Notes under the pieces: generated by a model | Databases searched by the model: none | What the model was told of the DNA's origin: nothing | The model's input: the letters and a program-made list of their open reading frames with translations, nothing else | Part shown: one piece after another, positions 1 through 32,220 of the stretch | Position numbering within the stretch: position 1 is the first letter of the stretch | Layout of the letters: each line of letters begins with the position of its first letter | Program-made: the position numbers and the translations under genes | Source of the DNA: Bacteroidota bacterium | GTDB taxonomy: Bacteria; Bacteroidota; Bacteroidia; Flavobacteriales_D; Sanyastnellaceae | Direction: 5' to 3' | Assembly (NCBI GenBank): GCA_027619225.1 | Contig: JAQCFW010000022.1 | Location: forward strand, 1 to 32,220 | Length of the DNA: 32,220 nt

Positions 1-345
1 TAAACCTTCTAATGCTGAGAGGTCGAAATCTCCAGGACCGAAGAAATCACATAAGTACTCTGGATTCGTCCACGGGTTGTTGAAAGATAGTTGTGCTAAA
101 ACAGGAGCGTCTTCCATCGTGCCAAACTCTACCTCAGCTTCAGTCTCAGAAACCAAATTAGAAAAATCCCAATCAAACCCTCCTCCGGTTGTAGCGAAGT
201 CAGAGAGTGGGTCTGGCAACGAGGTTTGGATTGTGTAAGATTCTCCACCTTGAGGAAGGTCAGAAGAAGTAATGGTGATTTGAGCTGATGTAGATATAGC
301 AAAAGTCAACATAGAAGCAAAGAGAATAGAATGTAAAGATTTCAT
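1..345 (-). CDS. Secreted protein, N-terminal part only (runs off the left edge)
   Basis: This is an open frame of 115 codons from an ATG at 345 to the window edge, with no stop, so the C-terminus is missing. The first ~22 residues form a Sec signal peptide (MKS, then a hydrophobic stretch, ending STSAQ). The mature start (ITITSSDLPQGGESYTIQ) and the following GGGFDWDFSNL segment resemble the N-terminal region of secreted Bacteroidota proteins that often end in a type IX secretion tail; the tail itself is outside the window. A TATCTTTG box lies 56 bases upstream on the same strand and abuts the promoter of the divergent gene at 466. The function is not recognisable. Confidence 0.75.
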   Translation of the reverse strand, partial: MKSLHSILFASMLTFAISTSAQITITSSDLPQGGESYTIQTSLPDPLSDFATTGGGFDWDFSNLVSETEAEVEFGTMEDAPVLAQLSFNNPWTNPEYLCDFFGPGDFDLSALEGL

Positions 346-393
346 TTTTAGGTATCTTTTGAGTCGAAGTATTTAAACGTCGATTGTGTTTTT

Positions 394-401
394 TAACTTT
401 G
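394..401 (+). promoter_or_regulatory. Promoter -7 box (TAACTTTG) for the arylsulfotransferase-like gene
   Basis: The box is an exact match to the Bacteroidota sigma-A -7 element TAnnTTTG. It lies 64 bases upstream of the ATG at 466. I see no good TTTG at the -33 position. It is placed back to back with a second box on the other strand. Confidence 0.5.
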
Positions 402-409
402 CAAAGATA
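402..409 (-). promoter_or_regulatory. Promoter -7 box (TATCTTTG) for the partial secreted-protein gene
   Basis: Read on the minus strand the sequence is TATCTTTG, an exact TAnnTTTG. It directly abuts the plus-strand box, forming the near-palindrome TAACTTTGCAAAGATA (394-409). It lies 56 bases upstream of the ATG at 345. No clear -33 TTTG was seen. Confidence 0.5.
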
Positions 410-465
410 TTGTATCAACGGCTTATTAAAGTAAATGTCACTACTTTAGTCCCAATCATTTCCCC

Positions 466-1743
466 ATGCGATATTTCCTAAGGATTGTTTTCATTTTATT
501 TTTGTCTTGCCCTTCTTTTCTGTTCTCCCAAAATGAAACCGATTATGTGATATCGATTGATACTGGTGAAGCTTGGGAGGCAAATATTTTTTATAGAAAA
601 ACGGGTGGTCCTCTTAGACCAGTAATCATTCTTGACTCAAGTGGGGAAGAGTTGTTCTCTGAAGTTTGGCCAATGCAAGGCAATGATTTTAAAGTGAACT
701 ACAACAATAAAATTACTTTTTACGATTTGGAAACAAATGGTTGGATGGTGATGGATTCACTTAAAAACATCGTTGATTCTGTTTACTGTGTAAATGGGTA
801 TGTGGCTGACCCCCACGATTTCCTTGCGCTTGAAAATGGTCATTATATTATGTTTGCTTATGACCTTCAGCCTTATGCGATGGATACTGTCGTTGAGGGG
901 GGTGATCCAGAAGCAATTGTTGAAGGACTTGTCATCCAGGAGGTAGACGCTGATCACAATTTGGTATTTGAATGGAAAAGTTGGGACCATTTCCACATTA
1001 CCGACAATCAATACCTTCCATTGAATTTGCCAACATTAACTTTTATTCATGCAAATGCGATAGACGTTGATGATGATGGTCATCTTCTTTTGTCATCTAG
1101 AAATTTAGATGAAATAACAAAAATCAACAGAACCACGGGAGAAATTATTTGGAGATGGGGTGGGACTCAGAGTGATATTGCTTTCGTCAATGACTATCCA
1201 TTCACTTACCAACACTCTATTTCTAGCCTTGGTGACAATAGATATTTGTTGTTTGACAATGGAAATTATAGTTCTGTATATACAGGAGTAGAAAATGTCT
1301 CTAGAGCTGTCGAGTATGAGCTGGACCCAATTAATATGACAGCGACAAAGGTCTGGGAGTTTGTGCATCCAGACAGTTTATATTGCCCCACACAAAGTTC
1401 TGTTCAAAGACTTCCAAATGGCAATACACTTATTGATTTTGGCAATTTATCTCTTTCTAATCTAGGCGCTATTGTGACTGAAGTTACACCCGACAATGAA
1501 ATCGTTTTTCAATTGGAATATAATTTTGGAGCCAGTCTCTATAGAGTTAAAAAATTTGATTGGTTTTTCTATGAACCTGAAGTTGTAAGTATTGATGAGA
1601 ATATCTCTTTAGAATTTTCCTCTACTCGAAACCTCGTCAAAATTTTCAACTTGCTAGGTCAAGAAGTCATCCCCTCTTATGGTCAAATAGCAATATACAT
1701 CTATGATGACGGGTCAGTTGAGAAGAGGTTTGTATTAGAGTAA
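466..1743 (+). CDS. Secreted arylsulfotransferase (ASST)-family protein with type IX-like tail
   Basis: The 425-residue product has a signal peptide (about 1-21, ending FLFSQ). The body matches the arylsulfotransferase/ASST beta-propeller family: PHDFLALENGHYIMF, then FIHANAIDVDDDGHLLLSSR, KINRTTGEIIWRWGG, YQHSISSLGDNRYLLFDNG and SRAVEYELDP. In this family the conserved His-containing blades form the active site; known members move sulfate between phenolic compounds, but the substrate here cannot be read. The last ~50 residues (VKIFNLLGQEV, ending KRFVLE) resemble a type A T9SS sorting domain, which suggests export across the outer membrane, although the tail is less regular than usual. The gene stands alone; tsaD follows after 58 bases with its own promoter box. 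The family call is firm, the activity inferred. Confidence 0.8.
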   Translation: MRYFLRIVFILFLSCPSFLFSQNETDYVISIDTGEAWEANIFYRKTGGPLRPVIILDSSGEELFSEVWPMQGNDFKVNYNNKITFYDLETNGWMVMDSLKNIVDSVYCVNGYVADPHDFLALENGHYIMFAYDLQPYAMDTVVEGGDPEAIVEGLVIQEVDADHNLVFEWKSWDHFHITDNQYLPLNLPTLTFIHANAIDVDDDGHLLLSSRNLDEITKINRTTGEIIWRWGGTQSDIAFVNDYPFTYQHSISSLGDNRYLLFDNGNYSSVYTGVENVSRAVEYELDPINMTATKVWEFVHPDSLYCPTQSSVQRLPNGNTLIDFGNLSLSNLGAIVTEVTPDNEIVFQLEYNFGASLYRVKKFDWFFYEPEVVSIDENISLEFSSTRNLVKIFNLLGQEVIPSYGQIAIYIYDDGSVEKRFVLE

Positions 1744-1773
1744 TCTTAGTAAGTTAAGATGACCTACACGCCG

Positions 1774-1781
1774 TACTTTTG
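1774..1781 (+). promoter_or_regulatory. Promoter -7 box (TACTTTTG) for tsaD
   Basis: An exact TAnnTTTG lies 20 bases before the tsaD ATG, predicting a 5' leader of about 15 bases. There is no Shine-Dalgarno sequence before the ATG. Confidence 0.5.
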
Positions 1782-1801
1782 TCGTTCGCTTTATTTCACA
1801 A

Positions 1802-2833
1802 ATGAATATTTCTCATCTTACTATCCTTGCGATTGAATCATCTTGTGATGATACTGGAGTAGCTGTACTAAAAGGCAATAAGGTGCTTTCAAATTTAGTG
1901 GCCAACCAGGAAATTCATGCGAGATATGGAGGAGTGGTTCCTGAACTGGCTTCTCGTGCCCATCTCAGCAATATCACTCCAACAGTAGAACTTGCCATTT
2001 CTGATGCTGGAATTTCCCCAGAAGAAATAGATGCTGTGGCGTATACCATAGGCCCAGGTCTAAGTGGATCATTGCTAGTGGGCGCTTCTTTTGCAAAAGC
2101 CTGGGCTTGGGCTCGTAGGATTCCTACTGTTCCGGTTCACCACATGAGGGCTCATGTTTTAGCTCACTTTATTTCTCCTGGTCCCCCTCCGGAATTTCCA
2201 TTTTTATGTCTTACGGTTTCTGGTGGACATACCCAAATGATTCATGTCCACTCTCCATCTAATATGGAGGTGATAGGAGCTACTCTCGATGACGCTGCAG
2301 GAGAGGCGTTCGATAAAGTCGCTAAATTGATAGGGCTACCTTATCCTGGTGGTCCACTGATAGATAAATATGCAGCATTGGGAAATCCAGAATCCTTCTT
2401 GTTTTCTAAGTCGAAAGTAGAGGGGTTGAATATGAGTTTCAGCGGCTTAAAAACTCAAGTGCTCAGGTTTCTACAAGCTCAACTTTCTCAAGAACCAGAT
2501 TTTATAGACAACAACCTCCATGATTTTTGTGCTTCCGTACAATCGGCGATTGTTGGGATGCTTATTACGAAATTGGAACTTGCAGTTAAAACTACTGGAA
2601 TAAAACAAGTGGCCATTGCTGGAGGGGTTTCGGCGAATTCTGGATTGCGCAAGGCTCTCACAGAGAAAGGATCTTTGTCAGAAGATCCATGGAAGGTGTT
2701 TATCCCCCCTATGAGCTATTGTACAGACAATGCGGCAATGGTGGGTATCGTGGGCATCTTCGATGCTGCCGACAAGAAGTTTGGCTCCCTTGCAGACACC
2801 CCCCAGCCCAGGATGCCCGATCTCAACTCTTAA
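1802..2833 (+). CDS. tsaD: tRNA N6-adenosine threonylcarbamoyltransferase TsaD
   Basis: TsaD transfers threonylcarbamoyl from threonylcarbamoyl-AMP to A37 of ANN-decoding tRNAs, working with TsaB and TsaE in the cytoplasm. The 343-residue protein has the usual length. Visible motifs are the ASKHA nucleotide-fold start AIESSCDDTGVAV (10-22), the metal-binding pair in HHMRAH (H114 and H118), SGGHTQ (140-145), the GEAFDKVAKLIGLPYPGG block, and near the C-terminus AGGVSANSGLR and SYCTDNAAM, whose Asp is a further metal ligand. Its stop codon overlaps the stop of the convergent kinase gene in a shared TTAA (2830-2833). No tsaB or tsaE is in the window. Confidence 0.97.
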   Translation: MNISHLTILAIESSCDDTGVAVLKGNKVLSNLVANQEIHARYGGVVPELASRAHLSNITPTVELAISDAGISPEEIDAVAYTIGPGLSGSLLVGASFAKAWAWARRIPTVPVHHMRAHVLAHFISPGPPPEFPFLCLTVSGGHTQMIHVHSPSNMEVIGATLDDAAGEAFDKVAKLIGLPYPGGPLIDKYAALGNPESFLFSKSKVEGLNMSFSGLKTQVLRFLQAQLSQEPDFIDNNLHDFCASVQSAIVGMLITKLELAVKTTGIKQVAIAGGVSANSGLRKALTEKGSLSEDPWKVFIPPMSYCTDNAAMVGIVGIFDAADKKFGSLADTPQPRMPDLNS

Positions 2834-3693
2834 TTCCTGTACGGGAGAGAGATTGTAGCTACACAGCCTTGTTGATCCTTTCTATTTTCGAGCGTGAATT
2901 CGGTGCTTGCAGAAATCAACAGCAGTCTTTCCCTTAAGATACTAAGCCCGTGAGATTGACGCTTTGCCTCAGAGATTTTTATGGGTGTTTTCAAGTTTGA
3001 GGACTTCGTAAGTCCGCGCCCGTTATCTAAAACACGTATCACAAGTAAATTTCTCTCAGAATCCACATCAAAGCTCAATTCTATCTCGGGGATAAAACCT
3101 TTCCGACCAGACATCTCCACTCCATGCCAAAGTGCATTTTCTACTATAGGTTGAATTAAAAATGCGGGGATTTCGTGGTCTAAATTTACGTTTGTATTTA
3201 TTTTGAAAGTCACCTCTCCAGAAAGTCTAAGACTCTCAAGATCGAAATAGTCATTTATAAAATCTACTTCTTTCTGAACAGTCGAAATCCTTAGGTTTGT
3301 AGGGTTGTCTGTGGCGCTCCCCCAACATCGGATGAGAAGTCCTTTAAATTTACCTAATGCTCCGAGAGTCTTTGGAGTGTCTCCCTTGATCAAAAGCATG
3401 TGTATACCCGTAAGTACATTGAAGATAAAATGAGGATTCATAAGTAAGAGGAGGTTCTTTTGGCGAATCGCAACGAGCTCCTCACTCACGTCGGTTTTCC
3501 GCCTAATTTGAAGAAGAGAAAGGCTTAAACCACGATACCGTTCAGCCAATATTATCGGATTTAATTCTACACCGCCAAGTTTGTGAACGCGAATATCTCG
3601 AATCAATTCTGATTCATTCGTCAAGACTGAATAGATCGCTCCTGCGATTACTCCCAGTAAAATTGCGAGGAAATAATAGACGAACATACTCAT
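2830..3693 (-). CDS. LytS/YehU-type sensor histidine kinase
   Basis: The 287-residue protein has one N-terminal membrane helix (about 4-24) and a cytoplasmic His_kinase (PF06580) plus HATPase region. The phosphoacceptor motif is NPHFIFN with H88. The ATP-binding N box is QPIVENALWHG (N186), the G1 motif is LDNGRGL (223-228) and a later HGLSILRERL is the usual LytS-class G2 block. There is no extracytoplasmic sensor domain. Members of this class normally phosphorylate a LytTR response regulator encoded next door; none is present here. The gene lies 12 bases downstream of the helicase gene on the same strand, so it is probably co-transcribed. An alternative start at M3 changes little. Confidence 0.9.
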   Translation of the reverse strand: MSMFVYYFLAILLGVIAGAIYSVLTNESELIRDIRVHKLGGVELNPIILAERYRGLSLSLLQIRRKTDVSEELVAIRQKNLLLLMNPHFIFNVLTGIHMLLIKGDTPKTLGALGKFKGLLIRCWGSATDNPTNLRISTVQKEVDFINDYFDLESLRLSGEVTFKINTNVNLDHEIPAFLIQPIVENALWHGVEMSGRKGFIPEIELSFDVDSERNLLVIRVLDNGRGLTKSSNLKTPIKISEAKRQSHGLSILRERLLLISASTEFTLENRKDQQGCVATISLPYRN

Positions 3694-3705
3694 ATTAAAA
3701 GCGGT

Positions 3706-5256
3706 CTAATTTTTAGCTTTCGCTTCTTCAGATAAAGAAGAGTTGAAATCGTGACGCAATTCAGTCTTCAAGCGACGGGTGTATTCGTCTTGTAGCCAGG
3801 TTCTATAATTGTCGGTTGTTTTTGCCATGCATTTGGCATAAATCTTCACCCTGAAATTAATATCATCCTTTAACTTATTGATAATATCGACTGCATCCCA
3901 ATAATCCGTCGCAGCATATTGGATAATCGCTTTGTGTTGAATCATACTAAGATCGACAGCTCTCTTAGGTCTCTCAGCTTTCTTCATGACGGTTTCATAA
4001 ACCTTGAGCATGTCAAATTCAGCATCCGGACCACCTTCAAATCTCTTCGCTAATTCCTTTGGAATTTCATAAACAAACTCATCTTCAATCTCTTCATCTG
4101 AGTAAAGCCCATCGATAAATGATTGTGGCTCTTTAAAGATTTCATACCAGTCGATATGTGAATCCCACAGACCAAACCGCCGAGCATTGTTCCCCAAATC
4201 GATGACGATAAAACTCTTCTTGTTGGGAAGTGATCTAGATCCCCGTCCTATCATTTGGTGATACAACGTGAGAGATTTGGTGGCGCGATTCAGAATAATC
4301 GTAGAAACGGTAGGTTCATCGAATCCAGTAGTTAAAATACTCACTGAAGACAGGATTGCGTCTGGTTTGTCATGAAACCATTTAAGTATATCGGCTCTTT
4401 CTTTCTCGCTATGTGTGTTGTCTAAGTGCTTGCACTCGTAACCTTCCTCTTGAAACATAGCTTGCACCTGCTTAGAGGTGCTAATTCCATTGTTAAAGAT
4501 GAGCGTTTTACTTCCCTTTGCTTTCTCTTCGTACGCATAGAGAAGCTTTTCCTGCATGAGGTAATTCCCGTAGAGTCTATCGGAAGAACTGACAGTGTAG
4601 TCACCGTTAATTCCCACTTTTAGAGCTCTGAGGTTTACGTCATAGTTGTAAGTCTTGGCTCTTGAGAGATAACCACCATCTACCAATGACGAGATGCTTT
4701 CTCCTACGATTAACTCGTTGTAGTTGTCATTAAGAGGGAGTTTAATGTTAGAACTTAATGGGGTAGCAGTAACTCCAAGTAAGATTTGGTCTCTAAAGTG
4801 CTTAAATAATTTCCTAAAGCTGTTGTAATGTGCTTCATCGACAATCACTAGGCCAAGGTCTTCGAACACCATTTGCTCATCGTTGATGCGGTTGTTGAGC
4901 GTCTCAACCATAGCGACATAACACCAGTGTTCTTCTCCGTCATCAAGATCTTTCACCTTAGCGTTGATGACTTTGTTTGGGACTCCAATCTCAGACAGCA
5001 ACTTTGAGGTTTGGCCTAAAAGCTCAATACGGTGGGTGAGGATCAGAACTTTTTTACCAGTAGATAGTATGAATTTCTTTGCCAATTCAGAGAAAATGAC
5101 GGTCTTTCCGCCACCTGTAGGGAGCTGGAAAAGCAGGTTAAAGTTCGTTTGTTTTTCAACGAACTTTTGCATCATCGCATCGATAGCCAACTTCTGGTAT
5201 CCATAAAGTGTTTTACCACTTTTACTTTCTAGGCGAGCCTTGATTTTAGGATCCAT
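3706..5256 (-). CDS. DEAD/DEAH-box SF2 helicase (RAD25/SSL2-like)
   Basis: The 516-residue protein is a superfamily 2 ATP-dependent helicase. The N-terminal half has a Q-like motif (LYGYQKLAID), Walker A PTGGGKT (46-52), LILTHRIELL (motif Ia), DEAH (140-143) and TATP (163-166). The C-terminal helicase half has SKTLIFNNGISTSKQV, SILTTGFDEPTVSTIIL and the arginine-finger motif HQMIGRGSRSL. The C-terminal ~150 residues are charged and helical. Proteins of this COG1061-like group act on DNA or RNA in repair or processing; the exact role is unknown. The gene diverges from ung across a 151-base region containing palindromes, and a LytS-type kinase follows after 12 bases. Confidence 0.88.
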   Translation of the reverse strand: MDPKIKARLESKSGKTLYGYQKLAIDAMMQKFVEKQTNFNLLFQLPTGGGKTVIFSELAKKFILSTGKKVLILTHRIELLGQTSKLLSEIGVPNKVINAKVKDLDDGEEHWCYVAMVETLNNRINDEQMVFEDLGLVIVDEAHYNSFRKLFKHFRDQILLGVTATPLSSNIKLPLNDNYNELIVGESISSLVDGGYLSRAKTYNYDVNLRALKVGINGDYTVSSSDRLYGNYLMQEKLLYAYEEKAKGSKTLIFNNGISTSKQVQAMFQEEGYECKHLDNTHSEKERADILKWFHDKPDAILSSVSILTTGFDEPTVSTIILNRATKSLTLYHQMIGRGSRSLPNKKSFIVIDLGNNARRFGLWDSHIDWYEIFKEPQSFIDGLYSDEEIEDEFVYEIPKELAKRFEGGPDAEFDMLKVYETVMKKAERPKRAVDLSMIQHKAIIQYAATDYWDAVDIINKLKDDINFRVKIYAKCMAKTTDNYRTWLQDEYTRRLKTELRHDFNSSLSEEAKAKN

Positions 5257-5342
5257 CTATTGCGAAATAGTCGATAATTAAACAAATAGTAAAATGCAAA
5301 AATACTATGTACATTGCTTAGTCTATAATTATAGTCGTACGA
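5257..5342. promoter_or_regulatory. Divergent control region between helicase and ung, with three palindromes
   Basis: Three inverted repeats stand in the intergenic stretch. CTATT-GCGA-AATAG (5257-5270) abuts the helicase start codon. A perfect 12-base palindrome CTATAATTATAG (5323-5334) is followed at once by the perfect 8-base palindrome TCGTACGA (5335-5342). They could be operators or AT-rich promoter elements. No LexA or other operator consensus is recognised, and no clear TAnnTTTG box is present for the helicase. Confidence 0.3.
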
Positions 5343-5407
5343 TTATACACAAGATATTAAAACAGTTGTTTGAATCAGTTCATCACGAAAGCCATATTAA
5401 TTTGAAA

Positions 5408-6109
5408 ATGAGTTCTTTAATAGCTGCTTTATGCTCTGAAGGAGGGGTTGGAGATTGGATGAAAATTTTTAATAAAATATTTTTACATCCTGGTGCACCT
5501 AAATCCGATGTTTGGGATAAATTAGATAAAAAGGTAGTGGATGCATATTCGAGAGAAACATGTTTCCCAGCTCCTGAAAATGTATTTAGAGCTTTGAGGT
5601 TGTGTGGGTTAGATCAAGTAAGAGTTGTGATAATAGGGCAGGACCCATATCATGGAGTGGGTCGTGCAGATGGACTGGCTTTCTCAGTGCCTGTGGGTGT
5701 GAAAGTCCCGCCTTCACTAAGAAATATTTTACAAGAGCGTGCAGACGACTTGCAATTGCCACCCAGGAATTCTGACCTTTCCGATTTAGCTGCAGATGGA
5801 GTATTGTTGCTGAATTCTGTGATGACCGTCTCTGCTGGCCGAGCGGCATCACATAAAAATTGGGGTTGGGAAGAGGTGACGCTTGAGCTTATAAGAGCAA
5901 TAAACATAAGGAAAGAAAATGTGTGTTTTGTTCTTTGGGGAGCTTATGCACAGAAGTATAAGACTGAGATTAATCAGTCCAAACATTTTGTTCATGTTTC
6001 TCCCCATCCGAGTCCTCTTTCTTCTTATAGAGGATTTTTTGGGTCAAAGCCATTTTCTAAAGTAAATTCCTGCCTTGAATTATTTTCTTTAATGCCCATT
6101 AATTGGTAG
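5408..6109 (+). CDS. ung: Uracil-DNA glycosylase (family 1)
   Basis: Ung removes uracil from DNA to start base-excision repair. The 233-residue product from the ATG at 5408 has normal family length. Motifs are GQDPYHG (77-83, with D79 as the water-activating Asp), FSVPVGVKVPPSLRNI, LLLNSVMTV (133-141), SHKNWGWE (148-155) and the DNA-intercalation loop HPSPLSSYRGFFGS (200-213). The frame stays open upstream to an ATG at 5294, but those 38 extra residues look like translated promoter DNA (they cover the palindromes), and bacterial Ung proteins begin near the W-x-x-x motif seen here at residue 17. A near-promoter box TTAATTTG ends three bases before the chosen ATG. The gene diverges from the helicase. 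Confidence 0.96.
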   Translation: MSSLIAALCSEGGVGDWMKIFNKIFLHPGAPKSDVWDKLDKKVVDAYSRETCFPAPENVFRALRLCGLDQVRVVIIGQDPYHGVGRADGLAFSVPVGVKVPPSLRNILQERADDLQLPPRNSDLSDLAADGVLLLNSVMTVSAGRAASHKNWGWEEVTLELIRAINIRKENVCFVLWGAYAQKYKTEINQSKHFVHVSPHPSPLSSYRGFFGSKPFSKVNSCLELFSLMPINW

Positions 6110-6129
6110 CATTTTTACCCTGTGTAGTT

Positions 6130-6137
6130 TACTTTTA
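6130..6137 (+). promoter_or_regulatory. Possible promoter -7 box (TACTTTTA) four bases before the micropeptide start
   Basis: TACTTTTA differs from TAnnTTTG only in the last base. It lies exactly four bases before the ATG at 6142, the spacing seen at several other genes here, and would give a leaderless transcript for the micropeptide and hisS. Confidence 0.35.
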
Positions 6138-6141
6138 TCGC

Positions 6142-6219
6142 ATGCAATATTTATGGTTAGCAGTTTGTGGACTTATCGTGTTTTCATTTATTAAATACCG
6201 CAAGAGGTTAAAGAAATGA
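6142..6219 (+). CDS. Small 25-residue single-helix membrane peptide upstream of hisS
   Basis: The frame runs from ATG 6142 to TGA 6217-6219. It encodes a peptide starting MQYLWLAVCGLIVFSFI, a clean membrane helix, followed by a strongly basic tail YRKRLKK. Its TGA overlaps the hisS ATG as ATGA, the classic arrangement for translational coupling. A TAnnTTTA box sits four bases before the ATG. No family is recognised. It may be a real membrane micropeptide or a leader frame that controls hisS translation; there is no run of His codons, so classic His-attenuation is not indicated. Confidence 0.5.
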   Translation: MQYLWLAVCGLIVFSFIKYRKRLKK

Positions 6220-7586
6220 GTAAGCCTTCGATTCCCAAAGGAACAAGAGACTTCGGACCTTTAGTTATGGCTCGCAGGCAATGGATTTTCGCGACGATTC
6301 GCAAAGTTTTCGTAAAGCACGGATTCCTGCCTATAGAAACTCCATCATTTGAAAATTTACAAACACTTACTGGAAAATATGGTGAGGAGGGTGATAAGCT
6401 CATCTTCAGCATCTTAAACAACGGAGATTACCTCGCCAAAGCGGATGAAGGAGCGCTTAAGTCGAAAGACAGCAAGAAGCTTACGCCATCTATCAGTAAA
6501 AAAGCGCTTCGTTATGATCTGACTGTTCCATTTGCACGCTTTGTTGTGATGCACAGAAACTCTTTGACTTTCCCTTTTAGGAGGTACCAAATTCAACATG
6601 TGTGGCGTGGAGATAGACCTGGGAAAGGTAGATATCAAGAGTTCACTCAGTGTGACGCTGATATTATCGGGAGTACGAGCAGCCTATGCGAGTTAGATTT
6701 GGTCCAGGTTTTTTCTGAATCGCTTACTAACTTGGGCGTGCCTGGTTTTACCATTTTAATAAATGATAGAAGAGTCCTTTCTGCTGTAGCATCTGCCATG
6801 GGAGTGCCGGATGAGAGGCTTACAGATTGGACTGTAGCAGTTGATAAGTTCGATAAAGTTGGGATTGAGGGTGTGAAAATTGAACTTGAAAAAAACGGGT
6901 TTAACGAGCGTGTCGTTGCTGGGATTGAAACACTTTCGGACATCAATTCGAATACCAACAGTTTTGATATTTTATCTAAACTGACAGAGTTTATAAAAGG
7001 AAATGAAAAAGGTGAGTGTGGCCTGAAGGAAATGGAGTTGCTCTTACATAGAGCAAAGAATGATGGGATTGTAGCTCCCAAAATCAAGTTTGATGCAATG
7101 TTAGCTCGTGGTTTAGATTACTACACAGGAGCTATTTTCGAAGTGAAAGTTGCTGATTCTCCTGTGGGTAGTATTTGTGGAGGAGGACGTTACGACAATC
7201 TTACTGGTATATTTGGATTAGAAGGAATGAGTGGTGTGGGTATAAGTTTCGGAGCAGATAGGATAGAGGATGTTCTAGAGCATTTCAATAAATTCCCCGA
7301 TAACATAGATCAAACTACAGATGTCTTAGTCACCCAAATGGATCCCGTTCATTGTTTAGAAGAGCTAAAGTTGGTTTCTCAAATTCGTACTTCTGGATTT
7401 TCGGCAGAACTGTATCCAGATGCTTTAAAACTGAAGAAGCAGATTAAATACGCAAACGATTTAAACATCCCCTATGTGGTCTTAATTGGAGAGGATGAGC
7501 GTAATTCTGGAAAGGTGACTTTAAAGAAGATGTCAGATGGTACTCAAATGACGATACTTGCTGAGGAAGTCGTGAAAAATATTTGA
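6216..7586 (+). CDS. hisS: Histidyl-tRNA synthetase
   Basis: HisRS charges tRNA-His with histidine in the cytoplasm. The 456-residue class II enzyme has PKGTRDFGP at the N-terminus, motif 1 around 38-52, motif 2 (FRRYQIQHVWRGDRPGKGRY, 121-140, then QEFTQCDAD), the His-specific LARGLDYYTG (296-305), GGGRYD (322-327) and motif 3 GVGISFGADRIE (340-351). The anticodon-binding domain occupies about 368-456. A short insertion between the TGKYGEEGDKLIF block and YDLTVPFARF (about 70-98) fits the slightly longer HisRS of Bacteroidota. Translation probably couples to the overlapping micropeptide. The next gene is convergent, with 32 bases between stops and no clear terminator hairpin. Confidence 0.97.
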   Translation: MSKPSIPKGTRDFGPLVMARRQWIFATIRKVFVKHGFLPIETPSFENLQTLTGKYGEEGDKLIFSILNNGDYLAKADEGALKSKDSKKLTPSISKKALRYDLTVPFARFVVMHRNSLTFPFRRYQIQHVWRGDRPGKGRYQEFTQCDADIIGSTSSLCELDLVQVFSESLTNLGVPGFTILINDRRVLSAVASAMGVPDERLTDWTVAVDKFDKVGIEGVKIELEKNGFNERVVAGIETLSDINSNTNSFDILSKLTEFIKGNEKGECGLKEMELLLHRAKNDGIVAPKIKFDAMLARGLDYYTGAIFEVKVADSPVGSICGGGRYDNLTGIFGLEGMSGVGISFGADRIEDVLEHFNKFPDNIDQTTDVLVTQMDPVHCLEELKLVSQIRTSGFSAELYPDALKLKKQIKYANDLNIPYVVLIGEDERNSGKVTLKKMSDGTQMTILAEEVVKNI

Positions 7587-7618
7587 CCTCGCTCCTAAAT
7601 CTGTAGTATATCGGCGTG

Positions 7619-8329
7619 TTATTCTTCGCGCTCTCTGATGCCTTCTATAAATGGAATGCTGCGTTTCATTTCGTTCCCCCCAAACGTAATTGTATAGGTA
7701 GCTTCATATGTGTCTGAACTAATTTCAATTCCGACATAGTCGATGGGTTTGTCGTTGATGACAGCTTCCCAGAGTATATCAGTAATCCACGGCACAATAG
7801 CCAAAGACCGAATAAATCGAGAATTGTCCAATTCAAAAATCTGGTGGTCGGTAATTTCGAAGCCCCAAGAATTTTTATTTATTGAAGAGAGCAAAGAAAG
7901 TAGATGCTCTACATGAGTTGTGCATGTACTGAACTCTATTTGATTGGTCGCTGATTCGTTAAGGATTTCTCTTAAATGTCTGCTAAATGTCGTTAGTAAA
8001 GAGCCCGCCCATGCTTCGTTCTCACTAGCGATAGCGATGTTTAATTTGTCTATTAAAATTCCTATTCTTTCAATAATAGTATTGATGGTTTCTGTATCGT
8101 TGTCATATTCTCGAAGTTTAGAAAGTAAAAATGTAACCTCATTTAAGCGCATGGTGTGATCTCTCACATGCATGGCTCTTTCATTTTGTTTTCGAGCTCT
8201 CTTTAGAAAGAGCTTGTTTTCTGCAATTTTTATCAGTTTAAACCACCCGATATATTTGATTTTAGGTTCAAATTTACGGGCAACAACAAATCCCATTACA
8301 AAAAGAATTAAAGCAACAACTGCTTCCAT
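7619..8329 (-). CDS. Degenerate LytS-like histidine kinase (predicted inactive), coupled to meaB
   Basis: The 236-residue protein has one N-terminal membrane helix (about 2-18), a basic/coiled linker, and a region that reads like the LytS-type kinase core without its catalytic residues. The stretch SLLTTFSRHLREILNES (110-126) matches the segment after the phospho-His helix in LytS proteins, and IVPWITDILWEAVIND (178-193) aligns with IPAFLIQPIVENALWHG of the kinase at 2830-3693. The NPHFxFN motif is absent, the N-box Asn is replaced (WEA for VEN), and there is no DNGxG. I infer a pseudokinase or adaptor. Its ATG overlaps the meaB stop (TAATG), so the two are translated together. The family assignment is by eye. 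Confidence 0.6.
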   Translation of the reverse strand: MEAVVALILFVMGFVVARKFEPKIKYIGWFKLIKIAENKLFLKRARKQNERAMHVRDHTMRLNEVTFLLSKLREYDNDTETINTIIERIGILIDKLNIAIASENEAWAGSLLTTFSRHLREILNESATNQIEFSTCTTHVEHLLSLLSSINKNSWGFEITDHQIFELDNSRFIRSLAIVPWITDILWEAVINDKPIDYVGIEISSDTYEATYTITFGGNEMKRSIPFIEGIREREE

Positions 8330-9390
8330 TAAGACACCTGGTTTTTATAAACCCATGACCAAGCGGCAGAGAAAGCGCTTTGTTTCCCCGATTTCACTTC
8401 TTGAGATAACACTTCCCAATCTGCTTTAGAGCTAGGATCTTCCATTTTTTTATCTAACAAAATATCTTTTGCGTGATAGAACATCCTGTCAGATTGTTGG
8501 TTTGACCTCTGAGCAATGAAAAACCCAGATTTTCTCCAATTTTTTGCAAGACTTGCAATGTGCTCTTTCACTTCGTGATGTCCAGCACCGGTGATGCTAC
8601 TTGCCGTCATGACCTCGACGACTTCTCCTCCATCTGGCATGGGGAATAAATGCAAAGAATTGCGATAAGATTGTGCTGTTTTTATACATGTGTCGATGCG
8701 ATCTCCATCCGCTTTGTGGACTACAATTAAGTCTGCCATTTCGACGATACCTCTTTTAATCCCCTGCACCTCATCGCCAGCTCCTCCGATGAGCAAGAGA
8801 GTGAACACATCAACCATTTCTCTGACTGAAGTCTCACTTTGGCCTACGCCCACAGTTTCAACAATCACCTTGTTATATCCAGCTGCTTCACATAAAATCA
8901 CGGCTTCCATGGTTGCTCTAGCTACCCCGCCAAGAGCCGAAGCGGCAGGAGAGGGGCGGACGAAGGCGGCCGAATGAACGGCCAACTCATCCATTCTAGT
9001 CTTGTCACCTAAAATACTGCCGCCAGTCTTTTTGCTAGACGGGTCAACGGCAAGCACGGCTACTCGATCGCCATCTTTAATCATGTCCAATCCGAGCCTT
9101 TCAATAAAAGTGCTTTTCCCAACGCCCGGTATACCAGTAATGCCAACTCTCAAGGTTTCTTTCCCGAAGGAAAGATCCTTAACCGCTTGAAGTAGCTCCT
9201 GAGCAAGCGGTCTGTCGGAGGGGTTTTCGCTTTCGATTAAGGTGATGGCTTTCGCTAGTTCCTCGCGTTTTCCTTCAACAATAGCTGCTGCGATTTCAGA
9301 GGCGTTAAAATCTTCAGTCCGATTTGACTGAATTCTTTTTCGGGCAGCATCGACAGCTTTATTCTTGGAAGACATTTTCTGACTACTCAT
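8329..9390 (-). CDS. meaB: Methylmalonyl-CoA mutase-associated GTPase MeaB (ArgK family)
   Basis: MeaB is a G3E P-loop GTPase that loads and protects the B12-dependent methylmalonyl-CoA mutase. The 353-residue protein has Walker A GIPGVGKST (86-94), AVDPSSKKTGGSILGDKTRM (114-133), the RPSPAASALGGVA block (145-157), the switch ETVGVGQSE (178-186), and the base-recognition motif HKADGD (225-230), where the usual N of NKAD is His. The C-terminal region has ASSITGAG and the helical arm that makes dimers. No mutase subunit gene lies in the window. The chosen ATG at 9390 has TAACTTCC followed by four bases, a possible leaderless start; M6 is an alternative. A degenerate kinase gene is coupled downstream. 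Confidence 0.93.
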   Translation of the reverse strand: MSSQKMSSKNKAVDAARKRIQSNRTEDFNASEIAAAIVEGKREELAKAITLIESENPSDRPLAQELLQAVKDLSFGKETLRVGITGIPGVGKSTFIERLGLDMIKDGDRVAVLAVDPSSKKTGGSILGDKTRMDELAVHSAAFVRPSPAASALGGVARATMEAVILCEAAGYNKVIVETVGVGQSETSVREMVDVFTLLLIGGAGDEVQGIKRGIVEMADLIVVHKADGDRIDTCIKTAQSYRNSLHLFPMPDGGEVVEVMTASSITGAGHHEVKEHIASLAKNWRKSGFFIAQRSNQQSDRMFYHAKDILLDKKMEDPSSKADWEVLSQEVKSGKQSAFSAAWSWVYKNQVS

Positions 9391-9394
9391 GTGG

Positions 9395-9445
9395 GGAAGT
9401 TAACAATCCTTTCATGTTTCGCCACATTTTGTTGACTTAACTTGC
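9395..9445. promoter_or_regulatory. Symmetrical divergent promoter region, meaB / secreted protein
   Basis: A 10-base imperfect inverted repeat, AAGTTAACAA (9397-9406) and TTGTTGACTT (9429-9438), has one mismatch and a 22-base centre. On both strands a TAACTT element stands with the same spacing to the start codon: TAACTTCC-N4-ATG (9402 to 9395, meaB) and TAACTTGC-N4-ATG (9438-9445, gene at 9450). Both fit TAnnTT but not the final TG of the -7 consensus. Confidence 0.35.
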
Positions 9446-9449
9446 GAGG

Positions 9450-10214
9450 ATGTATAAGCGTTTTATAGTTGGGGCCATTTCTTGTGCTTTTTTTGCAGCT
9501 TCTTTTTCAGCCCAAACTTTTACCCCATCGTCTCGTTGCGATTCTTCAATCGTCGTGAGCGGTTGGGTATTCGAACCCTATGGTGGCATTATCCCCACAG
9601 CTATGGCGGTAAATCGCGAGAGCGGGGGAGGTGTTTTTGTGGAGCGTGACGGAAGCTTTTTAGTTCGTGCTTGTCCAGGTGACACGCTTGTCTTCGGTGC
9701 GATAGGATATTATTCTGTGGAGCGTGAGGTTGTTAAATCTATGCGTACCTCAGACTTAGAAATCCAATTGCAACGATTAAAAGTCGATGTAGGTGTAGCG
9801 GAAGTGTATGCTCCAAGGGCTTTGCGTGCAATACTCCACGATATAGAAGCACTTGGATACAATGAAAAAGATTTCAGAGTGTCTGGGGTAAACGCTCTAC
9901 AAAGCCCCATTACATTTTTGTATGAGCAATTCTCTCAACGTGAACAATCAAAAAGATTAGAGGCGCAGTTGGTCAACAAAGACAACAGGCGAGAATTGCT
10001 TCAGGAATTGTTTGTAAAGTATGTAGATTACGATATAGTGCAACTCAAACAAGAAGAGTTCGATGAGTTCGCAGAGTTTTGTGATCCCGGAGATGAGCTT
10101 CTGAAAAAGTGGACTCAGTATGAGTTTATCTTATATGTAAAAAGACAATATGGTCTTTTTAAGATGATACCCCACAGGTTGGATGAGGGCGATTATAGGT
10201 ACGATCTAGATTAA
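9450..10214 (+). CDS. Secreted protein with carboxypeptidase-regulatory-like domain
   Basis: The 254-residue product has a signal peptide (about 1-21, ending ASFSAQ). Residues ~33-110 resemble the CarboxypepD_reg-like beta-sandwich common in Bacteroidota: VVSGWVFEPYGGIIPTAMAV, DGSFLVRACPGDTLVFGAIGYYSVEREV. The C-terminal half is charged and helical and not recognised (ILHDIEALGYNEKDF, then a Glu/Lys/Arg-rich segment to the end). The domain is probably a cell-envelope protein fold, not an enzyme. AGGATG at the start leaves no proper Shine-Dalgarno spacing. Its TAA shares a TTAA (10211-10214) with the stop of the convergent small membrane-protein gene. Confidence 0.75.
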   Translation: MYKRFIVGAISCAFFAASFSAQTFTPSSRCDSSIVVSGWVFEPYGGIIPTAMAVNRESGGGVFVERDGSFLVRACPGDTLVFGAIGYYSVEREVVKSMRTSDLEIQLQRLKVDVGVAEVYAPRALRAILHDIEALGYNEKDFRVSGVNALQSPITFLYEQFSQREQSKRLEAQLVNKDNRRELLQELFVKYVDYDIVQLKQEEFDEFAEFCDPGDELLKKWTQYEFILYVKRQYGLFKMIPHRLDEGDYRYDLD

Positions 10215-10531
10215 GCTAAGAATGCCGAATCCATATAAAACACGAAGATTTGGAATATATATGAAATGATACAGTACCCCACGGCTAGGACGTGAAGAAC
10301 TTTGAATCTTGCATTCAGTTTATCGAATCTAACGACGAGGTCCACAAATAAAGTCCCAAGACCCAGAAATTGAATAATCATAAGCGGAGTTCTGATTAAA
10401 TCGAAAGATTCTGAGATGATAGCCGCTGGTGTAGGAAATATGTTATCTAACAACTCTGAGAAGAGAAAAAGGGTGGTAATCGCCATGATTGCCCACAAAG
10501 TCACTCGAATCATCTGTCCGTCTTTATTCAT
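10211..10531 (-). CDS. Small three-helix membrane protein, unknown function
   Basis: The 106-residue product from the ATG at 10531 has about three membrane helices (residues ~9-27, ~46-66 and ~76-97), with a basic loop (RFDKLNARFK) between the second and third. No family is recognised. The frame extends upstream to 10567, but a perfect TATCTTTG promoter box lies between 10543 and 10536, so the longer form would start before its own promoter; the box is exactly four bases before the chosen ATG. The stop overlaps that of the convergent gene at 9450-10214. Confidence 0.65.
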   Translation of the reverse strand: MNKDGQMIRVTLWAIMAITTLFLFSELLDNIFPTPAAIISESFDLIRTPLMIIQFLGLGTLFVDLVVRFDKLNARFKVLHVLAVGYCIISYIFQIFVFYMDSAFLA

Positions 10532-10535
10532 ATAA

Positions 10536-10543
10536 CAAAGATA
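10536..10543 (-). promoter_or_regulatory. Promoter -7 box (TATCTTTG) with four-base gap to ATG
   Basis: The minus strand reads TATCTTTG-TTAT-ATG, an exact TAnnTTTG. With the transcription start normally a few bases after this element, the mRNA would begin at or next to the ATG at 10531. This decides the start of the small membrane protein. Confidence 0.5.
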
Positions 10544-10621
10544 ACACGCGAAAAAGATGTTTTGCACATTCGTTAGTCAGCAAACATTGTTATTTGGTTT
10601 TTTTATTTCATTCTTAAGCCC

Positions 10622-10629
10622 TATCTTTC
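10622..10629 (+). promoter_or_regulatory. Possible -7 box (TATCTTTC) for the small lipoprotein
   Basis: TATCTTTC is one base off TAnnTTTG and lies 19 bases before the ATG at 10649. A TTTG at 10593-10596 is 25 bases upstream of it, longer than the usual -33 spacing. Confidence 0.35.
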
Positions 10630-10648
10630 AAATTCAAACACAAGATTC

Positions 10649-10795
10649 ATGAAGATTTCTCTTTCTACCTCTCGCGCTCGTTTTTATGCAACTGCGGCAA
10701 TCATCATGGCTGTGATAAGTTTTTCTCTTCCTTCTTGTACTGCTACCCACCAATCTTGTGAAGCTTATCAGAATATAGAGTTAATCTCGGAGTAA
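10649..10795 (+). CDS. Small 48-residue lipoprotein
   Basis: The frame ATG 10649 to TAA 10793-10795 encodes a basic N-terminus (MKISLSTSRARF), a hydrophobic helix (ATAAIIMAVISF) and a lipobox SLPSC with the lipidated Cys at residue 30. The mature part is only 19 residues (CTATHQSCEAY, then acidic) with a second Cys at 37. It is a convincing type II signal peptide, so the gene is likely real despite its size. It lies alone on the plus strand between two minus-strand genes. Function unknown; tiny Cys-containing lipoproteins are common in Bacteroidota. Confidence 0.6.
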   Translation: MKISLSTSRARFYATAAIIMAVISFSLPSCTATHQSCEAYQNIELISE

Positions 10796-10819
10796 TTTCT
10801 TTTTACCACCCGTTGCTTT

Positions 10820-12451
10820 CTAGAATTGGAAGTATATAAACGGTGCAGGAGCTGCCGCCCCCACTTTCCAAAGAACTGTAGTGACTATAATTGTTATGCA
10901 AAAAACAACGGTTATATGAAGAGATGTAAACCCGTTGATCACTTTAGATGTAATTTTTGTGGGCATTAGATGCAGTATATATCCCACTGTCATTAAAGAA
11001 ATTACCATTAGGTGCCCTTGAAGTAAATCTAATGGAGGGATGTCGTACAAATGATTTGTGATTTGATATAAAAGATCGTTTGCTGTGAACCATTCAGTTA
11101 GAATATTGTGATCGCCTGCAGCTGTGTCCCAACCTATGCTCGATCCTGATCTAAACCAAATCCTAGTAAAGGTGATGAAGTTAAAGGTTAAAATTACCCC
11201 CCACGCTTTCGCTAGAAAATTCTCGCTTTTCGCCCATGGTAGATGTCTGCCTATGATTTTGTAAACCAGCAGCCCCATTCCGTTCAGCGCCCCCCACAGA
11301 AGGAAATTCCAAGACGCTCCATGCCACAGACCGCCAATAATCATCGTCGCCAGGATGTTGATGTATGTCGCAAGTTTTACCCCCCATTTTGTATACATTA
11401 CGCCTGAAGCATACATCATCATTAAAGCCCCACCACCTAAAAACAGAACGCCCAAATTCATCACTTCCTCTCCTTCGCGAAACATAAGTCCAGCAAACAA
11501 AACCATTCCGATTGAGAAAATCACGGAAAATATGCTCGAGCTTCTGCTTCCACCCATAGGAATATATAGGTAGTCTCTTAACCACGTTGAAAGTGAGATA
11601 TGCCACCGCCCCCAAAACTCCCCCACATTTCTCGCTTTATATGGCGACCTGAAATTTTCAGCCAAACGAAACCCCATGATCAGAGCTACTCCTATTGCGA
11701 TATCACTATATCCACTGAAATCGGCATAGACCTGTAGGCTATACCCATATAGACCCAGAAGAACCTCCATGCCGCTATAGCTCAAGGGGTTGGCGAAAAC
11801 TCGATCTACTAAGTTCATCGCGAGATAGTCGGCTATCACGATTTTTTTTATCAGACCCGTTAAAATCCACCACACTCCCAGGTTGAATTCTTTTCTTGAT
11901 AAATCGTATTTGCTTTGAAGTTGTGGGATAAAGTCTTTCGCCCTGACGATAGGTCCAGCTACCAGTTGTGGGAAAAATGTGACATAACACCCGAAATCAA
12001 AAAATGATTTAACGGGGGCCACTTTACGCCGGTAAACATCGATGGAGTAGGATAAGGTTTGGAATGTATAGAAAGATATCCCCACCGGCAGCAATATGGA
12101 TTCAACTCTAAACGAAGAGTCGAAAAGCATGGCGCTAGAATCGGCAAAAAAATACGCATACTTGAAAAACCCTAGCAACCCCAGGTTTATTAAAACACTG
12201 AGAGTTAACCACAGCTTCCTTTGCAAATTCTCACTTCGATCCATCACCGCGGCAATTCCCCAATCGGCTACAGTAGAGAAGAGGAGCAGGAATACGAATG
12301 CAGCACTTGTCTTCCAGTAGAAAAACAAGCTTGCTGCAAACAAAAAGGCATTGCGCATCGCCGCCTTATTCTTCAGCATCGAAAGCCCTACCATCACGGT
12401 GAGAAGGAAAATATAAAAGGCTGGCCTTGTAAATAGTAAATCAGTACTCAT
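10820..12451 (-). CDS. MBOAT-family membrane O-acyltransferase (AlgI/DltB-like)
   Basis: The 543-residue, many-helix membrane protein belongs to the MBOAT superfamily, which moves acyl groups onto exported polysaccharides or other surface molecules. Diagnostic blocks are FFPQLVAGPIVRAKDFIPQL, ADFSGYSDIAIGVALIMGF, NFRSPYKARNVGEFWGRWH followed by ISLSTWLRDYLYIPMGG, and IIGGLWHGASWNF with the catalytic His at about residue 377. Its ATG overlaps the end of the SGNH hydrolase gene by four bases (ATGA), and AGGAG lies just upstream, one of few Shine-Dalgarno-like sites here. MBOAT plus SGNH is the usual pairing for alginate-type or related O-acetylation. The acceptor glycan cannot be named. The coding strand has three G6 runs. 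Confidence 0.93.
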   Translation of the reverse strand: MSTDLLFTRPAFYIFLLTVMVGLSMLKNKAAMRNAFLFAASLFFYWKTSAAFVFLLLFSTVADWGIAAVMDRSENLQRKLWLTLSVLINLGLLGFFKYAYFFADSSAMLFDSSFRVESILLPVGISFYTFQTLSYSIDVYRRKVAPVKSFFDFGCYVTFFPQLVAGPIVRAKDFIPQLQSKYDLSRKEFNLGVWWILTGLIKKIVIADYLAMNLVDRVFANPLSYSGMEVLLGLYGYSLQVYADFSGYSDIAIGVALIMGFRLAENFRSPYKARNVGEFWGRWHISLSTWLRDYLYIPMGGSRSSSIFSVIFSIGMVLFAGLMFREGEEVMNLGVLFLGGGALMMMYASGVMYTKWGVKLATYINILATMIIGGLWHGASWNFLLWGALNGMGLLVYKIIGRHLPWAKSENFLAKAWGVILTFNFITFTRIWFRSGSSIGWDTAAGDHNILTEWFTANDLLYQITNHLYDIPPLDLLQGHLMVISLMTVGYILHLMPTKITSKVINGFTSLHITVVFCITIIVTTVLWKVGAAAPAPFIYFQF

Positions 12452-13914
12452 TCTCCTGCAATTGCTTGTTCCCAGGATCTATATTCCGCTCGCAACGATT
12501 GATCTAACAATTCCCCAATCATTTTTGCTCCCTTTGGTGTGAAATGTACCAAGTCTGATGAGGCTAGTTTAGGAGTGCTCTTAGCCCAAACCGCCATCGT
12601 TCCAGCTCCCCCCATCGCCTCAAACACATCCCAATAAAGAGCTTCTTCTAATATCGTCACCTTTTTCATTTCGGCTCTAATTGCACCAAGCATTGGGTAG
12701 GTGAGTGCTGTAGAATCTGAGGTAATCCCCATATCTGATGGTCCTATCACTAAGAAAGTGGATTCTGGAAGTATTGTTTTTAAATATTTCAACTGGGTTC
12801 GAAATCTCTTCCCATAGCTCTTTGCTGCAGCCTCGTCATTAACGTACGGAACGGTATTTCCGCCGAATTGTAGAATGACCAACCCCACATCCCAGTTCTG
12901 TAAATATTTTTTAAAATGTTCTTTGTTTAAGCTCTTAAATACGGTACCCGAACTAGATCGCATGGGAATGTTGTGAATAGCAAGACCATTCTCACTGCCA
13001 AGTCTAATCCCCGTTATTTCAATCTCATGTCCTTCAAAGCTGAAAATCAATTCCTCTTTTTTCCCCGCCAACTCAACCAATATCGAACTGTGGTTCCCTT
13101 TGCTTGACGGAGCTATATCTATCGCAATGGAGTCAGTAAATTCCCCTGAAACCGTGAGGCTACCCCCTAGTGGTGCTGCCCCGATTAACACTTCCGCCTG
13201 ATGCCAAACCTGATTTTTTCTAAACCCCATCGGATGTGGATTAACGGTAATTTTTCCATTATTTCGAATTCTTGATAAAGTAGCCATTCCTCCATAGCAC
13301 GTGTGTTCAAGAGTAGTGTCTATTTTTCCAAATTTAGTAAACCTCTTTATGTCGCCCTCGTGTTGTTGCCTCACAGCAAGGGCTGGAACAGGTTGAATTG
13401 CTGGGATTAATCCAGGGCCACTGCCGCCCCAAGTTTTCTGCCAACTCGATCTGATTCTCCCTGTAATTCTATCTCCTTCTATTTGGGAATCTCCGAAGTG
13501 AAACACGTGTAATTTGGAATCTGAGTTTAATCCGTTAAGTTTTTCGAAAAACCTCCATAAATTTTGTTTCGCGCCGTTGCTTCCTGAAAACTTTTTCTCG
13601 TTTGCTAAATTCGCGACAACACAGGTGTCGTAGTCAGGACGCCAAAGATTGGTTTTTAGAATTGGTGTTTTATTACGTTCAAGAGCTGTTTCGATCGCTA
13701 TCTCGATGTCAACTTCAGGTAAGGAGAAAACGATGGGCTCTATTTCAGGTACAATTTCCTGGTTGACGATTTCCGCCTCATAGACCATTTCCTTCGACTC
13801 CTGGATTTCCTCGACCTCAAAAAATTTAATTAAAGTAGTATGGTAGAGTATCCCTATGAGTAGAATTAGAAATAGGGCGGTGTGACTAGGCTCGTGAGAT
13901 TTATTATTCGTCAC
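12448..13914 (-). CDS. SGNH/GDSL hydrolase-family protein partnering the MBOAT
   Basis: The 488-residue protein starts with GTG (no nearby in-frame ATG precedes the membrane helix at ~12-30, so the GTG is needed). A Glu-rich periplasmic linker (35-80) follows, then an SGNH fold: block I FHFGDSQIEGDR with nucleophile S143, block III-like ILQFGGNTVPY, TFLVIGPSDMG, and the C-terminal DLVHFT with the Asp-His pair D454/H457. It is anchored in the inner membrane facing the periplasm. In such pairs the SGNH protein finishes or edits acyl transfer begun by the MBOAT. It sits five bases after the LysM gene and overlaps the MBOAT start by four bases. Confidence 0.87.
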   Translation of the reverse strand: MTNNKSHEPSHTALFLILLIGILYHTTLIKFFEVEEIQESKEMVYEAEIVNQEIVPEIEPIVFSLPEVDIEIAIETALERNKTPILKTNLWRPDYDTCVVANLANEKKFSGSNGAKQNLWRFFEKLNGLNSDSKLHVFHFGDSQIEGDRITGRIRSSWQKTWGGSGPGLIPAIQPVPALAVRQQHEGDIKRFTKFGKIDTTLEHTCYGGMATLSRIRNNGKITVNPHPMGFRKNQVWHQAEVLIGAAPLGGSLTVSGEFTDSIAIDIAPSSKGNHSSILVELAGKKEELIFSFEGHEIEITGIRLGSENGLAIHNIPMRSSSGTVFKSLNKEHFKKYLQNWDVGLVILQFGGNTVPYVNDEAAAKSYGKRFRTQLKYLKTILPESTFLVIGPSDMGITSDSTALTYPMLGAIRAEMKKVTILEEALYWDVFEAMGGAGTMAVWAKSTPKLASSDLVHFTPKGAKMIGELLDQSLRAEYRSWEQAIAGE

Positions 13915-13919
13915 CTTGG

Positions 13920-14597
13920 CTATTCTGGAATCGCAATGAAACTTCCGAATGTGATATGTGTGCTTTTGCCGAGATTGTTGGCAGATTGAATATCGGAGAC
14001 GGAAACGCCATAGATCACTGACAATCGGTATAGAGTCTCGCCTTTTTTCACAAGGTGAGATTGTAAGCTAGCACTTTGATCGTTCAGGTCGAAATTTTCG
14101 ATTAACCGAATTACAATGCTTAATTCTTGAAGAAAGAATTCGAATTCATCATGAATTTGGCTCTCTATAAAAAGCAATTTAAGACCAGGAACCAGTTCTT
14201 TATTATTAAGAGACTGCAAAGACTGTAACGAACGGGCTGATGAATCACAGTCACACTTTTCATGCTGAAATCTCCCGTAGAGCATAAGAGGAATGAAAGC
14301 CGCTGAAGGCGGGAGGTCTAAAGCCTCCGCTTGACTTCGCCACACCTCTTCACATCTCTCAAACCAATTATTAACCTCAAGAAGCTTAGCATATCCGTCT
14401 ATTCGATAAGCCTCCATTATCTCTGATTGTATGCCTATATCGTCAGCTACAATTTTATATAGAATTTCCCAATTATCTGGGGCTCTAATTTCTTGTTTTA
14501 ATTCTGGAGTATAGGTTTGGGATTGAAAAGGATTGTGAGTAAAAAAAAGTGCAAGAATCCCGAAGATTTTGCTGATATTTTTCAGTACTGATAGCAT
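13920..14597 (-). CDS. Secreted LysM-domain protein
   Basis: The 225-residue product has a signal peptide (about 1-26, ending NPFQSQ), a helical middle region with a short CDCDSSARSL segment, and a single C-terminal LysM domain (VKKGETLYRLSVIYGVSVSD, then NNL, to FIAIPE; about 182-224). LysM binds N-acetylglucosamine polymers such as peptidoglycan. The middle region is unrecognised; its length and the FIPLMLYGRF phrase recall lytic-transglycosylase-like helices, but no catalytic Glu motif is evident. It follows the metalloprotease gene after three bases and precedes the SGNH gene by five, so all are one operon. Confidence 0.8.
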   Translation of the reverse strand: MLSVLKNISKIFGILALFFTHNPFQSQTYTPELKQEIRAPDNWEILYKIVADDIGIQSEIMEAYRIDGYAKLLEVNNWFERCEEVWRSQAEALDLPPSAAFIPLMLYGRFQHEKCDCDSSARSLQSLQSLNNKELVPGLKLLFIESQIHDEFEFFLQELSIVIRLIENFDLNDQSASLQSHLVKKGETLYRLSVIYGVSVSDIQSANNLGKSTHITFGSFIAIPE

Positions 14598-14600
14598 TAA

Positions 14601-17186
14601 TTAGTCCTTCCAAGCCTGTTCTATCAGGAATTTGATGTGAAATCTGTGCGCTTTTGTGAGTGCATCAGGTGATTGTGCCGCACCCTCGAACTTGTCGATG
14701 CGATTCAGCTCAGAGATGATTACCCCGCGAGCGATTCTGTCATACATGTTCTTAGGATCTAAAGCATTTATTAACGATTCCGTGTATGCGATTTGAAGTC
14801 CTTGGCGGAATGTGTTTACAGAGCTGCGAAGATCCTTTTCGAATATATCGTCAGTTAAGTCGACCAAGTATGAGGACACGTCATACTCTCCTCCGTAAAG
14901 AGAGACGTCTGTGAGCCTTCGGAGAACATTTCGGTGGAGTAAGTGATCGAGTGCCCCTCGTTGGGCAGAAAGTGCTCTATCGTGAATTTTAGGAGTCTCT
15001 GAACTGCCGAAAAAGCCAAAGCCTCTTCTCTGAGCTTGTAAATAATTGTATGTGCTACTTGCAGCATCAAAGGCATCGGGAGCAAAAGCGTATTTCGCGA
15101 GTGCAGCGAGTGCTGCTTTTTGGTCCTCGAGTGAAACAGGCGTGTATGGTTTGCCGTCACCTATGTTAGCTGGGCCAGAGCGGTCGTAACGCACGCCGGC
15201 AATTTGGCGAGTCATCACACGCAGCTGAATAGCATATTCGCCAGTGAGGGAGTAATATGCTGCACGTACTTCTTCGAAACTTGATCCCAATCCTGAATGT
15301 TTCTCAACTATTTGAGGAAGTAGGTGATTTACCAGTTCACACCTTTCAGCAGCGTATGCAACGGGATCGCTTGAAAGATCATAGATGTTCACGTCTGGGT
15401 TAACTCCTTTGCCCGAACCTCGCATATCATCAGCGTCATTGCCAAACTGGAGTAGGGGTGAGTTAGATTTAGCGAGGATTCCCTCTAATCGAGTATCTTC
15501 TGCTTCAATATCTTCGAGACCAACGCTATAGCCGTACTCAATCGTCCAGTAGTCGTATGGACCAGGAGAGTCATCATAGTATAGGGTTAAATCTTCAGGG
15601 TTAAGTGTAAAGTTTATGGCTGGATATTCCATGACACTGTTACACATGCCGTTTTCTGCGACCTTGTCAGCATCCTTCAGTTCATCTGGAGTAAGCATGG
15701 TAGAAGCGTGCATATTGTGACTCAGTCCCAATGTATGTCCTACCTCGTGAAGGGCAAGACGGTGTAGGGTTTGTCTTGTAAACTCAGTATGCTCTTCATC
15801 ATTGTAAGACAAAGTTTTCATAGCAGATAGTGTGAACATGGTGTTGCGCGCCATCATATCTCCGGCTTCGCAACGGTTGATCATCTCAGCTGTTTTTTCA
15901 CGGGAGGTTTTCTCATCATTCGAGTCTCCACTGTTTTCGTTGGTTTTAAAAATCTCAGACTTCCAAAGTCTACGTGTCATGCCTGCGAACTCGAGCATAA
16001 CATCAGCGCCTAAAATCTCTCCTGTACGCGGGTTGACGAAGCTTGGGCCGTAACCGCTAAAGGGCACTGAAGGTGAAGCAGCCCATCTTAGAACGTTGTA
16101 TCGTATATCTCCAGCCTCCCATGTAGCATCGTCAGGTTGTATTTTCACGACGATAGCGTTCTTAAATCCAATCTTTTCAAAGGCAAGATTCCACTTCTCA
16201 ACACCAGTCTTGATGTAGTCACGAAATTCATAAGGTGTTGTGTTTTCTATCCACCATGTAATGGGTTTAATGGGCTCTGAAAGTGCCGCTGACGAATCCT
16301 TCTTTTCTAAGCGCCACCTGTGTATCATATCTTTCCAGGGCGTTAAATCAGTAGATGTCATGTCATTTACCTGAGTCATAAAGAAGCCTATTCTTGCATC
16401 ATCCTGACGTGGGATGAATCCATCCTCTGGCATTTGCATAAGCGCGTGACGGTAACCAACAGTGATGTAGCGAGAATCTGTGAGTGCTGAGGCTCGCACT
16501 GATGGATTCTCGTTGTCATAAACGTAGTCAACGATTACCTCTAGATTCTCGGGGTAATTGTTGAAGTCTGTTATTTTCGTCTTGCTGCTTGAGAGTTTTC
16601 CCAGAGCACTTATGCTTCCTGGAAGAGATGGCGGCTTGATCATAGAGATCTTTTCGCTTAAGAATAGATCGTCTCCTGAGATCAAAAATATTGAGTCTTC
16701 ACCTTCTTTGGCTTTAATCTCCAAACTTGCAAGAATGGGCGTGTTGATGTTTGCGTTTTCAGCTAGTGAAAGTGGACTTTCGGGATCGAAATAGTATGAA
16801 GTGTTTTCCTGGCGAACTTCAATTCTATCGAAGTGCTTATGAAAGGTAATGATTTTGCTAGATCGGTAGCTTCCACGGAAATTGCCTGTTTGCAAAACCC
16901 CATCCTCAACCTGAGAAAAGTAAATAAACTCTTTCTCTAATGATTCCTTCGGAATAGCCATCCAAGATTCACCGGTAACCGTATCCCGATACATTGTAAA
17001 CAGCCCCTCGAACTGCTCTGCCGCTTTCGTAACCTTCGCAATAGATTTTTCATCAGACTCCTTACCTCCCTCAGCAGATTCTTTTTTATTTTTCTTTTTA
17101 AAAAACTGAGCATCAATATTATTAGGGGATATTACTTGAAGTCCTAATATAATCGACAATGTCATTGTCCCTGTTCGAAAAGTCAT
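14601..17186 (-). CDS. Secreted zinc metalloprotease (DUF5117/DUF5118/DUF4953 metzincin type)
   Basis: The 861-residue product has a signal peptide (about 1-27) then a Lys/Glu-rich stretch (FFKKKNKKESAE). The N-terminal half fits the DUF5118/DUF5117 region typical of these proteins, including GNFRGSYRSSKIITF and ITVGYRHALMQMPEDGFIPR with DARIGFF. The catalytic metzincin motif is HEVGHTLGLSH (480-490), giving zinc ligands H480, H484 and H490 and general base E481, with the Met-turn SVMEYPA following. The C-terminal half is helical. The substrate is unknown; the protease is probably periplasmic or outer-membrane associated. It heads the minus-strand run protease, LysM, SGNH, MBOAT. A TAATTTTA box lies seven bases before its ATG. 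Confidence 0.9.
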   Translation of the reverse strand: MTFRTGTMTLSIILGLQVISPNNIDAQFFKKKNKKESAEGGKESDEKSIAKVTKAAEQFEGLFTMYRDTVTGESWMAIPKESLEKEFIYFSQVEDGVLQTGNFRGSYRSSKIITFHKHFDRIEVRQENTSYYFDPESPLSLAENANINTPILASLEIKAKEGEDSIFLISGDDLFLSEKISMIKPPSLPGSISALGKLSSSKTKITDFNNYPENLEVIVDYVYDNENPSVRASALTDSRYITVGYRHALMQMPEDGFIPRQDDARIGFFMTQVNDMTSTDLTPWKDMIHRWRLEKKDSSAALSEPIKPITWWIENTTPYEFRDYIKTGVEKWNLAFEKIGFKNAIVVKIQPDDATWEAGDIRYNVLRWAASPSVPFSGYGPSFVNPRTGEILGADVMLEFAGMTRRLWKSEIFKTNENSGDSNDEKTSREKTAEMINRCEAGDMMARNTMFTLSAMKTLSYNDEEHTEFTRQTLHRLALHEVGHTLGLSHNMHASTMLTPDELKDADKVAENGMCNSVMEYPAINFTLNPEDLTLYYDDSPGPYDYWTIEYGYSVGLEDIEAEDTRLEGILAKSNSPLLQFGNDADDMRGSGKGVNPDVNIYDLSSDPVAYAAERCELVNHLLPQIVEKHSGLGSSFEEVRAAYYSLTGEYAIQLRVMTRQIAGVRYDRSGPANIGDGKPYTPVSLEDQKAALAALAKYAFAPDAFDAASSTYNYLQAQRRGFGFFGSSETPKIHDRALSAQRGALDHLLHRNVLRRLTDVSLYGGEYDVSSYLVDLTDDIFEKDLRSSVNTFRQGLQIAYTESLINALDPKNMYDRIARGVIISELNRIDKFEGAAQSPDALTKAHRFHIKFLIEQAWKD

Positions 17187-17239
17187 CCTTGGCTAAAATT
17201 AAATTGTGAGAGCACAATATAAGAACTACTCCACAATAC

Positions 17240-17977
17240 CTATTTAAAACCTCTTGCGTTTTTTATCTCTTCATATGCACTCTGAACTTGTAGGAACCTT
17301 TCTTTTGCCAGTTTCTTAGGTCCCTCTCCGAGGTCCCCTATTTTATCCGGGTGGAACTTAATCGCAAGCTTGCGATATGCTTTTTTCACATCAGAGTCTG
17401 AACAATCGGTAGATATTTCTAGGACTTTATAAGGATTTGCTGAGCCTGTGTTAAATGGTTCTTCTATGCTCGTAATATCCTTTGCGCTTATACCTAAGTG
17501 GCGTGCTATGGTTCGAATTAGGTCTATTTCACTCTTATCGACGTCTCCGTCTGACTTCGCAATCCCATAGAGATATTGAAGTAGTAGTAGACGCTTAGGG
17601 TGATCCATATTCGTGCGGATTTGGTCTGCGACCCGCCTAACATCTACATTCTGTTTAAGAGCCTCGCGCAGAAGTAGTAGAAGCTGATCCGCCATGTTGT
17701 CCCCGAAATTCAACTTCAAGAATTTCTTCACGAACTCGAGTTCAGATTTAACGACCTTGCCATCAGCATTCATTACAGCTGCGCTAAGAACCACGAGAGC
17801 CATCGCGAAATCACCACCACGAGTGGCTCTGTGACCTTGATAAGCTCCTCGACTTCCCTCTTCATCCTGAGTTCCTGAGGTGAAGAATTTGCCTACTTGA
17901 TACCCTAATATCCCCCCTATAGGACCTCCTAAGGCCCAACCTATAGCTCCCCCAACCCATTTGCCAAATCCTGCCAT
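17240..17977 (-). CDS. TerB plus J-domain protein (DjlA-like)
   Basis: The 245-residue protein has a glycine-rich N-terminal hydrophobic hairpin (GGAIGWALGGPIGGILGYQ, 9-27), probably membrane-inserted, a TerB-like helical domain (about 55-172, with NADGKVVKSELEFVKKF and KSDGDVDKSEIDLI), and a C-terminal J domain (181-243) with the HPD motif at 209-211. J domains stimulate DnaK ATPase, so this is likely a membrane-tethered Hsp70 cochaperone. The architecture is that of DjlA. It is 74 bases downstream of htpG, another chaperone, on the same strand, with its own possible promoter box TATGTTTT (18000-18007). Confidence 0.88.
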   Translation of the reverse strand: MAGFGKWVGGAIGWALGGPIGGILGYQVGKFFTSGTQDEEGSRGAYQGHRATRGGDFAMALVVLSAAVMNADGKVVKSELEFVKKFLKLNFGDNMADQLLLLLREALKQNVDVRRVADQIRTNMDHPKRLLLLQYLYGIAKSDGDVDKSEIDLIRTIARHLGISAKDITSIEEPFNTGSANPYKVLEISTDCSDSDVKKAYRKLAIKFHPDKIGDLGEGPKKLAKERFLQVQSAYEEIKNARGFK

Positions 17978-17999
17978 AGTTGTCTTTTTGAATTTGCTT

Positions 18000-18007
18000 A
18001 AAACATA
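18000..18007 (-). promoter_or_regulatory. Possible -7 box (TATGTTTT) for the J-domain gene
   Basis: The minus strand reads TATGTTTT, one base off TAnnTTTG, 22 bases before the ATG at 17977. It is between htpG and the J-domain gene and would allow separate transcription. Confidence 0.3.
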
Positions 18008-18051
18008 CCTCTAACTAAAAACACGCTCCCGCTTAGAGATTGTTGTTTTCA

Positions 18052-19992
18052 TTACTGTAAGTTTTTAAATCCACGTTCAATAAATGCAGCGAGTTCTTCA
18101 CCTTTGAGAATTCCCTGTGAAAGACGTGCTAAATCCGCAGCTTCTCTAACAGTCGTAGAGCGAACCTTTTTATTCTTTTCCTTTAACAGCTTAGTTGCAA
18201 GAGGATGGTTGGAGTTGATGGTCACATCATACTTCTCAGGCATCTCGCCAAACATTTGGAATCCACCACCACCAACAGCTTGTTGTTCTTTCATTCGACG
18301 CATCCACTCACTGCGAGTGATGATAAATGGAGCTGAAGTAGGCGACATCGCAGCGAACTTGAGGTCGTACCCGCTTTCAGGGAATGCACTTTGAACAATG
18401 GGCTTTAATACCTCTTGCTGCTTTTCATCCAGTATGCTAGTTGTCTCCTCATCTTTCTCGATAAGATTCTCTATAATTTCTGAATCTACACGCTTGAATT
18501 GAACATCGGTGTGGGTTTGTTCTAACTTACCTACAACGTGAGCTGCGAGTGGTCCCTCCATCACGAGAACTTTGTAAGCTCTGTCTGTTGCCTCCTTAAC
18601 GAAAGTGTGCTGAGCTGAGGCGTCAGATGTATAAGGCAGAATGACTTTGCCTGACTTGTCTTTTTGAGACTCACCTACTGCAGCGATTAGCTCATCGTGC
18701 GTCATGCACTTGCCGTCAGTGTCTTTATATAGATAGAATTTTTTTGAACGCTCAGAGAACTTTTCGTCTGTGAGGATTCCATACTCAACAAAGATTCTCA
18801 AATCATCCCACCGCTTCTCAAACGACTCTCTGTCGTTTTTAAACATACTGGCAAGTTTGTCTGCGACCTTTTTAGAAATGTACCCAGAGATCTTTTTCAC
18901 ATTAGCGTCCTCCTGAAGATATGAGCGGCTTACGTTAAGTGGAATATCTGGAGAATCGATCACTCCGTGGAGCATAGTGAGGAAGTCAGGAACGATGTTC
19001 TCGACGTTATCTGTGATAAATACTTGGTTAGAGTAAAGGTGTATTTTATTCTTCTGTAGCTCCATCGTCTTTTTAAGAGGGGGGAAGTACAAAACTCCTG
19101 TAAGGTTGAATGGGAAATCAACATTTAGGTGAATATTAAAGAGGGGATCCTCCATATTCATAGGGTAGAGTTCGCGGTAGAATCCAGAGTAATCCTCTTC
19201 AGTCAGATCTGCCGGCTTCTTCATCCAAACTGGATCAGTGTTGTTAAGAATACGAGGTACCTCAACGCTTATCTTCTTTGCTTTTCCTTTCTCGTCTTTT
19301 TCTCCTGAAGGATCTTCTTCTTCAACTGTACGAGTTCCAAAGACAATCTCTACAGGCATAAACTTGCAGTACTTATTCAGAATTCCTCCCAATCTTTCGT
19401 CCTCTAAGAATTCAACAGAATCTTCTGCTATATGGAGAATGATGTCTGTTCCAGCTTCTTTTTTGTTAGCGGGATCTATTGTGTAATCAGGCGATCCGTC
19501 ACAGCTCCACTTTACAGCCTTAGCACCTTTTTTAGCACTCTTAGAGATAATATCTACTCTTTCTGCAACCATGAAGGAAGAGTAAAACCCCAGACCAAAA
19601 TGACCTATAATAGCTTGTTTGGCGTCGTCGTCCTTGTATTTGTCTAGGAATTCGGTAGCGCCAGAGAAAGCAATTTGGTTTATATACTTGTCAATCTCCA
19701 CGGCAGTCATCCCTATACCATTGTCGCTAATGGTGATGGTCTTTGCCTCCTTATCTAATGTTACATGAACCTGAGGATTCTCGTTTTTGAAAGCATCAAC
19801 TTCGCCAGATTTAGAAATCGTCTTGCGCTTCTGTGTTGCATCAACCGCGTTAGAAACAAGCTCACGAAGAAATATCTCGTGGTCGCTGTAAAGGAATTTC
19901 TTTATAATCGGAAAAATATTCTCCGTAGTTACGTTGATACTTCCCTTCTGAGTTTTTGTTTTTGTTGAAGTGGCCATGGGGCTTTTTTTCAT
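18052..19992 (-). CDS. htpG: Molecular chaperone HtpG (bacterial Hsp90)
   Basis: HtpG is the cytoplasmic ATP-dependent Hsp90 chaperone. The 646-residue protein has the GHKL ATPase start (YSDHEIFLRELVSNAVDA with E44 and N48), ISDNGIGMT, and the lid motif GHFGLGFYSSFMV. A charged linker (EEEDPSGEKDEKGKAKK) separates the N-terminal and middle domains. The middle domain has LNVDFPFNLTGVLYFPP and LNVSRSYLQEDANVKKI; the C-terminal dimer domain has SEWMRRMKEQQ. The start at 19992 adds a short tail before the common KGSINVTTENIFPI; M6 (19977) is an equally possible start. A 105-base upstream gap holds a strong inverted repeat. No CIRCE element is seen. Confidence 0.97.
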   Translation of the reverse strand: MKKSPMATSTKTKTQKGSINVTTENIFPIIKKFLYSDHEIFLRELVSNAVDATQKRKTISKSGEVDAFKNENPQVHVTLDKEAKTITISDNGIGMTAVEIDKYINQIAFSGATEFLDKYKDDDAKQAIIGHFGLGFYSSFMVAERVDIISKSAKKGAKAVKWSCDGSPDYTIDPANKKEAGTDIILHIAEDSVEFLEDERLGGILNKYCKFMPVEIVFGTRTVEEEDPSGEKDEKGKAKKISVEVPRILNNTDPVWMKKPADLTEEDYSGFYRELYPMNMEDPLFNIHLNVDFPFNLTGVLYFPPLKKTMELQKNKIHLYSNQVFITDNVENIVPDFLTMLHGVIDSPDIPLNVSRSYLQEDANVKKISGYISKKVADKLASMFKNDRESFEKRWDDLRIFVEYGILTDEKFSERSKKFYLYKDTDGKCMTHDELIAAVGESQKDKSGKVILPYTSDASAQHTFVKEATDRAYKVLVMEGPLAAHVVGKLEQTHTDVQFKRVDSEIIENLIEKDEETTSILDEKQQEVLKPIVQSAFPESGYDLKFAAMSPTSAPFIITRSEWMRRMKEQQAVGGGGFQMFGEMPEKYDVTINSNHPLATKLLKEKNKKVRSTTVREAADLARLSQGILKGEELAAFIERGFKNLQ

Positions 19993-20059
19993 TTTGTATT
20001 GTGACCACCCTTAGTCAATTCTTATGCCATCACTTTAGCACCAACAAAACTCTGCCACC

Positions 20060-20078
20060 ATGACACGTTGCATGTCAT
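20060..20078. repeat. Inverted repeat (8-base arms, 3-base loop) upstream of htpG
   Basis: The minus strand reads ATGACATGCAACGTGTCAT, a hairpin with eight paired bases (one G-U) and a CAA loop. It lies 67 bases before the htpG ATG and 19 bases after the stop of the preceding gene. It has no T-run after it on the minus strand, so it is a poor intrinsic terminator; it may instead be an operator or an RNA element. Confidence 0.4.
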
Positions 20079-20097
20079 TATTTCAGTTTATATAGAC

Positions 20098-21072
20098 TTA
20101 AGTAGGACAAGGTGATCCAAAGACGGCCAAAACCATCAAAATATCAGTTACCGTAACAGCGCCATCTGCGTTAAGATCGAATTCACACCCAAAGAAACAT
20201 CCGAACTGTACTAAAATAGCAAGTATATCATCGACGCTGATCATTCCGTCAGGTACGATATCCTCGATGCAGGTGTTTTCGAAATTGTAAGTGTACTGAT
20301 ACACTACACCGTCCATAGGCCAAGCATCCCAACCATCGAAGGCGGGGCTTATATTCAGGGAGTCGTATTCTACATTATAGAAAAGTGGATACTCTGGGGC
20401 TTCGGCATCACCGCTCGCCCACATGAAGTACGCCATGTATTCCTCGAAATCCCAGTAACTTGAAATTCCCGCACTTTGTTTAGGCCAGTAATCGATAGCA
20501 TCTAAGTCAGTTACGGTATTGGGACCATAATGATATTCTATGGTTCCGACTTCGTAAAGCCAAATCTGAAAATGGGCTCTCGAAGGTGCCAACCCAGTCC
20601 ACGTCATTTCGTGATTGAACCCCACGTTGTTAAACTCCAATTTAAAAATCCGGTTAGGCGCCGTCCCTACCGTAACGTACCTGTGCGTACTTCCCTCAGT
20701 AATCGACGTATCTGTAGCTGCAACGTTTAAGATATCGCTAATGGACACTGTTGAAGCGCTAAAGAGATGGAACTCGCCATTGTCTCCAAAGACCTCTATC
20801 CCAGCTCCGATATCTGTTAGTCTGATTTCGCCAGCACTGGCGAACCCCCCAAAACATGGAAAATCGAATTCGAGATTAAGTGGGACAATAGGAACGTCCC
20901 ACATTTCATCTACATTCAGAGGCGACCAGTTATCGAGTGCTTCATACGTGGATAAATATGTCTCTGTTGTATAAGGCAGTGAATCCTGCTGTGTTTGGGA
21001 AGAAGCATGAATGGCAAAGAGTTGAGCAACAATGATACAAGCAACTGAAGAGATAGTTCTGTTTTTCATCAT
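20098..21072 (-). CDS. Secreted protein with C-terminal dockerin-like calcium repeats
   Basis: The 324-residue product has a signal peptide (about 1-26, ending HASSQ). The body is a Trp/Tyr-rich beta-type domain (YDSLNISPAFDGWDAWPMDG; also GTIEYHYGPNTVTDLDAIDYW) that I cannot assign. The last ~55 residues hold two EF-hand/dockerin-like units: PDGMISVDDILAILVQFG and, after CFFGCEFD, LNADGAVTVTDILMVLAVFG, ending SPCPT. The second unit keeps the DxNxDGxV...D pattern that binds calcium in type I dockerins; the first lacks the leading Asp residues. The ATG (two in tandem) lies one base after the LOG gene stop (TAACATG), so it is co-translated with a cytoplasmic enzyme gene. Confidence 0.75.
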   Translation of the reverse strand: MMKNRTISSVACIIVAQLFAIHASSQTQQDSLPYTTETYLSTYEALDNWSPLNVDEMWDVPIVPLNLEFDFPCFGGFASAGEIRLTDIGAGIEVFGDNGEFHLFSASTVSISDILNVAATDTSITEGSTHRYVTVGTAPNRIFKLEFNNVGFNHEMTWTGLAPSRAHFQIWLYEVGTIEYHYGPNTVTDLDAIDYWPKQSAGISSYWDFEEYMAYFMWASGDAEAPEYPLFYNVEYDSLNISPAFDGWDAWPMDGVVYQYTYNFENTCIEDIVPDGMISVDDILAILVQFGCFFGCEFDLNADGAVTVTDILMVLAVFGSPCPT

Positions 21073-21073
21073 G

Positions 21074-21763
21074 TTAGAAATTAGGTTTCAGCTCAACTTT
21101 CGAGTGATAGTTGGTGATGACTTTTACAGCCTCCTCCGGAGTATCTACAACATGCAGAACATCCGGGTCATGATCGGAAATCGTTTTAAACTCAGTGAGT
21201 AAAATATCTCTGAACCAATCTATGAGTCCTCCCCAAAAGTGAGATCCGTATAGAATAATAGGGCGCTTGTCGAGTTTGCCTGTTTGGACTAAAGTGAGAG
21301 CTTCGAAAAGTTCGTCTAAAGTCCCAAATCCGCCGGGCATCACCACAAACGCCTGACTGTATTTGACGAACATCACTTTGCGAACGAAAAAGTAGTCAAA
21401 GTCAATGCTTTTATCACGGTCGATGTAAGGGTTGTCGTGCTGCTCGAACGGCAGCTGAATGTTCAGTCCTACAGAAGGTCCGCCCGCCTCGTGAGCTCCT
21501 CTATTTCCAGCTTCCATCACTCCGGGACCTCCTCCTGTGATCACTCCGTAGCCAGCTTCAGAGAGAAGGTGGGCTACCCTTTGGGCATCCTTATAAACTT
21601 GTGTGTTAGGTCCTGTTCTCGCTGAACCATAGATTGAAACGCATGGCCCTATTCTTTGAAGTTTTTCAAACCCTTCTACGAACTCACTCATAATCTTGAA
21701 TATAGACCAACTGTCTTTCGACATGATCTCAGCCCAAGTCCTGTGTTTTAAATTTTTAGACAT
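21074..21763 (-). CDS. LOG-family protein (TIGR00730, nucleoside-5'-monophosphate phosphoribohydrolase fold)
   Basis: The 229-residue protein has the Rossmann-like LOG fold: VSIYGSARTGPNT, GVITGGGPGVMEAGNRGAHE and the signature PGGFGTLDELFEALTLVQTGK (one extended motif, around 142-162). LOG proteins cleave cytokinin ribotides or other nucleoside monophosphates to base and ribose phosphate; in bacteria without plant contact the natural substrate is usually unknown. The gene has its own promoter box, TAAGTTTG, exactly four bases before the ATG. An out-of-frame ATG lies four bases upstream (ATGAATG). A secreted-protein gene starts one base after its stop. Confidence 0.93.
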   Translation of the reverse strand: MSKNLKHRTWAEIMSKDSWSIFKIMSEFVEGFEKLQRIGPCVSIYGSARTGPNTQVYKDAQRVAHLLSEAGYGVITGGGPGVMEAGNRGAHEAGGPSVGLNIQLPFEQHDNPYIDRDKSIDFDYFFVRKVMFVKYSQAFVVMPGGFGTLDELFEALTLVQTGKLDKRPIILYGSHFWGGLIDWFRDILLTEFKTISDHDPDVLHVVDTPEEAVKVITNYHSKVELKPNF

Positions 21764-21767
21764 TCAT

Positions 21768-21775
21768 CAAACTTA
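21768..21775 (-). promoter_or_regulatory. Promoter -7 box (TAAGTTTG) with four-base gap to ATG
   Basis: The minus strand reads TAAGTTTG-ATGA-ATG, an exact TAnnTTTG. It predicts a transcript starting at or just before the LOG gene ATG. No convincing TTTG lies at the -33 position. Confidence 0.5.
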
Positions 21776-21826
21776 GTGAAGAAATCGTGAGTATTCTTCT
21801 ATTATATGTTTTTCAACAATACAGGT

Positions 21827-21842
21827 TGAGTTTATAAACTCA
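21827..21842. repeat. Perfect 16-base palindrome over the uvrA stop codon
   Basis: TGAGTTTATAAACTCA is perfectly self-complementary and includes the uvrA TAA (21834-21832). It lies 52 bases upstream of the LOG gene -7 box. As it has no loop and no T-run it is more like a dimer binding site than an intrinsic terminator; either remains possible. Confidence 0.35.
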
Positions 21843-24687
21843 GTGCATTCTTCAAATACTGACCCGTAAAGCTTTCAGGTGATTGAGCGACCTCTTCTGG
21901 AGTGCCAAATGCGAGGATTTCTCCTCCTCCATTTCCTCCTTCGGGGCCGAGATCGATGACGTGATCTGCTACCTTAATTACGTCTAAGTTGTGTTCAATC
22001 ACCAAGACGGTGTTCCCAGAGTCGGTGAGTCTGTTGAGGACGTCGAGTAGCATTTGGACATCAGAGAAATGAAGCCCAGTTGTAGGTTCGTCAAGGATAT
22101 ACAGAGTGTTCCCTGTACTTACTCTAGCGAGTTCTGAGGCGAGTTTAACGCGTTGAGCTTCGCCTCCTGACAGTGTCGTGGAGGGCTGCCCTAAAGTGAT
22201 ATATCCAAGCCCCACGTCTTTGAGTGTGGACAGGATGCGATTTATTTTCGGGTAGGCTTCAAAATAAGTAGTAGCTTCGTCAATGGTCATGTCTAAGACG
22301 TCCGAGATACTTCGACTCTTGTATCTGACTTCGAGGGTTTCGCGATTGAATCTGCGTCCCGCACAGGTGTCACAAGCAACGTATACATTAGGGAGGAAGT
22401 TCATCTCCACGGTTCTAACCCCAGCACCTTTGCAGTCTTCACATCTCCCTCCAACGACATTAAAAGAAAAGCGGCCGGGTTTATATCCTCGTATGCGAGC
22501 TTCAGGTAGGTAAGTATAGAGTTTGCGGATGTGATCCATAATCCCGGTGTACGTTGCGGGGTTAGAGCGTGGGGTACGACCGATTGGGGTTTGGTCTATG
22601 GCGATCACCTTGTCAAGGTGCTTGAGCCCTTTAATCTCATTAAACGGCAGGGGTGTGCGAATGGGCTCGTGGAGGAAGTTCTGGAGGGCGGGGTAGAGGG
22701 TGTGGTTTATAAGGGAACTTTTCCCACTCCCTGAAACGCCGGTAATGCAGGTGAAGGTGCCCAGTGGTAGGGTGAATGTTACATCCTTTAGGTTGTTGCC
22801 GGAAGCGCCTGAAAGCACAAGTTTTTTTCGAGATCCTTTGCGACGTCTTTTGGGTATTTCGATTCTCTTCGCGCCAGTGAGGTACTGTGCCGTGAGTGAT
22901 TCGGAGGCCAAATGGGTAGATGGAGGACCCTCGGTAACGATTCGTCCTCCGTGGACTCCAGCACCAGGGCCTATATCCACGAGGTGGTCAGAAGCGAGCA
23001 TCATTTCCTCGTCGTGTTCAACGACGATAATGGAATTTCCGGCATCGCGAAGGGCTTTTAGAGATCTTATTAGGCGGTAGTTGTCACGAGAGTGAAGGCC
23101 TATCGAGGGTTCATCTAAGATGTATAATACTTCTGTGAGACTGGACCCGATTTGGGTGGCGAGACGTATGCGTTGGCCTTCTCCACCTGAGAGGGAGCGT
23201 GATGGGCGATCTAAACTGAGGTAGCCAAGTCCCACATCGATCATAAAACCAATTCTCGATCGTATTTCCTTGAGGGGTTCACGGGCGATGGTTTGTTGTC
23301 TCTCTGACAGTGTTGCCTCGACTCCTTCAAACCAACTTTGTAGGGCATTAAAATCCAAGGCTCCGAGTTCCGAAATATCCTTTTCGGCGATTCTAAATTG
23401 ACGACTTATGGCTTTCAGGCGCGTCCCTCCGCATCCCGTACAGGGGATTTTATGCATAAACTGCTGCGCCCATCTCTTCAGCGGAGCAGAGGTTGTGCGG
23501 GTGGCTGACTTCTCAATTATAGCCACGACTCCTTCGAACTTTACGCCTTCATTTTTAGGGCCAAAACGACTCGGCACCATGATTAAATCCACTGTTCCAT
23601 ACAAGATCTTCCCGATCAGTTCTTCGCTGAGATCTCCAACTGCAGTTGTGGGTTTTACTTTTTCTGTGGCGAGTAGAGCCTCAATAATATTTGAAGTTTT
23701 GTTGCTTTTTAATGCACCAAGAGGAGCTATACCACCTTTTCGTACGCTTTTATTCGGGTCTGGGAAAACGAGTTCCCTATCAACTTCGGTTACCTGGCCC
23801 AATCCATTACATGTGGGGCAAGCACCGTAGGGTGAATTGAAAGAAAAAAGATTGGGCTCTGGATCAGGATATGCAAGTCCTGTAGTGGGACACATCAGGT
23901 TCCGAGAGAAGTGAACTGGTCGTGGATTTATGACTCCGTGCTCAAGTATGGACATGGATCCTTTTCCTAAACTCAGAGCTGTTTTCACAGAATTCGCAAG
24001 TCGCTTGCTATCGCCACCCACGATGACTCGATCTATTACCAATTCTATATCGTGAACCTTGTACCTGTCAACTTTAAACCCCGAGTCTAACTCGACAACC
24101 TCACCATCTACTCTCGCCCTCACATATCCTTGTTTTCGAACCTTGTCGAAAAGCTCTCGGTAATGACCTTTCCTTCCTCTAACTAAAGGTGCGAGGAGAA
24201 GGAGCTTTGTGTTGCTAAAACGTTTTTCTATGCTTTCGCAAATCTGCTCGTCTGTAAACCTGACCATGGCTTCACCTGTCTCCAAAGAGTATGCGTTAGC
24301 TGCTCGAGCGTACAGCAGTCTGAGGAAATCGTGCACTTCTGTCACCGTTCCTACCGTCGATCTCGGGTTGCGAGTGACCGTTTTTTGTTCTATTGAAATC
24401 ACAGGGCTGAGTCCGGTAATTCCATCTACATCGGGGCGTTTTAATCCGCCGATAAATTGCCTTGCGTAGGCAGATAATGTCTCGAGGTAGCGACGCGATC
24501 CCTCAGCGTAAATGGTGTCGAAAGCGAGGCTGGATTTTCCTGACCCGCTTACTCCGGTAAACACTACGAGCTTGTTTCTCGGAATGACTAAATCGATGTC
24601 ACAGAGATTGTTTTCTTTGGCTCCGCGAATTACAATGTGGTCATCAATAGCGTCCTGAGGCTCGCTGTTTTTAGCGGCGCTTCCCAT
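21832..24687 (-). CDS. uvrA: Excinuclease ABC subunit UvrA
   Basis: UvrA is the damage-sensing ATPase of nucleotide excision repair, working with UvrB and UvrC. The 951-residue protein has two ABC cassettes: Walker A GVSGSGKSS at 45-53 and again as GVSGSGKSSLINHTLYPAL in the second half; ABC signatures LSGGEGQRIRLA and LSGGEAQRVKLA; Walker B LYILDEPSIGLH and LYILDEPTTGLH. Zinc-module cysteines appear in CPTCNGLGQV, CTGCGGTRL, CEDCKGAG and CDTCAGRRF. Its ATG lies inside the 3' end of the antiporter gene (17-base overlap), so it is the last gene of the nusB run. A 16-base palindrome covers its stop codon. Confidence 0.98.
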   Translation of the reverse strand: MGSAAKNSEPQDAIDDHIVIRGAKENNLCDIDLVIPRNKLVVFTGVSGSGKSSLAFDTIYAEGSRRYLETLSAYARQFIGGLKRPDVDGITGLSPVISIEQKTVTRNPRSTVGTVTEVHDFLRLLYARAANAYSLETGEAMVRFTDEQICESIEKRFSNTKLLLLAPLVRGRKGHYRELFDKVRKQGYVRARVDGEVVELDSGFKVDRYKVHDIELVIDRVIVGGDSKRLANSVKTALSLGKGSMSILEHGVINPRPVHFSRNLMCPTTGLAYPDPEPNLFSFNSPYGACPTCNGLGQVTEVDRELVFPDPNKSVRKGGIAPLGALKSNKTSNIIEALLATEKVKPTTAVGDLSEELIGKILYGTVDLIMVPSRFGPKNEGVKFEGVVAIIEKSATRTTSAPLKRWAQQFMHKIPCTGCGGTRLKAISRQFRIAEKDISELGALDFNALQSWFEGVEATLSERQQTIAREPLKEIRSRIGFMIDVGLGYLSLDRPSRSLSGGEGQRIRLATQIGSSLTEVLYILDEPSIGLHSRDNYRLIRSLKALRDAGNSIIVVEHDEEMMLASDHLVDIGPGAGVHGGRIVTEGPPSTHLASESLTAQYLTGAKRIEIPKRRRKGSRKKLVLSGASGNNLKDVTFTLPLGTFTCITGVSGSGKSSLINHTLYPALQNFLHEPIRTPLPFNEIKGLKHLDKVIAIDQTPIGRTPRSNPATYTGIMDHIRKLYTYLPEARIRGYKPGRFSFNVVGGRCEDCKGAGVRTVEMNFLPNVYVACDTCAGRRFNRETLEVRYKSRSISDVLDMTIDEATTYFEAYPKINRILSTLKDVGLGYITLGQPSTTLSGGEAQRVKLASELARVSTGNTLYILDEPTTGLHFSDVQMLLDVLNRLTDSGNTVLVIEHNLDVIKVADHVIDLGPEGGNGGGEILAFGTPEEVAQSPESFTGQYLKNALSL

Positions 24688-26131
24688 CTTTGTACTTCAG
24701 TTTATAACCAACACCTGCTACAACTAAAGACATAATTGGGCTGACCCAATTAAAGATGCAGTAGGGCGCATATGCAAGGGTGGCGACCCCTAAAATTCCG
24801 CTTTGGGCTACTCCGCAAGTATTCCAGGGAATAAGCACAGATGTAACAGTGCCGGCATCCTCCAAAGTGCGACTCAGGTTTTCTGGAGCAAGGCCCTTGT
24901 CTTCGAATGCTTCGCTGAACATCTTTCCAGGAACGACGATCGCGATGTATTGGTCAGATGCGAGGATGTTGAAAGCGATGCAGGTTCCTACCGTGCGGCT
25001 GATGAGTCCAAATACGCTATTTACTCCAGCAAGAAGTGCGGCCGTTATGCGCTTTAACATACCGGCAGCTTGTAACACAGCTCCGAAAGTCATTGCGCAG
25101 ATGATAAGCCAAATGGTATTCATCATGCCTTTCATTCCTCCAGCAGTCAAGAGTTGATCAGCAAGCGCATTGCCTGTAACGTAAGCAGTGTCTATGGACA
25201 TGGCTTTCATTGACGCTACGTAAGATGCTGCAGCAAAGTTTAAATCTCCACCGGCAACCACCATGATCACATCTGGTTGGAATATCACTGCTGTAAGTGC
25301 ACCGAGCAGGACGCCTATAAATAAAGCAGGTGCCGCTGGGACCTTCTTTGCAATCATGACGAGTACCGCTGTGGGAGCGATGAATAAGCCTGGGTGAATA
25401 TTGAACATGCCGTTTACGGCCTCTCCGAACCCTTCAGCAAACCCTGCCTCAACGCCACTTGTTGCGTTTCCTCCCAGTCCTACAAATAAAAACACCAATA
25501 AGGCTATGATAAAACTGGGGATGGTTGTGATGGTCATATACTTGATATGGGTGATCAAGTCAGTTCCGGCAACAGCAGGAGCTAGGTTAGTTGTGTCAGA
25601 CAAAGGAGAAAGTTTATCTCCGAAATACGCTCCAGAGATTATCGCTCCAGCGATCCATCCTTGATCAAGACCTAAAGCCGTTCCTATTCCCACAAGAGCA
25701 ATACCTACTGTCCCTACCGTCCCCCAAGAGCTACCTGTAGCAAGGGAAAGTACAGCACAAATAACTGTGGCCGCAAATAAGAAAATCTCCGGTTGTAAAA
25801 TCTGCAGACCATAGTGGATGAAAGCGGGAATGATACCTGCCATCAGCCATGTTCCAGCAAGTGCGCCTATAAGTAAAAGTATTAAAATTGCCTCAGTCGC
25901 TTGGCCTATACTGGTTGAAATGGCAACGCGAATCGCTTCCCATTTAACCCCTCGGTACATCCCTATCCCCCCCGCAATTAGGGCGGCCATAAGAAGTGCC
26001 ATTTGGTTCGATCCATAAGAACTGTCCTCCCCAAACCAAATCACATTTTCCGCCAGCATTGCGATTAGTGCAATGACTGGAAAAAGCGCCACAAATAGTG
26101 ACATGTTTTTTGTCGAGTCGGAAGCTTTCAT
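24671..26131 (-). CDS. nhaC: NhaC-family Na+/H+ antiporter
   Basis: The 486-residue protein has about 11-12 membrane helices and matches the NhaC group of sodium/proton antiporters. Recognisable segments are SIGQATEAILILLLIGALAG, TGSSWGTVGTVGIALVGIG, AGAIISGAYFGDKLSPLSDT (the characteristic GDKxSPLSDTT block, with NLAPAVAGTDL), ASDQYIAIVVPGKMF and LIPWNTCGVAQSGILGV. It probably exports Na+ in exchange for H+, consistent with a marine cell, though some relatives exchange organic ions (malate/lactate). It begins 10 bases after the yajC stop and overlaps uvrA by 17 bases. It is an unusual neighbour for nusB/yajC. Confidence 0.92.
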   Translation of the reverse strand: MKASDSTKNMSLFVALFPVIALIAMLAENVIWFGEDSSYGSNQMALLMAALIAGGIGMYRGVKWEAIRVAISTSIGQATEAILILLLIGALAGTWLMAGIIPAFIHYGLQILQPEIFLFAATVICAVLSLATGSSWGTVGTVGIALVGIGTALGLDQGWIAGAIISGAYFGDKLSPLSDTTNLAPAVAGTDLITHIKYMTITTIPSFIIALLVFLFVGLGGNATSGVEAGFAEGFGEAVNGMFNIHPGLFIAPTAVLVMIAKKVPAAPALFIGVLLGALTAVIFQPDVIMVVAGGDLNFAAASYVASMKAMSIDTAYVTGNALADQLLTAGGMKGMMNTIWLIICAMTFGAVLQAAGMLKRITAALLAGVNSVFGLISRTVGTCIAFNILASDQYIAIVVPGKMFSEAFEDKGLAPENLSRTLEDAGTVTSVLIPWNTCGVAQSGILGVATLAYAPYCIFNWVSPIMSLVVAGVGYKLKYKDGKRR

Positions 26132-26141
26132 GACGAGTGTG

Positions 26142-26468
26142 TTATACGTTTTTCTGTTGAATGTCTTGCTCGTCAGCGTTTCCCGTTGGAGAAACTGCCG
26201 TTTTGTCTACGCGAGCTTTTCCGCTCTCTAGCTCAAGCATCACAGTAAGATCGCTCACAGAAATCACTTTTCCGTGAAGTCCGCCTATCGTAACAACTTT
26301 ATCTCCTTTAGAAATCTCATCACGAAAAGTCTTGGCTTCTTTTTGGCGTTTCATCTGTGGACGAATCATAAAGAAGTACATGATTAGGAACATCCCTCCG
26401 AGAAGGATGATAAAAGAAAAATCACTTTCCCCAGCTGCGTCAGCTTGTAGTAAAATATTATATATCAT
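26142..26468 (-). CDS. yajC: Preprotein translocase accessory subunit YajC
   Basis: The 108-residue protein has one membrane helix (about 17-36) followed by the diagnostic FFMIRPQMKRQKEAKTF and the cytoplasmic beta domain (GDKVVTIGGLHGKVISV). YajC associates with SecDF in the Sec holotranslocon. The gene lies 14 bases after the DUF1573 lipoprotein gene, which is the conserved order in Bacteroidota. Confidence 0.96.
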   Translation of the reverse strand: MIYNILLQADAAGESDFSFIILLGGMFLIMYFFMIRPQMKRQKEAKTFRDEISKGDKVVTIGGLHGKVISVSDLTVMLELESGKARVDKTAVSPTGNADEQDIQQKNV

Positions 26469-26482
26469 AAAATTGAATTAAT

Positions 26483-26980
26483 TTAATTTGAAGTAATATC
26501 AGATAGTTCGAAATCAGGTCCTATAACATTGCCTGTCAATTTAAGTACCAAATTGGCAGGTCTAGCGTTGGACACGACGTGAATTGATTTGTCTTGGTGC
26601 CCCGTCCTATTCGAGGAATCGAACTCCACGACTATTTCTCCTCCCTGTCCAGGCATGATAGGGTCTTTAGGCCAAGATTTTGCAACCGTACACCCACATG
26701 TCGCATGCACGTTAGCGAGTAAAAGAGGAGAATCACCCGAGTTCACAAATTTGAACAAATGATTTACTCTCTTCCCCGCGGCTATCGTTCCGAAGTTAAA
26801 TGAGATGTTGTCCATCTCTAAAATAGGCCCTGACTCATTAGAAGCAATGTCAGAAGAGCTCGCCGTAGCACTAATATTTATTAAATCAGTGCTTATCCGA
26901 CCTTGATCTGTTCCATCCCCACAGTTGGATAGAGCAACTACAACTACCGCAAGCAGAATGTATTTTGGAGGTGCTATCAT
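26483..26980 (-). CDS. DUF1573 lipoprotein
   Basis: The 165-residue protein has a type II-like signal peptide ending ALSNC (Cys20; Asn at -1 is unusual) and a DUF1573 immunoglobulin-like domain (about 55-155): ISFNFGTIAAGKRVNHLFKF, NVHATCGCTVAKSWPKDPI, GEIVVEFDSSNRTGHQDKSI. The ATCGCT Cys pair is conserved in the family. The function of DUF1573 is not settled; many are surface proteins. Its ATG overlaps the nusB stop (TAATG). Confidence 0.92.
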   Translation of the reverse strand: MIAPPKYILLAVVVVALSNCGDGTDQGRISTDLINISATASSSDIASNESGPILEMDNISFNFGTIAAGKRVNHLFKFVNSGDSPLLLANVHATCGCTVAKSWPKDPIMPGQGGEIVVEFDSSNRTGHQDKSIHVVSNARPANLVLKLTGNVIGPDFELSDITSN

Positions 26981-27921
26981 TAGATTAACCCTCTTCCGGT
27001 TTTTTTAATATCTCCTGACTCTTGAAGCTTGGTAAAGAGTTGGTCTAAAATGCCGTTAATAAACCCATGACTCTTCTCCGTGCTGTAGAACTTAGACAGC
27101 TCGATGTACTCATTCAAAGTCACCTTGAGTGGAATAGAAGGGAAGGTCTTTGCCTCTGCTAAAGCCATCTTCATGAGGATTTTATCTAAGAGAGCGATCC
27201 TCTCCAGCTCCCAGTTTTGAGCTCCTTCTTTTATGAGCTTTTCATTTCCCTCGCCTTGTGCAAGAGATTGGGTGAAAAGGTTTTTTGCGAAAGACTTATC
27301 GTCGTCGTCATTTCTCCAAAGCGGAAGAATATCCACATCCTCATCTTCCTCGTTTATGCTCTTAATGGTTTTAATTACCATAGAAGCCGCGTGGTCTAAG
27401 TCGTCTATCCAAAATATACTCTCCTCTTCCAACATGTCCTGAAACGCCTCATCATTAATCATGTGCTTTTTAAACATACGAATTAAAGATTCTCTATCGT
27501 GTCTAAACCCTGTATCCTCCGATTGCATGTAGTCTGTAAACTCTTCGTGAACCAGCAGCCCTCTGTATAGGTTGCGCAGAAGTTCACGATTTTTTCCCCA
27601 ACCTACACCTGTCTCAGAAAGTTTATTAGCAAGTCTTTTACTATCAGCGAGTATCCTTAGAGGAGAATTTCTCACAAATTTTGTATTTGGATGGAGATCT
27701 TCGTCTGTGGGAAGTTGTTTTTTACGGCTAGCCTCAATCTTGTCTATCGCTAATCCCTGCATCTCAGCTACCATAGAAAGGAGCAAAAGATAGAGTTCGT
27801 ACATCTTATCGATACTGTGGTCTAAAACTTTCTTGGCATTTGTTGCACTGCTGTCTTCGTCCTGATAGAATCCGTAGAGGATATGTAGGATCTTTATACG
27901 GAGGTGTCTTCTGTTCAGCAT
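26980..27921 (-). CDS. nusB: Transcription antitermination factor NusB (long Bacteroidota form)
   Basis: NusB binds boxA RNA with NusE/S10 to promote rRNA antitermination. The 313-residue product has an N-terminal extension typical of Bacteroidota (MLNRRHLRIKILHILYGFY) and the canonical NusB fold at the C-terminus: NWELERIALLDKILMKMALA, FPSIPLKVTLNEYIELSKFY, STEKSHGFINGILDQL. The frame stays open upstream to 27981, but MLNRR is the family start and the longer form would run into the promoter of the divergent gene at 27995. It heads the run nusB, DUF1573, yajC, nhaC, uvrA. A weak TAAATTCG box lies 17 bases upstream. Confidence 0.94.
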   Translation of the reverse strand: MLNRRHLRIKILHILYGFYQDEDSSATNAKKVLDHSIDKMYELYLLLLSMVAEMQGLAIDKIEASRKKQLPTDEDLHPNTKFVRNSPLRILADSKRLANKLSETGVGWGKNRELLRNLYRGLLVHEEFTDYMQSEDTGFRHDRESLIRMFKKHMINDEAFQDMLEEESIFWIDDLDHAASMVIKTIKSINEEDEDVDILPLWRNDDDDKSFAKNLFTQSLAQGEGNEKLIKEGAQNWELERIALLDKILMKMALAEAKTFPSIPLKVTLNEYIELSKFYSTEKSHGFINGILDQLFTKLQESGDIKKTGRGLI

Positions 27922-27982
27922 GTCGTCGTTACGTGGGGCGAATTTAGTCATTTCGTGTTGTGAATTACAAATGAGAAGCATC

Positions 27983-27990
27983 TACTTTTG
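27983..27990 (+). promoter_or_regulatory. Promoter -7 box (TACTTTTG) with four-base gap to ATG
   Basis: TACTTTTG-CATT-ATG: an exact TAnnTTTG four bases before the start chosen for the DUF4249 gene. A partial GTTG at 27957-27960 is roughly at the -33 position (22-base spacer). It lies in a 73-base region divergent to nusB. Confidence 0.5.
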
Positions 27991-27994
27991 CATT

Positions 27995-28963
27995 ATGTTT
28001 AGTTCCCGATTTTCATCATATTCTTTTTCCGCTCTTTCACTCTCAATCCTGATTCTATCGGGCCTGTCAATTGTGCTTGAAGGATGCACTAAGATTGTCG
28101 ATGTTGATTTGCCTGATTCGGAGCCTTTACTTGTAGTTGAAGGCACAATCCGTAACGGGGAGGCTCCCCTCGTTTTACTGAGTAAAACCCAAGGATATTT
28201 CGACCCCGTAGGCGACCTCTCAGAGAGCTTGTATATAGGCGGGGCAGAGGTAACGGTTTCCGCGAACGGCGTTCCATACCTCCTTGATGAAATTTGCACT
28301 CAAGATCTTTCCTCAGATATTCTAGAAGTGCTTGGAGTCACTTTAGGAATAGACCCTCAGGTTCTTGCTGAAAACCCTTTTTGCGCTTACACTTCTTTCG
28401 ATGAGCCAGCTCTTATAGGTGTTCATGGGGTAACCTACGACCTTCACGTGCTATACGACACACTTGAGGTTACGTCCTCTTCTAAAATTGAAAACACAGT
28501 ACCTATTGACTCTTTGGCTTTCGTTATTCCAACGACCGCTCTGAGCGACTCTATGGGGCTTATAACCACTTCATATACTGACCCTGATACTTTGGGAAAT
28601 TCCTACCGTTGGGCATCTCGAAGGGTGGGAGTGGATCCCTCTTTTATTTACCCATTGGGATCTGCCTGGGACGATAGTTTCGGTAATGGCACGCCATTAA
28701 CTTTCACTTTCTTCAGGTATTCTGAGGATTTCTCTGAAGAACCTGAAGGTGAAGCTGGCTTTTGGAAAACTGGCGATACCGTTCTTGTGCGTCTCGAATC
28801 AGTAGACCGGTCAGCATTTTCTGCCATTATGACTTTCGAGTCAGCTGCTTCAGCGCAGGGGAACCCCTTCTCACCACCGACCAATGTGATTACGAATATA
28901 GAAGGTGGCCTCGGGTGGTGGATCGCATACTCCAGTTCAGTAGATACGGTTTTCTGTAACTAG
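27995..28963 (+). CDS. DUF4249 lipoprotein
   Basis: The 322-residue product from the ATG at 27995 has a hydrophobic signal (FSALSLSILILSGLSIV) and a lipobox-like LEGC (Cys31; Glu at -2 is unusual). Then comes the DUF4249 start KIVDVDLPDSEPLLVVEGTI, YIGGAEVTVSANG and a beta-rich remainder. DUF4249 proteins are Bacteroidota outer-membrane-associated lipoproteins often encoded beside a TonB-dependent receptor; none is here. The open frame extends upstream to 27920, but the promoter box at 27983-27990 and the signal peptide place the start at 27995. The MuiA-like gene follows after 24 bases. Confidence 0.88.
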   Translation: MFSSRFSSYSFSALSLSILILSGLSIVLEGCTKIVDVDLPDSEPLLVVEGTIRNGEAPLVLLSKTQGYFDPVGDLSESLYIGGAEVTVSANGVPYLLDEICTQDLSSDILEVLGVTLGIDPQVLAENPFCAYTSFDEPALIGVHGVTYDLHVLYDTLEVTSSSKIENTVPIDSLAFVIPTTALSDSMGLITTSYTDPDTLGNSYRWASRRVGVDPSFIYPLGSAWDDSFGNGTPLTFTFFRYSEDFSEEPEGEAGFWKTGDTVLVRLESVDRSAFSAIMTFESAASAQGNPFSPPTNVITNIEGGLGWWIAYSSSVDTVFCN

Positions 28964-28975
28964 CTTCACTTGCCT

Positions 28976-28983
28976 TAATTTCA
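28976..28983 (+). promoter_or_regulatory. Weak -7-like element (TAATTTCA) four bases before the MuiA-like gene
   Basis: TAATTTCA matches TAnnTTTG at five of six fixed bases at most (TAnnTT kept, then C,A). Its four-base gap to the ATG at 28988 matches the spacing seen elsewhere here. The gene could equally be read through from the DUF4249 gene. Confidence 0.25.
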
Positions 28984-28987
28984 TCCC

Positions 28988-30571
28988 ATGAAATCTCACA
29001 TCACTTTAGCTCTCGCTTTCTTTCAACTTTGTTTTATCTCCTCTTCAGCCCAAACCTCGGTCTCTCTCCCCATCTCTTCTGTTGAGATCCACCAAGATGG
29101 TGCTAGGATTGTTCATTCTGGACCGATTCAACTCAGAACGACAGTTTGCACTATTGAGATCTCAGATCTCTCACACGATTTAGACTTCAACTCAATATCT
29201 ATCGACCTCCCTTCAGGTAGTTCTTTAGAAGCCATCAATTTTGATGTCCGCAACCGCAAGTCATCTAGCACAAATGAACTCAGTGAGGTTTTAGAGAGCC
29301 TGTCTAAGTTGGATGTAAAAACCCGTATGCTCGAAGCCGTCCTTCACACCTATAAAGAAGAACAACTTTTTCTTAGCGCTAACCGCAGTATAGGAAGTTC
29401 CCAAGAAGTGCTCCTTGTTGACGATGTCATTGAAATGGCCGACTTCCTTCGCGAAAGAAACCAATCTCTGGCCCTAGAACTCCTCGATGTCTCATTAGAT
29501 ATCGAAAGTCTCGCATTAGAATCTGCAGAACTTGAAGCTCGAAAGACGGCCCTAGAGCTAGTAGGCTCTGACCTCGAAGGTGTTCTTACCCTCGAGATAA
29601 AAAACTCCATCATCTACAGGAACGACCAGAATCTCACCCTCAAGTACCTCACTCCATCCGCCCATTGGGCCCCCGAGTACGAAGTGAATTTCTCCTCTGA
29701 CGGCATCCTTGTCAAGCGCTATGCTTCCGTAGCCCAAACCTCAGGCCTCGATTGGTTATCAGCTCCTCTCACCCTCCTCTCTGGAAGACCTTCTGGCTCC
29801 CTTGCTCCATCTCCGTTTCAGAACTGGATTCTCTCTACCACAAGCGGTTACAGAATAATCGCATGCCCTTCTTTTGACGATGATATAGAAGAAGATTTCT
29901 CGCCGAAAATAACGACTCGTTCTGACGATAAGTCCCCACAATCTTCATCTTACGTAGGAAAAGCTCGCTACCGTTTCGAGCTCGAAACCACCTCGATTAT
30001 AGCTTCCGATGGCAATCCAACTCGCGTAGAAATTGATGAATTCCCACTGGAAGGTGACCTTCGATATTTCGCAACTCCCGCTCTAAACTCCGAGGCATAT
30101 ACAACTGTTCGCATCGCCGACTGGTCAGGTCATAAACTCATGGACGGGAAAGCTCAAATCATAGCTGACAACACATACTTAGGAAGTTTCCCCCTACAAC
30201 TCCCAGTCATTGGCGACACCCTTGTAATGTCTCTCGGCTCGAATCCCCATGTCCTTTGCTCGAGAGAACTCTCAGAGGAGTTTTCTAAATCCACCTTCCT
30301 TTCTCGCAAAAACATCACTTCTACCTGGATACTCACTGTCGAGAACACCCTTTCCGACTCCATTTCTGTCGACCTGATCGACGCCCTCCCTCAATCCTCA
30401 ACCCGTGACGGAGATATTGAGATTGAAGTCTCAGCTTCCGATTCAGGTGAAATCGACCTCCTCAACCATCTCGTCACCTACCCCCTCGAACTCGCCCCAG
30501 GCGAGCGCCGCGAAGTTTCCCTGACGATCTCTGTTACGTATCCCAGACGTTCAGTTTTGAGAGGCCTTTAA
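28988..30571 (+). CDS. Secreted MuiA-family (DUF4140/DUF4139) protein
   Basis: The 527-residue product has a signal peptide (about 1-21, ending ISSSA). It matches the mucoidy-inhibitor A / DUF4139 family: an N-terminal DUF4140-like beta domain (SLPISSVEIHQDGARIVHSG), a long coiled coil (about 90-200, Leu/Glu-rich), and a C-terminal DUF4139 domain beginning near LTLKYLTPSAHWAPEYEVNF and ending with LELAPGERREVSLTISVTYP. The role of the family in envelope or capsule control is poorly known. The coding strand has many C-ending codons compared with hisS or tsaD. It follows the DUF4249 gene after 24 bases and is closed by a hairpin terminator. Confidence 0.88.
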   Translation: MKSHITLALAFFQLCFISSSAQTSVSLPISSVEIHQDGARIVHSGPIQLRTTVCTIEISDLSHDLDFNSISIDLPSGSSLEAINFDVRNRKSSSTNELSEVLESLSKLDVKTRMLEAVLHTYKEEQLFLSANRSIGSSQEVLLVDDVIEMADFLRERNQSLALELLDVSLDIESLALESAELEARKTALELVGSDLEGVLTLEIKNSIIYRNDQNLTLKYLTPSAHWAPEYEVNFSSDGILVKRYASVAQTSGLDWLSAPLTLLSGRPSGSLAPSPFQNWILSTTSGYRIIACPSFDDDIEEDFSPKITTRSDDKSPQSSSYVGKARYRFELETTSIIASDGNPTRVEIDEFPLEGDLRYFATPALNSEAYTTVRIADWSGHKLMDGKAQIIADNTYLGSFPLQLPVIGDTLVMSLGSNPHVLCSRELSEEFSKSTFLSRKNITSTWILTVENTLSDSISVDLIDALPQSSTRDGDIEIEVSASDSGEIDLLNHLVTYPLELAPGERREVSLTISVTYPRRSVLRGL

Positions 30572-30580
30572 ATATCGATT

Positions 30581-30603
30581 GAGCACTTTTTTTTCGTGCT
30601 TTT
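30581..30603 (+). terminator. Likely intrinsic terminator after the MuiA-like gene
   Basis: GAGCAC, a T8C loop, then GTGCT and a short T-run (TTTT to 30603) form a five- to six-base stem starting ten bases after the stop. The T-run is short, so the strength is uncertain. Confidence 0.5.
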
Positions 30604-30662
30604 GCTACAGACAATGGTTTATAATTAGAATAGTTGTATCTTGTAAGTCTAAATTATAGATT

Positions 30663-32220
30663 ATGAGATATTTAGTTACAATTTTATTCGCTGCATTAAG
30701 CTTCAACGCAGTTGGGCAGATAAACCCGAATTTTAACCCAGATTATGACGGAGATAGTTTTATTGGAGTTAACGATGTCCTTGGAGTTCTTTCATCATTT
30801 GGTTCTCCTTGGGGAGTTTGTGGAGGATTAGAACCTTCTTACACATGCTGGGATGGTTCTTTAGCTTGTGATGAATGTGGTTGTCCTTCTGCAGCAGACT
30901 TCTCACCAACAGTCTATATGACACTCGATAACTTAATTGGAGGAGGAACATCAAGCTTAACATACACGATGTCTCAAGACGATGGTGAGTCTGAGATATC
31001 CTCTTCTTCTGTAGTTTCAGATGGAGGATCTTTTAACCTTTCCGAACTTGCTGTAGATGCCGTTATCGGTTCTGGTACATTATCTCTTTCTCTTTTTGCT
31101 GGCGACTACGATATTGAATCAGACCTAGTTGTAGCGAGTATAAATAACGGTAACTACACAGTATTGAATCATGTAACAGCATCGAACTCTCCTGCATATT
31201 CTATAGGGGATGTTGCCGGCGGTTTTGTAATTTACAACACTTCATCAGGTGTAAGTATCTACACTGAAATTCCTGTTGATGAAGATTTCATTACCGAGGC
31301 ATACGATATGTCATTAACGTTTGATGATCTATTTGTAAACCCTTCTGACGGAGATTTGATATTCACAAGTACTCTCACTTCTGAGCTTGGCGATGTTGAT
31401 GTACAAGACTTCGTTTTCACAATAGAGTCACTCGACTTTAGTCCTACAGTCAATCTGACACTTGATAACCTTACTGAAAGTGGAACAACAAGCATTACGT
31501 ACACTATGTCACAAGACAATAACGAATCAGAGATATTCTCTTCATCAGTCGTTTCTGATGGTGGGATGTTTAATCTAGATGGTTTAGTTGTAGGAGATAA
31601 TATCGGTTCAGGTACTTTACACTTAGAACTGTATGCAGGTAACTACGATATTGCTTCTAACTTAATTGTATCAAATATTTATAATAGTAACTACACGATT
31701 TTTAATGAGGTGACTTCGTCTACTTCACCAGCTTACAATGTTGGAGATATAGCTGGAGGTTTTGTTATTTCCAATTCAGTATCAGGAATAAGCCTTTATA
31801 CAGAGATCCCAACAGACGAGGATTATACAACTGAGGCTTATTCTATGTCTTTGACATTTACAGATCTCTTCACCACCCCTTCATCTGGTAATCTAACATT
31901 TACAAGCACACTTACTTCTGAGCTAGGTGATGTGGATGTTCAGGAGTTTGGATTTGAAATAATAGCTGCTCCATGGATTTGCGGCGACCTTGTTTCTCAC
32001 GACGGCTATGACTACAGTACAGTCTTAATTGGAGACCAGTGTTGGTTTGCTGAGAACTGTCGTTACTTGCCAGAGGTTTCCCCTTCAAATGAAGGAAACA
32101 CGACCGACCCTTACTACTACGTCTATGGCTACGAAGGAACTGATGTGGCAGCAGCAATGTCAACTTCTAACTACGCGACTTATGGAGTGCTGTACAATTG
32201 GCCTGCAGTTATGACTGAAG
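30663..32220 (+). CDS. Secreted FISUMP-domain protein with tandem repeats (runs off the right edge)
   Basis: An open frame of 519 codons from the ATG at 30663 continues past the window end. Order of parts: signal peptide (1-19, ending NAVGQ); a dockerin-like calcium motif (about 24-48: NPDYDGDSFIGVNDVLGVLS); a Cys-rich linker (about 53-76, TCWDGSLACDECGC); two 179-residue repeats (79-257 and 258-436); then a FISUMP (Fibrobacter succinogenes major paralogous) domain start (ICGDLVSHDGYDY, VLIGDQCWFAENCRYLP, YATYGVLYNWPAVM). It is a large surface or secreted protein; FISUMP function is unknown. It lies after a terminator, with a weak TATCTTGT box 18 bases before the ATG. Confidence 0.85.
   Translation, partial: MRYLVTILFAALSFNAVGQINPNFNPDYDGDSFIGVNDVLGVLSSFGSPWGVCGGLEPSYTCWDGSLACDECGCPSAADFSPTVYMTLDNLIGGGTSSLTYTMSQDDGESEISSSSVVSDGGSFNLSELAVDAVIGSGTLSLSLFAGDYDIESDLVVASINNGNYTVLNHVTASNSPAYSIGDVAGGFVIYNTSSGVSIYTEIPVDEDFITEAYDMSLTFDDLFVNPSDGDLIFTSTLTSELGDVDVQDFVFTIESLDFSPTVNLTLDNLTESGTTSITYTMSQDNNESEIFSSSVVSDGGMFNLDGLVVGDNIGSGTLHLELYAGNYDIASNLIVSNIYNSNYTIFNEVTSSTSPAYNVGDIAGGFVISNSVSGISLYTEIPTDEDYTTEAYSMSLTFTDLFTTPSSGNLTFTSTLTSELGDVDVQEFGFEIIAAPWICGDLVSHDGYDYSTVLIGDQCWFAENCRYLPEVSPSNEGNTTDPYYYVYGYEGTDVAAAMSTSNYATYGVLYNWPAVMTE
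30897..31970 (+). repeat. Two in-frame tandem repeats of 537 bases (179 residues)
   Basis: Copy 1 (30897-31433) and copy 2 (31434-31970) align without gaps. By eye 122 of 179 residues are identical. Best kept are TYTMSQD, SSSVVSDGG, AGGFVI, YTEIP and FTSTLTSELGDVDVQ. The nucleotide copies have diverged more than the protein, so the duplication is not recent. Confidence 0.85.

Follow-up and report, generated by a model that had tools for sequence, protein, structure and literature searches.

Predicted leaderless genes tied to a Bacteroidota -7 promoter box at a fixed four-base distance from the start codon in lineages of Flavobacteriales

Bacteroidota hardly use Shine-Dalgarno (SD) sequences, and how their ribosomes choose a start codon is only partly understood. 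For F. johnsoniae, leaderless initiation is reported to have been ruled out as the explanation (PMC6847099). Here we describe a locus at which the box TAnnTTTG, or its core TAnnTT, stands exactly four bases before several start codons, which raises the question of whether such genes are transcribed from their own first codon. The window, by which we mean the whole stretch of 32,220 nucleotides that was analysed, is contig C20 of the 2.03 Mb genome of an uncultured bacterium (a metagenome-assembled genome of 49 contigs, 97% complete), coded in this analysis as family f1, genus g1. An initial annotation had claimed seven boxes separated from an ATG by a gap of four bases (gap 4), predicting mRNAs with little or no leader, together with two contrasting genes; the places and spacings of all seven agree with the window sequence:

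27995-28963, + strand: DUF4249 gene, predicted leaderless; box and start at 27983..27997, TACTTTTG-CATT-ATG
21763-21074, - strand: gene matching Lysine_decarbox / SLOG cluster 4 (Pfam), predicted leaderless; box and start at 21761..21775, TAAGTTTG-ATGA-ATG
10531-10211, - strand: gene of 106 aa without Pfam match, predicted leaderless; box and start at 10529..10543, TATCTTTG-TTAT-ATG
9390-8329, - strand: MeaB-type GTPase gene, predicted leaderless; box and start at 9388..9402, TAACTTCC-CCAC-ATG
9450-10214, + strand: gene of 254 aa, predicted leaderless; box and start at 9438..9452, TAACTTGC-GAGG-ATG
28988-30571, + strand: DUF4139/DUF4140 gene, predicted leaderless; box and start at 28976..28990, TAATTTCA-TCCC-ATG
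6142-6219, + strand: ORF of 25 aa, predicted leaderless; box and start at 6130..6144, TACTTTTA-TCGC-ATG
1802, + strand: start of tsaD, leadered contrast; box and start at 1774..1804, TACTTTTG 20 nt upstream of the ATG
17977: start of the J-domain gene (TerB and DnaJ domains), contrast; TATGTTTT, not TTTG, at gap 22

The two contrasting genes had been said to keep the box at a gap of 20-22 bases; the spacings hold (20 and 22), and the J-domain box lacks the TTTG. The full TAnnTTTG occurs 21 times on both strands of the window, with an ATG at gap 4 in three of the 21. Several of the seven starts lie in compact surroundings. The divergent MeaB and 254-aa starts are 59 bp apart, and these two predicted leaderless genes share one very short intergenic region (9388-9452) with TAnnTT at gap 4 on both sides in 5 of 5 relatives; the box of the 254-aa gene, TAACTTGC, matches the TAnnTTGY box (SM5) described for F. 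psychrophilum (PMC9723704) and is perhaps read by another sigma factor. The DUF4139/DUF4140 start lies 24 nt past the DUF4249 stop, so that its box, if real, would be an internal promoter. The 25-aa ORF is hydrophobic (MQYLWLAVCGLIVFSFIKYRKRLKK), and its stop overlaps the ATG of a HisRS-like gene at 6216. Upstream of the DUF4249 gene, a divergent NusB-domain gene has its longest-ORF ATG at 27981, 13 bp from 27995, which places the DUF4249 promoter against or inside its 5' end; this ATG is absent in one relative (L184), and the gene caller picked 27951 as the start (region 27951-27995).

Within the window alone the gap-4 excess is modest, and suggestive rather than overwhelming: first-order resamplings give an expectation of 0.43 for TAnnTTTG-N4-ATG against three observed, and three or more were reached in 3 of 300. 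The initial annotation had judged three exact cases to be beyond chance from odds that ignored the free choice of pattern and spacing; genome-wide, the excess is beyond chance. In 832 kb, made up of the window and 40 further stretches, a simple hexamer caller yielded 695 genes with provisional starts, and we counted every in-frame ATG near these starts, so that no single start need be chosen. With the window left aside (800 kb), TAnnTTTG stands at gap 4 before 20 of 964 in-frame ATGs, against a mean of 1.84 per gap at gaps 9-45 (Poisson p ~1e-14), and before 1 of 539 out-of-frame ATGs; with the window included the counts are 23 of 1010 (mean 1.95) and 1 of 555. The genome-wide histogram of box-to-ATG distance that had been proposed as a check thus has its peak at gap 4, sharp and in frame only. 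For the TAnnTT core the in-frame count at gap 4 is 76 (70 without the window) against a background of about 12, and gap 5 is raised too (TAnnTTTG 7, TAnnTT 30). Over the whole genome, TANNTTTG-N4-ATG has 70 matches against 28 for the reversed pattern, and TAHHTTTG exceeds its reversed control at gap 4 (58 vs 20) and not at gap 12 (24 vs 23). A raw histogram of all boxes and ATGs in the first 400 kb, regardless of genes, does not single out gap 4 (12 matches, with up to 13 at another gap), which we take as dilution by boxes and ATGs inside genes. GTG and TTG starts have no gap-4 peak for the full box (1 GTG and 0 TTG in frame); TAnnTT-N4-GTG occurs nine times in frame, other gaps from 0 to 12 giving 1-6.

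The spacing is also preserved gene by gene within the genus. We scored a start as conserved when TAnnTT-N4-start, with an in-frame ATG or GTG, fell in a range reaching from about 60 nt before the aligned start to 30 nt after it. By this measure 54 of 56 orthologous starts in same-genus relatives, which are not phylogenetically independent, retain the arrangement. This comprises 10 of 11 relatives for the DUF4249 gene (41-90% protein identity), 12 of 12 for 21763, 9 of 9 for 10531 (GTG being the start in one), 5 of 5 each for the MeaB gene at 9390 and the 254-aa gene at 9450, 10 of 11 for 28988, and all three relatives with a recognisable copy of the 6142 ORF, two of five having been dropped from the count for want of one. 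The exceptions are L190, with TACTTTTG at gap 7 before the DUF4249 gene, and L184, with gap 5 before the DUF4139/DUF4140 gene. Any other gap from 0 to 30 is found in at most three rows for each of the seven genes, and the exact TAnnTTTG is preserved in 28 of 32 rows for orthologues of 27995, 21763 and 10531. The gap-4 motif is retained while upstream bases and N-termini vary between relatives; the N-terminus of the DUF4249 protein shifts from one relative to another, and the box travels with the ATG. By MeaB identity the nearest named relatives, all Flavobacteriales or Bacteroidetes metagenome-assembled genomes, are UBA2619 (84%), SZUA-1298 (70%), NORP19 (68%) and two more at 66-67%.

Leadered genes behave differently. 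Across ten genomes (our own and nine relatives, one aligned start being extrapolated), the tsaD box, in the form TACTTTTG, TACTTTCG or TATTTTTG, lies at gaps of 20, 20, 39, 29, 36, 36, 36, 20, 19 and 35, our own genome first, with a second TAnnTT at gap 12-13 in four rows; the rpsU box has a gap of 18-20 in nine genomes. The drifting tsaD gaps, set against the fixed gap 4, indicate that both start classes exist, as had been suggested from the window: one at gap 4 and a leadered one at about 18-39 nt that varies between relatives. In the tsaD orthologues L222 and L223 the aligned start is TTG rather than ATG (that of L223 extrapolated from residue 8).

The bases around the gap-4 box have the character of a promoter. 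When sites were picked by TAnnTT only, so that positions -6 and -5 played no part in the selection, 38 of 73 had T at -6, 42 had G at -5 and 23 had both, an enrichment over 145 other divergent starts, where T at -6 and G at -5 make up 24% and 13%. Gap-4 sites (n = 71) have C directly after the box in 42% of cases and leadered boxes (n = 58) in 53%, and the two sets consequently look like one promoter type. G is avoided at both n positions, 21 of 23 exact gap-4 sites being TAHHTTTG; the start at 21763 (TAAG) departs from this form, and four of the seven sites first listed match TAnnTT only. Gap-4 TAnnTT boxes are favoured at the heads of transcription units and rarer at tightly coupled genes. 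They stand before 34 of 202 divergent starts; among same-strand starts they stand before 14 of 120 that lie more than 60 nt from the preceding gene, 14 of 103 where this distance is 16-60 nt, and 11 of 225 where it is at most 15 nt. The last 11 are either chance or need internal promoters, and they count against the promoter reading. The -33 element of sigma-ABfr promoters is not enriched: TTTG falls within -40..-26 at 6 of the 73 gap-4 sites and at 36 of the 247 other heads, and TTG at 15 of 73 and 75 of 247 respectively. F. johnsoniae likewise has no clear -33 motif (PMC6847099). Sigma-ABfr promoters are also expected to carry AT-rich blocks roughly one and two turns of the helix before the box, reported at -28 and -18 in F. 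johnsoniae; the AT-rich bumps that we find upstream of gap-4 sites (AT fraction 0.76 at -30 and 0.73 at -21, with about 0.65 for comparison) are 2-3 nt off those positions. RNA structure after the predicted leaderless ATGs averages -3.5 kcal/mol (71 sites) against -4.3 kcal/mol (242), a reduction that at p = 0.07 we do not claim.

Where would transcription begin at these sites? Of the 73 gap-4 sites, 52 carry C or T at base -1. A pyrimidine followed by a purine is a common transcription initiator, and this preference fits such an initiator with +1 on the A of the ATG. Many candidate promoters of F. johnsoniae are reported with 4 or 5 nt between box and transcription start, the box lying at -12 to -5 (PMC6847099), and the sigma-A box of F. 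psychrophilum is also placed at -12 to -5 (PMC9723704); by the F. johnsoniae distance, the A of an ATG at gap 4 would be +1 or one base off. Among the 58 leadered boxes of our genome, 47% have C as the fifth base after the box, from which their +1 may often be the sixth base. We infer the following route for transcription and translation. Each site would be a promoter for the primary sigma factor (sigma-ABfr type), with its -7 box spanning -12 to -5 relative to the start codon; initiation by RNA polymerase would follow 4-5 nt further on, at the A of the ATG; the resulting mRNA would be leaderless, with AUG at its 5' end, or nearly so; and translation would proceed from the 5'-terminal AUG, presumably by ribosomes preloaded with initiator tRNA, a Shine-Dalgarno or Kozak-like leader having no part in initiation. 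That a sigma-ABfr -7 box at gap 4 gives leaderless or near-leaderless mRNAs in this genome is, in our judgement, highly likely, and the gap-4 peak, the conserved starts and the box-to-start distance in F. johnsoniae together suggest that the leaderless reading of the initial annotation is probably right.

Of the competing readings, the one to be taken most seriously, though still unlikely, accepts the promoters and shifts the transcription start (as for a gap of 3, 5 or 6), which would yield ultra-short leaders or, if the shift is inward, a truncated AUG and a later start codon. The 4 and 5 nt both seen in F. johnsoniae, the raised counts at gap 5 and the frequent C five bases past leadered boxes speak for such a shift, but the peak lies at exactly 4, is conserved at 54 of 56 starts and comes with the pyrimidine at -1. 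It is less probable again that the box beside the ATG is a secondary promoter, most of the mRNA being leadered and coming from promoters further upstream. The start at 28988, so close behind the DUF4249 gene, may also receive read-through. Against this reading, a search covering the exact TAnnTTTG alone found no other same-strand copy in the 2.5 kb preceding the starts 27995, 21763 and 10531; only 13 bp separate 27995 from the divergent longest-ORF start, and 59 bp separate 9390 from 9450.

A fixed distance to the start codon is also what a ribosome-binding site would have, and TAnnTTTG at -12 could on that ground be a translation signal rather than a promoter. We find this very improbable: the same box with its following C stands at longer gaps in leadered genes, it is depleted at coupled genes, it is published as a sigma box (PMC6847099, PMC9723704), and its T at -8 to -6 does not resemble the adenines, upstream of the start, that are said to aid initiation in Bacteroidetes (PMC10783764). 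Chance, or an artefact of start choice, draws some support from the 3 of 300 resamplings that reach the count within the window, but it is refuted within the genome sample by the independent stretches (20 against 1.84 per gap) and the single out-of-frame match in 539, and we give it virtually no weight.

With the leaderless or near-leaderless reading thus preferred, its abundance can be gauged at operon heads. In our genome the TAnnTT gap-4 excess amounts to 12.7% of 322 heads (bootstrap 9.1-16.6%), or 16.4% with gap 5. No other single box-to-start distance is as frequent as gap 4; the leadered class, with gaps of 15-35 taken together, adds 13.8% of heads (-0.8 to 28.1%). The excess is 10.1% both in G240 (f9, g27; 130 heads) and in G102 (f1, g16; 71 heads), whereas Flavobacterium flevense, with 283 heads, has 0.6% (-1.2 to 2.8%); UBA2619, with too few heads (47 in 104 kb), does not show the excess, giving 4.6% (-1.8 to 12.1%) and no exact box at gap 4 among eight. 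Expressed instead as TAHHTTTG at gap 4 among all boxes within gaps 0-40, the share is 11 of 61 (18%) in our genome, 7 of 39 in G240, 3 of 23 in G102 and 4 of 79 (5%) in F. flevense. The boxes of F. flevense are most frequent at gaps 19 and 25, and its gap-4 share is close to the 5.5% of leaderless mRNAs reported for F. psychrophilum (PMC9723704). Our genome and F. flevense differ in this share at p = 0.025 for gap 4 and 0.0015 with gap 5, and by TAnnTT per head (47 of 322 against 7 of 283, p ~5e-8), whereas the exact box per operon head (11 of 322 against 4 of 283) does not differ significantly (p = 0.13). The contrast is smaller by the exact box than by the TAnnTT core, and F. flevense, being more AT-rich (33% vs 42% G+C), has the higher background.

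A survey of 100 genomes of the order, comparing pattern counts at gap 4 with those at gap 12, shows the excess to be patchy. Family f1 has 1689:445 (3.8-fold), with 24 of 25 genomes above 1.5-fold; f10 has 326:126 (3 of 3 genomes), f9 a moderate excess of 2464:1384 (17 of 24) and f4 447:306 (4 of 8), while no genome passes 1.5-fold among the 24 of f3 (1357:1482) or the six of f12 (325:358). The small families f2, f5, f6, f7, f8 and f11, with 1-3 genomes each, range from 0.86 (f5) to 2.26 (f7). For AT-rich genomes gap 12 is an imperfect background, since short leaders may contribute to it, and the f3 and f12 ratios near or below 1 therefore mean no gap-4 excess rather than the absence of all leaderless genes. 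The reversed-pattern control outside Bacteroidota gave 39:34 in Bacillus, 5:7 in Sulfitobacter and 0:0 in Actinomycetospora; in F. flevense it gave 80:57.

On the translation side, anti-SD variants are known in Flavobacteriia (PMC9976891, PMC10783764, PMC6107199); the first of these reports that about 80% of Flavobacteriales meet strong-SD criteria at rpsU, and describes a compensating SD at rpsU in Flavobacteriales with an altered anti-SD. A search for 16S rRNA in our own genome found none. The sole complete 16S found in the genus (G163, locus L157) has the tail ...GGATTAACTCCTTT and ends in GGATTAACTCCTTTTTAG, its anti-SD core being ACUCC rather than CCUCC; a member of another genus of f1 (G057) has the tail TTATCTCC. 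Tails were found by pattern in 43 of 249 genomes, and their anti-SD was compared with the gap-4 excess by eye. A strong excess occurs with CCTCC kept in G009 (g2), G032 (g3) and G026 (g4) of f1 and in G041 (f9, g27), while among genomes lacking the excess G016 (f12) has ATCTCC and those of f3 keep CCTCC. Since the anti-SD state does not track the gap-4 excess, loss of the anti-SD was rejected as the cause of leaderlessness, and no causal link is claimed. A compensating SD at rpsU was rejected as well: from 13 loci, L203, L204 and L206-L212 (our own being L211) were read, L202, L205, L213 and L214 being dropped because no start was found by pattern, and by eye none of these 9 readable genus members has an SD within 60 nt upstream of rpsU. 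A TATCTTTG box lies 18-20 nt upstream of the rpsU ATG.

How far do these features go beyond known systems? Leaderless or nearly leaderless transcripts are on record for F. psychrophilum (5.5% leaderless mRNAs; PMC9723704), for F. johnsoniae (13% with a leader of at most 10 nt among genes with a probable promoter; PMC6847099) and for Bacteroides thetaiotaomicron (about 3.7% with a 5' UTR below 10 nt; PMC7366714), and these species are alike in belonging to the same phylum, using the TAnnTTTG box and having 5'-end starts in a minority of mRNAs. Unlike in those three, gap 4 is here the commonest single distance, and relatives within the genus preserve it at the individual genes. A TANNNT box about 12 nt upstream of the start is described for leaderless genes of Actinobacteria and Deinococcus-Thermus (PMC3160421); it is a different sigma box, which likewise makes the start codon +1 or nearly so by a fixed distance. 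The leadered sigma-ABfr -7 promoters share the box and the following C, their gap being longer and variable between relatives. The survey by Zheng et al. 2011 covered 37 Bacteroidetes/Chlorobi genomes, lists leaderless genes for one of them (2.4%) and identifies only Pribnow-like promoters (PMC3160421), and StartLink treats the FCB group as having non-canonical AT-rich ribosome-binding sites (PMC9581028). A search of openly available literature brought up no account of an enrichment of leaderless genes in lineages of Flavobacteriales. Leaderless mRNAs as a minority of transcripts are thus known in Bacteroidota, and it is their abundance, gene-by-gene conservation and patchiness that look new; from sequence, the predicted leaderless genes described here appear to be of this known kind, in a form that is abundant, patchy between lineages and linked to the Bacteroidota -7 box.

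A wider proposal, to which we give even chances, is that within this one order f1, f10 and a large part of f9 have coupled the sigma box to the start codon, unlike f3 and f12. Leaderless translation would then be, in certain lineages only, the main way of initiating at operon heads, and in our genus it would be accompanied by decay of the residual Shine-Dalgarno system (16S with ACUCC, rpsU without an SD). A lineage in which predicted leaderless genes are common and conserved gene by gene would offer a natural comparison for finding which ribosomal or factor change accompanies this mode. The fixed gap also supplies a rule for annotating gene starts, favouring 27995 over the longest-ORF start at 27920 and 10531 over the GTG at 10567. 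Furthermore, it marks genes that possibly differ in their response to antibiotics acting on leadered initiation (PMC9581028).
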